Origin: Isosphaeraceae bacterium EP7
Lineage (GTDB): Bacteria; Planctomycetota; Planctomycetia; Isosphaerales; Isosphaeraceae
Reading direction: 5' to 3'
Length of the DNA stretch: 64,000 bases
Assembly: GCA_038400315.1 (NCBI GenBank)
Contig: CP151667.1
Coordinates: 2,925,174-2,989,173 of the forward strand
In this document: positions 1-64,000 of the stretch, one piece after another
Position numbering within the stretch: the first letter of the stretch is position 1
Layout of the letters: every line of letters starts with the position of its first letter
Notes under the pieces: model-generated
The model's database searches: none
What the model was told of the DNA's origin: nothing
What the model saw: only the letters and a program-made list of their open reading frames with translations
Position numbers and translations under genes: made by a program

Positions 1-843
1 CGTTGGCGTGTCCATCACGTGGCGCCGGTCCCTTCGTTGCACCGCCTCAGGTTCGGCGATGTTCTCGGAGAGGGGCGACAGCAACTCATCGTCGCCCCAC
101 TGCAGGGCCGCGGCGTCAAGGAGCCAGACTGGGGGGCCGGGCCGGGCGTGAAGATCGAGGTGTTCCGCGTTCCGGCACGACCGGAATCGGAGCCATGGAC
201 GTCGGAGGTCGCCGACGAGGGCCTGCACACGGCGCACGGGCTCCAGGTCGTCGACTTCGACGGCGATGGCCGCGAGGAACTGCTGGTCGCCGCCTGGGAA
301 GGGGTCTTCGTCATCAGACGCGACGCGAAAGGCCACTGGTCGCGCGAGAAGGTGGGAGAAGGCGAGCAGGCGAACGGCCCCGTCAAGGGAGTGAGCGAGG
401 TGCGTCTCGGCAAGCTGGCCAGCGGCCGCAGGTTTCTCGCCACGATCGAGCCCTGGCATGGGTCGCGGTTGGTGGTCTATCACCCCAACGACGGCGGAGC
501 CTGGGAACGCCGCGTGATCGACGAGGACGTCGCGGGCGGGCACGCCTTGTGGTGCTGCGACCTAGACGGGGATGGCTCCGACGAGGTGGTCGTCGCACAG
601 AGAGACCCGAACCACGATTTGGCGACGCCTCCGAATGGCTCACGCATTCTGGTCTACGCACCGAAGGCTGACCGACGATTGCCGCTGGTATTCGAGAAGT
701 CAGTCGTGGATGACGGGGGGATCGCGGCAGAGGACCTCGTCGCTGGCGACCTCGACGCGGACGGCAGAATCGACCTCGTCGCCGGCGGCCGCGAGACGCA
801 CAATGTCCGCATCTACTGGAACCGTGGGGCGGATCGTCGATAA
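1..843 (+). CDS. FG-GAP/VCBS-repeat protein, 5' end outside window
   Basis: The reading frame is open to the left edge (W-R-V-H-H-V-A-P before the first in-window GTG at 19), so the N-terminus is missing and about 280 residues are visible. The protein carries repeated calcium-binding-like loops of the FG-GAP/VCBS type: D-F-D-G-D-G-R-E-E, D-L-D-G-D-G-S-D-E and D-L-D-A-D-G-R-I-D. Each is followed by a short hydrophobic strand, as expected for a beta-propeller. Proteins of this class are usually secreted or surface-exposed in planctomycetes. The substrate or partner cannot be told from this fragment. The C-terminus (ending N-R-G-A-D-R-R) looks complete and there is no further domain. Confidence 0.8.
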   Translation, partial: RWRVHHVAPVPSLHRLRFGDVLGEGRQQLIVAPLQGRGVKEPDWGAGPGVKIEVFRVPARPESEPWTSEVADEGLHTAHGLQVVDFDGDGREELLVAAWEGVFVIRRDAKGHWSREKVGEGEQANGPVKGVSEVRLGKLASGRRFLATIEPWHGSRLVVYHPNDGGAWERRVIDEDVAGGHALWCCDLDGDGSDEVVVAQRDPNHDLATPPNGSRILVYAPKADRRLPLVFEKSVVDDGGIAAEDLVAGDLDADGRIDLVAGGRETHNVRIYWNRGADRR

Positions 844-960
844 GCATGGATGCCCGGGATTTCGCTGCTGTCGTGGTAGCGACATCGTCTACCCGTCGAT
901 GCCGTAGGCCCCATCCTTGCTAATGTCACGCAGGAGAGATTTCAGGAGGAAAGGAATCCA

Positions 961-1464
961 GTGCAGCCGCCATCTTTTGTTGCGACTTTGAAGCTCGACG
1001 ATGAGGCGTTGGATCGGCTGAACGCACTTCGAAAGCAGTATTTCCCGCCGGCCCGCAACTTCCTCGACGCGCATGTGACTCTCTTCCACAAGCTCACTGC
1101 GGAATCGCTCACCATCCTGGAAGGGGCGGTGGCTGAGATCGCACCTCGGTCCTTCGAGGTCGAGTTGGCGAGACCCTATTCCTTGGGGCGAGGCGTGGCG
1201 ATCCGGATCGAGTCCGAATGCCTGCTCTCGATCAGGAACCAACTCGCAACCCGCCTCCACGCCGATCTGTCCGCACAGGACAGGCAACCCTACAAGCCGC
1301 ATGTGACGATCCAGAACAAGGTCACGGCGGAGGAGGCGAGCAAGAGTCTGGTCGCGATTGGCGGCGAGTGGAATCCGGGCGTTGCCCGTGTCGAAGGGAT
1401 CGACCTCTGGGAGTACCTGGGCGGCCCCTGGCAGCACCACGGACGGCTCGTCTTTCAGGTGTAA
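961..1464 (+). CDS. 2'-5' RNA ligase/2H phosphoesterase family protein
   Basis: This 167-residue protein has the two His-x-Thr signatures of the 2H phosphoesterase superfamily: H38-V-T in A-H-V-T-L-F and H114-V-T in K-P-H-V-T-I. They are about 75 residues apart, as in LigT/YjcG-like proteins. The family acts on 2',3'-cyclic or 2'-5' phosphodiester bonds in RNA or nucleotides. The exact substrate of this subgroup is not known. The GTG start is supported by an AGGAGG followed by AAAGGA upstream. The protein is cytosolic, with no signal peptide or membrane segment. The gene stands alone between an FG-GAP gene and a gene-poor stretch. Confidence 0.85.
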   Translation: MQPPSFVATLKLDDEALDRLNALRKQYFPPARNFLDAHVTLFHKLTAESLTILEGAVAEIAPRSFEVELARPYSLGRGVAIRIESECLLSIRNQLATRLHADLSAQDRQPYKPHVTIQNKVTAEEASKSLVAIGGEWNPGVARVEGIDLWEYLGGPWQHHGRLVFQV

Positions 1465-2076
1465 TGCCAGGCGTTTTTCCCCGATCGCTGCGGCAACCGC
1501 TCCGGTCAGTGTCCCGTCGATCTCGCATGAAAAGCCCCCGGCTCTCCGTGGCCGCGGGGCGAAGCGATCTGCTCGTGTTTCGCGTCGGCCGATCAGGCGT
1601 CCATCTGCGCTGCGGCCAGCGTGATCGTGGTGATCCCCGGAGCCACATCCTCGAACAGTGGATACGCCGCCGCCTTTCCCGGGGCAGGGGGCAGGTGTCC
1701 GCCCTTCCAGGAAGCCGATCTTCTTCCGCAGCCGGGCTCCGACGCCTGCATGGGCTGCCCGGCTTTGCGTGACGTGGAACAGCTTCGGACCGGCCGCCGG
1801 GCCATACTTCCCGACGTCGTTTTCGAGCCGCCTCACCGGCCCAAAGTTTGGCGCAAACACTATGTGATTCTATGGCTGGAAGGCGAAGCCCCTCGGAGCG
1901 GCGCAGCCGGAAGTCCCTTCAGGGGCTCGGCCTCGCGAAGAGCCTGGCCATCGCCCAAGCGAAACTTACGGTGTACAACCGTTGACTTTCTGCCGATGAA
2001 TGGTTTCAATCCCCGATTCCGGGATCGCTTCGAGTCGATCACGGCAACCAGTCTTGGTCACAGGCGGGAGAAACCC
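1465..2076. other. gene-poor region, no supported gene
   Basis: About 610 bp lie between the 2H phosphoesterase and the DinB-like gene. Open frames cross it on both strands, but none has a convincing start, domain or codon pattern. The upstream extension of the DinB frame back to 1621 is low-complexity and unlike the family. It may hold remnants of an older gene. Confidence 0.5.
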
Positions 2077-2577
2077 ATGTCCTACGCCGACAACCTGCTT
2101 CCCGAGTTCGATCACGAGATGGCGAACACCCGCAAGGTGCTCGAGCGCGTTCCCGACGACAAGCTCGACTGGCAGCCCCATCCGAAGTCCCACACGATCG
2201 GCTGGAACGCCAATCACCTGACGAACATCCCCGACTGGCTCGTGCACGCGCTGGCAACAACTGAGCTGGATATCGCCCCCGTTGGAGGCGAGGCTTACGT
2301 CACTCCCCAGGCCGCCAGCCGTCGCGAGATTCTCGAGTCGTTCGACCGGAACGTTGCGGCCGCGAGGGAAGGGATTGGTCGGGCCGACGAGGAGCACATG
2401 GCCCAACCGTGGACGCTCTTGCACGCGGGCAATACGGTCTTCACGATGACCAGGTCGGCCGTGCTCCGGCAAATCATCATCAACCACATGATCCACCACC
2501 GCGCGATCCTCTGCGTCTACCTCCGGCTGAACGACATCCCGGTCCCGGGGATGTATGGCCCGTCGGGAGACGAGTGA
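2077..2577 (+). CDS. DinB-family protein
   Basis: This 166-residue four-helix-bundle protein belongs to the DinB/YfiT-like superfamily. The N-terminal pattern (Y-A-D-N-L-L-P-E-F-D-H-E, then L-E-R-V-P-D-D-K-L-D-W-Q-P-H-P-K-S) is characteristic. Histidines expected to bind metal are visible in W-N-A-N-H-L and in the C-terminal N-H-M-I-H-H-R. Some family members are thiol-dependent transferases, but the function of most, including this one, is unknown. ATG 2077 was chosen because GGGAG sits about 7 bases upstream and the family begins here. The frame is open further upstream but codes for nothing recognisable there. Confidence 0.88.
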   Translation: MSYADNLLPEFDHEMANTRKVLERVPDDKLDWQPHPKSHTIGWNANHLTNIPDWLVHALATTELDIAPVGGEAYVTPQAASRREILESFDRNVAAAREGIGRADEEHMAQPWTLLHAGNTVFTMTRSAVLRQIIINHMIHHRAILCVYLRLNDIPVPGMYGPSGDE

Positions 2578-2744
2578 GCCAATTCGGCGATTCTGAGGGA
2601 TCATCGACAGGGCTAGTCAGGGCCTGCGAACGGGTGTGGCTCGGGTGGCCGCCCGAGGGGTTCGGGTGCGACTGAGGCTCCTCTGATCCCCTGTGCCCGA
2701 ATCTCTCAAACAGTGACGCTTGACGTTTCTTCGGAGAACCTAAA

Positions 2745-3389
2745 ATGCCTAAAGTCGTGGTTCGCGCCTTTGCCTGTTCCCTGGATGGTTTCGGAGCCGG
2801 CCTCCATCAAAGCCAGTCCGAACCTTTCGGCAAGAACGCCTTCCAGATCATGAACTGGTTCAAGTCCACCCAAACCTTCAAGTCCATGGTCGGCGGCGAA
2901 GGTGGCACCACGGGTCTGGACGACAGCTACGCGGCCAAGGCCTTCGAGGGCGTGGGCGCCTCCATCATGGGCCGCAACATGTTCAGCCCCCTTCGCGGCC
3001 CCTGGGCCGATGAGGACTGGAAGGGCTGGTGGGGCGACAACCCTCCCTTCAAGCACCCGGTCTTCGTGCAGACGCACCATCCCCGGCCCATGCTGGAGTT
3101 CGGGAACGGCACCTCCTTCCACTTCGTCGACGGCTCGCCGGAACAGGTCCTGGAGCAAGCCCAGGCCGCGGCCGGCGGCAAGGACGTCAAGGTCAACGGC
3201 GGCGTCTCCACGGTCCGGGCCTTCTGGAAAGCGGGGCTCCTCGACGAACTGCACCTGGTCATGGCGCCAGTTTTCGTGGGGGAAGGCGAGCGGCTCCTGG
3301 GCGGGCTGGGGGCGGAGGAGGACTACCAGGTAGCCGGCTTCGAGGCTTCCGAAGCGGCCGTGCATTACAGGATCGTCAGGAGACGCTAG
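2745..3389 (+). CDS. RibD C-terminal/dihydrofolate reductase-like protein
   Basis: A 214-residue protein of the RibD_C/DHFR-like fold, which usually binds NADPH. Family features are the opening beta strand ending in A-C-S-L-D-G-F, the G-A-S-I-M-G-R-N-M-F segment (residues about 70-80), the K-D-V-K-V-N-G-G-V-S-T segment that would hold the cofactor phosphates, and the D-E-L-H-L-V-M-A-P-V-F-V-G-E-G-E-R-L-L strand near the C-terminus. It is a stand-alone small reductase, not a riboflavin biosynthesis enzyme, since there is no deaminase domain and no rib genes nearby. The substrate is unknown. The start is ATG 2745 with GGAG about 10 bases upstream. Confidence 0.87.
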   Translation: MPKVVVRAFACSLDGFGAGLHQSQSEPFGKNAFQIMNWFKSTQTFKSMVGGEGGTTGLDDSYAAKAFEGVGASIMGRNMFSPLRGPWADEDWKGWWGDNPPFKHPVFVQTHHPRPMLEFGNGTSFHFVDGSPEQVLEQAQAAAGGKDVKVNGGVSTVRAFWKAGLLDELHLVMAPVFVGEGERLLGGLGAEEDYQVAGFEASEAAVHYRIVRRR

Positions 3390-3431
3390 CGTTCATGGGA
3401 GGCATCTCGGGCAAACGAGGAAGGGGAGAAT

Positions 3432-3881
3432 ATGACGATTCAACGAATGGACAACATTCTCATCGTTGTCGACGATCTCGAAGCCGTTAAGGGGTTCTTC
3501 ATCGAGTTGGGCCTCAAGCTCGAGGGCGAGACCACGGTCGAAGGACCATCAGTCGGGAGCCTGATCGGGCTCAAAGATGTCCGGGCCACCCTCGCGATGA
3601 TGCGAACCCCCGATGGGCAGGGCATTGAGCTGGACAAGTTCCACACGCCCGACGCGATCAGGTTTGGGCCAGTGGACGCGCCGGTCAACACGCTGGGCTT
3701 CCGTCGCGTCATGTTCGCTGTCGATGGCATTGACTCTCTCGTTGCGCGCATGCTCGCCCACGGGGCCGAGCTTATCGGCGAAATGCGGTACGGGGACACG
3801 TACCGGCTAGCCTACATCCGCGGGCCCGAGGGCATCATTGTCGGGCTTGCCGAGCAGCTAAGTGGTTCATCCGGCAGGTGA
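3432..3881 (+). CDS. VOC-fold (glyoxalase/bleomycin-resistance) protein with IS-altered C-terminus
   Basis: A 149-residue vicinal-oxygen-chelate protein of two beta-alpha-beta-beta-beta modules. The first begins D-N-I-L-I-V-V-D-D-L-E-A and the second N-T-L-G-F-R-R-V-M-F-A-V-D-G-I. It ends with the family pattern R-G-P-E-G-I-I-V-G-L-A-E-Q-L. AGGAAGGGGAG precedes the ATG. The last seven codons after A-E-Q-L (S-G-S-S-G-R and the stop) lie in the left inverted repeat of the IS630 element, so the native C-terminus was replaced. The fold appears complete and the gene is probably still functional. The substrate cannot be assigned from the fold. Confidence 0.85.
   Translation: MTIQRMDNILIVVDDLEAVKGFFIELGLKLEGETTVEGPSVGSLIGLKDVRATLAMMRTPDGQGIELDKFHTPDAIRFGPVDAPVNTLGFRRVMFAVDGIDSLVARMLAHGAELIGEMRYGDTYRLAYIRGPEGIIVGLAEQLSGSSGR
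3858..3876 (+). repeat. IS630 left terminal inverted repeat
   Basis: Nineteen bases matching the right end in 18 positions. The repeat includes the presumed TA target dinucleotide. The stop codon of the upstream VOC frame (3879-3881) falls three bases after it. Confidence 0.88.
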
Positions 3882-3920
3882 TTTGCAGGTGGATGGAGGT
3901 ATCTCTCAGGAGACCTCACC

Positions 3921-5068
3921 ATGGCCGCCCGAGTCCTTCTCCGCCCCATGACGCCCGAGGAGCGGCGGGCCATCGCCGAGTTGCTCCACTCGCGCACCGC
4001 CCCGGTCCGCCTGGTCGAGCGAGCCCGCATCGTCCAGGAGGCCGCCGACGGCCGATCGGCCCCCACCATCGCTGCGGCCCTCGGCTGCTCGCGGCCGACC
4101 GCCTATGCCTGGATCCGTCGCTTCAACGAACTGGGCATGGCCGGCCTTCAGGAGCGGCCCCGCGCCGGCCGACCGCCGACCTACACCGTCGAGCAGCGGG
4201 CCGAGGTCGTGGCCGTCGCGCTGACCGCACCAAAGGATCTGGGCCTGCCCTTCGGCTGCTGGACGCTCGACCGGTTGGAGGCCTACCTCGGCGAGCGGAA
4301 AGGCATCCCAATGAAACGGAGCCGGATCGACGAGATCCTCGCGGAGGAGGGCCTCCGCTGGAGCTCGCAGGAGACGTGGTTCGGCGAGCGGGTGGATCCC
4401 GAATTCGCCGAAAAAAGGGGGAGATCGCCACGCTCGATACGACGCCTCGGGGCGGCTCGGTCGTGGTCTGCCTCGACGAGATGGGCCCCGAGAGCGCCAG
4501 AGGTTTCCGCGGCCAACGGCCCATCCGCACTAAGCCGAGGGCCGATGCCGAAGGACGCCAGCCCGCCGGCCGCGCTCGCCAAGAGGCCGACTACGGGCGG
4601 CGCGGCAAGGGCGACATCTTCGGCGCCTTCCGCCCGGCCACCGGCGAGGCGTTGACGCATCCCTTCGCGAGCCGGTCCGCGGCGAACTGGGTCGAGTTCC
4701 TCGGCCAGGTCGAGGCGTGAGTCCCGGCGGGCATCGAAAGGGTCTACGCCATCCTCGACAACCTGAGCGCCCACCGCGCCACCGACGTGCTGCGGTTCAG
4801 CCTGGCCCATCCTCGGTGGGAGTTCGTCTTCCAGCTGGTCTACGTGGCCTACCTGAACCTGATCGATCCGTGGTGGAAGGTGCTGCGGAGCCTGGCGTTG
4901 AAGGGCCGCCGGTTCGAGACCTGCGAGGAGATCTGCCAGGCGGTCGAACGAGCCACGTCGTACTGGAACGCGCACCGTCACCCCTTCTTCTGGGGTCGTC
5001 GCCGCCATCGACCTCGGCGAACGCTGGGAGTCGCCGCCGTGCCCGGTGTCAGGACACTTGCCGAATGA
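3921..5068 (+). pseudogene. IS630-family transposase, frameshifted and with an in-frame TGA
   Basis: The N-terminal part (3921 to about 4415) is a helix-turn-helix domain of the IS630 type: A-A-A-L-G-C-S-R-P-T-A-Y-A-W-I-R-R-F, then L-Q-E-R-P-R-A-G-R-P-P. The catalytic part continues in the -1 frame after a run of six A and five G near 4410-4421. It carries V-V-C-L-D-E-M-G-P-E (first catalytic Asp), A-I-L-D-N-L-S-A-H-R-A (second) and N-L-I-D-P-W-W-K-V (third acidic residue, Asp where Glu is usual). The A6G5 run could allow programmed -1 slippage, which is known in this family. However, a TGA at 4718-4720 also interrupts the catalytic frame between V-E-A and V-P-A-G, so this copy cannot make full-length protein. 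The start is ATG 3921 with AGGAG upstream. Confidence 0.88.
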
Positions 5069-5077
5069 ACCACTTAG
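5059..5077 (-). repeat. IS630 right terminal inverted repeat
   Basis: Reverse complement of the left repeat with a single mismatch. It contains the stop codon of the transposase reading frame (5066-5068). Confidence 0.88.
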
Positions 5078-5090
5078 GACACCACCGATT

Positions 5091-5120
5091 TTGTGATTTT
5101 GTCAAAATTGCTGATATACT
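5091..5120 (+). promoter_or_regulatory. sigma-70-type promoter for the alpha/beta hydrolase gene
   Basis: TTGTGA (5091-5096) and TATACT (5115-5120) are separated by 18 bases in an A/T-rich stretch unlike its surroundings. The start codon is about 95 bases downstream. It begins 14 bases after the IS630 right end, so the insertion left this promoter intact. No experimental support. Confidence 0.5.
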
Positions 5121-5214
5121 GTACTCAGCCAAACCTCACGGGCAGCGGAACTTGGCGTCTGCGGTACGACCGCATTCTTCCGCCTTCAGCGAGCGCCATG
5201 ACCTGAGGTGGATC

Positions 5215-6045
5215 ATGAGTTACTCGGCAGGACACTCGGATCAGCACGCTGTGAGCGGGAGCGACCGGCTCCTCTTATTGGGTCGTGGTGACAAACCGGT
5301 GGTGTTCCTTCACGGTCTCTTCGGAACGCCCGAACATTGGCGTTCCGTCATGGGAGCGATGGCCGACGACTACCGCCTGGTCGCACTGCAACTCCCCCTG
5401 GACAGGCGTCCGGACCGGCGGTCTGAAGGCATCAAGTCCCTGGATGACCTGATCGACTTCGTCGCCCGGACGATCTTCTCGCTCGACCTTCCCCCAGTCG
5501 TCATGTGCGGGAATTCGCTGGGCGGGCTCGTTTCGATCGAGATGTGCCTCCGATACCCGGAGCGAGTGGCGGGGCTCGTGCTCGCCGGCAGCGCCGGGAT
5601 CTTCGAGCGCAGCCTGACCAGCGGCGAACGGCCGAAGCCGTCGCGCGAGTTCGTGCGCTCGATCGCGGTGGACATCTTCGCCGACGAGGCCCTGATCACC
5701 GACGAGATGGTGGAAGACTGGTATCAGTCCGTCCTGGATCGCGACTATGTGCGCTTCCTATTGCGCATCTCGCGAGCCACCCGCGACTGGCGAGTCGGGG
5801 ATGACTTGCGGCGGTTGGATCTCCCCACGCTGATCGTCTGGGGGCGCGACGACAAGGTCACGCCGCCGGCCGTCGCCGAGGAGTTTAAGAGCAAGATCGC
5901 CAACTCTCGCCTCGAATTTATCGAGGCGTGCGGTCACGCGCCTTCCCTGGAGCAACCCGTCATCTTCACGGAGATGCTGCGGCGGTTCCTGCCGGACTGC
6001 TTTGCCCCTCACCCCATCATGTCGATCGGCGCGGCGATGGTGTAG
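5215..6045 (+). CDS. alpha/beta-hydrolase fold protein
   Basis: A 276-residue serine hydrolase. The oxyanion region is V-V-F-L-H-G-L-F-G (residues 29-37). The nucleophile elbow is G-N-S101-L-G-G. The acid is in V-W-G-R-D-D-K-V-T-P-P and the catalytic His in A-C-G-H-A-P-S-L-E-Q-P. The lid segment holds F-V-R-S-I-A-V-D-I-F-A-D-E. There is no signal peptide, so it is presumably cytosolic. The substrate is unknown; this subclass includes esterases, C-C hydrolases and haloperoxidase-like enzymes. ATG 5215 is preferred because the frame upstream runs back through the IS without coding pattern. The 3' end overlaps the convergent beta-lactamase-like gene by 29 bases. Confidence 0.86.
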   Translation: MSYSAGHSDQHAVSGSDRLLLLGRGDKPVVFLHGLFGTPEHWRSVMGAMADDYRLVALQLPLDRRPDRRSEGIKSLDDLIDFVARTIFSLDLPPVVMCGNSLGGLVSIEMCLRYPERVAGLVLAGSAGIFERSLTSGERPKPSREFVRSIAVDIFADEALITDEMVEDWYQSVLDRDYVRFLLRISRATRDWRVGDDLRRLDLPTLIVWGRDDKVTPPAVAEEFKSKIANSRLEFIEACGHAPSLEQPVIFTEMLRRFLPDCFAPHPIMSIGAAMV

Positions 6046-7429
6046 AGGCCGACGACGGCCGACCCGGTTGGGGGGGACGCTCGCGCCCTCTCAACCCAGC
6101 CAAAGATTCGTAGCAGGCGTCTCGGACGGCCTTCTCGCGAGGATCGTCGAACAGCTGGAAACCCATCTCGTTGGTGACATAGGCCAGGCCAAGCCCTTCG
6201 TCCGGGTCGCCCATCCCGAAACATCCTCCCGCTCCGGGGCAACCGAAGGCATTCGAGGAGGCCCCGAACGGCATATGCCGACTGGGGCGCGAGAAGCCCA
6301 TGTGGTAGCGGGTGTCGATCTTGAGGATCGCGTCCTGCGTCCCCTTTCGGGGCTCTCTCGCGGGGGCGACCAGCTCTCGGAACGTCTCCTGCGTGAGGCC
6401 GAGTTCGCGTCCGCCGCTTGCGAGCGCCTCGTAGATCTTCGCGACCGCCCGGGCCTGTCCGATCCCGTTGGCGGACGGGATTTCCACGCGGCGAAGCACG
6501 GGATCGCCGACGCTGGCCGGGTTGTCGATCCCCAGGCAGCGAACCGATTTCGACACGAGCGACTGCGGCCACATCCCCGAAAGGATCATTTTGGGCGGCA
6601 GCTTGCTGATGTTTCCAAGGAGCGCGATGCGTCGATACCCCTTGACCGTCGCCACACGGTCATCGGGGACGCTCGATGGCAATCCGATGTGGAACTCGAC
6701 ATTCAGCGGCCGCGCGATCTCGTCGCGGAAGAATGTCCCGAGACTCCGGCCTCGGGGGTCGACGCGACGAATCAGCTCGTTCTGGTACCAGCCGAGCGTG
6801 AGCGTGTGGTAGCCGTGGATCTCTCCGGGCGCCCACGCCGTCGTTTGCCTCGCCAGGATCTCCGCCATGCGGTCATGCTCGCCGATGATGTCCGCATTCA
6901 GCTGGCAATCCAGCCCCACGAGGCCGGCCTGATGGGACAGCAACTGGCGCACGGTGATCTCATTCTTCCCCGCGGCCGCGAACTCGGGCCAATACGTGGC
7001 CACCCTTTCATCCAGGTCGAACAGTCCTTGAGCATGAGCCACCGTCATCGCGGCGGCCGCCATCCCCTTGGAGGCAGAGAAGACCAGGGCGAGCGTGCCC
7101 TCCTCCCACGGATCGAGCGTGTCGGAAGCTCGGTATCCTCCCCAGAGGTCGACGACCTTGACCCCGCGATGATAGATCGCGCACGCCGCACCCCGTTCGC
7201 CCCGCTCCCGGAAATTCCGCTCGAATTCCCGGAGGACCGGCTGGAACTCGGGGGCCGCAAACCCCTCGACGGGGATTCCGTCCACGAGGCGGACGCGTCC
7301 AGTGTTAATGCTCATGTGAGGATGCTTAGAATTAGTCGGTGGCGCGTCGCCCCCGCCGGCCCCGGACAGCAGCAGGGTCGCGGCCGAGCCACCCATGGCG
7401 AGGGCCTGTCTCCGAGTGATCCGCGGCAT
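6017..7429 (-). CDS. exported class C beta-lactamase-like serine hydrolase
   Basis: A 470-residue protein with a twin-arginine-like leader (R-I-T-R-R-Q-A-L-A-M-G-G, then a hydrophobic stretch). It has the S118-A-S-K121 motif of the beta-lactamase/DD-peptidase fold and the H-G-Y-H-T-L-T-L-G-W-Y segment where the second catalytic motif lies. The glycine-rich G-C-P-G-A-G-G-C-F-G-M-G near the C-terminus stands in place of the HxG/KTG motif. Members are mostly esterases or peptidases, not true antibiotic-resistance enzymes, and this cannot be decided here. The C-terminal 35 residues are low-complexity and extend into the neighbouring hydrolase gene, so the true stop may once have been earlier. Confidence 0.82.
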   Translation of the reverse strand: MPRITRRQALAMGGSAATLLLSGAGGGDAPPTNSKHPHMSINTGRVRLVDGIPVEGFAAPEFQPVLREFERNFRERGERGAACAIYHRGVKVVDLWGGYRASDTLDPWEEGTLALVFSASKGMAAAAMTVAHAQGLFDLDERVATYWPEFAAAGKNEITVRQLLSHQAGLVGLDCQLNADIIGEHDRMAEILARQTTAWAPGEIHGYHTLTLGWYQNELIRRVDPRGRSLGTFFRDEIARPLNVEFHIGLPSSVPDDRVATVKGYRRIALLGNISKLPPKMILSGMWPQSLVSKSVRCLGIDNPASVGDPVLRRVEIPSANGIGQARAVAKIYEALASGGRELGLTQETFRELVAPAREPRKGTQDAILKIDTRYHMGFSRPSRHMPFGASSNAFGCPGAGGCFGMGDPDEGLGLAYVTNEMGFQLFDDPREKAVRDACYESLAGLRGRERPPQPGRPSSASTPSPRRST

Positions 7430-7782
7430 TGGGCACGCCTCCTTGCGTGACGCATCGACCGCCTCGCCCGATCGCCTTCCAGCGATGGCGACCTCGCGAG
7501 GCAGGTGCGAACTGGACTCATTCGCCGAATTGTTCAGGCCGGATCGCTCTCCCGGCCGGGAGCGAGTCGAAGCCGCGTGGGACGCGAGATCTCAAGCGAG
7601 CGTCGTTCGAGGTGTGACGTCGGGGTGGCGGTGGCTCGAAGCATGCGAGTCAGGCCGGGAGACGAGACGATGGACCTGCGAGGCGCGAGTCCGGCTTCGG
7701 AGGGCATCTCGATCGGGCAGCAGAGACGGGTCGGGATCTCGGGGATTCCACCGAGGGCCGATCCATCACGCTCGGTTGAAGA
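7430..7782. other. intergenic region, nothing recognised
   Basis: About 350 bp lie between the MMPL exporter stop and the start of the serine hydrolase, both on the minus strand. The region presumably contains the hydrolase promoter, but no clear -35/-10 pair, hairpin or reading frame could be singled out. Confidence 0.4.
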
Positions 7783-10134
7783 TCAGTCGGGAGTCTTTAT
7801 CGGATTCTGGCCCCGTTGACAAGGCGTCTTCGGGGGAAAGGCGTGCGATCTAGGCGCATCTGGCGAATCGCGTGCCATTTGCGGTTGGGCCCTGACGATC
7901 GCGCGGCCGAGTGGGCCGGCGAGCAGCGCGGGCAGAAAGAGCAGGTTTGCCAGCATCCCGGCCGTGAGCAGGAGGAGCATCAGGAGGCCGAATCGAAACG
8001 TGGGGATGAACGAGCTGAGCGCGAATGCCGACAGCCCGACGCCGATGATGCCCCAGCTCTGGAAGATCGCGCGGCCGCACGTATCGTAGGCCAGCAGCGT
8101 CGCATCCGACGCCGAGAGCCCCCGGCGCGCACCGCGGCGGTGGCAGAGGAGGAAGTGGATGACGTCGTCCACCGTGACGCCCAGGGCGACGCAGGGAGTC
8201 ATCACCGATCCGATATCCACGACGAGTCCGAGCAGGCCCATCGACCCGAAGATGACCGTCGTGGGGAAGACGCTCACGAGCAGCATCGCGGCGCCGGTCA
8301 GCCAGGAACGAGTCAGCAGGATCATGGCCACGACGATCAAGGCGATGTCGGTTCCCAAACCGAAGAGCATCCCGTTCAGGAGCGAACGTCGCGCCTTGAA
8401 GACGATAGGAGCGGTCCCCGTGATCATGAGATCCACGCCCCGATGGTCCGCGCCGAGCTGGGTGGAGAGTAGCGGTTCCAGCGAGCTTCGGATGGTCCGG
8501 GCCAGGACCTCGTAATCCAGATCGCCGACCCCCCTGATCCGCAGGCTGAGCCGCCAGGCCTCCAGATCTCCGTCCTCGGCCAGCCATCCTTTCGCGAGAA
8601 GGAGCCCCCTCCGCCCTCGGAGCAGGGCTTCCAGCAGCGCCCCGGGGAGGAAGCCCTGGCGCCCCGATTCCGTCAGGAGCGGAGGCGCGAAGGTCGCCGC
8701 GGAAAGGCAGCCGGTTGCGTCTGGCAATCGCCGGGCCGCCGCGTCCATCGCGGCCACCAGCCTCATCCGGTCGAGCATGGTCGTCCGACTCTCGGGCCGG
8801 AAACGGATCACCACCTCTAGCGGAACCGTCGCGCCGAGTTTCTCCTCCAGCCAGCGCGTCATGGGGATGACGGGCGTGCTGGGCGAGAAGAGCCGCATGA
8901 GCTGGATCGACGTACGTATCCGAGGCAGCCCGAACGCCCCGGCGATCATGGCGGCCAGGCAGAGGAACAAGATGACGCGACGCCGCCCCACGACCCACCG
9001 ACCGAGCCCCGGAAAGATCCCGAGGTGCGTCCCGGGGTTCAACGCTTCCTCATCGCGCCCCGGTCGCCGTCGCGAGTCGCCCTCCGGCATCAGCACCGTC
9101 CACGCGGCGGGGAGCAGCAAGAACTGCGAGGCCGAGCTGATCACCACCCCGATCGCCGAGAACACCCCGAACAGGCGGATCGGCTTCAGGTCGCTGTAGA
9201 TGAGGGACAGGAGGCCGAGCGCGGTGGTCCCGGCCGCGAGCAGCAGCGGGACGGCCGCGTGCATGACGGCGCGATCGGTCGCGCTTGCGTGATCCCCCTC
9301 GTCGAGGGCGTCCAGGTAGTAATTCGTGAGATGGATCGCCCCGGACACAGCTGTGACGTAGACCAGCGGGACCATGGTGATCGCGACCGCGTTCAGCGGC
9401 GTGCCCGTCAGGGGGATGACGGCCAGACTCAACGCCGCGCTGTAGACGCCTACGAACAAGATGAGCACGGTGAGCCGGGGATCGCGAAAGCAGAGCCACG
9501 CGATAAGCAGGCCCAGGAAGCCCGACAGGCTGAACAGCCTCACCAGGGAATTCGTGCTCTCTCGGTTCAATGCGTCGTTGATGACGGGGACCCCGCCGAG
9601 CCGCACCTCGCTCGGTGGGACGCCCGCCCCGGCGGCCGCTCGGCGTATCCGGCCGATCGCGGGATCGAGCCGGCCGGCCATCGCCGCCGGGAGGAACACC
9701 ACGGCACACGTTTGCCGCCCGTCTGGCCCGATGACGACGCCGCGCAGGCGTTCGATCGCCAGCGACCTGTCCAGATTCACCGGCGGGCCCGTCAGCATAC
9801 GCAACAACGATCGCCCCGTGTGGATTTCCCCGATGAGCAGAGGATCCGGGTCCTGCACCGGCCGCGGGGTCAGTTGCTCAACGAACCGGTCCAGCCGATC
9901 GTCGTCCAGGGTGCAGCCGGGCCAGCTGACTGCGATGAAGTCCTGCGCCCCGAAGTGGCTCTGGAACCAGCGATACTGCTGTGTCTCGGCATACTTCAGG
10001 GGCAGCCAGTCGCGCACGTCGTTGGAATTACTGCGGACACCTACATACACGCCCCAGCCGATGAGGGGGATGAGGAACGCCGCGACCAGGAGGATGGCCC
10101 GGCCATAGCGCCGGTAAAATGGTCGCGAAGGCAT
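7783..10134 (-). CDS. MMPL/RND-family membrane exporter
   Basis: A protein of about 783 residues in two homologous halves. Each half has a membrane helix (Y-G-R-A-I-L-L-V-A-A-F-L-I-P near residue 10; R-R-R-V-I-L-F-L-C-L-A-A near residue 380), a large extracytoplasmic loop and a bundle of five further helices. The second bundle has the conserved V-A-L-G-V-T-V-D-D-V-I-H-F-L motif, whose aspartates carry protons in RND pumps. Substrates of MMPL-type proteins are commonly lipids or hopanoids; none can be assigned here. The frame is open upstream to 10347, but Met at 10134 (M-P-S-R-P-F-Y-R-R-Y) starts the conserved part. The Shine-Dalgarno support is weak. No membrane-fusion or outer-membrane partner is adjacent. 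Confidence 0.85.
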   Translation of the reverse strand: MPSRPFYRRYGRAILLVAAFLIPLIGWGVYVGVRSNSNDVRDWLPLKYAETQQYRWFQSHFGAQDFIAVSWPGCTLDDDRLDRFVEQLTPRPVQDPDPLLIGEIHTGRSLLRMLTGPPVNLDRSLAIERLRGVVIGPDGRQTCAVVFLPAAMAGRLDPAIGRIRRAAAGAGVPPSEVRLGGVPVINDALNRESTNSLVRLFSLSGFLGLLIAWLCFRDPRLTVLILFVGVYSAALSLAVIPLTGTPLNAVAITMVPLVYVTAVSGAIHLTNYYLDALDEGDHASATDRAVMHAAVPLLLAAGTTALGLLSLIYSDLKPIRLFGVFSAIGVVISSASQFLLLPAAWTVLMPEGDSRRRPGRDEEALNPGTHLGIFPGLGRWVVGRRRVILFLCLAAMIAGAFGLPRIRTSIQLMRLFSPSTPVIPMTRWLEEKLGATVPLEVVIRFRPESRTTMLDRMRLVAAMDAAARRLPDATGCLSAATFAPPLLTESGRQGFLPGALLEALLRGRRGLLLAKGWLAEDGDLEAWRLSLRIRGVGDLDYEVLARTIRSSLEPLLSTQLGADHRGVDLMITGTAPIVFKARRSLLNGMLFGLGTDIALIVVAMILLTRSWLTGAAMLLVSVFPTTVIFGSMGLLGLVVDIGSVMTPCVALGVTVDDVIHFLLCHRRGARRGLSASDATLLAYDTCGRAIFQSWGIIGVGLSAFALSSFIPTFRFGLLMLLLLTAGMLANLLFLPALLAGPLGRAIVRAQPQMARDSPDAPRSHAFPPKTPCQRGQNPIKTPD

Positions 10135-10499
10135 GCAGGTGCTCGCCGTGCCAAGTAATGTGGATCGGGAGCCACGCCCGCCTGGACCAGGATGAGCCGG
10201 CCGTACGCCGATCCCCTTCCCATCGTCCGGCCATCCATAATATACAGGTTTCCGGGCCGCACCTAAGTCTAACCATTCTCGGCGGTCAACCGGCCCGCCG
10301 CGGACTCGGCTCCGGAACCCATCGGTTCCGCTCGCCGCGACCTTCATCGAACGCGGTAATCACCGCCCGACTTGCTCCAGGGCGACGCGTCGCGGTTCGC
10401 CGAAGATGCGAATGATCCCCCGAAATGGGTGGTCCAGGATCAGTAAGATGGCGATCGCGAACGACAGCGCGCAGACGGCCAGGGACAGCAGCGCCCCTC

Positions 10500-10790
10500 T
10501 CCGATGCCCTGGTCGGCCTGGACGCGGTCCCGGTCGAGGTCCGCGTGGATGGGGACGTCGTTCGGCTCATCGACCGCGAAACCGGCGAATTTCTTCTGGC
10601 CCGTCGCTTCGAGCCAGGATTTTCGCTACTGAATTGCGCTCACTCTAACCTGAAGACGTGGCGTGACCTGCGAGGCTCGCTCGAGCGACGACAGACCGTG
10701 CGAACCCTCGGCCGCCGCTTCCACCAAGACCCGATGGCCTACCTGCGATCGTTTGAGGAGTCGCTCATCAATCAGGCTTTGCCAGCCTAG
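10500..10790 (+). other. possible gene remnant, unrecognised
   Basis: An open frame in this interval reads V-P-V-E-V-R-V-D-G-D-V-V-R-L-I-D-R-E-T-G-E-F and ends N-Q-A-L-P-A before a TAG. The amino-acid composition looks protein-like, with beta strands followed by a helical, Arg-rich tail. There is no plausible start, and the upstream part of the frame (from 10425) is not protein-like. It resembles the tail of a larger protein. No family is assigned. The rest of 10135-10835 holds nothing recognisable. Confidence 0.25.
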
Positions 10791-10835
10791 AAAAAAACCG
10801 CATCAAACCGCTCGTCACGGGAGGATCGTCACATC

Positions 10836-11117
10836 ATGGCCATCCCCATCAATGGCCATTGCGGCAAGCAACTGCGAGCCAAGGACGAATCTGCCGGGAA
10901 GCGTGTGAAATGCCCGGCCTGGGAAACGGTCCTGACCATCCCGCCCAAACCTTCGGGTGCCCGAGACGGCGAACAAAACGTGCACAAGCCGCATCGTTTC
11001 CCGGTCCTCTCGGTCGGGGTTGGTGTCTTCTGCGCCGCCGTGATCGTCGGGGCGGTCGTCCTAGACCGCATGAAGAAAGCGGACCGGGCGAACGAGATCG
11101 CCGCGTCCAAGGTTTAG
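10836..11117 (+). pseudogene. degenerate zinc-ribbon membrane protein
   Basis: The start M-A-I-P-I-N-G-H-C-G-K-Q-L-R-A-K-D-E, then A-G-K-R-V-K-C-P-A-W-E-T-V, follows the planctomycete N-terminal zinc-ribbon pattern CPxCGK...CPxCG. Two of the four cysteines are lost (N-G-H-C instead of C-P-x-C; C-P-A-W instead of C-P-A-C). A membrane helix follows (F-P-V-L-S-V-G-V-G-V-F-C-A-A-V-I-V-G-A-V-V-L) and then a charged helix. A TAG at 11115-11117 ends the frame, yet the same frame stays helical afterwards (E-A-K-Q-A-A-D-Q-R-F-V-P-Y-L-R). This suggests truncation of a longer coiled protein. Decay is likely, but a short functional protein cannot be excluded. Confidence 0.55.
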
Positions 11118-11304
11118 GAGGCCAAGCAGGCAGCGGACCAACGGTTTGTGCCCTATCTTCGTGCCATTCCCTCTGTCCCCTGTTACCGCTGCGGCCGGGA
11201 CTCCGGCCAAGCGTAGTCGTCCAGCGAAGCGATCGATTCACCGCAATTCGCGCGGTGTCCGGCATCGAAGCGTTGTCCATCACTTCAACGAGGCGCGGTT
11301 CCCC

Positions 11305-11427
11305 ATGAAGATGAGGGTCGTAGGCGTGACTCATGGAACGGTGGGCGGTCGCGGGGCCGTCGTCTTTGTCGATGATGCCGGAGGCTATCAGGTCTTCAAG
11401 GATGACGACCCGCGGCTCACCCGGTGA
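11305..11427 (+). CDS. hypothetical 40-residue ORF
   Basis: The short frame reads M-K-M-R-V-V-G-V-T-H-G-T-V, followed by G-A-V-V-F-V-D-D-A-G-G-Y-Q-V-F-K-D-D-D. It has an alternating strand/charged pattern that could be a real small protein or the piece of a broken one. No clear ribosome site. Elsewhere in 11118-11637 nothing is recognised. Confidence 0.25.
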   Translation: MKMRVVGVTHGTVGGRGAVVFVDDAGGYQVFKDDDPRLTR

Positions 11428-11637
11428 GCCACTGCTCCGACGAAGCGACCCTTCATCACGCGCTGGACCGGCGGGGTCTGCGACCAAATACCACGGGGCC
11501 TATCCTTCAGCAGCCCCTTGTTCAGCGAGGCGGGGCGGATTAGCGTCTGAACCAGCCCTTCCTAATTAACCGGCGGGACATCATCGAGGAAAGTTCTCAC
11601 GACCGATGTCACCGGGTCGTAGCCAGGATTTGCCACC

Positions 11638-12684
11638 ATGATTCGATCTATGCGGACCCTCGCGATCGGAATGGCACTGATCGGTGCTCACAATCCGACT
11701 GGCTACTGCCAAGAATCCGGGCGGCCCCCCGAAGCTGAGAAGGCGAAGACTTCCCCAGCCCAGACTGGGCCGGCCGGGGCCGCCGCCCCGGCCTCCTCCC
11801 CGACGGCTGCCGCCGAGAAGGCCGTACGGGAGACGGTCGCCGCCTACGTCGCCACGTACAACCAGAAGGATGCGACCAAGCTCGCCGCGTTCTTCACGGA
11901 GAACGGCGAGCTCATCGATTCAGAGAACGTCGCCACGAGCGGGCGCGAGGCCATCACCCAGGAGTTCTCCGACGCATTCGCCGAGCAGTCGCCCTATACG
12001 CTCAAGGCCGATATCGAACGGGTCCGGCAGATCACGCCCGAAGTGGCGAAGGCCGAGGGAGTGGCCCGGCTGGTTGCTCCCAGAGAGTCCACGATCGCCA
12101 AGCGGTTCGTCGCCGTGCTCGCGCGGCAGGGCGATGCCTGGAAGATCGACGAGATCCGCGACTACCCCGCGCCGGCCGACAGCCTCACGCCCTACGAGAG
12201 GCTCAAGGAGCTGGAATGGATGATCGGCGAGTGGGTTGATGAGTCCGACGAAGTCCAGGTCAGCACGACTGTCCGGTGGGGGCAGGGCAAGGCGTATCTC
12301 ATCCGGGATTACAACGTACAGGTCAAGGGGAAGCCCTCGACCAGCGGTCTCATGGTCATCGCCTGGGACCCGCAGACGCACCGGATTCGCTCCTGGATCT
12401 TCAACGCCGACGGCAGTCGCGGCGGGGCGTCCTGGACGCGAGCGACCGACAACCAGTGGGTCGTCAAGGCCCACGGCAGCACGGCCGACGGCCAGTCGAC
12501 CTCGGCAACCCAGGTGATTAGCCTGGTCAACAAGGATGCCATGCGGACCAGCTCCACCGATCGCATCATCGGGGACGAGATCGCGGGCGACCTCGACGAA
12601 ATCATCATGGTCCGGAAGCCGCTGCCCCCTGGCGCGACGGCCGCCCCGTTGCGACCCGCGACGCCGACCTCGGCGCCACGATAG
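11638..12684 (+). CDS. secreted SnoaL/NTF2-like protein
   Basis: A 348-residue protein. A hydrophobic leader (M-R-T-L-A-I-G-M-A-L-I-G-A) is followed by a Pro/Ala-rich linker to about residue 60. The SnoaL-like (SgcJ/EcaC type) domain runs from about 60 to 175: V-A-A-Y-V-A-T-Y-N-Q-K-D-A-T-K-L-A-A-F-F, then G-R-E-A-I-T-Q-E-F. A C-terminal beta-rich domain (W-M-I-G-E-W-V-D, about 195-330) resembles the lipid-carrier-like part seen in planctomycete homologues. The NTF2 fold makes a cone-shaped pocket; without catalytic residues known for the subfamily, the ligand is unknown. It probably acts in the periplasm. The next gene starts 54 bases downstream, so the two may be cotranscribed. Confidence 0.8.
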   Translation: MIRSMRTLAIGMALIGAHNPTGYCQESGRPPEAEKAKTSPAQTGPAGAAAPASSPTAAAEKAVRETVAAYVATYNQKDATKLAAFFTENGELIDSENVATSGREAITQEFSDAFAEQSPYTLKADIERVRQITPEVAKAEGVARLVAPRESTIAKRFVAVLARQGDAWKIDEIRDYPAPADSLTPYERLKELEWMIGEWVDESDEVQVSTTVRWGQGKAYLIRDYNVQVKGKPSTSGLMVIAWDPQTHRIRSWIFNADGSRGGASWTRATDNQWVVKAHGSTADGQSTSATQVISLVNKDAMRTSSTDRIIGDEIAGDLDEIIMVRKPLPPGATAAPLRPATPTSAPR

Positions 12685-12738
12685 CACCTCATCGCCATAC
12701 CGATTCGGCTCACGTTTTCTCGTGTCGAGGCCGGTGTG

Positions 12739-15330
12739 ATGTTCAAGAAGACCTGGCTCGTCCTCGCGGTTCTGGTACTGGTCGGTGTCCTCTGTGAGGC
12801 CGCGATGGCCCAGCGCGGCCGCGGCGGCGGGGGCGGACGCGGCGGCGGCGGGCGCGCGGGCGGTGGCGGCGGCGCGCGGGGGGGCGGCATGGCGCGGCCC
12901 GCGGCCCCCCGCGGCGGCGGCGGCGGCGGCATGGCGCGGCCTCAAGCGCGGCCCCAGGGGCGCCCCGGCGGCATGGCGCAACCCGCCGGCCGGCCCGGCG
13001 GCGGGGGCATGTCCCGGCCTCAAGCGCGGCCCGGCGGCATGGCGGGACCCGCGGCTCGTCCCGGCGGCAACCGTCCCGGCGGCGCCGGCGGTGGCAACCG
13101 CCCCACCACGCTTCCCGGCGGGATCGGCGGCAACCGTCCCGGCGGCGCCGGCGGGAATCGACCGGGAGGAATTGGCGGGAACCCTCCCGGCGGTGTTGCC
13201 GGGAATCGACCCGGTCCCGGTGTGGGCGGCCGCCCTGGCGCGGGTGTCGGCAACCGACCCGGCGTCGGCGCCGGTAACCGCCCCGGTCCTGGTATCGCTG
13301 CAGGGAATCGACCGGGTGTCGGTGCCGGGAATCGACCGAGTGTCGGCGGTGGCAACCGCCCCACCACACTTCCCGGCGGGATTGGTAGCATCGGCAGCCG
13401 TCCCGGCGGCGGCGGCGGCCGACCGGGCCTCGGAGGCGTTAGTCCGCCCTGGGGTCAGTCAAATCTCGGCGGCGCCGGCAACCGACCGGGTGGCGTCGGC
13501 GGCGTCGGCAATCGGCCCGGCATCGACAACCGACCGGGCGGGATCGGTGGCATCGGCGGCGCCGGCAATCGACCGGGCGGGATCGGTGGAGTTGGTGGCG
13601 CCGGCAACCGGCCCGGCATCGATAACCGACCGGGCGGGATCGGTGGAGTTGGCGGTGTCGGCAATCGACCCGGCATCGACAACCGACCGGGCGGGGTCGG
13701 CGGAGTTGGCGGTGTCGGCAATCGGCCCGGCATCGACAACCGACTGGGCGGGGTCGGTGGCATCGGTGGGGTCGGCGGGATCGGTGGGGTCGGCAACCGC
13801 CCCGGCAACGGCCTGGTCGGAGGAGGAGATGGGCTCGGAAACATCGGAAGCGGCAATATCGGTAGCGGCAACATCATCGGCAACGGCAACAATTCCTGGG
13901 GCGGCGGAGGCGGCTGGTTCGGGAGTGGCGGCGGCTACGGTGGCTGGGGCGGCGGCGATGGCGGCTACGGTGGCTGGGGCGGCGGCTACAACCGGCCTCC
14001 CGCCTACGGTGGAGGCTATTACGGCGACTGGTACAACGGATGCTGGAACCACGGCGACTGGGGAGGCTTCTGGGCGGGGATGGGTGTCGGTGCGCTCACG
14101 AACTGGGGGCTCAATGCCCTCTATAATCCCCCCTACGCCTATAACTACGGCATGTCCAGCTACTTCCCGACCTGGGGCGCCTACGACTACTCGACCTGGG
14201 GGCTGGAAAGTGTCACGACCCCCTGGCTGTACGAGGACTACTCCAACCCCTATACCACGCCCGCGACGCAGACGATCGTCGTCCAGCAGCCCGTACCGGT
14301 CCAGGTTGGCGCGGAGGCGCCCGGGCCTCCCGCAACGGCCGTGGCCTTCGACTATGCCAATCCGATCGGCGTGACGGAGCCCCCCCGCCCGCCGGACGCC
14401 GTCGATGCCGCCCAGGAGACGCTCACCGGCGCCCGCGAGAGCTTCCATGCCGGCGATTATCCCGGTGCGCTGGCGCTCGCCGACCAGGCCCTCGCCCGGA
14501 CGCCGAACGATCCGATCCTGCATGAGTTCCGGGCGCTTGTCCTGTTCGCGCTCAAGCGCAATGAAGAGGCGGCCGCCACCGTCTACGCCGTCCTCACCGC
14601 CGGACCGGGCTGGAACTGGCCCACGGTGGTCGGACTCTACCCCGATATCGACACTTACAACAACCAACTCCGCGAGCTCGAGGCCAGCGTGCGGCAGAAC
14701 CCGAACTCCGCGTCCGACCGATTCCTGCTCGCGTACCACTACCTGGTCCAGGGCCACAAGGACGCGGCCGCGGCGCAGTTCCAGAACGTGGTCAAGCTCG
14801 AGCCCAAGGACCAGCTCTCCGCTCGGTTCGCCGAGGCCCTCGGCGCCAAGTCTCCTCCCCCGCCTCCCGAACTCCCCGCGAAGCTCGCCGAGGCTGGACG
14901 CGACGTCGCGTCAAGGCCAGCGGATCTCGCCGAGGTCGGAGCCGGCGAACCTTCCCGAGCCCGGCCGGGGGCCGAGACCGGTACGGCGGAGGACGTGCCC
15001 CCGCCGCCTGCACCTCCGCCGAATCTGCAAGGTCGGTGGTCGGCCAGGCCGAATGAGAAGGTGTCCATCTCGCTCACGCTCAACCCGGATGGTACGTTCG
15101 CCTGGTCCGTGACGCAGGCCGGCAACAGCCAGACCCTTCAAGGTCGAGCCGGTTATCAGGACCAGATCTTGACCCTCGCACAGGAGCAAGGTCCCCCCTT
15201 GGTGGGTAAGATCGAGCTCGACGCCGCCGGGAATCGCTTTACGTTCAAGCCCCCTGGTACGCCCCGTTCGGTCACTGGGCTATCGTTCGAGAAGGAGACT
15301 GCCGCGAAGGCAGCGGCGAGCGGAATGTAA
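12739..15330 (+). CDS. secreted Gly/NRPG-repeat protein with TPR domain
   Basis: An 863-residue protein with a clear signal peptide (T-W-L-V-L-A-V-L-V-L-V-G-V-L, cleavage near A-M-A-Q). Residues about 28-115 are Gly/Arg/Ala-rich. Residues about 115-375 are N-R-P-G repeats, partly as 19-residue tandem units. A Trp/Tyr/Gly-rich segment (G-G-W-F-G-S-G, Y-G-G-W-G-G-G) runs to about 440. Then come a compact aromatic domain, a tetratricopeptide region (F-H-A-G-D-Y-P-G-A-L-A-L-A-D-Q-A-L; Y-L-V-Q-G-H-K-D-A-A-A-A-Q-F) at about 555-715, and a C-terminal beta domain that begins L-Q-G-R-W-S-A-R-P. It is probably a surface or matrix protein; the function is unknown. A GTG directly precedes the chosen ATG. 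Confidence 0.8.
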   Translation: MFKKTWLVLAVLVLVGVLCEAAMAQRGRGGGGGRGGGGRAGGGGGARGGGMARPAAPRGGGGGGMARPQARPQGRPGGMAQPAGRPGGGGMSRPQARPGGMAGPAARPGGNRPGGAGGGNRPTTLPGGIGGNRPGGAGGNRPGGIGGNPPGGVAGNRPGPGVGGRPGAGVGNRPGVGAGNRPGPGIAAGNRPGVGAGNRPSVGGGNRPTTLPGGIGSIGSRPGGGGGRPGLGGVSPPWGQSNLGGAGNRPGGVGGVGNRPGIDNRPGGIGGIGGAGNRPGGIGGVGGAGNRPGIDNRPGGIGGVGGVGNRPGIDNRPGGVGGVGGVGNRPGIDNRLGGVGGIGGVGGIGGVGNRPGNGLVGGGDGLGNIGSGNIGSGNIIGNGNNSWGGGGGWFGSGGGYGGWGGGDGGYGGWGGGYNRPPAYGGGYYGDWYNGCWNHGDWGGFWAGMGVGALTNWGLNALYNPPYAYNYGMSSYFPTWGAYDYSTWGLESVTTPWLYEDYSNPYTTPATQTIVVQQPVPVQVGAEAPGPPATAVAFDYANPIGVTEPPRPPDAVDAAQETLTGARESFHAGDYPGALALADQALARTPNDPILHEFRALVLFALKRNEEAAATVYAVLTAGPGWNWPTVVGLYPDIDTYNNQLRELEASVRQNPNSASDRFLLAYHYLVQGHKDAAAAQFQNVVKLEPKDQLSARFAEALGAKSPPPPPELPAKLAEAGRDVASRPADLAEVGAGEPSRARPGAETGTAEDVPPPPAPPPNLQGRWSARPNEKVSISLTLNPDGTFAWSVTQAGNSQTLQGRAGYQDQILTLAQEQGPPLVGKIELDAAGNRFTFKPPGTPRSVTGLSFEKETAAKAAASGM
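13492..13806 (+). repeat. 57-bp tandem repeats encoding the NRPGIDNRPGG unit
   Basis: In-frame tandem repeats code for G-N-R-P-G-I-D-N-R-P-G-G-(I/V)-G-G-V-G-G-(V/A). At least three full units and several partial ones are present, with synonymous drift between copies. Such arrays can change copy number by replication slippage. Confidence 0.75.
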
Positions 15331-15558
15331 CCGTCCACGAGAGGGAAACGGGGCTAGTCCACCGGCGTGATCCGGTCGCCGTCGGTCCAGGCCGTCGTGA
15401 TCCGGTTGATGCCCCGGACTCCCTCTCCATGCTGCTCGATCCGGCCTCCAGTCGCAGAAGGTCTACCGTGACCGATCAACCGGCCCGAGATCACCTCCGG
15501 CCTCCCGGCTCATCCCTTTGGATTCGCCCTGTCGCGACTCGCCCGAAAATCCTGATGG

Positions 15559-16500
15559 TCAGCAAGTTGTGCCGTTAATCGCTTCCCCGATCGCTTGCTT
15601 CACCCCCATCGGTCGAATCGAGAAGACCTCCAGGGCCTTCTTGTCGCGGACCACCGTGGGGTTCTTGAGCCCCTCGATCAAATGTCGACCAACTTCGTAG
15701 GTTGCGGGGGTCACGAGCGCCAGCCAGAGTCCCGAAAGATAGGGGGTCAGGATCGGAACGGAGATCAGCCAGCGCCGCAGCCCCTTCTGAAGGGCGTATT
15801 CCCGGATCAGATCCCCATACGTCACCACATCCGGGCCGCCGATCTCGAAGATGCGATTCCCCTCCGACGGCAGATCCTTCGCCGCCAGGAGATACGCCAA
15901 GACGTCGTCCACCGCGATGGGCTGTGTTTCCGTGGCGAGCCAGCGAGGGCACAGCATGACGGGCAGCCGGTCCGTCAGCGACTTCAGCAGGTGGAACGAC
16001 GTGCTGCCCGCGCCGACGACCATCCCGGCCCGGAATTCGACGGTCTCGACGCCGGAGCCTCGGAGAATCTCGCCGACTTCGTGGCGACTGCGCAGGTGCG
16101 GCGAGAGTCCCGGATCGGCATCGTCACCCAGGCCACCCAGGTAGATGATCCGGCGCACCCCGGCCTGCTTCGCGGCCCGAGCGAAGTTCGTCGCCGCCCG
16201 CCGATCGTCCTTCTCGAAATCAGTCGAGCCTGACATCAGATGCACGAGATAATAGGCGGTCTCGACGCCCCGAAGTGCTTCATCGAGCGATTCGGGGTCG
16301 AGCACATCCCCCCGGACGATCTCCGTAGACTCCTCGACGGTCGCCCTGAGCTTATCCGGGTCGCGGGCGAGACATCGCAGGACCACCGGCTGGGTTTCGA
16401 GGAGCGGGATCAGCCGGCCGCCGACGTAGCCGGATGCGCCCGTCAGCAGGACGACGGGGGCACCCGTTGATCCAGGTCGTTCGGATTCGATGGGCGCCAT
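15559..16500 (-). CDS. NAD(P)-binding NmrA/SDR-type protein
   Basis: A 313-residue atypical short-chain dehydrogenase. The Rossmann motif is V-V-L-L-T-G-A-S-G-Y-V-G-G (residues 16-28). Then come the strand/Asp pattern V-R-G-D-V-L-D and the V-R-R-I-I-Y-L-G-G-L-G-D segment of the YbjT/NmrA branch. The C-terminus ends abruptly after A-I-G-E-A-I-N-G-T-T-C. Some homologues carry an additional C-terminal domain that is absent here. It is divergent from the DUF1990 gene with 121 bp between the two starts. These families occur together in other genomes, so a joint role is plausible but unproven. Confidence 0.82.
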   Translation of the reverse strand: MAPIESERPGSTGAPVVLLTGASGYVGGRLIPLLETQPVVLRCLARDPDKLRATVEESTEIVRGDVLDPESLDEALRGVETAYYLVHLMSGSTDFEKDDRRAATNFARAAKQAGVRRIIYLGGLGDDADPGLSPHLRSRHEVGEILRGSGVETVEFRAGMVVGAGSTSFHLLKSLTDRLPVMLCPRWLATETQPIAVDDVLAYLLAAKDLPSEGNRIFEIGGPDVVTYGDLIREYALQKGLRRWLISVPILTPYLSGLWLALVTPATYEVGRHLIEGLKNPTVVRDKKALEVFSIRPMGVKQAIGEAINGTTC

Positions 16501-16621
16501 CGTCTTCGCTCGGACTTTCGGTTGGGCAACGGGTTGTCAGGCGGATACGATTGTCTGGGGATAGTTTACCGTTTAACGAGCCTCCGCGCATGCCGGGCAG
16601 GGGACGAGATCGAGGATCGGG

Positions 16622-17242
16622 ATGCTGTCGGTGAGAAAACCGTCCGGCGAGTTCCTTCGCCGCTACTTGACGGGACGGGCGGGGCTGGACTTCAGCTATT
16701 CGGCCGTGGGAGCGACCGCCCACGACCCGCCCGATGGATTTGTCCTGGATCACAGACGGACCAAGCTGGGCGAAGGCGAGACCGTCTTTCGGTCGGCGAG
16801 GGCCGCGTTGGAGCGGTGGGAGCAGTTTCATCTGGGCTGGGTCGAGGCATGGCCGCCCGAGACGCCGATCCGTCCCGGCGAGGTCGTGGCCGTTTTGGGC
16901 CATGCGATCGGCCTGTGGTGGCTGAACTCCTGCCGGATCGCGTACGTCGTGGATGAATCGGGACCAATCAGTAAGTTCGGCTTCGCTTATGGAACCTTGC
17001 CCGGCCACATCGCGAGCGGCGAGGAGCGATTCCTGATCGAATGGGACCGATCGGACGATTCCGTCTGGTACGACATCCTGGCGTTTTCCCGACCCGACCA
17101 AGTCTTGATCCGACTTGGCTACCCGGTGGTGCGACGGGCGCAGAAGCGGTTCGGGCGGGACTCGGCGGCGGCCATGCTCCGGGCTGTTCGCGTTGGGGGA
17201 TGCGCCGCCAGGAGTCCGGACGTGCAAAAAGACAAATTCTAG
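16622..17242 (+). CDS. DUF1990/UPF0548-family protein
   Basis: This 206-residue protein matches the DUF1990 pattern. It begins with the L-D-F-S-Y-S-A-V-G-A-T segment. The core motif is F-G-F-A-Y-G-T-L-P-G-H-I-A-S-G-E-E-R-F at residues about 118-136, followed by V-W-Y-D-I-L-A-F-S-R-P. The family has a SRPBCC-like beta-rich fold and no established reaction. There is no signal peptide. It is divergent from an NmrA-type dehydrogenase, a common neighbourhood for this family. The tail after R-F-G-R-D-S-A-A-A-M is variable. The ATG lies just after a GAGGATCGGG stretch. Confidence 0.82.
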   Translation: MLSVRKPSGEFLRRYLTGRAGLDFSYSAVGATAHDPPDGFVLDHRRTKLGEGETVFRSARAALERWEQFHLGWVEAWPPETPIRPGEVVAVLGHAIGLWWLNSCRIAYVVDESGPISKFGFAYGTLPGHIASGEERFLIEWDRSDDSVWYDILAFSRPDQVLIRLGYPVVRRAQKRFGRDSAAAMLRAVRVGGCAARSPDVQKDKF

Positions 17243-17690
17243 CAGCCAACTCTTAGCATCATCCGATTGTAGCCATTGATTAATCTCGACAAGATCGAGC
17301 TTCGGCTCCATCGGGCGGTTGTGCGGTAACTGACCGAAGGAGATCGCCTCTTCGGGTTGCTCCTGCCGCGAAAATGGGGAATCTCGGGGGGTCAACGCCC
17401 TTCAAATTTCGGGGTCCCTGACCGCATCGATCCGAGTTGTCCGACCGGTGATATCCGCGAGTGCCGATTTGATCATGCAAAACTCGATGGCTCGCGATTC
17501 GCAAGCAGGTGACGCCGGCGGCCATCGTCGTTCGGGCATCGGGGATCGACCCATCCGGTCTCAACTCGCCGCCAGAAGTTCCATCCTCGACGGACCTCAC
17601 CATGGCTCATGGGGATGCCCGAGTTCATGGAGACGCCGGATCGATCGAGGATCGACCCGGCTTACCGGTTACCGCTCGTAGTGGTCCCGC
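17243..17690. other. intergenic region, nothing recognised
   Basis: About 450 bp lie between the DUF1990 stop and the stop of the SEC-C pseudogene. The first 80 bases are comparatively A/T-rich. No hairpin, promoter or protein-like frame could be supported. Confidence 0.4.
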
Positions 17691-17908
17691 TCAACCCCGT
17701 CGAAAGCAGCCCGTCCTGAGGCAGCACTTCTTGAACAGGAGCCCGCTGCCGCATGGGCATGGGTCATTGCGGCCGAGCTTCTCGGAGAGTTCCTTGTCGC
17801 CGTGGACGACGCGACGGCCTCGCTTGACGTGCGTCTCGCTCAGGATACCCCCTGCGCCGCTTGGACATCGCCTCGAAAGGAGGCCGCATCGTCGAAGTCG
17901 TGTCGCAT
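17691..17908 (-). pseudogene. small SEC-C zinc-motif protein, frame disrupted
   Basis: The reading starts at ATG 17908 with a strong AGGAGG eight bases upstream ([20 protein letters not shown]). That frame stops at TGA after V-S. In the -1 frame the protein continues [10 protein letters not shown], then [13 protein letters not shown], and ends [13 protein letters not shown]. The second part holds the complete SEC-C zinc site (C-x-C plus C-C), known from the SecA C-terminus and many small proteins. Good start and complete ends in two frames suggest one indel in a gene of about 72 codons. A sequencing error or -1 frameshifting are alternatives. Confidence 0.6.
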
Positions 17909-18069
17909 GGCACACCTCCTCAGTTCAGTTTTCGGTCGGCGGTCCGAATTCCCGACGCGGAGGGCGTCGGTCGATGATCCGGCCCGGACAAGAGACGGGA
18001 CCACGCTTGGCAAGGTTCGGCTCGCCCTGGACGATTTGCTCAATCAGCCTCCCGTCGGACCCATGTCGC

Positions 18070-18456
18070 TCAGTCCTCGTACAATTCCAGCGGCAGGCCG
18101 TCCGGGTCGGCGAAGAACGTGAAGCGCTTACCCGTGTGCTCGTCGGTTCTGATCGGCTCGGAGACGACGCCCTGCTCGCGGAGATCCCTGACGGCCTCCT
18201 CGATGTCGGCGACCGCGAAGGCCAGGTGCCTCAGACCGCACGCCTCGGGGTAACTGGGGCGGGCCGGAGGATGGGGGAATGAGAACAATTCGATCTGCGT
18301 GCCGTCGGCCAGCCTCAGGTCCAGCTTGGAAGAGTCCCGATCGGCCCGATGGACCTCCGAGACGATCTCCAGCCCCAGCACCTCGGTATAGAATCGCTTC
18401 GACCTCGCGTAGTCGGACGCGATAATCGCGACGTGGTGGGTCCGCAGGATGTTCAT
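18070..18456 (-). CDS. glyoxalase I-like metalloprotein (VOC, YaeR/SMU1112c type)
   Basis: A 128-residue single VOC unit pair. It begins R-T-H-H-V-A-I-I-A-S-D-Y-A-R-S-K-R-F-Y and then L-G-L-E-I-V-S-E-V. Metal-site candidates are the His of H-H-V-A, the Glu of Q-I-E-L-F-S-F-P, the His of L-R-H-L-A-F and the C-terminal Glu of L-P-L-E-L-Y-E-D. The spacing follows the YaeR/SMU1112c branch. Whether it has methylglyoxal lyase activity is unknown. It sits alone on the minus strand. Confidence 0.85.
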   Translation of the reverse strand: MNILRTHHVAIIASDYARSKRFYTEVLGLEIVSEVHRADRDSSKLDLRLADGTQIELFSFPHPPARPSYPEACGLRHLAFAVADIEEAVRDLREQGVVSEPIRTDEHTGKRFTFFADPDGLPLELYED

Positions 18457-18701
18457 GGGAAGCTCCGGTCGATCTCGGCCCTATCCCGAAGATGCATGCC
18501 TGAGATTGGTCGATGGAATGACGATGTTGGGAGAGGAGAAGGTGGCTCGTTCGAGATCGCCCCGTGAGTCGTGCGTCTGGTCACCCGGATCGTTCGACTG
18601 ACGACCCGATCGCCGTCTTCCCGGCGCATGTCCCCGAGGCTAATCGCATGGGCACGGAACCCACGACGTGAAGCCTGCGCTTCGGATTTTGTAAGCCGCG
18701 A

Positions 18702-19502
18702 TCAGACGATTGACCGCACCACGCCGCCGTCAACACGCAGGGCCGCGCCATTGGTCGCCGACGCAAGCGGGCTGCAAACGTAGACGATCATGCTGGCGAC
18801 TTCCTCGACGGTTGCGAACCGCTGGATCAGCGAACTCGGGCGGCCGGTCTTGAAGAATTCGGCCTCGACGACTGCCCTGTCCACGCCTTGCTGCTTCGCC
18901 AGGTCGGCGACGAACGTCGCCACGCCCTCGGACTCGGTCGGGCCGGGGAGCACCGAGTTGACCGTGATGCCCGTGCCTGCGACGGACTCGGCCACGCCCC
19001 TTGAGATCGCAAGCTGGGCCGTCTTGGTCATGCCGTAATGGATCATCTCGACCGGGATCTGCACGCCCGACTCGCTGGAGACGAACACGACCCGGCCCCA
19101 GTTCTTGACCTTCATCCCCGCCAGGTAGTGCCGGGTGAGCCGGACCCCGCTCATGACGTTGGTCTCGAAGAAGCGCAGCCAGTCGGCGTCGGGAATCTCC
19201 TCGAACGCCTTGGGCTCGAAGATTCCCATGTTGTTGACAAGGATGTCCACCTCCGGCAACTGGCGCACGAGGTCGGCCACGCCCTCGGCCGTGGAGAGGT
19301 CGGCGGCGATGCCGGTGACCTCGGCCCCGCCGATCGTGGGATGCTGACGGACCTGCCGGACGGCGTCCTCGATCCGTTTGGGCGTGCGACCATTGAGGAC
19401 GACCGAGGCCCCCTCGCGATAGAGGCCGATGGCCGTGGCCAGGCCGATGCCCGCGGTCGAGCCGGTGATCAACGCCCGCTTGCCGATGAGTTGCAGATCC
19501 AT
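18702..19502 (-). CDS. short-chain dehydrogenase/reductase (SDR)
   Basis: A 266-residue classical SDR. The cofactor motif is T-G-S-T-A-G-I-G (residues about 13-20). Other features are the N-N-M-G-I strand motif, the catalytic Ser of V-S-S-E-S-G, and Y-G-M-T-K with Tyr and Lys spaced four apart. The C-terminal pattern D-G-G-V-V-R-S-I is typical. An Arg in V-V-L-N-G-R-T after the second strand favours NADP(H). The enzyme is cytosolic. The substrate is unknown and no pathway neighbours help. The end of the gene was chosen at the only in-frame stop. Confidence 0.88.
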   Translation of the reverse strand: MDLQLIGKRALITGSTAGIGLATAIGLYREGASVVLNGRTPKRIEDAVRQVRQHPTIGGAEVTGIAADLSTAEGVADLVRQLPEVDILVNNMGIFEPKAFEEIPDADWLRFFETNVMSGVRLTRHYLAGMKVKNWGRVVFVSSESGVQIPVEMIHYGMTKTAQLAISRGVAESVAGTGITVNSVLPGPTESEGVATFVADLAKQQGVDRAVVEAEFFKTGRPSSLIQRFATVEEVASMIVYVCSPLASATNGAALRVDGGVVRSIV

Positions 19503-19571
19503 GAAGGAACCTCGCGCCTAGGTGATCGTGTGGGCCCGTCGCTACGATACCGGCAACAAGAGTCGGAGGTG

Positions 19572-19970
19572 ATGCCCATGCGCGGAACACGAGCCGGGAC
19601 CATCGCCAGGATTTCCCTCCTCGCGGCCGTCTGCCTGCTGGGACTCGGCTCCCGCCGATTCGGAGATTCACTGCCGGGCTTCGTCGCGGCCTATGCCGGC
19701 GATACCCTCTGGGCACTGGCGGTGTTCCTCGGGATCGGCCTGATCTTGCCGAGGACCTCGACCCGGACGGTCGCCCTGCTGGCGATGTCGTTCGCCGTCG
19801 CGATTGAGGTCGGCCAGTTGTATCACGCCCCCTGGATCGATTCGATCAGGCGCACGACACCGGGCGGCCTGATCCTCGGCTTCGACTTCGTCTGGAGCGA
19901 CCTCGCGTGCTATGCGGCGGGCGTCGGGGTCGGGATCTTGATCGAGTGGGCCATGCCCGATCGACGATGA
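19572..19970 (+). CDS. DUF2809 membrane protein
   Basis: A 132-residue integral membrane protein of the DUF2809 family. Helices are visible at I-A-R-I-S-L-L-A-A-V-C-L-L-G-L, D-T-L-W-A-L-A-V-F-L-G-I-G-L, V-A-L-L-A-M-S-F-A-V-A-I and L-A-C-Y-A-A-G-V-G-V-G-I-L. The family motif E-V-G-Q-L-Y-H-A-P-W-I-D-S-I-R is complete. The function is unknown. A GGAGG-like GTCGGAGGT precedes ATG 19572; an in-frame GTG (19569) and ATG (19578) are alternatives. It starts about 70 bp from the divergent SDR gene. Its stop overlaps an ATG in the pattern ATGA. Confidence 0.82.
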   Translation: MPMRGTRAGTIARISLLAAVCLLGLGSRRFGDSLPGFVAAYAGDTLWALAVFLGIGLILPRTSTRTVALLAMSFAVAIEVGQLYHAPWIDSIRRTTPGGLILGFDFVWSDLACYAAGVGVGILIEWAMPDRR

Positions 19971-20050
19971 CGGCATGGCTGGCCGCGATCGCCCTTCTGA
20001 CGATGGCCGCTTCCGACGATGCGCCGAAGGGCGAAGGCCCATTCCCGACG
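19967..20050 (+). other. possible signal-peptide remnant of a coupled gene
   Basis: An ATG overlapping the DUF2809 stop opens M-T-A-W-L-A-A-I-A-L-L-T-M-A-A-S-D-D-A-P, which looks like a secretion signal with an A-S cleavage site. Beyond about residue 27 the frame loses protein character. This may be the head of a gene whose body was deleted. Confidence 0.2.
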
Positions 20051-20297
20051 AGACGGCGGTGGCCGGGATGGGTGAATGCCGTTGCGAAGGGCCGGAGCGG
20101 TCGTTGCCGGAAGGACCAGACGAGGGTAGCCTGCCGCATGGGGCATCGCCCGGATCGGCGCCTTGGCGGGATGATTAGCACCCATCAAGGTCCGCCCCGA
20201 AGATGCCCCGCACAAGGGGCCGGGCCGGGAGATCGACCCGCTGCTCACGTCGAGTCGCCCTCCAAAGGAGGGCTGTCCTTCAGGAGATGCCCGAGCG

Positions 20298-20714
20298 ATG
20301 GCCTACGAATTGATCGCTCTCTTGACCGAGGAAGCGGACATCACGATCGGGCGACTCGCCCAACTGCTGCGGAACGACTTCCCGCCCGATCTCGGGGCGG
20401 TGGTGGAGCTGGAAGAATCTCCTCCGGGGGAAAGTCGGCAGCTCGAGGTGCGGTGGGGCGACTGGTCGTTCTGCGTGTCCTACGAGGATCAACCGCACGT
20501 CCAGGAGGAGTCGCGGGAGATCGCCGAAGCCTTCGCCGGAAGCCGCCCGGATCGTGACCTGATCGCGGGATGTCGCCGGAGGATCTCGCTGGCGGCGGAT
20601 GATGATCCGGGGATGGATCATTTCAACGACTACTGCTTCATCCAGCAGCGACTCGGTGAGCAGAAGGGGGTCATCCTGTTCGATCCCAGGGTTCCGGAGT
20701 TGATCGAGAACTGA
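20298..20714 (+). CDS. hypothetical protein (138 residues)
   Basis: A small acidic cytosolic protein (begins M-A-Y-E-L-I-A-L-L-T-E-E-A-D-I-T-I-G-R-L-A-Q-L-L). Predicted alpha/beta character: a helix pair, then strands in L-E-V-R-W-G-D-W-S-F-C-V-S-Y-E, then helices ending F-N-D-Y-C-F-I-Q-Q-R-L. The composition and uninterrupted pattern support a real gene. GGAGA precedes the ATG by about 11 bases. The family is not recognised with certainty and no function is proposed. Confidence 0.65.
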   Translation: MAYELIALLTEEADITIGRLAQLLRNDFPPDLGAVVELEESPPGESRQLEVRWGDWSFCVSYEDQPHVQEESREIAEAFAGSRPDRDLIAGCRRRISLAADDDPGMDHFNDYCFIQQRLGEQKGVILFDPRVPELIEN

Positions 20715-21360
20715 GGTGATCCGGCCCTCAGTTCCGGGAACGACCGACCAAAGGCTTACGGCAAATGACGGGCTCCGCGATGGGAAGCGACAATGGCCGC
20801 ACCCCGGGGACGCAACGGCGGGGTTCGCGTGCTCGCGATTCCGGCATGGACGCGAGCAACGCGAGGCCACGCCCGACGAAACCAGCATGAGATCCGCATG
20901 GGTCTGCCTTCCCGCGCACGGCTGACGGCGTGGAAGGCGGCGGGGGTCGGGCGGACGAAGGTGCTGTCGTGAACGATCGTCCCGGCGGCGACTTCCAGGT
21001 TGAAACCCGGCTCGACATGACCGTGAGACTGGGATCGAGGGGTGGGGGCTCATCGGGCAGATTCGACGAGCCTACTGAACGAAGAGTTCGAGCCCGTGAT
21101 CGGCGGGCCACCAGGTCGGAATTTGAAGGCGACCTTTGGGGGGTTCGGGGGTACTTCAATCGTGGGTCAACGCATGCACGTCGTCCGGGCGGGCGGTTTC
21201 CTTGAGCTTGTCGAGAATTCGGGGAAAGACTAGAGTCCCGCGTCCTCGGTGAAGGGGCAGGCCTGTCGCTTGGCGTCGGGTGGCCTCGGCACCTGGAGGG
21301 TCACGCCACATGAAGTGGCCGTTCGGCCCGCGTCTGCGGGCGGTGCAAGGAGGCAGGTCG
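20715..21360. other. gene-poor region, no supported gene
   Basis: About 645 bp separate the hypothetical gene from the FlgI-like gene. Several short frames exist on both strands, none with a domain, ribosome site or consistent codon pattern. The last 20 bases hold the AGGAGG that serves the next gene. Confidence 0.45.
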
Positions 21361-23388
21361 ATGCGTCGAATGGACGCCGGGGCCCGGCGAATGGCGGCCA
21401 GGTCGCTCGCGGGCCTGCTCGTGGCCCTCGTCCTGGCCGGGGCAGGCCCGGCCAAGACGGATAAGGACAAGAAGAAGAAAAAGGACGACACGCCCACCCT
21501 GCGTGTCGACGAGGCGGTGGGCAACCTCGCCCAGATCCGCGGCAGCGAGCTGCGCCTCGAGGGTGTCGGGCTCGTCGTCGACCTGGACAACACCGGCGCA
21601 GATCCGCCCCCGGGCGTGCTGCGGGCCAGGCTGCTCGACCAGATGAAGAAGGCCGGGGTCTCCGACTCCGACAAGATCCTGGCCAGCAAGCGGACCGCCC
21701 TGGTCCTCGTCCGGCTCATCGTCCCGCCGGGCGCCTCGCCCAAGGACCGGATCGACGCCGAGATCGAGATCCCCTCGAACACCGCCACCACAAGCCTCGC
21801 CGGCGGACGCCTGCTCACCGCCAATCTGGCGCAAGTCATGATCGCCGGCGGAGATGCGAAAGAAGGCTTCACGCTCGGCAAGGCCGGCGGCCCGGTCATG
21901 ACCGGGTCGAAGGAGAAGCCCGACGACGTCAAGAGCGGCCGCATCCTGGGCGGCGGACGCTGCTTGAAGGAAGTCCCCTACATCATGATCCTGGACGAGC
22001 GCCGCAAGAGCATCAAGACGTCCGCCTTGATCCAGGCGGTCATCAATGCCCGGTTCTTCCAGCACGAGGGGACCGACCAGAAGGGGCTGGCCAATGCGCA
22101 GAATGACCAGCAGATTAGCCTGAAGGTCCCCCTGATCTATCACCAGAACCAGGCCAGGTACTTCCGCGTCGTCAAGCTGCTGCCCTTGGTCGACACCGCC
22201 GAGCTGAGGGCCAAGCGGCTTGGGACGCTGAGCAAGGAGCTGCTCGACCCCAAGACGGCCGGAATCGCCGCCCTGAAGCTGGAAGCGATGGGGCCGCCGG
22301 GCATCGACACTCTCAAGGTCGGCCTGACCTCTCCCAACGCCCAGGTCAGGTTCTTCGCCGCGGAGGCCCTGGCCTACCTGCGTGACCCGTCCGGCGTGGA
22401 CGTCCTGGCCGAGACCGCCGTGAAGCGCAGCGAGTTCCGCTCGCAGGCCCTGGGCGCCCTGGCGGCCATGGACGACTCGGCCTCCTACATCAGGCTCCGC
22501 TCGCTGATGAACGAGGCCGACGTCGCCGTCCGCTATGGTGCCTTCGACGCCATCCGCACGGCCAGCCCGTTCGACGAGTCGCTGGGCCGGGTCCGGATCC
22601 TCCACGACCAGCCCGCCCCCTCCGACGACGACTCGATGGCCCATGCCATCTCGGGCGTGAACCCCAAACGCCCGCGTGACAACCGGCCGCCCCGCGCCGA
22701 CGATCCCTTCGCCCTCTATATGGTGGACAGCGAAGGCCCCCCCTTGGTGCACATCTCCAGCACCAAGCACGCCGAGATCGTCATCTTCGGCCAGGGCCAG
22801 AAGATGCTGACCCCGATCGTCCTTGGGGGCGGAGGCGCCATCCTCCTGAACGCGGCCGACGGCGATACCTCCGTCCAGATCAGCCGGATCGTCCCCAGCC
22901 GGGCGGGCGCCCCGGACGTGAAGATGAACTGCTCGCTGGCCATCGGCGAGATCATCCGCGAGACGGCCAACCTCGGCGCCACCTATCCGGAGCTGGTCGA
23001 GATCCTCCAATCGGCCTCGCGGCAGAAAAATCTCTCGGGCCCCCTGATCGTTGATGCGGCACCCGCCGGCGACCTCGCCTACGAGGCCGCGGCGCTGAAC
23101 GGAATCGACCCGACTCTCAAGGTCGACGACTCCCTGAAGAAGACCAAGGCCGAGCCCGAGGCCCGCCCCCGATTCCTCAGTCGGCTCTTCGGCCGCAAGG
23201 CCAAAGACGTCGCCGAGGCCGATTCCAAGGCCAAGGATAGCCCCAAGAGCGACGCCAAGACGTCGGACGGCAAGAAGCCCGACGACGGCGTCAAAGACGC
23301 CCAGAAGGACGACAAGGCCGCTCCCGGCCCACTCGAGGCCATCGACGACGCCGACCTGCCCCCGCTGCCCGAAGAGTCCAAGCCCTGA
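21361..23388 (+). CDS. FlgI-like (flagellar P-ring) protein with HEAT-like repeats
   Basis: A 675-residue exported protein. It has a signal peptide (S-L-A-G-L-L-V-A-L-V-L-A-G-A-G) and a Lys-rich linker. A domain at about residues 40-280 matches the P-ring protein FlgI: V-G-N-L-A-Q-I-R-G-S-E-L, V-G-L-V-V-D-L-D-N-T-G, then T-S-L-A-G-G-R-L-L and G-K-A-G-G-P-V. The middle (about 285-425) has helical HEAT-like repeats (V-R-F-F-A-A-E-A-L-A-Y-L-R-D-P). A beta-rich domain and a Lys/Asp-rich tail follow. No flagellar genes are in the window, so it may be a periplasmic ring or scaffold used elsewhere; that is inference. ATG 21361 was chosen because AGGAGG lies eight bases upstream; the frame is open back to 21280. 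Confidence 0.8.
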   Translation: MRRMDAGARRMAARSLAGLLVALVLAGAGPAKTDKDKKKKKDDTPTLRVDEAVGNLAQIRGSELRLEGVGLVVDLDNTGADPPPGVLRARLLDQMKKAGVSDSDKILASKRTALVLVRLIVPPGASPKDRIDAEIEIPSNTATTSLAGGRLLTANLAQVMIAGGDAKEGFTLGKAGGPVMTGSKEKPDDVKSGRILGGGRCLKEVPYIMILDERRKSIKTSALIQAVINARFFQHEGTDQKGLANAQNDQQISLKVPLIYHQNQARYFRVVKLLPLVDTAELRAKRLGTLSKELLDPKTAGIAALKLEAMGPPGIDTLKVGLTSPNAQVRFFAAEALAYLRDPSGVDVLAETAVKRSEFRSQALGALAAMDDSASYIRLRSLMNEADVAVRYGAFDAIRTASPFDESLGRVRILHDQPAPSDDDSMAHAISGVNPKRPRDNRPPRADDPFALYMVDSEGPPLVHISSTKHAEIVIFGQGQKMLTPIVLGGGGAILLNAADGDTSVQISRIVPSRAGAPDVKMNCSLAIGEIIRETANLGATYPELVEILQSASRQKNLSGPLIVDAAPAGDLAYEAAALNGIDPTLKVDDSLKKTKAEPEARPRFLSRLFGRKAKDVAEADSKAKDSPKSDAKTSDGKKPDDGVKDAQKDDKAAPGPLEAIDDADLPPLPEESKP

Positions 23389-23419
23389 CCCGCGGCATCC
23401 GCCTCGCGACTTCAAGGCC

Positions 23420-23450
23420 CGGGCGGGCCTCCCCAATCGGCCCGCCCGGC
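23420..23450 (+). terminator. hairpin after the FlgI-like gene
   Basis: Perfect 11-bp stem (CCGGGCGGGCC with GGCCCGCCCGG) and a 9-base loop, 32 bases after the stop. There is no T tract, so termination may be inefficient or factor-assisted. The following 430 bp up to the regulator gene contain no gene. Confidence 0.55.
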
Positions 23451-23885
23451 ACGACTCGCATGCACCATCCCAGACGACCCGGCGACACCTCCCGGACCCT
23501 GAAATCGCGACGGATGTTCTCGCTGTACTTGGCCCTCCTTAAAGTCCTAAGCCGCAACGATCGAAAAATAGTCCTGTCGGTCAGGTTCGCTACGGCAAGG
23601 AGGCGGGCGAAAGCCCCCTTCGGTACTGACCCCCGACATGCCCGCACCGTCGCGTCCAGCGTCGGGGCGGGCCTCGTCACCTAACGTGCAACGCGGCACG
23701 GACCGGCCCAGGCCGGGACGCACCCCGCGACGCACCGGGCGGCGAGTATCGGCATCGGTAGCAGTGCAGGAAGACCGGGGGCCGCCCAGGCGGGCCTCGG
23801 GAACTGCTCCGATTCGGGTCGGACCATGGGGGCAGAGGAAACCTCCGAGGTCTCGCACCTTCAACGGGCGAGTGGAGTCCTCGAA

Positions 23886-24461
23886 ATGAAAAAAGTGTTC
23901 ACGACCGGCCAGGTCGCCAAGATATGCAAAGTCGCCCCACGGACGGTCAGCAAGTGGTTCGACTCGGGTCGGCTGCGCGGCTACCGCATCCCGGGGTCTC
24001 AGGATCGGCGGATCCCCCGAGAGCACCTGCTGCGCTTCCTCAAGGAGCACGGCATGCCCCTGGGGGACCTCGAAGCTGAGGTCTACCACAAGGTCCTCGT
24101 CGTCGGGGCCGACTCCCCGCTGCTGGGCACGCTCAGGGAGCACCTCCGAGAGGGGGACGACTTCCGGATCGAGACCGCCGCCTCGGGCTTCGAAGCCGGC
24201 ATCCGCGCCGAGAGCTTCCACCCCGACTGCATCATCATCGACCTGGCCGTCGGCCGGATCGAAGCCGGGCAGATCGCGCAGAACCTGCGCAAAAGCCCGG
24301 ATCATATCACCACCATCCTCGTCGCCCTCACCAGCGACGAGCCCGGCGAAGAGCTCTACGGCCTCGGATTCAACGACGCCTTCAAGAAGCCCTTCGACGG
24401 TGCCCTGCTCGCCGAGCGCGTCCGTCGCCTCATCTCGCAGAAGAAGGCCGACGAGCCTTGA
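23886..24461 (+). CDS. MerR-like helix-turn-helix/receiver-domain regulator
   Basis: A 191-residue protein. Residues 1-60 form an excisionase/BldC-type helix-turn-helix: F-T-T-G-Q-V-A-K-I-C-K-V-A-P-R-T-V-S-K-W-F, then R-I-P-R-E-H-L. Residues about 72-185 form a response-regulator receiver: V-L-V-V-G-A-D, the phospho-acceptor Asp of C-I-I-I-D-L, the Thr of V-A-L-T-S, and the Lys of F-K-K-P-F. The acidic pair before the first loop is reduced to one Asp (G-A-D), so phosphorylation may be weak. DNA-binding N-terminal to the receiver is the reverse of the usual order. No histidine kinase is nearby. ATG 23886 begins the conserved part, with a GGAG upstream. Confidence 0.85.
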   Translation: MKKVFTTGQVAKICKVAPRTVSKWFDSGRLRGYRIPGSQDRRIPREHLLRFLKEHGMPLGDLEAEVYHKVLVVGADSPLLGTLREHLREGDDFRIETAASGFEAGIRAESFHPDCIIIDLAVGRIEAGQIAQNLRKSPDHITTILVALTSDEPGEELYGLGFNDAFKKPFDGALLAERVRRLISQKKADEP

Positions 24462-24485
24462 TCCACGCGGGCATCTCGCCCCTCC

Positions 24486-24548
24486 CCGACAGGCCCGAGG
24501 CATGCCCTCCTCCCATCAAACGGAGGAGGCGAGCCTCGGGCCTGTCGG
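24486..24548. terminator. long bidirectional hairpin
   Basis: A 16-bp perfect stem (24486-24501 with 24533-24548), a small internal bulge, then an 8-bp inner stem CCTCCTCC/GGAGGAGG. It sits between the convergent regulator and NUDIX genes, 25 and 17 bases from their stops, and can serve both. Confidence 0.75.
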
Positions 24549-24564
24549 CGTTTGTCGTCCCCGT

Positions 24565-25173
24565 TCAGCGGGAAGGAAGCGGGAAGGGGGGGCAGACCTC
24601 GCGCCGGCCCACCTCCTCGGCCACGTACCAGCGCAGCAAGCCCTCCACCGCCAGCGCATGGCCGATCCGCCCGTCGCCGATCATCGTTAAAATCTCCGAG
24701 GCCGGCACCAGTTCCACCGCGACCTCTTCCCCCACGTCCAGCTTGGGGGCGGCCACCTTGACAGCGTCCGTCACCAGGATCGTCGTCATCCGAGACGTCA
24801 GCAGCGACGGATTCGCCCACGACCGGCCCAGCACCCTGGGGGCGTTGCCGGCGTACCCCGTCTCCTCGAGTAGCTCGCGCACCCCGGCGGCCAGCACATC
24901 CTCGCCCGGCTCGACCAGCCCGCCGGGCGGTTCCAGGCTGTCCGCCCCCGAGCCCGCGCGGAACTGCCTGACCAACACGATCTCGCGGCCGGCCGTGATC
25001 GCGACCACCTCCACGGCGTCGGCCAGGTGGACCACGTAGTAGTCGTGCGCCTTGCCCGTCGCCCGAGACCTCGACCGCTCCCGCCTCAGCCGGAACAGCC
25101 AGTTCTCCTCGATCGTCCGGTCCCCCTCGGGCTCGCGCGACCACGACGGGCCCGCCTCTTCCTGGCTCTTCAT
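24565..25173 (-). CDS. NUDIX hydrolase (ADP-sugar-pyrophosphatase-like)
   Basis: A 202-residue protein with a complete Nudix box: G-G-L-V-E-P-G-E-D-V, then R-E-L-L-E-E-T-G-Y. It lies in the ADP-ribose pyrophosphatase-like context, with upstream I-V-L-V-R-Q-F-R-A-G, L-E-P-P-G-G and downstream S-W-A-N-P-S. Such enzymes cleave nucleoside diphosphates linked to another moiety, using Mg2+ held by the box glutamates. The exact substrate is unknown. Met at 25173 was chosen because the frame upstream (to 25407) is Arg/Ser-rich without family pattern. GGAAG lies just before it. Confidence 0.86.
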   Translation of the reverse strand: MKSQEEAGPSWSREPEGDRTIEENWLFRLRRERSRSRATGKAHDYYVVHLADAVEVVAITAGREIVLVRQFRAGSGADSLEPPGGLVEPGEDVLAAGVRELLEETGYAGNAPRVLGRSWANPSLLTSRMTTILVTDAVKVAAPKLDVGEEVAVELVPASEILTMIGDGRIGHALAVEGLLRWYVAEEVGRREVCPPFPLPSR

Positions 25174-25448
25174 CCGGCTTCCGCCCCCTCGGCTCGATCC
25201 CCGGCCCGCAACCCGCCGGTCCCGCCCCCCGATCATCGCCGAACGGCCCATCGACCGCGAGCGGGCCGGTGATCGGCTTATTTCTGGAAGTTTGCCCATT
25301 TTCTCCAAATAGTAGGGACGAACCATCCCGTTTTCGGGATAGTATCTCATAGAAGACCCGACCGCTCGACGTTGAGCGGCCCGGCATCTCGCCATTATCG
25401 GCGACAAATCTCGCCCTGAATCCGCACCCCAGGAAGCGACGAAGCATC

Positions 25449-26552
25449 ATGGGCAAGCTCGAGGTCAGCCAGCGCCGGATCGAGGCCAATCGCCGTAATG
25501 CGTTGCGCAGCACGGGGCCGAAGACGGCCGAGGGGAAGGAGAAGTCGCGCCGCAACAGCCTGATCCACGGGCTGGCGGGCGCCGGGGTGGTGGTCCCCGA
25601 GGGCGAGACCGTGGCCGCCCGGGAACGGGCCGAGCAGTGGAACTCGTCGCTGCGGCCGATGAACGCCTTCGAGGTCGGCCTGGTCGAGACCATCGCCGTC
25701 GAGAGCCTGCGCATCGAGCGCTGCCGGCTCGAAGACAATCTTGTCCGCGCCCTTCGCGCACGCAGGGCCGAGCATTGCTGGGGCGACGAGCGTAAGGTGG
25801 CCATCGCCCGGCTGGCCCGATCGCTGGCGAAGCGGCCCTCCGAGACTGCGCACGAGCTGTCCACCTCGTCGCCCGGCTGCGACTGGCTCATCGCCCGCTG
25901 GCGTGTGCTCGGCCATGTCCTCGACACGAACGGCGAGTGGACCGCCGAGCAGACCTCGCTGGCCCTCGACCTGCTGGGCATCGACACCGACCTCCGGTCG
26001 CTGCCGACCCCGCTCGACCCGCCCGAGGGGGTTAACCTGCTCCCGCACCTCCAGGCGCTGGTCGACGACCAGTACGTGCGGCTGCTCGACCGCCAGGACG
26101 AGTCGCTCGACCCGATCGAGGACGAGCTACGCGAGGCCGTGATGCACGGCCTGAACGTTACCAACGACCCAACCCTTGTCCTTTTGAGACGTTACGAGAC
26201 GGCCAGCTTCCGCCGGCTGCGCTGGGCGCTCGACCTGCTGCACAAGGGGAAGTTCCGGCCCAACGCCCCGGGGCCCGACCGTCGCGACCTCGATCGACCG
26301 GCCTGGGAACCTACCGCGAGCAACCCCGGTCCGGGCGCCGATCGAACCCATCTGGGCGGCCCCCAGTTCCCGGTCGGCCCCCGGTTTGTGGACGCGATGC
26401 CCCCCGCCGGGCCGTTCGACGAGGCGTCCGAGGCCGTCGGATGCCCCGATCTGGCGGAAATCGGCGGCGTCGGCCGGGGCTCATCCGGGTTGGGGCGCAA
26501 TCCGCGGCCCGGAGCCCCCTCGGATCGCCCCCGAAGCCCGCAGAAACCCTGA
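25449..26552 (+). CDS. hypothetical protein with STGPKT-type N-terminal motif
   Basis: A 367-residue protein. The N-terminus (R-R-I-E-A-N-R-R-N-A-L-R-S-T-G-P-K-T-A, then E-G-K, then R-R-N-S-L-I-H-G-L) is a motif shared by many planctomycete proteins of unknown function. A helical region follows (about 60-265, with charged amphipathic helices such as E-S-L-R-I-E-R-C-R-L-E-D-N-L). It ends with a Pro/Gly-rich disordered tail. No catalytic motif, signal peptide or membrane segment. The abundance of the motif in genomes of this group suggests a mobile or nucleic-acid-linked origin, but that is speculation. The ATG is preceded by GGAAGCGACGAAG. Confidence 0.72.
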   Translation: MGKLEVSQRRIEANRRNALRSTGPKTAEGKEKSRRNSLIHGLAGAGVVVPEGETVAARERAEQWNSSLRPMNAFEVGLVETIAVESLRIERCRLEDNLVRALRARRAEHCWGDERKVAIARLARSLAKRPSETAHELSTSSPGCDWLIARWRVLGHVLDTNGEWTAEQTSLALDLLGIDTDLRSLPTPLDPPEGVNLLPHLQALVDDQYVRLLDRQDESLDPIEDELREAVMHGLNVTNDPTLVLLRRYETASFRRLRWALDLLHKGKFRPNAPGPDRRDLDRPAWEPTASNPGPGADRTHLGGPQFPVGPRFVDAMPPAGPFDEASEAVGCPDLAEIGGVGRGSSGLGRNPRPGAPSDRPRSPQKP

Positions 26553-26645
26553 CCCGCCCGCCTCTTGAGCGTCGACGCGGCGACCTGGGCGACGGCCCGA
26601 CGCCCCCGCGCGCCCGGGCCTCCGGCGTGCGCCCTCGACGCAACC

Positions 26646-26674
26646 TGATTCCGGGGCCTCGGATTCGCTACAAT
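26646..26674 (+). promoter_or_regulatory. probable promoter of the FKBP gene
   Basis: TGATTC (26646-26651) and TACAAT (26669-26674) with 17 bases between; the ATG is 70 bases downstream. The -10 context GATTCGCTACAATA resembles GATTCTGCTACAGTG upstream of cmk. Confidence 0.35.
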
Positions 26675-26743
26675 ACTCCCCCCGTGCCCGCGGGACGTCC
26701 CCGCAGGGCAGCCCAGCCCGCACCCCGCCCGAAGGAATATCGA

Positions 26744-27493
26744 ATGATTCGCCTGATGGTCGTCGCACTCGCCATGGGCCTGACGATCGGCCTTGCCCGC
26801 GCCCAGGAACCCGCCGGCAAGGCCACGGCCCCCGCCGCCAAGGCCGCCGACAAGCCCGCCCCCTCCGAGGCCGAGCTCAAGACCAAGGTCAGCTACGGCA
26901 TCGGCCTGGACTTCGGCAAGAAGTTCAAGGCGCAGGGGGCCGACATCGACCCCGACCAGTTCGTCAAGGGGCTCAAGGACGGCCTCGCCGGCACCAAGGC
27001 GGCCCTCACCGACGAGGAGATCAACGAGGCATTCAAGGCCTTCTCCGCCGCCATGCAGACCAAGGCGCAGGCCACCATGGCCGCCGTCGCCGGCAAGAAC
27101 AAGAAGGAAGGCGAGGCCTTCCTGGCCGCCAACAAGTCCAAGGAAGGGGTCAAGACCCTCCCCAGCGGACTCCAGTACAAGGTGCTCAAGAACGGCACCG
27201 GCAAGACCCCCAAGGCCACCGACACCGTCAGCGCCCACTACGCCGGACGGCTCCTCGACGGCACCGAGTTCGACAGCTCGATCAAGCGCGGTGAGCCCGC
27301 CGACTTCCCCGTCAACGGCGTCATCCCCGGCTGGATCGAGGCCCTTCAGCTCATGAAGGTCGGCTCGAAGTGGCAGCTCTTCATCCCCTCCGAGATGGCC
27401 TACGGCGAGCGCGGCCAGGCGACCATCCCCCCCAACTCCGTCCTCATCTTCGACGTCGAGCTCCTCGGCATCCAGGACGGCGAAGCCAAGTGA
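26744..27493 (+). CDS. FKBP-type peptidyl-prolyl isomerase, exported
   Basis: A 249-residue protein. It has a signal peptide (M-V-V-A-L-A-M-G-L-T-I-G-L-A-R-A) and an Ala/Lys/Pro-rich linker. The helical FKBP N-terminal dimerisation domain is at about 45-130: V-S-Y-G-I-G-L-D-F-G-K-K-F, then I-N-E-A-F-K-A-F. The catalytic FKBP domain is at about 145-245: V-S-A-H-Y-A-G-R-L-L-D-G-T-E-F-D-S-S, G-V-I-P-G-W and F-D-V-E-L-L. It has the FkpA/Mip architecture, so it should act as a periplasmic foldase. ATG 26744 is preferred over the long upstream frame, which lacks family pattern. GAAGGA lies about 8 bases before it. Confidence 0.92.
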   Translation: MIRLMVVALAMGLTIGLARAQEPAGKATAPAAKAADKPAPSEAELKTKVSYGIGLDFGKKFKAQGADIDPDQFVKGLKDGLAGTKAALTDEEINEAFKAFSAAMQTKAQATMAAVAGKNKKEGEAFLAANKSKEGVKTLPSGLQYKVLKNGTGKTPKATDTVSAHYAGRLLDGTEFDSSIKRGEPADFPVNGVIPGWIEALQLMKVGSKWQLFIPSEMAYGERGQATIPPNSVLIFDVELLGIQDGEAK

Positions 27494-27502
27494 CCCCGCA
27501 CC

Positions 27503-27542
27503 GCCACCCGGAGGCCGATCCCTTCGGGTGGCCCGCTGAATT
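27503..27542 (+). terminator. hairpin after the FKBP gene
   Basis: Stem GCCACCCG/CGGGTGGC (8 bp) with a 14-base loop, 10 bases after the stop. No T run. Confidence 0.45.
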
Positions 27543-27560
27543 CATGCCTTGCGCAGTCGA

Positions 27561-27728
27561 AGTGACGCAGTTGGCCCAAGACCGGGCCATACGGCTGGCA
27601 ATTTGATCAATTTCCGTAGGGTGGGCACCGCCCACCGCAGGGGCTCGCTCCCGGTGGGCAGTGCTCACCCTACGCAGATCTCCCAGGTTCACGACCAATT
27701 CGTCCGGCTGATGGTCAACTGCGTCACT
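27561..27728. repeat. 168-bp nested palindromic element (MITE- or REP-like)
   Basis: The outer arms are 16 bp (27561-27576 and 27713-27728) with one mismatch. The inner arms are 23 bp (27615-27637 and 27652-27674) with two mismatches and a 14-base loop; they contain GTAGGGTGGGCA. The spacers between outer and inner arms are equal (38 bases). The whole unit is therefore one large imperfect inverted repeat without coding capacity. It lies between the FKBP gene and polX. Confidence 0.7.
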
Positions 27729-27816
27729 CTTGCGCAGCATGAACATGAATGGGGCGACCTCCGTCCCCTCGCCAGAGCCTCGGCATCCACAAACGCCCCG
27801 CCCCCAGGTCGAACCG

Positions 27817-29547
27817 ATGGATACCAAACAGATCGCCCGGATCCTGGACGAGATGGGGACGCTGCTCGAAGTTCGCGGCGAGAACGCGTTCCGCTGCCGG
27901 GCCTATCACACGGCCTCGCAGGCGCTGGCCGGGCTCCCGTCGGACCTCTCCGAGATGGTGGCCGACGGCACGCTCGCCGAGGTGCCGGGCATCGGCGAGA
28001 CCATGCTCAAGAAGATCGCACAGCTGGCGACGACCGGGCAGTTGCCCTCGTACGACGAGCTGAGGCGCGAGACGCCCCCCGGCCTGGTCGCCCTCCTGCG
28101 CGTGCCGGGGCTCGGCCCCAAGAAGATCAAGGCCCTGCGCGACGAGCTGCAAATCTCCAGCCTGGCCGACCTCCGCCTCGCCGCCGAGAACGGGCAGATC
28201 GCCGGCGTGAAGGGCTTCGGCGCCAAGACCGCCGACCGGATCCTCCAGGGGATCAAGTTCCTGGAAAAGTCGGGCGACCGAGTCCTCCAGAACCGCGCCA
28301 GGCTCCTGATCGCCCCCGTCTATGAGGCCGTCCGCGCCCTCCCGGGCGTCATCCGCGCCGAGATCTGCGGCAGCCTCCGCAGGCGGGCCGAGACCATCGG
28401 CGACCTGGATATCCTCTTCAGCTCGAATGATCCGGTCCCGATCCTCGACGCCTTCATCGCCCTCCCCGAGGTCGCCGAAGTCCTGGCCCACGGCGAGTCC
28501 AAGGCCAGCGTCCAGCTCGACGGCGGCATCCAGTGCGACCTCCGAGGGGTGGCCGACGGCCAGTTCCCGTTCGCCCTGCATTATTTCACCGGCTCCAAGG
28601 CCCACAACATCGCCATGCGTCGGCGGGCCATCGCCCGCGACATGAAGCTCAGCGAATACGGCCTGGAAGGCCCCGACGGCCCGATCCCCTGCGCCACCGA
28701 GGCCGACCTCTTCGCCGCCCTCGGCCTGGCCTTCATCCCGCCGGAGCTGCGCGAGGACCGGGGCGAGATCGACCTGGCCGAGCGCGGGCCGCTGCCCGAG
28801 CTGGTCACCCTGGCCGACCTGACCGGCACCTTCCACTGTCATTCCGACTGGTCCGACGGCGGCGCGACCCTGGCCGAGATGGCACAGGCCGCCCGCAATC
28901 TCGGCCTGAGCTACCTGGGCATCGCCGACCACTCCCGCGCCGCGGCCTACGCCAACGGCCTGTCCATCGACCGCGTCCGCCAGCAGTGGGCCGACATCGA
29001 CACCCTGAATGCCTCCTTCGGTGGCAGCTTCCGCCTGTATAAAGGGATCGAGTGCGACATCCTGGCCGACGGCTCGCTCGATTATCCCGATGAGATCCTG
29101 GCCGGTTTCGACTACGTGGTCGCGAGCGTCCACTCCGGGTTCGGCATGTCGCGCGACGCCATGACGGCGCGCATCTCACGCGCCGCGTCCAACCCCCGCG
29201 TCACCATCCTGGGCCATCCGACCGGCCGCCTCCTGCTGGCCCGCGACAGCTACGAGGTGGACCTCGACGCGGTGATTTCCGCCGCGGCCGGGGCCGGCAC
29301 GATGATCGAGATTAACGCCAACCCGCACCGGCTCGACCTGGACGCGGAGCACGCGCGCAAGGCCCGCGACGCGGGCGTGATGATCGCGATCAACCCCGAT
29401 GCGCACTCGACGAAGGGCCTGACCGACCTGGATTACGGCGTGGGCATCGCCCGCCGCGCCGGCCTGCGCCCGGCCGACGTCTTCAACGCCGCGCCGGCCG
29501 ACGAAGTCGCCGCCCGGCTCGACGCACTCCGACGGCGGGGGGCATGA
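27817..29547 (+). CDS. polX: DNA polymerase X with PHP exonuclease domain
   Basis: A 576-residue protein of bacterial PolX length. Two helix-hairpin-helix motifs are visible (V-P-G-I-G-E-T-M-L-K-K-I near 57-68; V-P-G-L-G-P-K-K-I-K near 96-105), with a third in G-F-G-A-K-T-A. The nucleotidyltransferase site is G-S-L-R-R-R-A-E-T-I-G-D-L-D-I-L (185-200), holding two catalytic Asp. The PHP domain from about 340 has H-C-H-S-D-W-S-D-G, A-D-H-S, S-V-H-S, I-N-A-N-P-H-R-L and N-P-D-A-H-S as metal ligands. It should fill short gaps in base-excision repair and carry 3'-5' exonuclease/AP endonuclease activity. The start is at M-D-T-K; the frame is open 29 codons upstream without pattern. Confidence 0.95.
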   Translation: MDTKQIARILDEMGTLLEVRGENAFRCRAYHTASQALAGLPSDLSEMVADGTLAEVPGIGETMLKKIAQLATTGQLPSYDELRRETPPGLVALLRVPGLGPKKIKALRDELQISSLADLRLAAENGQIAGVKGFGAKTADRILQGIKFLEKSGDRVLQNRARLLIAPVYEAVRALPGVIRAEICGSLRRRAETIGDLDILFSSNDPVPILDAFIALPEVAEVLAHGESKASVQLDGGIQCDLRGVADGQFPFALHYFTGSKAHNIAMRRRAIARDMKLSEYGLEGPDGPIPCATEADLFAALGLAFIPPELREDRGEIDLAERGPLPELVTLADLTGTFHCHSDWSDGGATLAEMAQAARNLGLSYLGIADHSRAAAYANGLSIDRVRQQWADIDTLNASFGGSFRLYKGIECDILADGSLDYPDEILAGFDYVVASVHSGFGMSRDAMTARISRAASNPRVTILGHPTGRLLLARDSYEVDLDAVISAAAGAGTMIEINANPHRLDLDAEHARKARDAGVMIAINPDAHSTKGLTDLDYGVGIARRAGLRPADVFNAAPADEVAARLDALRRRGA

Positions 29548-29602
29548 CCGCCTTGTTGCTCGCCACCAACCTTGTCGATTCTTTGAAACAACGCTGCGTC
29601 CC

Positions 29603-29630
29603 TTGCGGCTCGGGGGTGCGTATCTATAAT
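29603..29630 (+). promoter_or_regulatory. sigma-70-type promoter for DUF2203-cmk-plsC
   Basis: TTGCGG (29603-29608) and a perfect TATAAT (29625-29630) with a 16-base spacer, about 125 bases before the first gene. It is the best -10 consensus in the window. Confidence 0.55.
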
Positions 29631-29754
29631 GAATTCAGAGCCCCGGGCGGGGGACAGGGCGGCTGGACCTCGCCGACGGGACTGTCCTCGGCATCGCCGT
29701 TGCTGAGTCTGATCGACACGCGGGATTGCCGGCCACTTGCCAGAGGACTTCGAC

Positions 29755-30216
29755 ATGGCCCCATCAGAACCGGTCGAGGCGAAGCGGAAGTTCTTCACGG
29801 TGGAGGGCGCCAACAAGGCCCTCCCCCTGGTGCGCGCCATCGTCGGCGACGTCGTCAGGCAATTTCAGGTCGTCGAGGAGCTGCGCCAGCGGCTCAGGGC
29901 GGTGACCGCAGGCCGCCGCAAGGCGGTCGACGACGTCTATTCCGAGGAGCTGGCCCAGAGTCAGGCCGAGATGGAGGCCGAGGAAGCGAAGCTCGTCGGC
30001 TACATCGGCGAGCTGACCGAGCTGGGCGTCGAGCTGAAGGGCCCCGACGGGCTCTGCGACTTCCCCAGCCTGATCGGCGGCCGCGAGGTCTTCCTCTGCT
30101 GGCGCCTGGGCGAGCCGTCCATCCAGCACTGGCACGAGATCGACGCGGGGGTGGCCGGCCGCCAGCCCCTGTCCACCGCCGGCCTGCCCGGGCACATCGC
30201 CCACACCGGCCCCTGA
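29755..30216 (+). CDS. DUF2203 protein
   Basis: A 153-residue soluble protein of the DUF2203 family. The N-terminal signature is K-F-F-T-V-E-G-A-N-K-A-L-P-L-V-R-A-I-V. A long coiled-coil helix pair follows (V-V-E-E-L-R-Q-R-L and S-Q-A-E-M-E-A-E-E-A-K-L). Then come the conserved L-K-G-P-D-G-L-C-D-F-P-S, V-F-L-C-W-R-L-G-E and I-Q-H-W-H-E. The function is unknown. AGAGGA lies 7 bases before ATG 29755. It is followed at about 100 bases by cmk and may share its transcript. Confidence 0.85.
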   Translation: MAPSEPVEAKRKFFTVEGANKALPLVRAIVGDVVRQFQVVEELRQRLRAVTAGRRKAVDDVYSEELAQSQAEMEAEEAKLVGYIGELTELGVELKGPDGLCDFPSLIGGREVFLCWRLGEPSIQHWHEIDAGVAGRQPLSTAGLPGHIAHTGP

Positions 30217-30317
30217 ACCCGACCGGCCCCGCAGGGCAGGTCCGCATCGTTCCGCCCGCCTCGAGATTCTGCTACAGTGACGCCCGAAAAACGGGGCTTA
30301 CTGGCGCGGGGTGTCGC

Positions 30318-30980
30318 ATGCGGGTGGTGACGATCGACGGGCCGGCAGGCGCGGGCAAGAGCACGGTCGCCCGACTTCTGGCCGGCCGCCTGGGGTGGGG
30401 CCTGCTCGACACCGGGGCCATGTATCGCGCGGTCACGCTGGCCGCGCTGCGCGACGGGGTCGACCTGAGCAACGAGTCGGCCCTGGCCGCCCTGGTCATC
30501 TCGATCCGGGTCCGGTTCCTGTCTGACTACGTCGAGCTGGACGGACAGGACGTGACCGACGCGATCCGGGCCGTCGAGATCACCCGCCGCTCGGGTGCCG
30601 TGGCCGACAGCCCGAGCGTCCGCGCGCGGCTTGTCGCCTGGCAGCGCGAAGCCGCCGACGACCGCGAAATCGTCACCGAGGGGCGCGACCAGGGGACGAT
30701 CGTCTTCCCGGACGCCCTCTGCAAGTTCTTCATCACCGCCAGCCCCGAGGAGCGGGCCCGCCGCCGCCTGGCCGACTTCCGGGCCCGCGGCGACCAGATC
30801 ACCTACGAGCAGGTGCTCGACGACCAACGGCTCCGCGACGAGCGCGACGCCGCGAGGGCGATTGCCCCGATGGTCGCCGCCCCCGACGCCCGGCTCGTCG
30901 ACACGACCGGCAAGCCGCTGGAGGCGGTCGTCGACTCGCTCGAGCGCGCGGTCCGAGCCTGCGAGGTGCCCGCCCGATGA
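30318..30980 (+). CDS. cmk: cytidylate kinase
   Basis: A 220-residue (d)CMP kinase. The P-loop is G8-P-A-G-A-G-K-S-T16, and the CMP-binding segment is L-L-D-T-G-A-M-Y-R-A-V-T (34-45). V-T-E-G-R-D-Q-G-T-I-V-F-P sits in place of the usual E-G-R-D-(I/M)-G-T; the Gln for a hydrophobic residue is a small deviation. The lid arginines R-A-R-R-R-L are present. The enzyme supplies CDP/dCDP for nucleic acid and phospholipid precursors. Its stop overlaps the start of plsC as ATGA, which indicates translational coupling; cmk next to plsC is a common bacterial arrangement. Confidence 0.94.
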   Translation: MRVVTIDGPAGAGKSTVARLLAGRLGWGLLDTGAMYRAVTLAALRDGVDLSNESALAALVISIRVRFLSDYVELDGQDVTDAIRAVEITRRSGAVADSPSVRARLVAWQREAADDREIVTEGRDQGTIVFPDALCKFFITASPEERARRRLADFRARGDQITYEQVLDDQRLRDERDAARAIAPMVAAPDARLVDTTGKPLEAVVDSLERAVRACEVPAR

Positions 30981-31672
30981 CCGCCACGACCGGGGCCCGC
31001 ACCGACACCCCCGCCTCCCTGCACGACCGGACCCCGCTTGCGTTCGCCTGGTATCGCCTGAATCAGCTCATCCTGGGCACCATCCTGGCCGTCTTCTTCG
31101 GGGTGCGGATCAGCGGCAGGTGCCACATCCCGCCCTCGGGAGCCGTGCTGCTCGTCTCCAACCACCTGAGCCACCTGGACGTCATCGCGCTGGGCGTGTT
31201 CGTGCCCAGGCCGATGAGCTTCATCGCCCGGTCGACCCTGTTCTTCCCGCCGTTGGGCTGGCTGATCCGGTCGCTGGGCGCGTTCCCGATCCAGCGCGAC
31301 GGCATCGGCGCCTCGGGCATGAAGGAGACCCTCCGCCGCCTGAAGCGGGGTAACGTGGTCGTCCTCTTCCCCGAGGGGACCCGCAGCCGCGACGGCGAGC
31401 TGGGCGAGTTGAAGCAGGGGGTGGCCGCCCTGGCCGGCCGCTCCCGCGTGCCCATCCTGCCCGCCGCCCTGTCCGGCGTCCACGAGGCCTGGCCTCGCAC
31501 GTCACCCCTTCCATATCCACATGCCATTCGCATCCATTATGGGCCATTAATTACCGTCGACCAGTCCGCCGGCCTCGACCCGACCGCCCTCACCGCCCTG
31601 ATCCGCGAACGGATGCTCGACGCCCAACGCACCGCCCGCGCCGGCCTGACCCGCGACCTCGACCCGGCCTGA
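30977..31672 (+). CDS. plsC: 1-acyl-sn-glycerol-3-phosphate acyltransferase
   Basis: A 231-residue membrane-associated acyltransferase. It has an N-terminal hydrophobic helix (L-I-L-G-T-I-L-A-V-F-F-G-V) and the catalytic H63-L-S-H-L-D68 motif. The glycerol-phosphate-binding block is F-P-E-G-T-R-S-R-D-G (131-140), and V-P-I-L-P-A-A-L-S-G follows. It transfers an acyl chain to lysophosphatidate to make phosphatidate at the inner membrane. It is translationally coupled to cmk by a four-base overlap. Confidence 0.92.
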   Translation: MTATTGARTDTPASLHDRTPLAFAWYRLNQLILGTILAVFFGVRISGRCHIPPSGAVLLVSNHLSHLDVIALGVFVPRPMSFIARSTLFFPPLGWLIRSLGAFPIQRDGIGASGMKETLRRLKRGNVVVLFPEGTRSRDGELGELKQGVAALAGRSRVPILPAALSGVHEAWPRTSPLPYPHAIRIHYGPLITVDQSAGLDPTALTALIRERMLDAQRTARAGLTRDLDPA

Positions 31673-31833
31673 CCCCCGCCGGATTGGCGTTGCCAGGCCC
31701 GCCGGATTGGTTAAAGTCCCCCGACGGCGGGCGAATTGCCCCGGCCGCGTGCCCCCCCGGGCGTCGCGGCCCGCGGGCGACTCGCGACGGCCTGGCCCGG
31801 GAATCGGCCCGGCCGCGGCCCTGGAGAATCGCC

Positions 31834-32226
31834 ATGCGACACAGAACGAGCCGGCCCCTGCGAGGCGCGCCCTTCCTGGCCGCCTGCGCCCTGGCGGCAT
31901 CCGCCGGCTGCACCCACAACCACTACTACACCGCGCTCCCCGTCTGCGGCCAGCCCGCGGCCCTGGCCTCCGCCACCATGTCCGAGGGGAGCCTCTGCGA
32001 CCCGGCGGGCGAGGTCGTGAACGCGCCGGTCAGCAGCTCGGTCGTCGGCCGCCCGGTCATCGTGACCGTGCCGCCGCGCACCTCCCGCGTGATCATCAGC
32101 GAGCCCACCGCGGCCCCCGCGGGGCGGGGCGGATCGAAGCTCTCCTGGCGCCGGAACAACCCCGACGAGTCCCTGGCCACGACGCGTATCGATGGGAACC
32201 TTGATGACGACTCGGTTCGCAAATAA
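31834..32226 (+). CDS. small putative lipoprotein
   Basis: A 130-residue protein. The N-terminus R-P-L-R, then F-L-A-A-C-A-L-A-A-S-A-G-C26 is a lipoprotein-like signal, with the cysteine followed by T-H-N-H-Y-Y-T. The -3 residue is Ser, not Leu, so lipidation is likely but not certain. The mature part has a beta-rich segment (V-V-G-R-P-V-I-V-T-V-P-P-R-T-S-R-V-I-I) and a polar tail. No family is recognised. The last 23 bases overlap the start of the following SDR gene in another frame. GGAGAATC precedes the ATG. Confidence 0.7.
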   Translation: MRHRTSRPLRGAPFLAACALAASAGCTHNHYYTALPVCGQPAALASATMSEGSLCDPAGEVVNAPVSSSVVGRPVIVTVPPRTSRVIISEPTAAPAGRGGSKLSWRRNNPDESLATTRIDGNLDDDSVRK

Positions 32227-33175
32227 CCACCCCAGCCCCGTCCGCCGGCCGGCCCGCCCCCGGGCGATCGTTGCCCGGCATGCCCCCGGCGTCCCGCCAC
32301 GCCTCGCCCCCGGCGACCCATCACCCCGGGCCGCTCGCCGGACGTACGCCGGCGCTCGTTGCCTGGTCACCGGCGCCTCCTCGGGCCTGGGCCGCGCCCT
32401 GGCCGAGCACCTGGCCCGGCAGTCGGCCCTCGTCCTGCTGACCGGCCGCAGCGCCGCCCGCCTGGGCGAGGTGGTCGAGTCCTTGGTCGCCGAGGGGGTC
32501 CCGCGCGCGAACCTCCGCGTCGTCGCGGCCGACCTGACCGTCCACGATGACCGCCGCCGCCTGATCGCCGAGGCCACCACCGCCTTCGGGGCCCTGGATG
32601 TCCTGATCAACTGCGCCGGCGTGGGGGCCTACGGCCACTTCGAGACCCACCACCCGTCGGTCCTCCGCAGCCTCGTCGACCTGAACTTGATCGCCCTGGC
32701 CGAGCTGACCCGCGCCGCACTGCCGCTCCTACGCCTGGGCCGTCGCCCGAGCGTCGTGAACATCGGCTCGGTCGTCGCCCGCCGGGGCATCCCGGGCCGC
32801 ACCGAGTACACCGCCAGCAAGTTCGCCGTCGCCGGCTTCACCGAGTCGCTGCGGGCTGAGTGGGCCATCTACGGGATCCACGTCCTGCTGGTCAATCCCG
32901 GCTTCACCGCCACCGAGTTCGGCCGCAACCTCGTCGTCGACACCGCCGTCTACGCCACCGACGACCGCCGCAGGATGACCGCCGACCAGGTCGCCGCCGC
33001 CACCCTCGTCGCCTTGCGCAAGCGGAAGTATGAGGTCACCCTCACGGCGGGGGGCCGGCTGCTGCTCCTGCTCAATCGCCTGGTCCCCGGCCTGATTCAC
33101 CTCGCCTTCAACCTCTGGTCGCTCTCCATCCACGGCCGGATCCACGCCGATCCGGGCCCCTCGGAGCCCACCTGA
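32204..33175 (+). CDS. short-chain dehydrogenase/reductase (SDR), membrane-associated
   Basis: A 323-residue SDR. The cofactor motif is V-T-G-A-S-S-G-L-G-R-A (about 54-64), then N-C-A-G-V-G. The active site is N-I-G-S-V and Y-T-A-S-K, with P-G-F-T-A-T-E-F after it. About 45 N-terminal residues precede the Rossmann fold and are basic and Pro-rich. The C-terminus is hydrophobic (L-L-L-L-L-N-R-L-V-P-G-L-I-H-L-A-F-N-L), as in DltE/YqjQ-like membrane-associated SDRs. The substrate is unknown. Starts at 32192 or 32204 are both possible; both overlap the lipoprotein gene. Confidence 0.85.
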   Translation: MTTRFANNHPSPVRRPARPRAIVARHAPGVPPRLAPGDPSPRAARRTYAGARCLVTGASSGLGRALAEHLARQSALVLLTGRSAARLGEVVESLVAEGVPRANLRVVAADLTVHDDRRRLIAEATTAFGALDVLINCAGVGAYGHFETHHPSVLRSLVDLNLIALAELTRAALPLLRLGRRPSVVNIGSVVARRGIPGRTEYTASKFAVAGFTESLRAEWAIYGIHVLLVNPGFTATEFGRNLVVDTAVYATDDRRRMTADQVAAATLVALRKRKYEVTLTAGGRLLLLLNRLVPGLIHLAFNLWSLSIHGRIHADPGPSEPT

Positions 33176-33291
33176 CCCGGCCTCTTTTCGCCCACCGAGC
33201 CGCCTTGGCCGTTGCCCCGCCGGTCCCCTCGCGCTACCCTTGGACCTTCGCCCGCCACGAGGCACCGCCGCGAAGCCCGGGGGATCTTCTG

Positions 33292-34014
33292 ATGCGTCTG
33301 CACCTGGCCCTGCTGCCCGTCATGCTGCTCATTCCCCCCTCGGCAGGCCTGCCGGCCGCCGAACCCGGCCCCCCCTGGGTCGACCTGAATGCACTGGACT
33401 CCTGGAAAAGCCCGGCCGGCGCCTGGGCCATCGTCGGCGGGGTGCGCATCGCCCCCGACAACCCGAAGCTCCTGGCCGCCGAACCCGGCGAGGGTATTCT
33501 CTACAACGGCCCGACCGGCCGGACGACCAACATCCTCAGCAACCAATCGTTCGGCGATGTCGAACTTCAGGCCGAGTTCTTCATCCCCAAAGGCTCCAAC
33601 TCGGGCATCAAGTTCCAGGGCGTCTACGAGATCCAGATCTTCGACAGCCACGGCAAGGCCAAGCTAGACGGAAGCGACTGCGGCGGCATCTACCCCCGCG
33701 CCGAGCTGCTGCCCAGGTACCACCACATCGACGAAGGCCACGCCCCCAGGATCAACGCATCGAAGCCCGCCGGCGAGTGGCAGGCCCTCGACATCACCTT
33801 CCGCGCCCCCCGATTCGACTCGCAGGGCAAGAAGACCGCCAACGCCCGGTTCGAGAAGGTCGTCCTCAACGGCCAGGTCATCCACCAGGACGTGGCCGTC
33901 GAGACCCCGACCGGCCACGCCTGGCACAACAAGGAGCAGCCCGCCGGCCCGCTCCTCCTCCAGGCCGACCACGGCCCGGTCGCCTTCCGCAAGCTCCGGG
34001 CCCGCGCTCTCTGA
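33292..34014 (+). CDS. DUF1080 (3-keto-disaccharide hydrolase-like) exported protein
   Basis: A 240-residue protein with a signal peptide (L-A-L-L-P-V-M-L-L-I-P-P-S-A-G) and a concanavalin-like jelly-roll DUF1080 domain. Marks are the opening D-L-N-A-L-D-S-W, then G-D-V-E-L-Q-A-E-F-F, G-S-N-S-G-I-K-F-Q-G-V-Y-E-I-Q-I-F-D-S, and the C-terminal G-P-L-L-L-Q-A-D-H-G-P-V-A-F-R. Members bind or hydrolyse keto-sugars, and the family is expanded in planctomycetes. It probably acts in the periplasm on carbohydrate. Met 33292 was chosen because the signal peptide begins there. Confidence 0.86.
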   Translation: MRLHLALLPVMLLIPPSAGLPAAEPGPPWVDLNALDSWKSPAGAWAIVGGVRIAPDNPKLLAAEPGEGILYNGPTGRTTNILSNQSFGDVELQAEFFIPKGSNSGIKFQGVYEIQIFDSHGKAKLDGSDCGGIYPRAELLPRYHHIDEGHAPRINASKPAGEWQALDITFRAPRFDSQGKKTANARFEKVVLNGQVIHQDVAVETPTGHAWHNKEQPAGPLLLQADHGPVAFRKLRARAL

Positions 34015-34110
34015 ACGCCACATGGCGCATCCTATGCGTGCGGTTGCCCTTGCGACGGCGACGGCCGGCCGTTACCTTCTGTTCACCGCACCCCGGAGAT
34101 CACACCGTCC

Positions 34111-35076
34111 ATGCCCGCCCCCCGCTGGAAACGCCCCGCGAAGCTCGCCCTCAAGTCCGCCGTGGCCGTCCTGGTGCTCTGGTACCTGGGCCGTCACGTC
34201 GCCCGGACCTGGCGCGACCTGAACGCGCAAGGGGAGTCGATCCAGATCGCGCCGGCCTGGATCGCCCTGGCGGGGGGCCTCTACCTGGCGGGCCTGGCGG
34301 CCTGCGGGATGGTCTACGCCAGGGTGCTGGCGGCGGGCTCCACGCCGGTCGGCACGGCCGCCGCGATCCGGGCCTATCTCATCAGTCACCTGGGCAAATA
34401 CGTGCCCGGCAAGGCGATGGTGGTGGTCATGCGGGTCGGCCTGACGACCCCCTACGGCGCACGCCCCGCGACCGCCGCATTGGCGACCTTCTATGAGACC
34501 CTGGCCATGATGGCCGCAGGCGCCCTGGCCGGTGCCCTCGGCTTCGCCCTCGGCCCGCGGCCCATCCAGTGGATCCCGCTGGGCGCCTCGGCCGGGCTCG
34601 CGGCCCTGCTGCTGGCGGTGGTCGAGCCCAAGGTCTTCCCCAGGGTCGCCGCCCTGATGACCATGCCGTTCCCCAACGTCGGCCCCGACGCCCTGCCTTC
34701 GCTTTCTTACCGGCTGCTGGGCACGGGCCTGCTCTGGTCGCTGGCGGGCTGGGTGCTGCTGGGCCTGAGCCAGCTGGCCGTGGTCCGGGGCGTCTCCTCG
34801 GCGGGCATCGATCTCGCCCTCTGGCCGGTCGTCATCGCCAGCGTGGCCCTGGCGACGGTGGCCGGGTTCGTGGTCGCCGTGATGCCGGGCGGGCTCGGGG
34901 TCAGGGAAGGGGTCCTGATGGCCACGCTGGCACCGGCGGTGGGCCACGACCGGGCCGTCGTCTCGGCCCTGGCCTTGCGGCTGACCTGGGTCGCCGCCGA
35001 GGTCATCGCCGGCGGCCTGCTCGCCCTCGCCAGGCCCTCGGGACGGCTCGCGCCGGCGGGGGTCACCGAACCTTGA
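34111..35076 (+). CDS. lysylphosphatidylglycerol synthase/UPF0104-type membrane protein
   Basis: A 321-residue polytopic protein of the flippase-like/UPF0104 family with about eight helices. The first is V-A-V-L-V-L-W-Y-L-G; others are W-I-A-L-A-G-G-L-Y-L-A-G-L-A and V-V-I-A-S-V-A-L-A-T-V-A-G-F-V-V-A-V. The family signature L-G-K-Y-V-P-G-K and the C-terminal P-G-G-L-G-V-R-E-G are present. It lacks the aminoacyl-transferase domain of MprF. It is first in a three-gene operon with a polyprenol-phosphate glycosyltransferase and a GT39-like protein, so a role in moving a lipid-linked sugar is plausible. Its stop overlaps the next start. Confidence 0.85.
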   Translation: MPAPRWKRPAKLALKSAVAVLVLWYLGRHVARTWRDLNAQGESIQIAPAWIALAGGLYLAGLAACGMVYARVLAAGSTPVGTAAAIRAYLISHLGKYVPGKAMVVVMRVGLTTPYGARPATAALATFYETLAMMAAGALAGALGFALGPRPIQWIPLGASAGLAALLLAVVEPKVFPRVAALMTMPFPNVGPDALPSLSYRLLGTGLLWSLAGWVLLGLSQLAVVRGVSSAGIDLALWPVVIASVALATVAGFVVAVMPGGLGVREGVLMATLAPAVGHDRAVVSALALRLTWVAAEVIAGGLLALARPSGRLAPAGVTEP

Positions 35077-36029
35077 TCAGCGTGGTCGTCCCCCTCAAAG
35101 ACGAGGCCGAGAGCCTGGCGACGCTCCATGCCGAGCTCGACCGGGTCGTCGCCGACGCCGAACTCGGCCCCGCCGAATTCCTCTTCATCGACGACGGCAG
35201 CCGCGACAAGTCCTGGGAAGTCATCAAGACACTGGTCGCCCTCGATCCCAGGGTCCGCGCGATCAGGTTCCGCCGCAACTTCGGCAAGGCCGCCGCGCTG
35301 ACCGCGGGGTTCCAGGCCGTCCGCGGCGAGGTCGTCTTCACCCTCGACGGCGACCTCCAGGACGACCCCGCCGAGATCCCCAGGTTCCTCGCCAAGCTCG
35401 ACGGCGGCCTCGACGTCGTCAGCGGCTGGAAGAGGCGGCGGCACGACCCCTGGCACAAGGTCTACCCCAGCCGGGTCTTCAACTGGCTGGTCAGCACCCT
35501 CACCGGCTGCCATCTGCACGACCACAATTGCGGCTTCAAGGCCTATCGCAGGCAGGCGTTGCTCGAGGTCGGCATCTATGGCGAGCTGCACCGGTTCGTC
35601 CCGGTCCTGGCCCACGCCCGGGGCTTCCGCGTCGGCGAGATCGAGGTCAACCACCGGAGCCGCCGGTTCGGCTCGTCGAAGTACGGCGTCACGCGATTCA
35701 TCAAAGGATTGCTCGATCTCCTCACCGTCCGCTTCCTCACCGTCTTCGCCCAGCGCCCCCTGCACGTCATCGGCGGGGCCGGCCTGGCCTCGCTGACCAT
35801 CGGCGGGCTGGGGCTGTCCTACCTCGCGCTCCTCTGGCTCATCGGCCAGGGGCCGATCGGCGTCCGACCGCTCCTGATCTACTCGGCGGTCCTCGTCGGC
35901 CTCGGGACCCAGCTCCTGAGCGTCGGGATCCTGGCCGAGCTGGTCACCTCCTACAACATCCGGGCCGAGCACACCTACAGCATCGCCGAGACCCTGGAGC
36001 CTCCCCCCGCGGAGCCGCCCATCCCATGA
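35073..36029 (+). CDS. family 2 glycosyltransferase, polyprenol-phosphate type
   Basis: A 318-residue GT2 enzyme of the ArnC/DPM1-like branch. It begins I-S-V-V-V-P-L-K-D-E-A-E-S. The donor-binding pair is F-I-D-D-G-S-R-D and F-T-L-D-G-D-L-Q-D-D-P; C-G-F-K-A-Y-R and S-S-K-Y-G follow. Two C-terminal membrane helices are present (A-G-L-A-S-L-T-I-G-G-L-G-L and L-I-Y-S-A-V-L-V-G-L-G). Such enzymes load a sugar on undecaprenyl phosphate at the inner membrane. The start is a TTG that overlaps the upstream stop as TTGA, with GGGGG upstream; GTG 35082 is the alternative. It is followed by a coupled membrane glycosyltransferase-like gene. Confidence 0.87.
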   Translation: MISVVVPLKDEAESLATLHAELDRVVADAELGPAEFLFIDDGSRDKSWEVIKTLVALDPRVRAIRFRRNFGKAAALTAGFQAVRGEVVFTLDGDLQDDPAEIPRFLAKLDGGLDVVSGWKRRRHDPWHKVYPSRVFNWLVSTLTGCHLHDHNCGFKAYRRQALLEVGIYGELHRFVPVLAHARGFRVGEIEVNHRSRRFGSSKYGVTRFIKGLLDLLTVRFLTVFAQRPLHVIGGAGLASLTIGGLGLSYLALLWLIGQGPIGVRPLLIYSAVLVGLGTQLLSVGILAELVTSYNIRAEHTYSIAETLEPPPAEPPIP

Positions 36030-37594
36030 GCAACGACGATCGATTGACGGCGCAGGCCGAGCCGGCCCCCCGCTCCGAGGCCCGGCAGTTCTTCGCCCTG
36101 ATCGTCATCGGCACCGCCACCGCGATGATGCTGGGCATGACCCTGAAGGCCCCAACGCTGCTGGGCGCCAACGACATCTCCCGGTGGTGCACCGTCTGGA
36201 GCCTCCTGGAGCGCGGCGACTACGTCATCGACGAATGCCCATGGGTTTCCAAGACCCAGGACAAGGTCAAGAAGCCCGACAAGCTCACCCCCCCGGGAGC
36301 CGACTCCGGCCCCATGCGGCGGCTCGAATACGCGATCGCACCCGGGTCGTGGAAGTCCGGCGAGCCGACCGAGCACTTCTACTCCAGCAAGCCGCCGCTG
36401 CTGCCGACCCTGATCGCCGGCGTTCTTTACCCGATCCGCAAGGCGACCGGCGTGCCGCTGGACAGGGTCGTCGAACAGAAACGCATGCCCCGATATGTCG
36501 AGAGCCCCGTCGAGGGCGAGCCGGGCAAGACCAAGTTCGTGCTCGAGACCCCCAAGGAGCCCGTCCGCTGGGCGGTCCTGGTCTGGTACCTGAAGCCGAT
36601 CATCATCCTCCTGAACGTCGTGCCGATGCTCCTGTCGCTGGTCCTGTACGCCCGGTTCCTCGACCGGGAGGCCGGGTCCGACTGGGCCTGGATGCTCAGC
36701 CTGGCGGCGGGCGCCTTCGGCACCTATCTCTTTGTGTTCGCGCAAACACTGAATAATCATTCGATCGCCGCCTGGTCGGCCTTCTTCGCCCTCTACGCGT
36801 TCCAACGCATCTGGGTCGACGACCGGCGGTCGGGCCCTTGGTTCGCGGCGGCCGGGTTCTTCGGCGCCTTCACGGCCTGCAACGAGCTCCCCGCGGCCCT
36901 CTTCGGCGCCCTGCTGTTCCTCACGCTCCTGGCCCGGTTCCCCGGCAAGACCCTGAAATTCTTCGTCCCGGCGGCCGTCGTCCCGCTGGCGGCGTTCCTC
37001 GCGACGCAGTACCTGGCGTTCGGCCAGTTCACGCCGGTCTACGAGGAGTTCGGCACCAAGTCGTACACCTACGAAGGAAGCTACTGGAACACGCCGCTGG
37101 AGTTCGACTGGTTCAACGCGTCGACGACGAAGCCCGACGGCACGGTGGTGCCCAACCAGGAACCTCACGGCGTCTACCTGTTCCACATGACCCTGGGCCA
37201 TCACGGCGTCTTCTCGCTTACGCCCATCTTCCTGTTCTCGATCTTCGGCGCCGCCGCGCAGGTCGTCCGCCGGGGCAGGCTGTCGGCCCTGGCCTGGCTG
37301 ACCTTGGCCCTGACCGTCGCGATGCTGGCCTTCTACACCTGGAACCCGAAGGCGCGCAACTACGGCGGCTCGACACAGGGGCTGCGCTGGCTCTTCTGGG
37401 TGATCCCGTTCTGGCTGGCCGTGCTCCCCGCCGGGCTCGAGGCCGGCCAGCGGAGTCGCTTCATACGCGGCCTCAGCCTGGCCGCCCTGTGCGTCTCGGC
37501 CCTCTCCGTCGGCTACGCCTGCCGGTTCCCCTGGAGCCACCCCTGGATCGTCGACCTCCTGGGGCTGCTGAACCTTTATCCGCTGGTCTACTGA
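36026..37594 (+). CDS. GT39/ArnT-like multi-pass membrane protein
   Basis: A 522-residue protein with about ten membrane helices. An N-terminal helix is followed by a long extracytoplasmic loop with N-D-I-S-R-W and H-F-Y-S-S-K-P-P-L-L-P-T, where acidic and polar residues sit as in lipid-linked-sugar glycosyltransferases (GT-C fold). Later features are Q-T-L-N-N-H-S-I-A-A-W and the loop G-H-H-G-V-F-S-L-T-P. The operon context (a polyprenol-phosphate sugar synthase and a flippase-like protein) supports transfer of that sugar to an acceptor outside the membrane; this is inference. It starts with an ATGA overlap on the upstream stop. Confidence 0.75.
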   Translation: MSNDDRLTAQAEPAPRSEARQFFALIVIGTATAMMLGMTLKAPTLLGANDISRWCTVWSLLERGDYVIDECPWVSKTQDKVKKPDKLTPPGADSGPMRRLEYAIAPGSWKSGEPTEHFYSSKPPLLPTLIAGVLYPIRKATGVPLDRVVEQKRMPRYVESPVEGEPGKTKFVLETPKEPVRWAVLVWYLKPIIILLNVVPMLLSLVLYARFLDREAGSDWAWMLSLAAGAFGTYLFVFAQTLNNHSIAAWSAFFALYAFQRIWVDDRRSGPWFAAAGFFGAFTACNELPAALFGALLFLTLLARFPGKTLKFFVPAAVVPLAAFLATQYLAFGQFTPVYEEFGTKSYTYEGSYWNTPLEFDWFNASTTKPDGTVVPNQEPHGVYLFHMTLGHHGVFSLTPIFLFSIFGAAAQVVRRGRLSALAWLTLALTVAMLAFYTWNPKARNYGGSTQGLRWLFWVIPFWLAVLPAGLEAGQRSRFIRGLSLAALCVSALSVGYACRFPWSHPWIVDLLGLLNLYPLVY

Positions 37595-37655
37595 CCGATC
37601 CGGGCCCGAATCGGGTGGACAGACGCCCTCTCTGCGGGCCAGTCCGGCCGCCGAT

Positions 37656-37684
37656 TTGACTTTGGATGACGACCGTCATAGGAT
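37656..37684 (+). promoter_or_regulatory. promoter with embedded palindromic operator, first ketosynthase gene
   Basis: TTGACT (37656-37661), 17-base spacer, TAGGAT (37679-37684). The spacer holds ATGAC-GACC-GTCAT, a 14-base palindrome of the size many TetR repressors bind. The 18-base core GGATGACGACCGTCATAG matches 15 positions of the promoter of the second ketosynthase gene (41101-41128, minus strand). Confidence 0.6.
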
Positions 37685-37786
37685 CTCCCGAACGAAGTCG
37701 GGGAACGGATCAAGGCGGGCCGAGGCCCGGATGATTTCCCGGCCCGACCGCGCCTGGTCGGCCGGAACCTTGGCGGGGGGTGACCG

Positions 37787-39070
37787 GTGCAACGACGCGT
37801 GGTTGTGACGGGGATGGGGATGATCACGCCGGTCGGTGGCGACACCGAGTCGTCCTGGCGATCCTTGCGCGAGGGGCGTGGGGGCGTGGGGCCGGTCACG
37901 CTCTTCGACGCGACGACGTTCGCCACGCGGATCGCGGCCGAGGTCGACGACTTCCGCCTGGGTGATTACCGGCCCGACGCCAGCCGCTGGCCCGACCACA
38001 GCCGGACGACCCAGTTCGCCTTGGCGGCGGCGACCCTGGCCATGGAAAATTCCGGGCTCCGCGACCACTCGTTCGATCGCGGCCGCTTCGGGGTCTATCT
38101 CGGCTCGGGCGAGGGGCAGCACGACTTCGAGCGATTCGCCGACCTGGTCCACCGGTCGAGCATGGGCGGCCCGGTGGACAAGGCCCTGTTCACGAACATG
38201 GGCCTGAAGACGCTGGACCCGACCCGAGAGGCCGACCAGGAGCCCGGGGTGCCCGCCGCGCACCTCGCCGCGGCCTTCGGCGCCTCGGGGCCCAACCTGA
38301 CCTGCCAGACCGCCTGCGCGGCCAGCGCCCAGGCGATCGGCGAGGCGGTCGAGATCATCCGCAGGGGAGACGCCGACGTGATGCTCGCCGGGGGCGCCCA
38401 CAGCATGATCCACCCGATGGGCCTCACCGGGTTCATCCTCCTGACGGCCATGTCCACCCGCAACGACGACCCCGCCGCGGCCAGCCGGCCGTTCGACCGC
38501 GACCGCGACGGATTCGTCCTGGGCGAGGGGGGGGGCGTGCTCGTGCTGGAAGACCTGGACTTCGCCATGGCACGCGGGGCCCACATCTATGGAGAGGTGG
38601 CCGGCCATTGCTCGACGGCCGACGCCTTCCGGCTGACCGACAGCCACGAGGAAGGGCGGGGGGCCATCGCCGCCATGCGCGGGGCCCTGGCCGACGCGGG
38701 GGTGAACGCGGACGAGGTCGGATACATCAATGCGCACGGCACGAGCACGCCGTCGAACGACTCGATCGAGACCCTGGCCATCAAGCGGGTCTTCGGCGAC
38801 CTGGCCCGCCGGCTGCCGATCAGCAGCACCAAGAGCATGACCGGCCACCTCGTCTCGGCTGGCGGCTCGGTCGAGGCGATCGCCTGCCTGCTGGCGATCC
38901 GCGACGGCGTGATGCCGCCGACGATCAACCTGGAGAACCCCGACCCCGAGTGCGACCTCGACTACGTGCCGAAGGAGGCACGCGAGCGCAAGCTCGACGT
39001 GGTCCTGTCCAACAGCTTCGGCTTCGGCGGCCAGAACACGGCCCTGATCCTGCGGCGATTCGTCGGCTGA
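37787..39070 (+). CDS. beta-ketoacyl-ACP synthase II-like protein (copy 1)
   Basis: A 427-residue FabF-like ketosynthase. The active-site Cys is C177 in Q-T-A-C-A-A-S. The two histidines are H317 in Y-I-N-A-H-G-T-S and H354 in S-M-T-G-H-L, followed by the acyl-pocket glycine motif S-F-G-F-G-G-Q-N. All catalytic residues are present. It has about 15 extra residues compared with E. coli FabF, mainly around 120-155. The enzyme would extend or initiate acyl chains on ACP. The start is GTG 37787 behind GGCGGGGGG. It faces a TetR gene and a second ketosynthase on the other strand. Confidence 0.88.
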   Translation: MQRRVVVTGMGMITPVGGDTESSWRSLREGRGGVGPVTLFDATTFATRIAAEVDDFRLGDYRPDASRWPDHSRTTQFALAAATLAMENSGLRDHSFDRGRFGVYLGSGEGQHDFERFADLVHRSSMGGPVDKALFTNMGLKTLDPTREADQEPGVPAAHLAAAFGASGPNLTCQTACAASAQAIGEAVEIIRRGDADVMLAGGAHSMIHPMGLTGFILLTAMSTRNDDPAAASRPFDRDRDGFVLGEGGGVLVLEDLDFAMARGAHIYGEVAGHCSTADAFRLTDSHEEGRGAIAAMRGALADAGVNADEVGYINAHGTSTPSNDSIETLAIKRVFGDLARRLPISSTKSMTGHLVSAGGSVEAIACLLAIRDGVMPPTINLENPDPECDLDYVPKEARERKLDVVLSNSFGFGGQNTALILRRFVG

Positions 39071-39092
39071 ACGCCTGCGGGAACCGCGGGGC

Positions 39093-39704
39093 TTACGCTC
39101 CCTCCCGCGTGCCGGCCTCGGCCGGCGCGGGGGGGTCGAGGGCCTGCCTGGCCAGGTCGCGGCAGGCGTCCAGGATCTTGCCGGCGAGGGCCTCGTCTTC
39201 GACCGACCTCGCGACGCCGAGGCCGCCGACGCAGAGGGCGAAGATGGCCAGGGCCCGCCCCTCGTCGGGCCCCCCTTCGCCGGGCTCCACCCGGAAGCGG
39301 GCGGCGCCGGCCCCGAGGATCGACTCGAAACTCCGCTTGACGGAGGCGTTGCCTCGCGCGACCTCCGAGACTAGGGCGGGCAGCGGGCAGCCGTCCTCGG
39401 CCCCGACGCGATGCTCGGGGCTGAGGTAACGGTCGATCAGGGCGAGCACGCGGTCCCTGGCCGAGAGCCCGTCGAGCCCCTCGGACAGCCTGGCACCCAC
39501 GTCCGCGGCGGCCGGGGCGAGCGCCTCGGCGAGCAGGGCGTCCTTCGAGGGGAAGTGGGAATAGAAGCCGCCCGCGGTGAGGCCCGCCTCCTCCATCACC
39601 GTGTCGACCCCGGCCGCGTGATAGCCCAGGCGGCGGAAGACCCGGCCCGCCGCCCTGAGGATCTTCGCCCGCGTCTGCTCCTTGTGGCCGGCCGCATAGC
39701 GCAT
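39093..39704 (-). CDS. TetR-family transcriptional regulator
   Basis: A 203-residue repressor. The N-terminal helix-turn-helix reads R-A-K-I-L-R-A-A-G-R-V-F-R-R-L-G-Y, then A-G-V-D-T-V-M-E-E-A-G-L-T, and G-G-F-Y-S-H-F-P-S-K-D-A-L. The C-terminal helical domain (about 70-195) has the C-P-L-P-A-L-V-S-E-V-A-R segment seen in AcrR-like members with a conserved Cys. It lies 55 bp downstream of the second ketosynthase gene on the same strand, and a shared palindromic promoter core precedes both ketosynthases. It is therefore the likely regulator of that pair (inference). Met 39704 was chosen as the start of the conserved domain. Confidence 0.87.
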   Translation of the reverse strand: MRYAAGHKEQTRAKILRAAGRVFRRLGYHAAGVDTVMEEAGLTAGGFYSHFPSKDALLAEALAPAAADVGARLSEGLDGLSARDRVLALIDRYLSPEHRVGAEDGCPLPALVSEVARGNASVKRSFESILGAGAARFRVEPGEGGPDEGRALAIFALCVGGLGVARSVEDEALAGKILDACRDLARQALDPPAPAEAGTREGA

Positions 39705-39759
39705 CGAATTGAAGACCCCCGACGCATCGAAAAACGTCCGTCGAGCGCTCGCGCGCGGC

Positions 39760-40995
39760 TCAGCCCGGGGCACCCACGACGAGGCACGAATTATGGCCGC
39801 CGAAGCCGAAGCTGGTCGACACGGCGTACTTGACCCTCATCTCGCGGGCGACGTTGGGCACATAGTCCAGGTCGCACGCGGGGTCGGGGTTCTCCAGGTT
39901 GATCGTCGGCGGGACGACCCCCCGCGTGATGGCGAGGGCCGACGCGATCAGCTCGATGGCTCCGCTGGCACCCAGCAGGTGGCCGGTCATGCTCTTGGTG
40001 CTGCTGACGGCCAGGCGATAAGCGTGCGGGCCGAAGACCCGCTTGATCGCCTGCGTCTCGATCTCGTCGCCCAGGGTCGTGCTCGTGGCGTGCGCGTTGA
40101 TGTAATCGATCGCCGATGGGTCGAGCCGGGCGTCGTCCAGGGCGACCTGGAGGGCACGCGAGGCTCCCCGGCCCTCGGGGTGCGGGGCGGCGATCCCGTA
40201 GGCGTCGTTGGTCCGGCCGTAGCCGAGCAGCTCGGCGTAGATGGTGGCACCTCGGGCGCGGGCGGCCTCAAGCTCCTCGAGCACGACGATGCCGGCCCCT
40301 TCGCTGAGCACGAATCCGTCGCGGTCGCGGTCGAACGGCCGGCTGGCCGCGGCGGGGTCGTCGTTGCGGGTGGACAGGGCGCGGGCGGCGACGAAGCCGC
40401 CGAGGCCCATCACGGTGATCGACGCGTCGGACCCGCCGGCCAGCATCACGTCGGCCTCGCCCCGCTGGACGGCCCTGAAGGCGTCGCCCAGGGCGTCGGC
40501 GGCCGACGAGCAGGCGGTGGCGATGGCCGCGCTGGGGCCCATCAGGCCGAACTGGATCGCCACGCTGGCCGGCCCCGCGTTGGGCATCATCTTGGGGATC
40601 ACGAACGGGCTGATCCGCCGGACCCCGCCCTTGTGGTAGGCGTCGTGCCCCGACTCGAACTCGGCGAGCCCGCCGATGCAGCAGCCCAACACCACGCCCC
40701 TGCGATAGGGGTCGCCCGCGTCCATGTTCAGCCCGCTGTCGCGCACGGCCTCGACCGCGGCGAGGACCGCGAACTGGGCGAACCGGTCCATGCGCTTCGC
40801 GGCGCGAGGGTCGGGCATCAGCGACGGGTCGAAGCCCTTCACCTCGCCGCCGAACCGCACGGGGAAGGCGCTCACGTCGAGCTGCTCGATCGGCCCGATC
40901 CCGCTGCGGCCCGCGCAAAGCCCGTCCCAGTAGGAGGCGACGTCCAGCCCGAGCGGGTTGACCGTCCCCATCCCCGTGATCACCACCCGGCGCAT
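39760..40995 (-). CDS. beta-ketoacyl-ACP synthase II-like protein (copy 2)
   Basis: A 411-residue protein, the canonical FabF length when started at M-R-R-V-V-I-T-G. Active-site Cys162 is in A-T-A-C-S-S-A, H302 in Y-I-N-A-H-A-T-S and H339 in S-M-T-G-H-L. It shares long identical stretches with copy 1 (for example T-R-N-D-D-P-A-A-A-S-R-P-F), so the two are probably paralogues. Whether one is the housekeeping FabF is unclear, since no fab cluster is adjacent. Earlier in-frame Met codons (41028, 41016) are possible starts. It lies upstream of, and probably cotranscribed with, the TetR gene. Confidence 0.9.
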   Translation of the reverse strand: MRRVVITGMGTVNPLGLDVASYWDGLCAGRSGIGPIEQLDVSAFPVRFGGEVKGFDPSLMPDPRAAKRMDRFAQFAVLAAVEAVRDSGLNMDAGDPYRRGVVLGCCIGGLAEFESGHDAYHKGGVRRISPFVIPKMMPNAGPASVAIQFGLMGPSAAIATACSSAADALGDAFRAVQRGEADVMLAGGSDASITVMGLGGFVAARALSTRNDDPAAASRPFDRDRDGFVLSEGAGIVVLEELEAARARGATIYAELLGYGRTNDAYGIAAPHPEGRGASRALQVALDDARLDPSAIDYINAHATSTTLGDEIETQAIKRVFGPHAYRLAVSSTKSMTGHLLGASGAIELIASALAITRGVVPPTINLENPDPACDLDYVPNVAREMRVKYAVSTSFGFGGHNSCLVVGAPG

Positions 40996-41100
40996 CCCTG
41001 TCGATCCCGCATCCATAGATCGGTCCATGTCCCGTCCGGTCGAGTTGAAGCATGCCACCCCGGCCTGGTGATCCGGCGGCCGGATCCGAGGGACCGCCTG

Positions 41101-41128
41101 ATTCTATTGCGATCGTCATCCTAATCAA
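41101..41128 (-). promoter_or_regulatory. promoter of the second ketosynthase/TetR unit
   Basis: On the minus strand TTGATT (41128-41123), a 16-base spacer and TAGAAT (41106-41101). The core GGATGACGATCGCAATAG differs at three positions from the core at the first ketosynthase gene. It lies about 100 bases before the chosen start, the same distance as at copy 1. Confidence 0.6.
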
Positions 41129-41204
41129 GTGCAGCCCGGACGGCGGCACGTTCGGATCGTGGCGAATGGCACAGGAAACGGGTGCGATCGGGCCGGAAGG
41201 CAGG

Positions 41205-41239
41205 GCGTCGGCCGGCGGACGGGGCGTGCCGGCCGACGC
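41205..41239 (-). terminator. hairpin after the Gfo/Idh/MocA gene
   Basis: A perfect 12-bp stem GCGTCGGCCGGC/GCCGGCCGACGC with an 11-base loop, 15 bases past the stop on the minus strand. Confidence 0.65.
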
Positions 41240-41253
41240 GGGTCTGTGCGGGC

Positions 41254-42567
41254 TCAGATGCCGAATCCGGCCCGATATTGCTTGCGGATCAACGGCTCGG
41301 CCTCGGGGGCATTCGTCGCCTTCAACGCCTCGGAATCCCACTCGATGCGCTTCTGCAGGCGAAGCGCAAGGTTGCCCACCAGCAGGGCTTCGGTGAAGGG
41401 GCCCGAGTAGGCGAAGCCGGCCCTGGCGTCCTCGGGCTTGTTGTCCTTGCAGGCCTGGATCCACTCGGAGCGGTGGCCGGTCGAGCGCGGGATGGTGGGG
41501 GGCGGGGGCTGGAATTCGGCCCGACGGGCCTCGGGGTAAAGCGTCGGCGGCCCGGACCAGCCGCCGCAGACCATCGTCCCCTTGTCGCCCACGAAGTAGA
41601 TCCCGTTGTCGACGAGCGAGACGTCGGCCGGCAGGTCCTTCGGCTTCGGGGGCATCTTGCCGCCGTCGTACCAGGTGAGGGTGACGGCGGGCCGGTCGCC
41701 TTGGGCGGCGAATTCGTAGCGGAGGATCGACCAGAGCGGATACGACTCGGCCTTCAAGGCGCTGGTCGTGGCCTCGGCGGCCGAGGGTGCGCCCAGGTCG
41801 AGGGCATAGAAGGCCGGGTCCATGTTGTGGATGGCCATGTCGCCCAGGGCACCCGTGCCGAAGTCGAACCAGCCTCGCCAGGCCATCGGGTGGTAGACCG
41901 GGTTGTACGGACGCACCGGGGCGGCCCCCAGCCAGAGGTCCCAGTCGATCGAGGCGGGGACGGGCGGAGTCTCGGAGGGTCGGTCCTTGTCCTGGACCCA
42001 CCATTTCCCGGGCCGGTCGGACCAGGAATGGATCTCGCGCACCGGGCCGATTGCCCCGGCCTGCAACCACTCGCGGGTGAGTCGCAGGCCCTCGCCGGCG
42101 TGGCCGTTGTTCCCCATCTGGGTGACCAGGCCGGTCTCCCTGGCCACGCGGGCCATGACGCGGGCCTCCTCGATCGAGTGCGCCATCGGCTTCTCGACGT
42201 ACACATGCTTGCCGGCCCGCAGCGCCGCCAGGGTGATGGGCGCGTGCATATGATCGGGCGTGGCGATCATCACGGCGTCGATGTCCCGGCGTTTCTCCAG
42301 CAGGACGCGATAGTCGCGGAATTGCTCGGCCTTGGGGAACTTCCCGAACGTGCCCGAGGCCTTCGCCCAATCAACGTCGCAGAGCGCGACGATGTTCTCA
42401 CCGGCCATCTCGCGGATGACCCCGCCCCCCTGGCCGCCGACGCCGATGCCGGCGATGTTCAGCTTCTCGCTCGGCGGGACGAACCCCCTGCCGAGGACGT
42501 GGCGAGGCACGATCTCGAACGAGAACGCGGCCCCGACGGCCGCCTGCAATAAGCGCCGGCGCTTCAT
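41254..42567 (-). CDS. Gfo/Idh/MocA-family oxidoreductase, exported
   Basis: A 437-residue protein. A twin-arginine-like leader ([15 protein letters not shown]) precedes the NAD(P)-binding domain: [12 protein letters not shown] and V-A-L-C-D-V-D. The family signature [12 protein letters not shown] holds the catalytic-site Lys. The C-terminal alpha/beta domain contains W-D-L-W-L-G-A-A and G-D-M-A-I-H-N-M-D. Planctomycetes have many exported paralogues, presumed to act on sugars or inositols with a tightly bound cofactor. The substrate is unknown. Met 42567 is preceded by AAGGGG. Confidence 0.88.
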
Positions 42568-42787
42568 GGTTCGCCCCTTCCGGGATGCAACTCGAATCGA
42601 TCGACCCCACACCCGTGCGGGTGCCTCGGCCTCGGAGCTTAAGGGAGCCGAAGGTCGCGGACAAGCGCCCGAATCCATGGGCCAGGCAGGGGGGAGCCCG
42701 AACCCAAAGTCGTGTGGCGATCAGTCCTTGGCGTCGCCCCAAGGAGCCTCCACAGTCACGAAGGGCACGATTCGAGGGGTCGGGGTG

Positions 42788-42816
42788 TTGTCACGGAGGT
42801 GCGGTTCGGATGCAAT
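42788..42816 (+). promoter_or_regulatory. candidate promoter with overlapping inverted repeat, DUF1559 gene
   Basis: TTGTCA (42788-42793), 17-base spacer, TGCAAT (42811-42816). Just after it lie TGCTCGAC (42816-42823) and its inverse GTCGAGCA (42838-42845), plus GACGATGCAT (42821-42830) and its inverse ATGCATCGTC (42873-42882). These could be operators or an RNA structure. The remaining part of the gap 42568-42914 holds nothing recognised. Confidence 0.35.
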
Positions 42817-42914
42817 GCTCGACGATGCATGCAGGCTGTCGAGCACGGATCAGTCTCGTGCCAATCCTTCGGATGCATCGTCTTGCTTCCCCTCTCCACA
42901 CGAAAAGGCAGGCC

Positions 42915-45401
42915 ATGCAACGAGACCTCTTGAAGCCACCACCCGCGGTCTTCGCGGCGGGCCTCCTGGCACTAATGGCTCTGACTAACCCGGCGAACGG
43001 GCAGGCGACGAAAACTGGCGGGCGCGGCGGCGCCCCGGCGACGGCGGCGTCACTCGCGCGGTACGTTCCCGAGAAGGGTCTCGCAGCCTACGCCGAGTTT
43101 CGCGGGTTCGACGCGGATGCGCGTGGATGGCAGAAGACGGCCGCATACAAGGCCTTCAATGACACCACGCTGGGAGCCTTGCTGGTCGACCTCGCCTCGC
43201 AGGGCATCGACGCGGCGCGGAATGCCGCCGGGGGGGCCGGGCCGGGGGGAGACGAAGTCCTGGCCAAGGCCGCCTTGTTCCTGCGCCGGGGGGCCGTGGT
43301 TGGTCTCTGCATCCGCGAGGGCAAGCCGGAAGAAGCCGATCTCGTGATCGCGTTCCGCGGCGGCGCGAACAAGGACGTGCGAGGGCTGATCGACCGCGTG
43401 GTTTCCTCGGTGGGGAAGAAGGGCGAGCTTCGCAAGGGGGCCCGCAAGCTGGTCACCTACGGCACGGGGAAGAAGACCTTCGCGACCTGGGATGAGAAAG
43501 GCGACGCGATCGTCTGCGGCCTGGAGGTCGTTGACGCGGTGCTCGCCGCGACCGACGGCAAGGCGAAGTCCGCCGAGACTCACCCGATTCGCGCCGGGTT
43601 GGCGAACGACGTCGACGGGTTCAGGCCGGTCGGCCTCGCGTTCCTCGATATGACCAAGTTCCCGAAGCCCCCGCCCGACGCGGCGAGGGTGGGGCTCGAC
43701 GGCGTGAAGCGGGTCGAGATGCAGTTCGGATTCCAGGACGAGGCGTTGATGTGGACGGCGCGCATCGCGGCCCCCTCGCCGCGCAAGGGCTTCCTGGCGC
43801 TGCTGGACCAGCCGACCTTCGACCTGGGATCGCTGCCCCCCTTGCCGGCCGACCTGACGCAGTTCACGGTCCTCTCCGTCGACCCGGAACGGACCTATGA
43901 CCGGATCATCGCCCTGATCAAGGAGAGCGACCCGAAGGGGGGCCAGGCGCAGGCGGAAGCGACCGAACGATCGATCAAGGAATCGCTGGGGATCGACCTC
44001 AGTCGCGACCTCCTGCGTCACCTGGGGCCGAAGTTGTCCCTGTACGCGTCGAAGTCGGCCCCACCGATCCAGGGCCTGCTCCCCGCGCTCGAGAACATCT
44101 CGGGCCTGGTGATCGAGGCCGAGGTCAAGGACCAGAAGGCCGCCGCACGCGGGGTCGACGCCCTGATGACGTCGCTCGCCCGCCGGGTCGCCGACGAGGC
44201 GAAAAAGCCGGGTCGCCGCGGGACGCCGCCGCAAATGCGAAAAAACGACGGGCCCCAGTTGGCCTGGTCGATGATTCCGGCCCCGGGTACCCCGGCGAAA
44301 GACCTGGAACCGACGCTGGTGGTGGGCGAGAAGTCCCTGGTCTTCTCGCCCCGGAAGGAGATCGCCGAGTCCCTGGCCGCGGGGCTCAAGGGGGAGCGAT
44401 GGACTCCGAAAGGTGACTACTCCACCCTGGGCAAGCGGGTCCCCAATCGCCTGGTCTACCTGAGCGTGAGCGACCCCCGCGAGACCGTCCCCCAGATCGT
44501 TGCGAACCTGCCGAACCTCGTCGCCATGGCAGAGATGGGGATGGCCCAGTCGGCGAAAGCGAAGGGCCAGGCACCGCCGAGGATCCCGATTCGGATCGAC
44601 CCCGCCCTGATCCCCGACCCCGAGACACTAGCCAGTAAGATGGGGCCCGGGTCGATGTCAATCTCCGTCGACCCGTCGGGGATCCGGTTGGTCAACCGCG
44701 AGGCGTTCCCCTCCCTGGCGAACCCGGCCTCGGGCGGCATCGCCATCGCGCTCCTGCTGCCGGCCGTCCAGTCGGCCCGCGAGGCCGCCAGGCGGGCTCA
44801 GTGCGTGAACAACGAGAAGCAGATGATGCTGGCGTTCCACAATTATGAGTCGGGCTACGGCCATTTCCCCAGGGCCGCGATCGTCGATAAGGCGGGCAAG
44901 CCGCTGCTGAGCTGGCGGGTGGCGATCCTGCCGTTCATCGAGCAGCAGGAATTGTATAACAAGTTCCACCTCGATGAGGCCTGGGACAGCCCTCACAACA
45001 AGACACTCTTGAATTCCATGCCCCCGCAGTACCGCTGCGCGAGCATGCCAATGACGGACCCGACTCTGGCCTATTACCGGGTCTTCGACGGCAAGGGGGC
45101 GATGTTCGAACCGGGCGTCGACGTGAAAATCGCCGACATGACCGATGGAACGTCGTACACACTTGCCCTGGTCGAGACGAAGGAAGGGGTGCCCTGGACC
45201 AAGCCGGAGGATCTCGAGTTCGACCCCGATGCCAAGGCCCCGCCGCCGTTCTATGGCGCTGGGTCGATGCACCCGGGCGGCTTCAACGCCGGGATGGGCG
45301 ACGGGTCGATCCGGTTCCTCAAGGCGACGATCGCGGAGAAGGTGATGAAGGCGTTGATCACGCGCGCCGGCGGCGAGGTGATCGGCGGGACTGACTTCTG
45401 A
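42915..45401 (+). CDS. exported DUF1559-domain protein with long N-terminal extension
   Basis: An 828-residue protein with a signal peptide ([12 protein letters not shown]). A region of about 580 residues shows no recognised domain; it is alpha/beta, with repeated R-G-V-D/V-L-x-D-P patterns. The DUF1559 domain follows from about 600: [17 protein letters not shown], then [13 protein letters not shown]. It ends with the H-x9-D-G signature ([18 protein letters not shown]). Most DUF1559 proteins have a pilin-like N-terminal helix; here it is internal, so the fusion is unusual. The function is unknown, probably at the cell envelope. Confidence 0.82.
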
Positions 45402-45417
45402 AGCAATCCGAGAAACC

Positions 45418-45451
45418 GCGTCGCCCGCCCGGCTGAAAGGGCGGGCGACGC
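45418..45451. terminator. bidirectional hairpin
   Basis: A perfect 13-bp stem (GCGTCGCCCGCCC/GGGCGGGCGACGC) with an 8-base loop, between the convergent DUF1559 and DUF1552 genes, 16 and 14 bases from their stops. Confidence 0.75.
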
Positions 45452-45465
45452 AGACTTCGATTCGA

Positions 45466-46785
45466 TCAGGTCAGGTTGCTCAGCACGCCGTCGCCGCAGA
45501 AGTTGGGGTTGCCGAACCGCTCGATGCGGTGGCCCATGCCGTGCGCCAGCGACATCAGCAGGCGGTTGTGGGGGACCTGCTTGTATTTGAGGGATCGGCC
45601 CATCTTGAAGTCGGAGCCGCCGCCTAGGATGACGAACGGGATGTTGTCCAGGGTGTGCGAGTTCCCCTTGCCCAGCTCGTTGGTCCAGACGATCGTGGTG
45701 TTGTCCAGCAGGCTGCCGCCGCCGCCCGGCTCGGGGGTCTCGGCCAGCCGCTTGGCCAGGTAGGCGAGCTGCTCGCAGTACCAGGTGTTGATCTTGGTGA
45801 GCTTCTCGACCGACTTGGCGTCGCTGTCCGGGTTGTGCGACAGCTCGTGGTGACCCTCGTCGATTCCCATCCAGCGCATCCGGGCCATGCCCACCGAGTT
45901 GGTGTATTGCAGGGTGGCGATCCGGCTGAAGTCGGCCGTGAAGCTGTTGACCATCAGGTCGATCTGGGCCTTGCTGATCTTGGGGATGTTGTCATTATCC
46001 CGCCGCACGCCCAGCTCCAACTCGGGCACGGCGTGGTCGGCCGTCTCGTCCTTGGCCTGCGAGAGGTCCTGCTCCATCTCGCGGACGAACGTGGCGTGCT
46101 CGTCGAGCAGCTTGCGATCCTCGGCGCTCAGCTTGGTGCCGACCGCCTTGAGGTCGTCGCGCAGCTCGTCGAGGATGCTGGTCAGGTCCTCGCGGTCCTT
46201 CACCCCGCCGTAAAGCTTGTTGAACATCTGGTAAGGATTGTCGATGGGAGGCAGGGGCTTGTTGGACCCTGCGTAGACCATCCGGGTCCAGGTGTCGGCG
46301 TGCTCGGGGACCATGACGCCGAATTCGAGCGAGCCGAACCGGGTGCGTGTGGCCGCGTCCTTCTGGAGATAGGTGCGCAGCTCCTGGTCGATCGAGTGGC
46401 CGCTGGCCCAGCCCGCCGGGGTGTCCGAGCCCCCTTGAATGGTTCCCGGTAGCAGCTCGATGCCGGTGAGCAGGCAGCCCATCCCGCGCATGTGGTTGTC
46501 GCCGTCGCCGCGCACCTTGTCGCAGACGCCGTTGAGCGTGAGCAGCTTGTCGCGGAAGGGCTCGAGCGGCTTGAGGATCGGCTTGAGGGTGAAGTTCTCC
46601 CCCTCCTCGTCGGGCCAGAAGGCGTCGGGGATGACGCCGTTGGGGCTGAACAGGACGACCAGCCGCTGCTTGCGGGCCCCCTGATTGGCGAAGCCCAGGC
46701 TGGGCAAATTCAGCAGGAACGGGACCGCCGCGGCGCCGATGCCCAGGTCGCGGAGGAACTCGCGTCGGTTTCGGGTCTGTGCCAC
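45466..46785 (-). CDS. DUF1552 exported protein
   Basis: A 439-residue protein with a twin-arginine-like leader ([20 protein letters not shown]). The DUF1552 body has [24 protein letters not shown] and [11 protein letters not shown], the latter resembling sulfatase/phosphatase-superfamily metal loops. The reaction is unknown. The start is GTG 46785 with GGAGA about 9 bases upstream. It lies 46 bp downstream of a DUF1592-type cytochrome gene on the same strand. This pair is a standard planctomycete unit thought to work together in the periplasm. Confidence 0.88.
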
Positions 46786-46831
46786 GGCGTCGTCTCCGGG
46801 AGGGGGAATGAAAGGGGGGGCTGCGATCGTG

Positions 46832-49204
46832 TCAGTCCGGAGCCGAAGCCGAAGCCACGGGGACCGGTGCGGGGGCCAGCGCCGAGGTGGCGACGATCCG
46901 CGCGGCGAGCTTGCGGACGCTGTATCCATCATCGGCGAATCCGCGCCTCAGGTCGGCCCGAACTTGCGGCCCGTAGGCGCGGATCGGCTGCTTGACCAGG
47001 GCGTGGAAGAGCTGGTCGACGAAGGCGAAGTGAGTCTCCTCGCTGCGGGCGAGAAGCTCGGCCAGGGCGCGGGCCCCTTCGTAGGGGGTTGCCGTGCCGG
47101 CCTGGTCCTCGTAGACGCCGCTGGCGTCGACCGGCTTGCCCTTCTCCTCGGCGCGGAAGCGGCCGACGGCGTCGAACCGTTCCAGGCCGAAGCCGAGCGG
47201 GTTGACCATCCCGTGGCAAGTCATGCAGGCGGCCGGCGACGTCTGGATGGTCACGCGTTCGCGGGTGCTCAGGCTCGCGTGCAGGTCGGGGGCCAGAGGG
47301 GCGACCGCCTCGGGCGGCGGCTTCAGGCCCCGGCCCAGCACGCTCCGGTTGATGAACACCCCCCGATGGATCGGCGAGCTGGTCGCGGTATACGCGAAGT
47401 TGGCCAGCACGTACGGATGCGACAGGACGCCGGCACGCTGGTCGGGCTCGAACCGGGTCTTCTGGAACGGGGCGTCGTCGGGCAGGCCCGCGCCGTAGAA
47501 CTTCGAGAGCCGGCCGTTGAGCATCGACTGGTCGGTGAGCAAAATCTGGCGGAAGTCCGACGAGTCGCTCCAGAGGATGTCGTCGAGGGTCAGATCCAGC
47601 GAGGTCCGCAGGTCGGCGGCGATCGCCTTGTCGAAGCCCGGGTAAATCGCCTGGTCCTTGGAGAGGTCCGGGGCCCGATCGATCCGCAGCCACTGGAAGA
47701 AGAACTCGCGGATCTTGGCGTGCGCCCGCGGGTCGTCGACCATCCGGGTGGCCTGACGGGCGACCTCCTCCTTTTCGTCGAGCTTGCCCGCCTCGGCAGC
47801 CTCGATCAGGGGGCGGTCGGGGATCGAGTCCCAGAGGCCGAAGGAGAGCCTCGACGCGACGTCGTAGCCCGGCCCGAGCCCGCCCGCCTCGCGGTAGAGG
47901 AACCTCGGCGACTTGAGGGTCAGCAGGATCACCCGCTTGACGGCGACCTCGGGGTCGCGGCCCCCCTCGAACTGGCGGTCGACGAAGACGCCGATCAGGT
48001 CGTCGGAGATCGGACCGCGGAAGGCGCGGCGGACGAACGACCGGCAGAACGACTTCAGCTTGTCGCCCCGGTCGGCGTCCTCGGGCTTCGCGCCAGTCAG
48101 GTCGCGGAGGTGGGCCGACACGTAGGCGGCCGTCTCGATGGCGGCGTCGGTCGTGGCCTGCTCCCAGGCCTTCGACACCGACGTCCCGCGCTCGTAGCCC
48201 ACGCTCCGGTCATCGGGCGGGAACGGGGTCAACGAGACGTACGTCGGCGCCACCTCGGCGGTCGACAGGCAGCGAGTCGGGATGGTCTCGATCGCGCGAT
48301 TGGGGACGGCCCAGGCCAGCTCGATCGAGGCGGGGAGGATCGGGTGATGCTTGTCGAACTTGGCGTCGTCATCCCCCAACCTCCCCTTGGTGAAGTCGAG
48401 CCGGATGGGGTAGGCCCGCCCCCCCAGCAGGGTGATCGAGCCCCGGTACTCGGTCTCGTTGCCCGACTTCACCCAGGCGTCGATCAAGGGGCGTTGCGGG
48501 TCGTTGACGAAGAGCCTCGTGGCGTGCTCAGTCCTGACGACGAACTCGTACTCGCCGGTCTCAGGGGCGACGATCGAGCCATCCCAGCGCATCGAGAACC
48601 GGCGTGCGTCGAACTTATCCGGCTCGTCGCCGGGACCTCCGAGCTTGAAGTCGAACTTCACCTCGGGGTCGACACGCTCGAAGACCCGTTCCTTGTCGCG
48701 GAACTTGCCCGCCTTGAAGTACTCGCCGCGAAGGCCCGGCTTGCCGTCGCGGGCGGGCTCGCCTCGGAAGCCCGCGAGCAGGTCGGCCAGGGCATTCTTG
48801 TGCTGGCGGACGGTGAGGCGCGAGAGCTCGACCCTGGGGGGAGCATTGCGATCGCGGGCGGCCTGGGAATAGAAGGCGTCGTGGATGTAGGCGGCGACCT
48901 TCTCGGCCTCCGGCCCGACGCAAGTGCCCGGGTCGTCCTCGGGCATGGTCTTCTCGATCAGATGGGCGAGCTTCTCGGCCGACTTGTCCCCTTCCAGGGC
49001 CCTGGGGAACTCCTTGGTCCCCTCGCCCGAGGCGCCATGGCATGAGGCGCACTTCAGCCGGTAGATCTGCTCGCCCGAGGCATCACCGGCGTCGGCGGCG
49101 AGGGAAAGGGCGGGCACCGCGAGGGCGCAGGCGAACCCAACGGCGATCGAGGCGAGCCGACCGGGACGGGGCTTCGAATTGCGGGGGGAGGGCTGAGGAG
49201 TCAT
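46832..49204 (-). CDS. DUF1592/DUF1588/DUF1585-type multi-domain cytochrome c
   Basis: A 790-residue exported protein. It has a signal peptide ([13 protein letters not shown]) and an N-terminal heme site C-A-S-C-H-G near residue 55. Next comes the short domain with [18 protein letters not shown]14-like segment follows ([11 protein letters not shown] to about 340), with [10 protein letters not shown]. The C-terminal PSD series comes last: [16 protein letters not shown], then [24 protein letters not shown] and A-R-I-V-A-T-S. It is presumed to transfer electrons in periplasmic oxidation of a polymer; the PA14 part suggests carbohydrate binding. Met 49204 begins the signal peptide. Confidence 0.88.
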
Positions 49205-49392
49205 CGGCGGGCCCGGCGGGGTTCTGTAGTGGCAGGATCCGCGGGACGGGTCGAGGGAGGGGCCCCCTGGCACGGGGCCGATCGATCCGCGTCGGATCAT
49301 ATCTTACCCGACCATCAACCCCGGCGATACCCTTCGCGCGAGCCGGGTCGAATCAGACTCCAAGGATCGCGACCGGGCAGGGTGGGCGCATG

Positions 49393-49429
49393 CGAAGACC
49401 CGGCGGAGCGGGTGCTCCCCGGGTCTTCG
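49393..49429 (-). terminator. strong hairpin after the porin gene
   Basis: Outer stem CGAAGACCCGG/CCGGGTCTTCG (11 bp) continuing into GGAGC/GCTCC with a GGGT loop, 26 bases past the porin stop. Confidence 0.7.
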
Positions 49430-49454
49430 CGGGGCGAGTCGGATCGGCTCAGAA

Positions 49455-51086
49455 TCAGAAGAGGAAGATCACGTCGAAGCCGAGGGTGAACTGGCTGTTG
49501 CGGGTGCCGTCGCTGTAGGGGTTGCCGCTGCGTGCGAAGTCATACCGGGCCTCGGGGCGGACCCAGACGTAGGGCTTGGGCTTGTAGATCAGGCCGAGGG
49601 TGAACTCGGAGAAGTTGGTCGCGAAGCCGGTGCGGACGCCGTTGTTGTCGCGGAAGATTTCCGAACGCCAGACGCCCATCAGCTTGTCGTTGTCTTTGTT
49701 GAACTTGTAGAGGAACCAGTTGCCGAAGCTGTACCAGCCGGCGCTCTGCGAGGCGCCGTTCTGGACCACCCCGTTGACGACCGGGGAGGCCGCGCCCGGG
49801 ACGTTCTGCTCGAAGCCCTGGTCGGTCTCGATCACCTGCGTGAGCTTGTCGGACCACTTGTGGGTGATGACCGTGGTGAACAGGAGGCGGTCATTCGACG
49901 CGTAGCCGTTGTTCTTGGCCCCGGCCAGGCTGGGGATGTTGATGTAGCCGGTGGGGAAAATCTGGGTGTTGTTGGGCAGCTGGCGGGGAAACTGGTTGGG
50001 GCCCCAGATCGAGATGAACGAGATGTTGGTCTTCTCGTCCTTGAAATTATAAGTGAAGCCGCCGATGTAGCCCCACTTGTAGTTCTCGTTGATCCAGCGG
50101 TCCCAGCCGTTGATGGCACCGTTGTAGATATTCAGGCGGTCATTGACGTGCCAGGTGCTCACCATGCCGAAGTGGGTGAACGGCTGGCCGTAGTTGAACA
50201 TGTAGGGGACGCTCAGCAGCGGGCGGCCCGTGGCGGGCACGACCTCGTAGCCGGCGAGGGTGTAGAATCGCCCCCCCTTGATGTCGAGGCCCTTGGTGCC
50301 GAACACGTTGTCCGGGATGTGGACCTCGGCATAGGCCTGGGCCAGGTCATAGCCCTGGAAGCTGTTCAGGTTGAAGGCCCGGTCTGCGAACCCGGCCATG
50401 TGGTTGAACTGCCAGTCATTGCCCCAGAGATTGTCGGCCCGGAAGCCGAAGTTGATCTCGTCGCTCTGCTCCAAGGGATTCTCGACGACCAGGTAATACT
50501 GGTTGCCCATCCAGCTGTTGGCCTTGAAGTTCGGATTCACGCCGAAGTTCGTGCCATTCTTGGGCATCCCGTTGGTATTGCCGGTGTACGAATTCTGGAT
50601 CCAGCCGTAGACCTTGACCGGGGAGTCGGGGATCCCCAGCAGGTCCATCAACAGCTTGGTCTCGTCCTTCGACGGCTCCGCGGCCTCCTCTCCGGCCTGG
50701 TCGCCGGTCGTCGGCTCGCCGCCTCCCCCTTCGCGCTCGGCGCGGGGCAGCGACAGGTCGGTGTTCGACGCTGTGGACGAGTCGGTCGGCGAGGTCCCCG
50801 ATCCCGACCCCGGCGTGGCCGTGAACCCGGGGGTCGAGGCCTCGGGCGTCTCGGGGAATGTGCCCGGGGTCGAGTCCTGCACGGCCCTGGGCGGGGGGAC
50901 CGACGCGTCGGGGACGGCCTGCGTCCGCTGCACGGAGCGGTCACGCATGATCCTGGAGAAGAGGCGGCCGGCGGGCCTCCCGGCCGGTGCCGCCGCGTCC
51001 TGCCCCATCGCATCGGCGGAAAGGAAGATGAAACAGGCGGCCAAGGCAAGGCGGCCCTTCCGGGCAGTCATCCCGTCAGCTTTCAT
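49455..51086 (-). CDS. outer-membrane beta-barrel porin (BBP2-like)
   Basis: A 543-residue protein. It has a signal peptide (L-A-L-A-A-C-F-I-F-L-S-A-D-A-M-G-Q). A Ser/Thr/Pro-rich spacer runs to about 140. A barrel of alternating strands rich in Asn, Gly and aromatic residues follows (Y-G-W-I-Q-N-S-Y-T-G-N-T, then F-G-F-R-A-D-N-L-W-G). It ends with the aromatic F-T-L-G-F-D-V-I-F-L-F expected for recognition by the barrel assembly machinery. BBP2 porins are common in planctomycetes, where the cargo is usually unknown. It is divergent from the ammonium transporter gene with a 597-bp gap. GGAG lies 8 bases before ATG 51086. Confidence 0.85.
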   Translation of the reverse strand: MKADGMTARKGRLALAACFIFLSADAMGQDAAAPAGRPAGRLFSRIMRDRSVQRTQAVPDASVPPPRAVQDSTPGTFPETPEASTPGFTATPGSGSGTSPTDSSTASNTDLSLPRAEREGGGGEPTTGDQAGEEAAEPSKDETKLLMDLLGIPDSPVKVYGWIQNSYTGNTNGMPKNGTNFGVNPNFKANSWMGNQYYLVVENPLEQSDEINFGFRADNLWGNDWQFNHMAGFADRAFNLNSFQGYDLAQAYAEVHIPDNVFGTKGLDIKGGRFYTLAGYEVVPATGRPLLSVPYMFNYGQPFTHFGMVSTWHVNDRLNIYNGAINGWDRWINENYKWGYIGGFTYNFKDEKTNISFISIWGPNQFPRQLPNNTQIFPTGYINIPSLAGAKNNGYASNDRLLFTTVITHKWSDKLTQVIETDQGFEQNVPGAASPVVNGVVQNGASQSAGWYSFGNWFLYKFNKDNDKLMGVWRSEIFRDNNGVRTGFATNFSEFTLGLIYKPKPYVWVRPEARYDFARSGNPYSDGTRNSQFTLGFDVIFLF

Positions 51087-51484
51087 CCTGAAAGCTCCAA
51101 TTATCTTGAACGTCGAGCGTGGAGGGGGGAGACACTCGGCGGGGAGAGGACGCCGGACGATCCGCGATTTGCCCGCCGGACGCGATCAAGGATGACCATT
51201 GTCTAGGCGCATTCGATGCGGATGATTCGTCAAGCTAGTTATCGGCTCGCATGAAGGACCGGTTGATCTTTCCGGAACGATTCCACCGGTGGCGCCGCCC
51301 CGGTTCCCGACTCAAAGCAGGGCGCCAGGCCCCTCGTGAACGCAGCAAAGTCGCCCCACCCCCAACAACCTCGGCCAATTGACGCGGGCCGCCCCCGAAG
51401 GAGGTCGGGCCACGCCAAGACCGAAAGTGCCGGAAACTTAGACAAGCAAGGCTTCGATGCCCGAAATCGGGCAACCCCTCCGAT

Positions 51485-51500
51485 TGGCACGACCTATGCA
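51485..51500 (+). promoter_or_regulatory. sigma-54-type promoter upstream of amt
   Basis: TGGCACGACCTATGCA has the -24 GG (51486-51487) and -12 GC (51498-51499) with exactly 10 bases between. It matches the consensus TGGCAC-N5-TTGCA except for one base. It points toward amt, about 185 bases away. The remaining gap 51087-51683 shows nothing else identifiable. Confidence 0.6.
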
Positions 51501-51683
51501 ATAAACCCGTCGTCCCACAACGGACTTCCCGCCTACCTCCCGCAACCCGAATTCACGAATCGCCGATATCTCCATCGAGAAAGGCTTTGCGTGATTCTTC
51601 GGGGGCCCATCGTCGAGCCGCGGGTCGGCAGGACACCGTCATGGATTCCCCGCTCTCCGCCTCTCTCCTAGACAGGGATGCCC

Positions 51684-53063
51684 ATGAAGCGCGCAACACC
51701 GCTCCCATTTCTCCTGCTCGTTGGCCTGGCCGTCCTGGCGCTGGTGCCGTTCAAGTTTTCGGGGCAGCCTCCCGTGCCGGTCGGGGGTGACATCAACACG
51801 GGCGACGTCGCCTGGATGCTGACGGCCTCTGCCTTGGTCTTGTTGATGACGCCCGGGCTCTCGTTCTTCTACGGCGGCATGGTCGGATTCAAGAACGTGG
51901 TTTCGACGATGCTCCAGAGCATCGTGGCGCTGGGGGTCATCAGCCTCCTCTGGGTGCTGGTCGGCTTCAGCCTGGCCTTCGGCGACAGCATCGGCGGGTT
52001 CATCGGCGACCCGCGGACCTTCTTCATGCTCGACGGCGTGGGCGAGGCGACGCACCCGAGGTTCGCGGCGACCGTCCCCTTGATGGTCTTCGCCATGTTC
52101 CAGCTCAAGTTCGCCATCATCACGCCGGCCCTGTTCACCGGCTCGTTCGCCGAGCGGGTCCGGTTCTCTTCCTACCTCCTGTTCATGGTCCTCTTCAGCC
52201 TGCTGATCTACAGCCCGCTGGCCCACTGGACCTGGCACTACGACGGCTTCCTGAACAAGTGGGGCGTCAAGGACTTCGCCGGCGGCACGGTGGTGCATAT
52301 GTCGGCGGGCTTCGCGGCCCTGGCCGGCGCCCTCGTGCTCGGCCGCCGCAAGAGCCACGAGGCCAAGGAAACGCACTCGCCGGCCAACATCCCGTTCGTC
52401 CTGCTGGGCACCGGCATGCTCTGGTTCGGCTGGTTCGGCTTCAATGCCGGCTCGGCCATCGCGGCCAACGGGACCGCGGCCATGGCCTTCGCCACCACCA
52501 ACACGGCCTCGGCCGCGGCGATGCTCGCCTGGATGTTCTTCGACTGGATGCGCGGCAATAAGCCGTCGGCCCTGGGTGCCTGCATCGGCGCCGTCGTCGG
52601 CCTGGTCGCCATCACGCCGGCCGCCGGGTTCGTCACGGTCCGCGAGAGCATCGTCATCGGCATCGTCGCCAGCGTCGTCAGCAACCTCTGCGTCCACCTG
52701 CGGACGAAGTCGACCCTCGACGACACGCTCGACGTCTTCCCCTGCCACGGCGTGGGCGGCATGGTCGGCATGATCGCCACCGGCATCTTCGCCAAGGACG
52801 TGGGCCTCACCTCCGGCAAGACCGAGACCTTCCTGTATCACCTGCTCGCGCTGGTGATCGTCGCCGCCTACTCGTTCTTCGGCTCCCTGATCCTCTACAA
52901 GATCACCGACCTGATCATCCCCCTGCGCGTCACCAACGAGGAAGAGGCCGAGGGCCTCGACCTGAGCCAGCACGGCGAGACCGCGCTGGGCCTCGACCTG
53001 TTCGCCGGCAACGGCACCAACGGCCACTCCAAGCCCGTCGACCTGATCGTCGTCGAGGTCTGA
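51684..53063 (+). CDS. amt: ammonium transporter
   Basis: A 459-residue Amt-family channel with about eleven membrane helices after an N-terminal signal-like helix. Signature segments are F-F-Y-G-G-M-V, the P-L-A-H-W-T-W segment, D-F-A-G-G-T-V-V-H-M-S-A-G (the first pore His), W-F-G-W-F-G-F-N-A-G-S, T-N-T-A-S-A-A-A-M, and D-V-F-P-C-H-G-V-G-G (the second pore His). It conducts ammonia/ammonium inward. No GlnK/PII gene follows, which is unusual but not rare. A sigma-54-type promoter lies upstream. Start 51684 was chosen over 51678 because AGGGA then has proper spacing. Confidence 0.93.
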   Translation: MKRATPLPFLLLVGLAVLALVPFKFSGQPPVPVGGDINTGDVAWMLTASALVLLMTPGLSFFYGGMVGFKNVVSTMLQSIVALGVISLLWVLVGFSLAFGDSIGGFIGDPRTFFMLDGVGEATHPRFAATVPLMVFAMFQLKFAIITPALFTGSFAERVRFSSYLLFMVLFSLLIYSPLAHWTWHYDGFLNKWGVKDFAGGTVVHMSAGFAALAGALVLGRRKSHEAKETHSPANIPFVLLGTGMLWFGWFGFNAGSAIAANGTAAMAFATTNTASAAAMLAWMFFDWMRGNKPSALGACIGAVVGLVAITPAAGFVTVRESIVIGIVASVVSNLCVHLRTKSTLDDTLDVFPCHGVGGMVGMIATGIFAKDVGLTSGKTETFLYHLLALVIVAAYSFFGSLILYKITDLIIPLRVTNEEEAEGLDLSQHGETALGLDLFAGNGTNGHSKPVDLIVVEV

Positions 53064-53095
53064 CCCGACTTCGATCGACCCGACCTGCCAGCCAA

Positions 53096-53142
53096 GGCCC
53101 CACACCGGCTCTCCCCCCAGGGACGAGCCGGCGTGGGGCCTC
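53096..53142 (+). terminator. terminator hairpin after amt
   Basis: A 17-bp stem with one mismatch (AGGCCCCACACCGGCTC with GAGCCGGCGTGGGGCCT) and a 13-base loop, 33 bases past the stop. The following 275 bp to the next start hold no recognised gene. Confidence 0.75.
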
Positions 53143-53417
53143 TCCGTGCGCCCACCGACTCGGCCGGGTGCAAGGGGGATGAGCGCCGCCGGACGCCAGG
53201 AACGCGCGGCGGCCGGGCCTTCGGCTCATCTCTGCAATCATGCCCGCCTCTGCTCGAACCCAGGAGCCAGGGCGGAGGGCAAGCTCCGATGGTCCCGGGC
53301 CTGGTCGGTAAACCGGGAGCCATCCAGGCGAGCCCGGCCCCTCGACGCCGCCCCTCGCGCAGGCGACACTCTGATTCGGATGAGTCGATCCCGGCAAGGG
53401 CGAGGGGGGCGTTGACG

Positions 53418-56400
53418 ATGCGACGACCGCGGGAATCTCTCCGGGCGTGGGCCGTGCGGGCAGGGCTCGGCCTGGCGATCCTGGGAACGCAAGCCACGGC
53501 CAGGGCGGACGACTTCCCCCGCCCTTACGACAGCGAGACGGTCGCGGGCCGGCCGATGGACCCGGCCGAGGCGGCTCGAGGGTTCCAGATGCCGGCGGGC
53601 TTCTCCGTCTCGGTCTTCGCCGCCGAGCCCGAGGTCCAAAACCCGATCGCCCTGGCCTGGGACGGCCGTGGGCGACTCTGGGTGGCCGAGAACTACACCT
53701 ACGCCGAGCGCGCCAAGAAATTCGACCTGGCCCTCCGCGACCGAGTCCTCATCTTCGAGGATGCCGACGGCGACGGCCGAGCCGAGCGCAGGAGCGTGTT
53801 CCTGGACACGGCCCAGCGGCTGACCGGGATCGAGGTCGGGCCCAGGGGGACCTGGCTGATGTGCCCGCCCCAGCTCCTGTTCGTCCCCGATCGAGACGGA
53901 GACGACCGGCCCGACGGGGCCGCCGAGGTGGTGCTCGACGGGTTCGACGTACCCCCGGAGAATTACCACAACTTCGCCAACGGCCTGAAGTGGGGCCCCG
54001 ACGGCTGGCTCTACGGGCGCTGCGGCGCGTCGGCACCCGGCCTTGTTCGAAGTCCAGGCGACCCTTCCGGTTCCGCCATCCCACTCGCCGGCGGCATCTG
54101 GCGTTATCATCCGAAATCGAAGGTGTTCGAGCCCCTGTCGCACGGCACGACCAACCCCTGGGGCCACGACTGGGACGAGCACGGCGAGCTCTTCTTCGTC
54201 AACTCGGTGAACGGCCATCTCTGGCAGATGATCCCCGGGGCCCATTTCCGCCGGCCGCACACGCTCAGCACCAACCCCCTGGTGTACGAGCCGATGGAGA
54301 TGCATGCCGACCACTGGCACTGGGACACCGGCAAGGACTGGATCGACTCCCGGACATCCATCGGCGCGCACGGCCGCCTCGGCGGCGGCCACGCCCACAG
54401 CGGGGCCATGTTCTACCAGGGGGGCCAGTGGCCCGAGTCGTTCCGCAACCGCCTCCTTACGCTCAACCTCCACGGAAAGAGAGCGAACACAGATCGACCC
54501 GAGCGTTCCGGGAGCGGATACACCGCGAAACATGAGCCAGACCTGCTCCTGGCCGCCGACCCCTTCTTCCGCGGCATCGACCTGACCTACGGCCCGGACG
54601 GCAGTGTCTACGTCCTCGACTGGAGCGACACCGGCGAGTGCCACGAGTACAGCGGCGTCCACCGCACGTCGGGCCGGATCTTCGCGGTGAGATACGGAGA
54701 CTCGAAGCCCGAGCCCGCCCCCGATCTGTCGAAGCTGACCGGCTCGCAGCTCGTCGCCCTCCACACCCACAAGAACGAGTGGTTCGCCCGCCAGGCCAGG
54801 CGCGAGCTGGCAGGCCGGGCCGAGGCCGGTCCCATCCCTGATGACGTGGCGGCGGAGCTACGCCGGATCGTCGAGCAACCCGGCGACGTGCGACTCAGAC
54901 TCAGGGCCCTCTGGACGCTCCAGACCCTGGACCTGGCCACCGCGGAGTTCCTCAGGCCGCGGCTCGAGGATGCCGATGAGCACGTCCGGACCTGGGCGAT
55001 CCGGCTGCTGACCGATGCATGGCCGCTGGATATGCCGACGGGCCGACCCAGGGCCGATGCGGTGGCCGTGCCCGCCGACCTCCTCGACCGTTTCGCCCGG
55101 ATGGCCCGCGAGGACGGGTCGGGCCTGGTCCGGCTCGCCCTGGCCTCGACCCTCCAGCGCCTGCCCGTCGCCCGACGCCCGGCACTCGCCGCGGCCTTGC
55201 TGTCGCGAGCCGAGGACGCGGCCGACCCGAACCTGCCCCCGCTCGTCTGGTATGGCCTGATCCCGCTGGCCGTCGAGACCCCCGAGGCTCTCGCCCCGCT
55301 GGCCGCCGACGGCAAGTTCCCCCGGGTCCGCGAGTGGGCCGCCCGTCGTTTCGCCGAGATCCTGGCCAGGAGGCCCGAGCCTCTGGAGAGGCTCCTGGCG
55401 GCGACCTCGGAGAAGGGCGACGCGACCCGACTGGACGTGATGGCCGGCATGACGGCCGGCCTGGCCGGGGTGCGCAAGGCCAAGGCTCCAGCATCGTGGG
55501 CCGCGTTCCCGAGGCAGTTCGCCGGGCCCGACGCCGGCAAGGGCCAGTCCCTGGCGCGAGGCATCGACGTGGTCTTCGGCGACGGCCGGGCGCTCGAGGA
55601 AGTCCGCCGCCTGGCGCTCGACGACAAGGCCGAGCTCTCGCTGCGCAAGGCGGCCCTGAGCTCGCTGATCGACTCCGAGCCGGCCGACCTCCGGGCGGTC
55701 TGCGAAGGACTGCTCAAGGTCCGGTTTTTGAACACAGTTGCGCTCCAGGGCCTGGTCCGGTCCGCCGACCCGGCCGTCGGCAAGCGGATCGCGGCCAGCT
55801 ACCGGACGTTCCACCCCAGCGAGCGGGCCGCGGTCGTCGAGGCGCTCGCCTCGAGGCCCGAGTTCGCCGCCGAGCTGCTCGACCGGATGGCCGCCGGCGA
55901 GATCCCCAGGACCGACCTCTCCGCCTCGCAGGCCCGGCAGATCCGCGGCATGGGCGGTCCCGACCTGGGGAGGCGACTCGGAGAGGTCTGGGGCGAACTG
56001 CGAGAGTCGCCGCGAGACAAGGCCGAGCTGATGGCCCGCCTGACGACCGACCTGACTTCGACCCGGGTCGCGACCGAGGACAGGGGCCGGGGTCGGTCCG
56101 TGTTCATCAAGGCATGTGCGTCATGCCATCGCCTGTTCGGCTCGGGCGCCGAGATCGGCCCCGACCTGACCGGGGCCGGGCGCAAGGACCTGTCCTACAT
56201 CCTCTCCAACATCGTCGACCCCGGCGCCGTGGTGAGCAAGGACTTCCAGATGACCGTCCTCGGGCTGGCCGACGGTCGGGTCGTCAGCGGGATCGTCACC
56301 TCGGAGAACGACGCGTCGATCGCGATCCAGACCGCCCAGGCGAAGGTGACGATCCCCAGGTCGGACGTGATGGAACGCAGGCAGTCGACCGACTCCCTGA

Positions 56401-56510
56401 TGCCCGAGGGCCTCCTCCAGACCCTGACCCCCCAGCAGATCCGCGACCTGGTCGCCTACTTGATGTCCGACGCCCAGGTCGACCTGCCGGCAGGACCAGC
56501 CCCAGATTGA
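53418..56510 (+). CDS. PVC-type CxxCH membrane-bound dehydrogenase
   Basis: A 1030-residue exported protein with a signal peptide (A-G-L-G-L-A-I-L-G-T-Q-A-T-A-R-A). Residues about 45-430 form a beta-propeller: F-Q-M-P-A-G-F-S-V-S-V-F-A-A-E-P, D-G-R-G-R-L-W-V-A-E-N-Y-T-Y, G-L-K-W-G-P-D-G-W-L-Y-G and Y-V-L-D-W-S-D-T-G-E-C-H. Residues about 440-880 hold HEAT-like helices. The heme c site C-A-S-C-H is near residue 898, followed by G-P-D-L-T-G-A-G and N-I-V-D-P. This is the standard architecture of the PVC-type membrane-bound dehydrogenase family, which is thought to oxidise sugars or polymers outside the cytoplasm. The substrate is unknown. Met 53418 begins the signal peptide, with GAGGGGGG upstream. 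Confidence 0.9.
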   Translation: MRRPRESLRAWAVRAGLGLAILGTQATARADDFPRPYDSETVAGRPMDPAEAARGFQMPAGFSVSVFAAEPEVQNPIALAWDGRGRLWVAENYTYAERAKKFDLALRDRVLIFEDADGDGRAERRSVFLDTAQRLTGIEVGPRGTWLMCPPQLLFVPDRDGDDRPDGAAEVVLDGFDVPPENYHNFANGLKWGPDGWLYGRCGASAPGLVRSPGDPSGSAIPLAGGIWRYHPKSKVFEPLSHGTTNPWGHDWDEHGELFFVNSVNGHLWQMIPGAHFRRPHTLSTNPLVYEPMEMHADHWHWDTGKDWIDSRTSIGAHGRLGGGHAHSGAMFYQGGQWPESFRNRLLTLNLHGKRANTDRPERSGSGYTAKHEPDLLLAADPFFRGIDLTYGPDGSVYVLDWSDTGECHEYSGVHRTSGRIFAVRYGDSKPEPAPDLSKLTGSQLVALHTHKNEWFARQARRELAGRAEAGPIPDDVAAELRRIVEQPGDVRLRLRALWTLQTLDLATAEFLRPRLEDADEHVRTWAIRLLTDAWPLDMPTGRPRADAVAVPADLLDRFARMAREDGSGLVRLALASTLQRLPVARRPALAAALLSRAEDAADPNLPPLVWYGLIPLAVETPEALAPLAADGKFPRVREWAARRFAEILARRPEPLERLLAATSEKGDATRLDVMAGMTAGLAGVRKAKAPASWAAFPRQFAGPDAGKGQSLARGIDVVFGDGRALEEVRRLALDDKAELSLRKAALSSLIDSEPADLRAVCEGLLKVRFLNTVALQGLVRSADPAVGKRIAASYRTFHPSERAAVVEALASRPEFAAELLDRMAAGEIPRTDLSASQARQIRGMGGPDLGRRLGEVWGELRESPRDKAELMARLTTDLTSTRVATEDRGRGRSVFIKACASCHRLFGSGAEIGPDLTGAGRKDLSYILSNIVDPGAVVSKDFQMTVLGLADGRVVSGIVTSENDASIAIQTAQAKVTIPRSDVMERRQSTDSLMPEGLLQTLTPQQIRDLVAYLMSDAQVDLPAGPAPD

Positions 56511-56562
56511 CCGACCATATGAAAATAACCTACAAGTCAGCAAATTGCTCATATTAGAATGC

Positions 56563-56599
56563 AAAATCGGCCGCGACTCGTCGAGTCGCGGCCGATTTT
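56563..56599. terminator. perfect bidirectional terminator
   Basis: Two 18-base arms around a single central T (AAAATCGGCCGCGACTCG and its exact inverse). The stem ends in A4/T4 runs on both strands, so it fits the intrinsic terminator model in either direction. It lies between two convergent genes. Confidence 0.9.
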
Positions 56600-56619
56600 G
56601 GTGACTTCGCCGACGAGGA

Positions 56620-59600
56620 TCAGGCCGGGGACAGGGCCGAGACGGACTTGCTGGCGACGGAGGCCGTGGCCGGGGACGACGGGGTGGCCGTCAGCGTCGT
56701 GGTCGACCGCCGGGGCGCGACGCCCTGGACGAGCCGGGCGCGGGCGGCGAAGGAGGGGGCCGCGACGACGACCTTGGGGGCGGCGGCCGTCGAGGCGGGC
56801 GGCGCGGAGGCGGCCGCGAGGGAGAGGGTCGAGGGCTGGATGGCGGCGACCGAGGCGGTCGCGCGGTTCCCGCCGTTGGTGATGACCGTGTACTTCTTCA
56901 CCAGCGGCACGTCGCCGCTGCCGGCCCGGCCCCAGACGACCGTGTTGGCCACCACCGGGCCCGTGGCGTTGCGGGTGAACCAGCGCGCCGTGGCGGGGGT
57001 GTAGACGGCCAGGTCGGCCTTGCCGTCGCCGTCGTAGTCGCCTGTGATCGGGATGTCCGAGCCGCCGGCCAGGCCCCAGAGGATGTACTGGGCCGGGAGG
57101 CCGGTCGAGTAGCGGATCACCCAGGTCGCCGAGGCGGGGGTGTAGGTGGCGATGTCGGCCTTGCCGTCGCCGTCGAAGTCGGCCGCGACCGGCACGTCGC
57201 CGGCGCTGCCCCAGATGACGGAGGTGGCCGACAGGGCGGCCGAGTTGCGGACGATCCACTCGGCCGTGTTCGGGTTGAAGACGGTCAGGTCGGCCTTGCC
57301 GTCGCCGTCGAAGTCGACCGCCACGGGCAGGTCGGCCGAGCCCGCCCGGCCCCAGACGATGACCGCCGGCGTGGCGCCCGAGGTGTAATGGATGAACCAC
57401 TGCGCCGTGGAGGGGTTGTACGCGGCGATGTCGGCCTTGCCGTCGCCGTCGAAGTCGGCCACCACCGGCACGTCGTTGCTACCGGCACGGCCCCAGACCA
57501 GGGCGATCGGCGCGGCGCCGGTGGACTGCTTGACGTACCAGACCGACGAGCCATGGTCATAGGTGGCGATGTCGACCTTGCCGTCGGCGTCGAAGTCGCC
57601 GGAGAGGATCGTCGTCGTGCCGGCCGTGTTGCCCCAGACCGTCGCCGACGACCCGCCCGAGGAGTTGCGGATCACCCACTGGGCGCTGTCGGGCATGTAC
57701 ACGCCGATGTCCGACTTGCCGTCGCCGTCGAAGTCATTGGCCACGGCGGGCTTGACCACGAACGGGGTGACGTCGACGGCCCAGGGCTCGGCGCCGGTGA
57801 GGCCGTTATCGGCGCTGACGAGCAGCTTCGACGCGCCGATCACGCCCAGGACGATCGGGTTGGAGTTCGTCACGCCCGGGGCGAATTCCTGGGCAAGCAC
57901 GGTGCCGGCCGTGGTTCCGTCGGTCTGCCAGAGTTCGATCCCGCGGGTGCCGTCGTCGGCCGAGAAGTAGAGGGTCGTACCGATGACGGCGAAGTTGGAG
58001 AGGAACGAGCTGAAGATCCCCGGCCGGATGTCCTTGACCAGGACGGTCCCGGCGGCCGTACCGTCGGACTTGTAGAGTTCCCTGCCCGAGGCCACCACGG
58101 CCGAGAAGTAGACGGCCCCGCCGAAGGCCGTGATCTGCGTCGGCACAGAGCCGGTCGCGCCGGGGTTCAGGTCGGTGACCATCGCCGTGCCGGCGGACGT
58201 GCCGTCGCTCTTCCAGAGTTCCGGGCCGTTCGTGCCGTCGTTGGCGAGGAAGTAGATCGAGTTGCCAAGGACGACGAGCCGCCGGCTCGTGGACGCGTCG
58301 TCGGAGGTCGCGAAGCCGTCGAGGGCCCCAACGCGAATGTCCTTGACGAGCGTGGTGCCGGCGGTGGTGCCGTCGGTCTTCCAGAGCTCTCGGCCGCGGG
58401 TGCCATCATTGGCGACGAAGTAGACGGTCCCGTTGAGGCTCTGGAACATGGTCGGGCTCGACCCGGCCGTCCCCGGGTTGACGTCCTTGAGCAGGACCGT
58501 GCCGGCGGCCGTTCCGTCGCTCTTCCAGGGCTCGATCCCGTTGACCGCGTCGATCGCGGAGAAGTAGAGCGTGCCGCCGAGGTAGGTCAGGTTGCTTATC
58601 TGCGAACCGGGGCCGGGGTTGATGGCCTTGACCAGCGCCGTGCCCGCGGTGGTGCCGTCGGTCTTGTAAAGCTGCCTGCCCAGGGTGGGATCGACGGCGG
58701 TGAAATAGAGGGTGTTCCCCCCCACGATCAACGATGCCGGGGAGGCGTCGGCCGGGCCCGGGTTGATGTCCTGGATGATGCGAGTCCCGGCGTCGGTGCC
58801 GTCGCTGGTCCAGAGCTCCGAGCCGTAGGTGGCGTCGGTGCCGGCGAGGAAGAGGGCCCCCTTGAAGACGACCATCGAGCTGACGTTGCCGAGCTTGGCC
58901 GTCACCTTGGTGGTCCCGGCGGCCGTGCCGTTGGTCCTCCAGAGTTCGTTGACGGCGCCGTCGGGCGAGGCGATGAAGTAGGTGAAGCCCCCCAGGACGA
59001 CGGCGTTGACCGGCTCGGAGCCGATGGTGCCGGGGCGGATGTCCTTGACGAGCGCGGTGCCGGCGGCGGTTCCGTCGGTCTTCCAGAGCTCGAAGCCGTG
59101 GGGGCCGTCATTGGCGGCGAAGTAGACGGAGCCGGCCACACCGGCGAACGCGGCGGCCGCGGAGGTCTGGCTGAAGCCCAGGAAGGAGCTGGCCACGCCG
59201 GGGCGGATGTCCTTGACGAGCGCGGTGCCGGCGTTGGTTCCGTCGGTCTTCCAGAGCTCATAGCCGACATCGGCCCTGATCGCGGAGAAGTAGACCGTCG
59301 ATCCGATCGCGGTCAGGCCGTCGGGCGAGGAGTTCGAGGCGCCCGGGTTGATGTCCTTGAGCAGGACCGTGCCGGCATTGGTGCCGTCGGTCTGGTACAG
59401 CTCGATGCCGGCGGCCGCGGTGGTGGCCCTGAAGAGCAGCGAGTTGCCCAGTACGACGAACTGCGAGGGGCTGGAGTTGCTGGCGGCAGTGCCCGCGTTG
59501 ACATCCTTCAGCAGGACAGTGCCGACGGATGTGCCGTCGCTCTTCCAGGGCTCGGCGCCCACGACGCCGTCATTGGCGGCGAAGTAGAGGGCCCCATTGA

Positions 59601-60492
59601 AGGCCTTGATGTTGGTGGCCGAGGGGTCCAGGCCGGAGGCGTTGCCCGTGCGGATGTCCTTGACGAGCGAGGTCCCGCCGGAGGTGCCGTCGCTCTTCCA
59701 GAGTTCCGTGCCATTCGTGCCGTCATTGGCGGCGAAGTAGAGCGTGCTGCCGATCGTGGCCCAGCGTGCGTCGAGCGCGTAGTTGCTCGTGATCCCCGAG
59801 GTGATGCCCGGGTTGATGTCCTTGACGAGGACCGTGCCGACGGCGGTGCCGTCGGTCTTGTAGAGCTCGGTCCCCGTCGCCGCGTTCAGGGCGGCGAAGT
59901 AGAGGGTGGTGCCGATGGCCGTCAGGTTGGTGGGCAACGACGGGTTGGCGCCCGGGTTGATGTCCTTGAGCAGGAACGTCCCGCCCTCGGTGCCGTCGGT
60001 CCTCCAGAGCTCGAAGCCGTTGACTCCGTCATTGGCGTTGAAGTAGAGCAGCCCGTTGCCGCCGTCGGTCAGGCGTGCAGGGTAGGAGCCGACGACGCCC
60101 GGATTGATATCCTTGACCCTCACCGGGGCGGCCGAGCCGGTGATCTTGTAGAGCTCGGGCTCATCGGCCGCGGTTGATCCGGAGAAGTAGAGCGAGCCGC
60201 CGCTGACGACCGGGACCGAGGAGACGACGACCCCCAGGTCGGACACCTTCTGGGTGCCGGCCGCGGTGCCGTCGGTCTTGTAAAGCTGCGAGTAGAGGGC
60301 GTTCGTGCCATCGTCGGCCAGGAAGTAGGTCGAGCCGTTATAGACGATGGGCGCAACGACGTTCGCGTTGTTCCCGTTGGTGTTGATGTCCTGAAGCAGC
60401 GACGCCGCCATCAGCGTCCGGGGCTCCATGACCTCGACGCGGGGGCCGAGCGGGCCACGGGCCTGCGCCCGCCTGCGATTCGGTCGATTCAT
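56620..60492 (-). CDS. ELWxxDGT-repeat and FG-GAP/VCBS surface protein
   Basis: A 1290-residue protein. The basic N-terminus R-R-R-A-Q-A-R-G-P-L-G-P-R-V-E-V-M-E-P-R-T-L-M matches the LEPR-xLL-type export or sorting signal of large planctomycete proteins, with Met for Leu. About seventeen repeats of the form E-L-(W/Y)-x-x-D-G-T-x-x-G-T follow, spaced about 50 residues apart, each with L-V-K-D-I-x-P-G and Y-F-x-A-x-D-G. From about 960, six units of D-F-D-G-D-G-K-(A/S)-D-(I/L) form an FG-GAP propeller with calcium-like loops. The tail is Ala/Ser/Thr-rich. It is presumably surface-bound; the ligand is unknown. The gene is transcribed toward the perfect terminator. Confidence 0.88.
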   Translation of the reverse strand: MNRPNRRRAQARGPLGPRVEVMEPRTLMAASLLQDINTNGNNANVVAPIVYNGSTYFLADDGTNALYSQLYKTDGTAAGTQKVSDLGVVVSSVPVVSGGSLYFSGSTAADEPELYKITGSAAPVRVKDINPGVVGSYPARLTDGGNGLLYFNANDGVNGFELWRTDGTEGGTFLLKDINPGANPSLPTNLTAIGTTLYFAALNAATGTELYKTDGTAVGTVLVKDINPGITSGITSNYALDARWATIGSTLYFAANDGTNGTELWKSDGTSGGTSLVKDIRTGNASGLDPSATNIKAFNGALYFAANDGVVGAEPWKSDGTSVGTVLLKDVNAGTAASNSSPSQFVVLGNSLLFRATTAAAGIELYQTDGTNAGTVLLKDINPGASNSSPDGLTAIGSTVYFSAIRADVGYELWKTDGTNAGTALVKDIRPGVASSFLGFSQTSAAAAFAGVAGSVYFAANDGPHGFELWKTDGTAAGTALVKDIRPGTIGSEPVNAVVLGGFTYFIASPDGAVNELWRTNGTAAGTTKVTAKLGNVSSMVVFKGALFLAGTDATYGSELWTSDGTDAGTRIIQDINPGPADASPASLIVGGNTLYFTAVDPTLGRQLYKTDGTTAGTALVKAINPGPGSQISNLTYLGGTLYFSAIDAVNGIEPWKSDGTAAGTVLLKDVNPGTAGSSPTMFQSLNGTVYFVANDGTRGRELWKTDGTTAGTTLVKDIRVGALDGFATSDDASTSRRLVVLGNSIYFLANDGTNGPELWKSDGTSAGTAMVTDLNPGATGSVPTQITAFGGAVYFSAVVASGRELYKSDGTAAGTVLVKDIRPGIFSSFLSNFAVIGTTLYFSADDGTRGIELWQTDGTTAGTVLAQEFAPGVTNSNPIVLGVIGASKLLVSADNGLTGAEPWAVDVTPFVVKPAVANDFDGDGKSDIGVYMPDSAQWVIRNSSGGSSATVWGNTAGTTTILSGDFDADGKVDIATYDHGSSVWYVKQSTGAAPIALVWGRAGSNDVPVVADFDGDGKADIAAYNPSTAQWFIHYTSGATPAVIVWGRAGSADLPVAVDFDGDGKADLTVFNPNTAEWIVRNSAALSATSVIWGSAGDVPVAADFDGDGKADIATYTPASATWVIRYSTGLPAQYILWGLAGGSDIPITGDYDGDGKADLAVYTPATARWFTRNATGPVVANTVVWGRAGSGDVPLVKKYTVITNGGNRATASVAAIQPSTLSLAAASAPPASTAAAPKVVVAAPSFAARARLVQGVAPRRSTTTLTATPSSPATASVASKSVSALSPA

Positions 60493-60657
60493 CGATCTCG
60501 GACTCCTGGTGCGCGACTCTGGCGATTCGGACTCGATCGGCCCGGGGAGGCCGGGCCGGACATGCGGGCCCTGGCGGCGCGGGGCGACGGGGATGCAATG
60601 GCCGGGCGATCCGGCCGGAACTCTCGAGGAGACCAGGGCCGCGCCCCCGGGGCGAGG

Positions 60658-60873
60658 TCAGGACTTGGCCACTCGTCGACGGCCGCCGGGCACGACCCAC
60701 CCGGGTTTCAGCCAGTCTTCATCGTCCGCGCCGACCGGTTCAAGTAACCCGGTTGACGCCACCAGGCCATCGGGGGCCGAGGCGGCGTTCATGATACCAT
60801 GCTCTTTCTCCAGATCCACGGTGATCACCTCCGACTTGTCTGCATTCTTGCCGATGTTTCGCCAGGTCAACAA
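60658..60873 (-). CDS. hypothetical small protein (71 residues or shorter)
   Basis: A frame of 71 codons lies 165 bp upstream of the ELWxxDGT gene on the same strand. Its C-terminal 44 residues (M-N-A-A-S-A-P-D-G-L-V, then G-L-L-E-P-V-G-A-D-D-E-D-W-L-K-P-G-W) have a ribosome-site-like GGAGAAAGAG upstream of an internal ATG. It could be a short peptide gene or leader. No family is recognised. The rest of the gap 60493-60916 shows nothing. Confidence 0.35.
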   Translation of the reverse strand: MLTWRNIGKNADKSEVITVDLEKEHGIMNAASAPDGLVASTGLLEPVGADDEDWLKPGWVVPGGRRRVAKS

Positions 60874-61775
60874 ACTCCAGCTCGCAAGATCGAGACCAAG
60901 ACGTGAGGAAAACGGTCTAGAAAAGCCTCATCTGGCCCGAGCGAGGAGTTGGAGGAGTGAACCTCGATGAGTCGAGCGCGGGGAGGCGGCCGTCGAGGCC
61001 CAGGCGCCTGGCGCAGAGGCGGAAGAGCCCGGCGATCTGGCCGGCCATGGCGCCAGTGCCGGCCATCCGGGTGGCGAAGTCGCTGTCGTTGAGCCTGCCC
61101 TCGCGCGCCCGCCGGATCTGCGCCAGAACGCGGCCGGCCCGGCCGGGTTGCTCTCGCTCGAGCCACTCGACGAAGACGGGGGCGCCCGTCAAGGGGAGCC
61201 GCAGCAGCGTGTAGCCGGCCGACCCCGCGCCCGCCTCCCTGGCCGCCGCCAGGATCGCCGGGATCTCGGCGTTGGTGAGGCCGGGGATGACCGGCCCGAC
61301 CAGGACGCCGACCGGCACGCGCGTCGGCCAGGGCGCGGACGGCCCTGAGCCTCGCCGTGGGGGTGCTGGTGCGCGGCTCCAGCGACCGGACGAGCGCGGG
61401 GTCGAGCATGGTGATGCTCAGGTAGACATGGACGAGGTTCTAGCCGGCCATCTCGCGCAGCAGGTCCAGGTCGCGCAGGACGAGGGCGTTCTTGGTGATG
61501 ATGGTCATCGGCTGGTGTGCCTCCAGGGCCACCTCCAGGCAGGCCCGGGTGAGCCTGTAGTCGCGCTCGGCCGGCTGGTAGCAGTCGGTCACCCCGGACA
61601 TGGCGATCGGGTGGGCCTGCCAGGTGTCGCGGGCCAGGAAGTCGCGGAAGAGGCCGAGGGCGTCCTGCCTGATTATGATCCTGGTCTCGAAGTCGAGCCC
61701 CGCGTTCAGGCCGAGGTACTCGTGGGTGGGCCTGGCAAAGCAGTAAACACCCCCACTGCGTGCAATCTTAGGTGT

Positions 61776-62210
61776 TCACCGCTCCACAAGGACCGGAAGT
61801 CCGGTGGTTCCGTAATCCACTGGCTTCCCCTGAAAGTATTCCGATAGGGGGTCTTTTAGGACGGCACCGGGCGGTACCTTGCTGGATCGCTGGATTGCCA
61901 GAACGATCGTCGCCAGCCCCTCGCACCTGCCGAGTTCACGGGCGTTGTCGGCGGAACAGAGCGGACAGTCCTCCAGGTGGCGCAGGATTCCCGTGGGAGC
62001 CCGTGATGGGGCGTTGTAAATGGCCACGGCGATTCCGAGGATCAGCAGAATCAAGGCGGCTGGGGACAACAGGAGGTCTTTGAAGAATTTAGCCATTGGT
62101 GTCCGTTTGGGTGCGGCGACATGGGGGATCCAATATGGCGACGGCAGATCGGGGACGATGTCATCCGGCGGGGTTACGATCTCGCCGTTGCGGAATAGAA
62201 AGCCTCTCAC
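61776..62210 (-). CDS. small membrane protein within the insertion
   Basis: A 144-residue protein. A soluble N-terminus (D-I-V-P-D-L-P-S-P-Y-W-I-P-H) precedes one membrane helix (S-P-A-A-L-I-L-L-I-L-G-I-A-V-A-I-Y). Next come C-P-L-C and one further Cys (D-C-P-L-C-S-A-D-N-A-R-E-L-G-R-C), which could bind metal, and a C-terminal domain with A-T-I-V-L-A-I-Q-R. It starts with GTG 62210 behind AAGG; Met 62096 is an alternative. No family is recognised. It is the only substantial gene carried by the insertion. Confidence 0.6.
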   Translation of the reverse strand: MRGFLFRNGEIVTPPDDIVPDLPSPYWIPHVAAPKRTPMAKFFKDLLLSPAALILLILGIAVAIYNAPSRAPTGILRHLEDCPLCSADNARELGRCEGLATIVLAIQRSSKVPPGAVLKDPLSEYFQGKPVDYGTTGLPVLVER

Positions 62211-62306
62211 GAACCTTGCTTTTTTTCAACACATGAGCATAGAACAAATTAATGGCCATCCTTGGCCAACGGCGGTTTACTTAACAGGTGGGCCGAGCGG
62301 TTCTTG

Positions 62307-62438
62307 ATGGCACCCGATGACCTGTTCCACCAAGTCAAGGAGATGCTCGACTCCTGGAAGAAAGAGGCCCTCGACCTGGAGAAGCGAATCCAAGAGCAGA
62401 CCCTCACCGAGGGCGCGATTTACGACTTCACCAAATGA
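62307..62438 (+). CDS. short helical ORF (43 residues)
   Basis: The frame M-A-P-D-D-L-F-H-Q-V-K-E-M-L-D-S-W-K-K-E-A-L continues D-L-E-K-R-I-Q-E-Q-T-L, ending D-F-T-K. It is strongly helical and amphipathic, with a heptad pattern. There is no clear ribosome site. A second short frame (62534-62596) opens after a similar TCTTGATGG context. It could be a real small protein of the insertion or a decayed remnant. Confidence 0.35.
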   Translation: MAPDDLFHQVKEMLDSWKKEALDLEKRIQEQTLTEGAIYDFTK

Positions 62439-62993
62439 TGAGAATCCATCAAGAACAGCTTGATTGAAGTCATACCGCTGACTTGGACGCTGTCCCTCGA
62501 TCAAGGCGTTGAAGAGCCCGCTGGAGGGGTCTTGATGGAACCCGCCAAGCTTCGGTCAATGTTCAAGAACATGAAAATTAACCGCCTCACCTCATAGGAG
62601 CAGCCCCGGTAAGCGTTGATGCTGTAGCGGAACCCGACGTCGGGGCTGTCGTTCTCCGAGACGATCGACCTGGAGCGGTCGGGCAGTTACTCTGTGGGCC
62701 GGCGCCTCAGGGCTTCGAGGCCGTCCTCGTCGTGCTCCAGGTGCTCGAGGTCGAGCACGTGGTGCGTGCCGCCGAAGCGGTTGGGCGGGTCGATCTGCGA
62801 GCCTCGCCCCCCGGCGAGCGGGCGGTTGGGTTCGAGTGTCATCGACGGCTCCGGCCTGATCCTGTGTTCGCCCGTTCAGGACAACAACTGAACAGGACGA
62901 TGGAAACCGGGCGGGACAATTCGGGGCGGCGTGGCCCGGGATTCGCGGATTCTGGCGTGCTCAGGGGTCTCGGCACGGGCAGGGGGGGTGGAC

Positions 62994-63788
62994 ATGTTCG
63001 GCTACTTCAGGCGACGGCGGCGCGAGACTCTGCGGGCACGGCCGTTCCCGGCGGACTGGGAAGCCATCTTGCGCAAGAATGTCCCGCTCGATGCCCGACT
63101 CGACGAGGCCGACCGCGCCGAGCTGCGCGGGCACATCCAGGTCTTCCTCGCCGAGAAGCATTTCGAGGGGTGCGGGGGCCTGGAGCTGACCGACGAGATC
63201 AAAGTGACCATCGCCGCACAAGCATGCTTGCTCCTGTTGCATCGGGAGACCGACTACTACCGCAAGCTGATCACGGTCCTGGTCTACCCGGCCGCCTACC
63301 AGGCGAAGAGCGTCGAGAACCTGGGCGGGGGCATGGTGCTGGAAGGGGGCGAGGAGGGCCGGCTGGGCGAGGCCTGGGCGGGGGGCGTGGTGGTGCTCTC
63401 CTGGGACGACGTCCGGTCGGGATCGGCCGACCTCCGGGACGGGCACAACGTTGTTCTGCACGAGTTCGCCCACCAGCTCGACCAGGAGGACGGCGTGGCC
63501 GACGGGGCGCCAATCCTGGAGCAGCGGGGCCAGTACGTCGCCTGGGCCAGGGTTCTCGGGACAGAATATGAACAATTGCGGAATTCCAGGGGAAAGAGCG
63601 TGCTGAACAGGTACGGCGCCACCAAGCCGGCCGAGTTCTTCGCCGTCGCAACCGAGTGTTTCTTCGAGAAGCCGATGCAGTTGAAGCGGAAACACCCCGA
63701 GTTGTATGAGGAGTTGAAGGAGTATTATCGCCAGGATCCGGAGAAGAATGCCGCCGCCGAGGAGGCGACCTCGGCCCGCCCGGAGTGA
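62994..63788 (+). CDS. mtfA: MtfA/M90-family zinc peptidase
   Basis: A 264-residue cytosolic metallopeptidase. The H156-E-F-A-H160-Q-L-D motif provides two His ligands and the catalytic Glu. The downstream T-K-P-A-E-F-F-A-V-A-T-E segment holds the third ligand. Family features W-E-A-I-L-R-K-N-V-P and V-T-I-A-A-Q-A-C-L-L-L-L are present. In E. coli MtfA binds the repressor Mlc and modulates glucose uptake; planctomycete homologues have not been studied to my knowledge, so only peptidase activity is proposed. AGGGGGGGT precedes ATG 62994. Confidence 0.9.
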   Translation: MFGYFRRRRRETLRARPFPADWEAILRKNVPLDARLDEADRAELRGHIQVFLAEKHFEGCGGLELTDEIKVTIAAQACLLLLHRETDYYRKLITVLVYPAAYQAKSVENLGGGMVLEGGEEGRLGEAWAGGVVVLSWDDVRSGSADLRDGHNVVLHEFAHQLDQEDGVADGAPILEQRGQYVAWARVLGTEYEQLRNSRGKSVLNRYGATKPAEFFAVATECFFEKPMQLKRKHPELYEELKEYYRQDPEKNAAAEEATSARPE

Positions 63789-63800
63789 GCGCCGGGCGGG
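63775..63800. terminator. hairpin overlapping the mtfA stop
   Basis: Stem CCCGCCCGG/CCGGGCGGG (9 bp), loop of 8 bases that includes the TGA. It may serve the convergent M61-like gene too, whose stop is 14 bases further on. Confidence 0.55.
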
Positions 63801-63813
63801 CCTGCATGATCGG

Positions 63814-64000
63814 TTACTTGCCGAGCCAGGCGCGAAGGTGGGCCTTCTGGGCGTCGGTCGCGGCGGGGTCGGGTTCGAGCTTGAACAGGGGCTTGGGCTC
63901 CTGGCCGAAGGTCGCATCCAGGCGCATCAGTTTGCCGCGGCGTGCGATGAGGACCGAAACCTTCTCGGCGGGCCGGTACTGCTCCATCCGCCTGGACCAC
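63814..64000 (-). CDS. C-terminus of an M61-like/PDZ peptidase (partial)
   Basis: Only the last 61 residues are visible; the gene continues past the right edge. The sequence K-V-S-V-L-I-A-R-R-G-K-L-M-R-L-D-A-T, then F-K-L-E-P-D-P-A-A-T-D-A-Q, ending R-A-W-L-G-K, has the pattern of the C-terminal PDZ domain of glycyl-aminopeptidase-like (M61) proteins. The peptidase domain itself is outside the window, so the assignment rests on this tail. Confidence 0.55.
   Translation of the reverse strand, partial: WSRRMEQYRPAEKVSVLIARRGKLMRLDATFGQEPKPLFKLEPDPAATDAQKAHLRAWLGK

Follow-up and report, generated by a model that had tools for sequence, protein, structure and literature searches.

The P ring, in which 26 subunits surround the rod, is regarded as a flagellar structure. 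Its subunit FlgI (PF02119; PDB 7bgl, 7cbl, 7nvg and 8z5n) consists of three domains, with the outer-ring domain formed by residues 1-11 and 160-230 and the lower inner-ring domain by residues 231-346 of the mature protein, and its Lys-63 and Lys-95 contact the rod and not the neighbouring subunits (from the part of PMC8298488 drawn upon here). The L-ring protein FlgH (PF02107) is a lipoprotein and, according to the same part of that paper, also an envelope-ring protein. A literature search that covered few subscription journals and no preprints returned, among the matches listed, no study of a FlgI paralogue in planctomycetes, of its linkage to smc or of the loss of SMC in Isosphaeraceae. P-ring genes are noted in a planctomycete genome in one section of PMC1586193, a section that does not mention the protein family described below, and the portions of the main text of the Planctopirus essential-gene paper used here (PMC10632474) mention neither SMC nor flagella.

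The locus studied here lies in a window of 64,000 nucleotides from the planctomycete Isosphaeraceae bacterium EP7 (contig CP151667.1). A forward-strand gene at 21361..23388 encodes a protein of 675 residues followed by a stop codon; a second possible start, GTG, lies 81 bases upstream. We refer to this product as P0001 and to its family as FlgI-HEAT. The order of its parts is a hydrophobic N-terminus, a Lys-rich linker, a FlgI match, a HEAT_2 match, a region without Pfam matches and a charged tail. Both Pfam matches exceed their cut-offs: PF02119 scores 58.3 bits (cut-off 25.3, E 7.8e-16) over residues 55-274, and HEAT_2 scores 35.4 bits (cut-off 27.7, E 1.4e-8) over residues 316-398. A phmmer search of the PDB matched Salmonella FlgI at E 1.4e-4 and also placed residues 517-553 faintly on FlgI 317-353, a match that is not significant alone. 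Profile-profile alignment with hhalign against 15 planctomycete flagellar FlgIs covered residues 53-283 (probability 99.7, E 2.6e-25). P0001 is a member of the FlgI superfamily (PF02119), and the FlgI-like domain pointed out in an earlier sequence-only reading of this DNA is borne out by these three kinds of match.

The AlphaFold2 model of P0001, built from 60 sequences (the window and loci of the genome_contigs scan), has a mean pLDDT of 85.7 and a pTM of 0.80. When it was compared with the PDB by Foldseek, FlgI chains of flagellar basal bodies took the first four places (E 2.0e-10 to 2.2e-9, alignments of 527-529 columns). VIA-align 2 superimposed residues 51-280 on FlgI 20-248 for four FlgI entries (Z 15.3-16.0, 197-202 residues aligned) at an rmsd of 8.6-9.0, a large value that probably reflects a shifted domain. 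These residues (21511..22200, forward strand), also covered by the Pfam and hhalign matches, represent the outer-ring and upper inner-ring domains. The VIA-align rows beneath the FlgI entries are HEAT proteins, which align from about residue 281 onward, where a HEAT-repeat block of residues 281-402 begins (22201..22566, forward strand; eight helices at 280-401 in the model; HEAT_2 match and structural rows of HEAT and alphaRep proteins). Modelled alone, the piece 436-583 reached a pLDDT of 88.2, and four FlgI chains made up the top four VIA-align rows, with residues 458-565 (22732..23055, forward strand) on FlgI 247/248-363/365 (rmsd 2.9-3.1, 76-81 residues aligned). We assign this segment to the lower inner-ring, C-terminal domain of FlgI; its Z of 6.3-7.0 is below 8 and not strong by itself, and the Foldseek matches of the lone piece to FlgI are weak (E 0.04-0.4, ranks 1, 4 and 5). 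The three-domain FlgI fold is thus firm for the outer and upper inner ring and weaker for the lower inner ring.

The first FlgI match ends at FlgI residues 246-248 in the three Salmonella chains, or 244 in 8z5n, and the second begins at 247/248. Because FlgI residue 248 both closes the first match and opens the second, the HEAT block is an insertion at that point. Residue 248 corresponds to mature residue 229, using a 19-residue offset read from the phmmer alignment, so that the insertion falls where the outer-ring domain meets the lower inner-ring domain. A C-terminal fusion of the HEAT repeats is therefore rejected on the Foldseek alignments and the VIA-align matches of both FlgI parts. The sequence-only reading was right about the presence of HEAT-like repeats but not about their position, which it had placed after the P-ring domain; they interrupt the FlgI fold. 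It also described a charged tail, which is present at residues 611-675 (23191..23385, forward strand) and is probably disordered, with pLDDT below 50 at 611-629 and 631-675. Compared with FlgI, P0001 has the same fold with three domains in the same order, and it differs in the HEAT block at the outer-ring/lower inner-ring border and in the tail. Compared with HEAT-repeat proteins such as alphaRep, deoxyhypusine hydroxylase and phycobilin lyases, residues ~281-402 share the repeat sequence and the helical fold, but in P0001 the repeats are inserted in another fold within an apparently exported protein.

An export signal without a lipobox cysteine is predicted at approximately residues 1-28 (21361..21444, forward strand), where the model has a helix at 6-26. 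The window protein is the exception in alignment A1, in which 15 of 16 sequences carry a lipobox cysteine. In the named collection, 33 loci are 45-54% identical to P0001 and are called Isosphaeraceae-type on that ground (their titles vary); the 47 others are 34-40% identical. A lipobox-like site, searched with a loose pattern, occurred in 40 of the 47 loci outside Isosphaeraceae versus one of the 33 Isosphaeraceae-type loci. FlgI-HEAT proteins outside Isosphaeraceae are thus usually predicted lipoproteins, which distinguishes them from FlgI and makes most of them resemble FlgH; no sequence or fold relation to FlgH was found, and FlgH is absent from the source genome. Many of these members (among loci L122-L168) share RSQSPE or RSQSPD just behind the lipid-anchor cysteine. 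Three loci labelled Schlesneria (L142, L154 and L164) have no lipobox and an RR-containing, Tat-like start (SRRLWLQ or SRRTWLQ). To judge from such N-termini, the export route may vary within the family.

The source genome (7.2 Mb, 99.9% complete) contains no second FlgI, the product of 21361..23388 being its sole FlgI match, and neither FlgH nor any rod or hook protein was matched in it. In the window, the 19 ORFs scanned with Pfam include no flagellar genes, in agreement with the sequence-only reading. That reading had proposed checking the genome for FlgH and a separate FlgI, and had allowed that a full flagellar set without another FlgI would make this the ordinary P-ring protein; the genome holds no flagellar set. 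Of the genome context that P-ring function involves, the L ring, rod and hook are missing, and FlhA alone is present (C1:6913284, ~3.9 Mb from the FlgI-HEAT gene). Beside this lone FlhA (L033:16718-19906, L032) lie genes for an SRP54-type GTPase and a sigma-70 factor. By position and sequence the GTPase is FlhF-like, and the cluster of the three genes is a remnant. Rod or hook matches were found in one of 45 Isosphaeraceae genomes (G201, 85% complete) and were lacking in the other 44. These 45 genomes are taken to be Isosphaeraceae because in two of them, G224 and G207, the gene has the coordinates that it has in Singulisphaera acidiphila DSM 18658 and Singulisphaera sp. GP187. Flagellated relatives encode a canonical FlgI as well as the long form. 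Outside the class, one genome assembled as a single contig (G127, 99% complete) has the long form and no matches to FlhA, FlgH or another FlgI. P0001 also scores far below the NCBIfam FlgI models, reaching 50.1 bits where PRK05303 requires 300 and 21.5 bits where a second model requires 557. P0001 is not a flagellar P-ring protein, and the suggestion that a P-ring-type protein is used here outside the flagellum is well supported by the missing flagellar set and by the relatives in other genomes.

The two rod-contacting sites were mapped by eye from the phmmer alignment and the numbering in PMC8298488. At the positions of Salmonella FlgI Lys-63 and Lys-95, P0001 has Lys and Thr, respectively. 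Lysine occupies these sites in 15 and 10 of the 60 sequences of the FlgI-HEAT family alignment (A3); among 15 canonical FlgIs of planctomycetes the counts are 9 and 7. The two sites are therefore not decisive for or against a flagellar P-ring function. Since the two lysines touch the rod and not the neighbouring subunits, their loss says little on ring formation.

A relative of P0001 was found in 77 of the 79 genomes searched, its own included, and in all 59 of those that are of good quality. The two misses, G205 (74% complete) and G236 (64% complete), belong to the Isosphaeraceae, where 43 of 45 genomes were positive. FlgI-HEAT is near-universal in the class and core to it. Of 199 genomes drawn evenly from the phylum, 25 matched alignment A1 at E <1e-80, including all 12 of the class (again with the source genome). 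Nearly all other drawn genomes gave weaker matches, to canonical FlgIs or to unrelated HEAT proteins; FlgI-HEAT fragments may be among them (G031, G075 and G093). The genome_contigs scan returned 352 relatives, and among the best 80 of these the titles are planctomycete except for two plain 'bacterium' entries (L111 and L136). A tree of 48 proteins groups FlgI-HEAT in a single clade (support 98/99) and sets it off from the 15 flagellar FlgIs (91/90); within FlgI-HEAT, a clade of Planctomycetia (99/98) stands beside one of all remaining members (96/93). By this branching, FlgI-HEAT is one old planctomycete family with a vertical pattern. FlgI-like proteins without HEAT repeats have very long branches, and their position in the tree is unsure.

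When the ORFs flanking long FlgI-like genes were compared all against all (18 loci and the window), a single neighbour recurred across classes: in 14 of the 18 loci the next gene downstream, in the same orientation, encodes a protein of 1,187-1,340 residues. The remaining loci are L042, L045 and the two members of a different group, L035 and L036. This downstream protein is SMC: Pfam SMC_N and hinge matches were obtained in the three proteins scanned, and the one scanned with the NCBIfam SMC equivalog scored 913.9 bits (cut-off 567.35). Within the class but outside Isosphaeraceae, SMC is present in all 34 genomes and lies directly downstream of FlgI-HEAT in 31 of them, with 95-514 bases separating the two matches; this adjacency is missing in G167, G253 and G251, in the last possibly owing to a contig break. 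Outside the class, 21 loci had room downstream and smc follows in 18 of them (7/8 and a further 11/13), four further loci without such room having been left out. The three loci lacking an adjacent smc are G111, G086 and G068, and in G068 SMC is encoded 2.9 kb farther along. Among the 18 paired loci, L178 (in G151) has masked bases in its FlgI-like ORF. In the named collection, SMC is encoded downstream in 40 of the 47 loci outside Isosphaeraceae, with a median gap of 108.5 bases (0-373 bases in 39 loci and 1142 in one); two of the other seven have less than 500 bases of room. These sets overlap in organisms, and their counts are not additive.

Five of the 18 paired loci outside the class come from deep-branching genomes (G022, G047, G136, G033 and G001) whose FlgI-like protein has no HEAT match. 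They share with the family of P0001 the Pfam FlgI match (E 1.1e-11 to 3.1e-5, three of the five above cut-off) and the smc gene directly downstream. The pairing of a FlgI-like gene with smc thus seems to date from early in the phylum and the HEAT block to have been gained later, an order of events that we infer. The gaps to smc leave room for a separate promoter, and the pairing may be inherited gene order.

A different picture emerged for the family of the source organism. Full-length SMC and ScpA were each found in none of the 45 Isosphaeraceae genomes versus all 34 genomes elsewhere in the class. Short SMC matches of at most 108 residues in five Isosphaeraceae genomes are at chance level (E 6e-5 to 7e-4), and in the source genome, where SMC is lacking, the best SMC_N match is RecN. 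Isosphaeraceae (the source genome and 44 others, G000 and G199-G242) therefore appear to be without the SMC-ScpA condensin. DUF4194, which we take to be MksE/JetB and which served as the marker of an alternative condensin, was detected in none of the 45 Isosphaeraceae genomes and in 5 of the 34 others, and a condensin of the MksE/JetB type in Isosphaeraceae is rejected on this count. In the named collection none of the 33 Isosphaeraceae-type loci has smc beside FlgI-HEAT. Instead, a gene with Pfam HTH_17 and response-regulator domains (23826..24461, forward strand, in the window; the HTH is excisionase/BldC-like) directly follows FlgI-HEAT in all 24 of these loci that offer 1.2 kb of room or more. 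Elsewhere in the phylum, in other families, the regulator gene is found on the far side of smc (L040, L049, L125, L131, L134, L149, L162, L163 and L168). The window thus shows the old order with smc removed between 23388 and 23826. Kept beside FlgI-HEAT or beyond smc across families, the gene is possibly a regulator of the FlgI-HEAT/smc pair. As Isosphaeraceae keep FlgI-HEAT in the absence of both SMC and ScpA, the link to smc is not essential, and a strict dependence of FlgI-HEAT on SMC is rejected. What defines the FlgI-HEAT family is the HEAT block within the FlgI fold, which P0001 has; a downstream smc and a lipobox cysteine, both lacking in P0001 and its locus, are common in the family without defining it.

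We propose, with about as much credence as doubt, that FlgI-HEAT is a P-ring-like envelope protein independent of the flagellum, probably an annulus with a structural role in growth or division and not in motility. The protein would be exported, in most lineages as a lipoprotein that probably reaches the outer membrane and in the source organism as a putatively soluble periplasmic protein. Its FlgI domains, packed next to one another, would form an annulus within or close to the peptidoglycan, held to a membrane, probably the outer one, by the lipid anchor where this is present. The HEAT block, entering beside the lower-ring domain, could dock or recruit a partner. The result would be a structural ring, placed at the bud or at contact sites of the envelope, that acts in growth or division. 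The usual place of the gene directly before smc suggests that the protein is made together with the growth and chromosome-segregation programme, and its persistence where SMC was lost indicates that SMC is not needed. The ring, its location and the division role are all inferred.

This proposal competes most closely with the view that the smc linkage is conserved gene order of no functional meaning and that the protein is unrelated to chromosomes or division, to which we assign somewhat less than an even chance. FlgI-HEAT does persist in Isosphaeraceae devoid of SMC and ScpA, and gaps of about 100 bases permit separate promoters; the pair is nevertheless kept across several classes, including most loci with room outside the class, and no other neighbour in the 18 loci and the window is conserved in this way. 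HEAT blocks are protein-binding scaffolds, and the protein could instead be an adaptor of the periplasm or outer membrane that forms no ring, its FlgI fold staying a monomer or small oligomer and its repeats binding a partner. The scarcity of lysine at the rod-contacting sites of the family fits such an adaptor, but canonical planctomycete FlgIs also have lysine there only in part, the residues concerned face the rod according to the cited part of PMC8298488, and the family as a whole retains all three FlgI domains, the one lining the inner ring of FlgI among them. We consider the adaptor unlikely, though a serious contender.

Crateriform pits offer another setting. The part of PMC5394234 drawn upon here describes them as 'press stud-like' connections between the outer and cytoplasmic membranes, ~104 per cell, and calls them enigmatic. 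A P-ring-like annulus could form the collar of these complexes, which pin the outer to the inner membrane, as would suit a ring protein of the wall whose gene is near-universal in the class; the smc linkage, however, does not point to pits and the family also occurs outside the class, and we regard a pit component as improbable. An ordinary flagellar P-ring protein enlarged by HEAT repeats is the least credible reading, with a very small chance of being right. P0001 is the only FlgI-family protein of its genome, and FlhA, the FlhF-like GTPase and a sigma factor remain there, but the genome has no FlgH, rod and hook are absent from it and from 44 of the 45 family genomes, flagellated relatives carry a separate canonical FlgI, and the score for PRK05303 falls far under the cut-off. 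A flagellar P ring is thus rejected.

A relative of the P ring that is near-universal in a class, outlasts the flagellum, has an internal HEAT block and is usually encoded beside a condensin gene would represent a new use of the ring fold, and its genomic context would surprise specialists. The adjacency to smc in most lineages hints at an undescribed cell-envelope structure. Planctomycete cells divide without FtsZ, as stated in the part of PMC12283558 used here, and FlgI-HEAT is a candidate gene for envelope and chromosome organisation in such cells, as well as for the make-up of the crateriform envelope complexes termed enigmatic in PMC5394234. The broadest version, that Planctomycetota assemble an undescribed envelope annulus, independent of the flagellum, from a P-ring-like lipoprotein whose pairing with smc arose early in the phylum, and that this annulus is perhaps the core of crateriform pits or a landmark for budding and segregation, is speculative and on the whole rather doubtful.

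A third kind of long FlgI-like protein was observed in L035 (G181) and L036 (G048). These two have a different long N-terminal half and no adjacent smc, and they pair in the tree with a support of 100/100.

Follow-up and report, generated by a model that had tools for sequence, protein, structure and literature searches.

A probable serine-integrase element remnant in the cysteine motif of a broken radical SAM gene from an Isosphaeraceae bacterium

Results

The window analyzed here, a stretch of 64,000 nucleotides from Isosphaeraceae bacterium EP7, carries a radical SAM (rSAM) gene of the PA0069 family on its minus strand (60917-62842) that is split at the CxxxCxxC motif. Its N-terminal half (residues 1-83; 62594..62842, minus strand) and its C-terminal part (60917..61742, minus strand) were delimited by translation and by tblastn against intact homologues. 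The joined halves scored 449.7 bits against NF033668, the PA0069-family model, for which the cut-off is 360, and this places the gene in the family. Since both halves match consecutive residues of full-length homologues, they belong to one gene. The split rSAM gene described in the initial annotation was therefore confirmed, and one of the findings that it had named as fatal to its reading, halves derived from different genes, did not materialize. The further stops that it had reported were also recovered by translation and tblastn: an in-frame TAA at 62687-62689 in the N-terminal half and a TAG at 61440-61442 in the C-terminal part, where a frameshift at 61289-61313 was found as well. No second rSAM copy was detected in the genome of the window, in which the only matches were the broken fragments themselves. 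Among 45 genomes of the same taxonomic family, tblastn gave an rSAM match of some kind in 37, and about 28 of the 45 have full-length genes at 50-70% identity. The closest intact relative (genome G026) is 70% identical over the whole length. The broken gene adjoins a 1290-aa protein of ELWxTDGT-type repeats (56620-60492).

The halves are separated by an 850-bp insert (61743..62592) with a GC content of 55.9%, compared to about 68% in its surroundings, which bears out the A/T-richer stretch of about 850 bp seen originally. The search for further copies that had been proposed was run at the DNA level and found the insert to be single copy in its 7.2-Mb genome; across this genome and the genus, which is represented by one genome, the insert matched only itself. 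No structural or packaging genes, which would mark a prophage, were found in the 850 bp. Neither an insertion sequence nor a terminal repeat was found in the insert, in agreement with the earlier remark that no terminal repeats were obvious. Large serine recombinases (LSRs) integrate at a 2-bp core and leave no target duplication. The lack of terminal repeats or target duplication is thus the expected outcome of LSR integration.

On the plus strand of the insert, the "short helical ORF" of the initial annotation runs on through two adjacent TGA codons up to the junction. BLASTP, profile and shuffling analyses identified this region (62262..62592, plus strand) as the C-terminal part of an LSR, so the statement that the insert has no transposase needs to be amended. 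In an LSR from G019, a genome described below, the remnant matches the stretch that directly follows the zinc ribbon on its C-terminal side (37% identity over 62 aa; BLASTP E value of 1e-11 for that pair). When the G019 LSR was compared with the whole 7.2-Mb genome of the window, the insert locus was the sole match (E 5.6e-5). A profile built from five LSRs that are sited in the rSAM gene elsewhere also found the remnant (E 2e-6), as its sole significant match in the 64-kb window. The last residues of the remnant (EPAKLRSMFKNMKI) can be aligned to the corresponding part of other LSRs, and for two LSRs the match to the tail was better than 300 of 300 shuffles. Short patterns from the G019 LSR, searched against the genome contigs and IMG/VR, returned its own contig and one distant match. 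The remnant can be aligned over only about 65-110 residues, with two stops inside, and it holds the C-terminal region alone, whereas its relatives at the same site have Resolvase, Recombinase and Zn-ribbon domains. The two stops, TGA-TGA at 62436-62441, stand where related LSRs have Trp-Trp (TGG-TGG). We read them as decay; descent from an element in which TGA meant Trp is less likely.

The insert also holds a 144-aa orphan ORF (61776..62210, minus strand) with one hydrophobic stretch and a CPLC motif, which had been described as a membrane protein. The ORF exists, but its length is within what chance would give, as a stop-free frame of at least this length was seen in 148 of 500 dinucleotide shuffles of the insert. 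Nothing convincing was found for it in Pfam, PHROGs, IMG/VR, plasmids or 398 genomes of the class; the searches returned two fragments only, with E values of 0.003-0.004 and with stops. It is possibly a remnant of cargo.

Split rSAM genes were searched for in 398 genomes of the class Planctomycetia, and 20 of these were then examined more closely. Six genomes other than that of the window have both borders of an insertion at the same TG dinucleotide (G019, G072, G331, G243, G368 and G390), and two have a left border only (G278 and G341). An LSR lies against the junction in all of the six except G390. In G019, G072 and G331 the abutting LSR has Resolvase, Recombinase and Zn-ribbon domains; in G243 and G368, where the gene halves are on different contigs, the LSR was placed against the junction by homology. 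The C-terminus of the LSR points toward the N-terminal half in G019, G072 and G243, as it does in the window, and toward the C-terminal half in G331 and G368. These LSRs are 28-41% identical to one another. A clade of rSAM-targeting LSRs was considered and was not supported, the tree being poorly resolved and mixing in LSRs not seen beside the rSAM gene.

The occupants of the site vary in size and content. In G019 (Planctomycetales MAG clean336), the second split gene to come from the family search, about 8 kb lie between the halves. This element (L033 1246-9557) encodes the three-domain LSR, a phage capsid protein and a sigma-70 region 2 protein, with a weak, sub-threshold Rep (ORF2/G2P) match, and it could be a capsid-carrying satellite. 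A prophage of about 25 kb separates the halves on a 6.25-Mb contig of G331, with genes for terminase, portal, protease, capsid, tape measure, methyltransferase and LSR. The roughly 7.8 kb between the halves in G072 encode an LSR, a helix-turn-helix protein and a NADAR protein. The smallest occupant, about 0.7 kb in G390 (L069 3640-4360), has both TG cores; its only gene is of the Imm-NTF2 immunity type, and it showed no trace of an LSR. In the congener G080 the gene is intact, and the two G368 halves share 84% and 81% identity with it; this, along with the conserved endonuclease III gene upstream, indicates that both halves come from one host gene. The G368 element has an LSR tail at each of its ends: a nearly identical, inverted copy of roughly 70 bp from the 3' end of the LSR lies beside the left border (L057 ~1250-1320, L053 ~7700-7770).

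Two further cases were observed at this motif. In an IMG/VR contig (L084), an rSAM C-terminal half begins at this motif, an LSR match lies no more than about 50 bp away, and the border is about 10 bp away from the TG core. In genome G330 (L076, G330:C348, 5-1789), the third cysteine of the rSAM gene is likewise the site of an in-frame insert of about 1 kb (CLAGDTL...VSHN|CYARP). This insert has a LAGLIDADG match and a weak intein-splicing match, and it is probably an intein at the very codon used by the LSR elements.

The borders were examined by comparing the junctions of the window with those of the eight other occupied sites. In the other genomes, the N side is host sequence as far as the TG in the third Cys codon, and host sequence restarts there on the C side. 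After the TG, the N side can read TGG (G368, G243), which is impossible for the host Cys codon, and before the TG, the C side can read TAA (G019, G072, G390), which is impossible for the host Tyr codon. Since neither is host sequence, the shared core is the TG with which the third cysteine codon of the CxxxCxxC motif begins. In the window, the putative crossover dinucleotide is the TG at 61741..61742 (minus strand), the first two bases of this codon in the surviving attR, at the same position as in all six two-border genomes. The C side fits an attR, with element sequence ending in ...GTGGGGGTGTTTAC, the TG at 61741-61742 and host sequence CTTTGCCAGGCC. In the window alone, GTTTACTG is also possible as host sequence, and the border is placed at or next to this TG only by analogy, because the junctions of the other genomes show that the bases upstream of the TG are element-derived. 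The six two-border cases therefore show insertion into one fixed attB, with a 2-bp core in common and without a long target duplication, and the right border of the window agrees with this.

The present left border, at 62592..62593, is where the host RGCSY codons end and the LSR remnant starts. It comes about 13 bp too early and inside the C-terminal region of the LSR; about 13 bp of host motif are absent, as is the TG core that would be expected here. Since this border lies away from the TG core, a deletion must be assumed, and a deletion across attL is the simplest reading. With attL deleted, attL and attR are not both present, and the insert is a remnant, not a functional element. An offset between the G019 insertion and that of the window was considered and rejected, as the junction alignment shows that the window lost its left border. 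The initial annotation had called for an uninterrupted homologue from a sister genome to fix the ends and any target duplication. The ends were placed at or next to the TG at 61741-61742 and at 62592/62593, with no target duplication, using the junctions of other genomes of the class for comparison.

Some of the occupied sites also have spare rSAM genes. In G072, a complete rSAM gene (L066 5066-6157) lies between the two borders, beside the stop-bearing C-terminal half. It shares 63% identity with the broken host gene and groups with full support in the tree with a gene of G152, from another family, so it is not a local duplicate. In at least this one genome, the element carries a full foreign copy of the rSAM gene that it disrupts. 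Full-length rSAM genes also follow the N-terminal half by about 120 bp in G368 (L057 147-1229) and G278 (L070 1511-2557), and they are likely inside an element. A clade of element-borne rSAM copies was not supported by the tree, in which the row fullG278 is out of frame and should be disregarded.

Discussion

We consider it highly probable that the insert is the decayed remnant of an LSR phage or phage-like element that integrated in a recurrent attachment site in the rSAM gene. The attP of the element would have recombined with an attB made of the conserved cysteine-motif codons, with the crossover at the TG of the third Cys codon that insertions elsewhere share. Recombination was presumably carried out by the integrase whose remnant is left, and its gene would have lain against attL with its 3' end toward it. 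The parent element may have been a phage, a satellite or something else. Later, most of the element would have been lost, including the catalytic half of the integrase, and the missing left border suggests a deletion that took attL, the last codons of the integrase and about 13 bp of host motif, so that the rest could no longer excise. The host gene, split and useless, would have gathered its stops and frameshift in a genome with no other copy. Lesions that arose after the insertion make for the simpler order of events.

The initial annotation had offered two explanations, a non-autonomous mobile unit or a replacement event. Insertion by a mobile unit holds, and a replacement event is not needed. 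The insert is probably the wreck of an element with a site-specific integrase of its own, related to those at the same dinucleotide elsewhere, and not non-autonomous by design. A related explanation, that a non-autonomous cassette with one cargo gene owed its integration to an LSR acting in trans from elsewhere, seems improbable. Such small occupants do exist at the site, as G390 shows, and the window insert is similar in size; however, the LSR fragment of the window has the place and orientation found in full elements, and G390 itself may be a deletion derivative. We give even less weight to two unrelated events, in which another mobile element was inserted and the LSR fragment is hitch-hiking debris. 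The fragment is short and the left border is off the TG core, but the right border falls where the LSR crossover lies in six other genomes, and the insert showed no sign of an insertion sequence or terminal repeat. An intein or a group I/II intron in a gene with a still working product was dropped as extremely improbable despite the G330 insert, with its LAGLIDADG and weak splicing matches at the same cysteine, and an NCBI model for intein-containing Rv2578c proteins, since the window insert has stops in all three host-sense frames, no splicing-domain match and an LSR tail on the opposite strand, and the rSAM gene has further stops.

LSR phages that target rSAM genes are already known, and the mechanism of the LSR element remnant is ordinary. 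The Streptomyces phage Samy has a serine integrase and an attB inside an rSAM gene of the Rv2578c family, which the prophage inactivates (PMC12924846); Rv2578c is the sister family of PA0069 in NCBI's models. Samy resembles the window in that a serine integrase uses an attB inside a conserved rSAM gene of this sister family. It differs in its actinobacterial host, its integrase of 510 aa and a cleavage site that is mapped to the gene but not exactly, and the available text mentions no spare gene copy (PMC12924846). When reverse-complemented, the 12-bp sequence reported for Samy attP (TCGGGTGTGTCG) might encode Arg-His-Thr-Arg, and these residues would fit directly behind the third cysteine. 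The phiJoe/SCO2603 elements are also serine-integrase elements of varied content and size that reuse one rSAM attB, and some are reduced to little beyond recombination genes (PMC5311408). In contrast to the site described here, theirs is in a different rSAM gene (B12-binding, SCO2606-like) with a GG core, and the phiJoe attB lies 74 bp short of the ORF end, which may allow the gene to survive (PMC5311408). The survey of Durrant et al. reports LSRs that are only distantly related and yet target one and the same conserved coding site, and the LSRs at the rSAM site resemble these with their mutual identities of 28-41%; its main text, as available, names neither radical SAM genes nor Planctomycetes (PMC10083194).

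Of wider interest are the element-borne spare gene and the fact that, in Planctomycetia, a codon of a catalytic motif has served repeatedly as attB. No published LSR phage that carries a replacement of its target gene was found in the papers searched, which is weak evidence of absence. We tentatively suggest, as a possibility short of an even chance, that diverse LSR phages and elements of Planctomycetia have a permanent landing site in the third-cysteine codon of PA0069-family rSAM genes. Some of these elements might carry a complete foreign rSAM gene that replaces the one destroyed, making the host dependent on keeping the element, and the window might then be an end state in which both element and enzyme have been lost.

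These findings turn an unexplained insert into a recognizable end stage of site-specific integration, decay and loss of the target enzyme. The recurrent attB in a catalytic-motif codon spans several families of Planctomycetia, and the LSRs, with their putative att junctions, are possible integration tools for bacteria that have few genetic tools. The foreign spare of the broken gene provides a handle on the role of the PA0069 family: if it were kept under selection, the enzyme would matter to the host.
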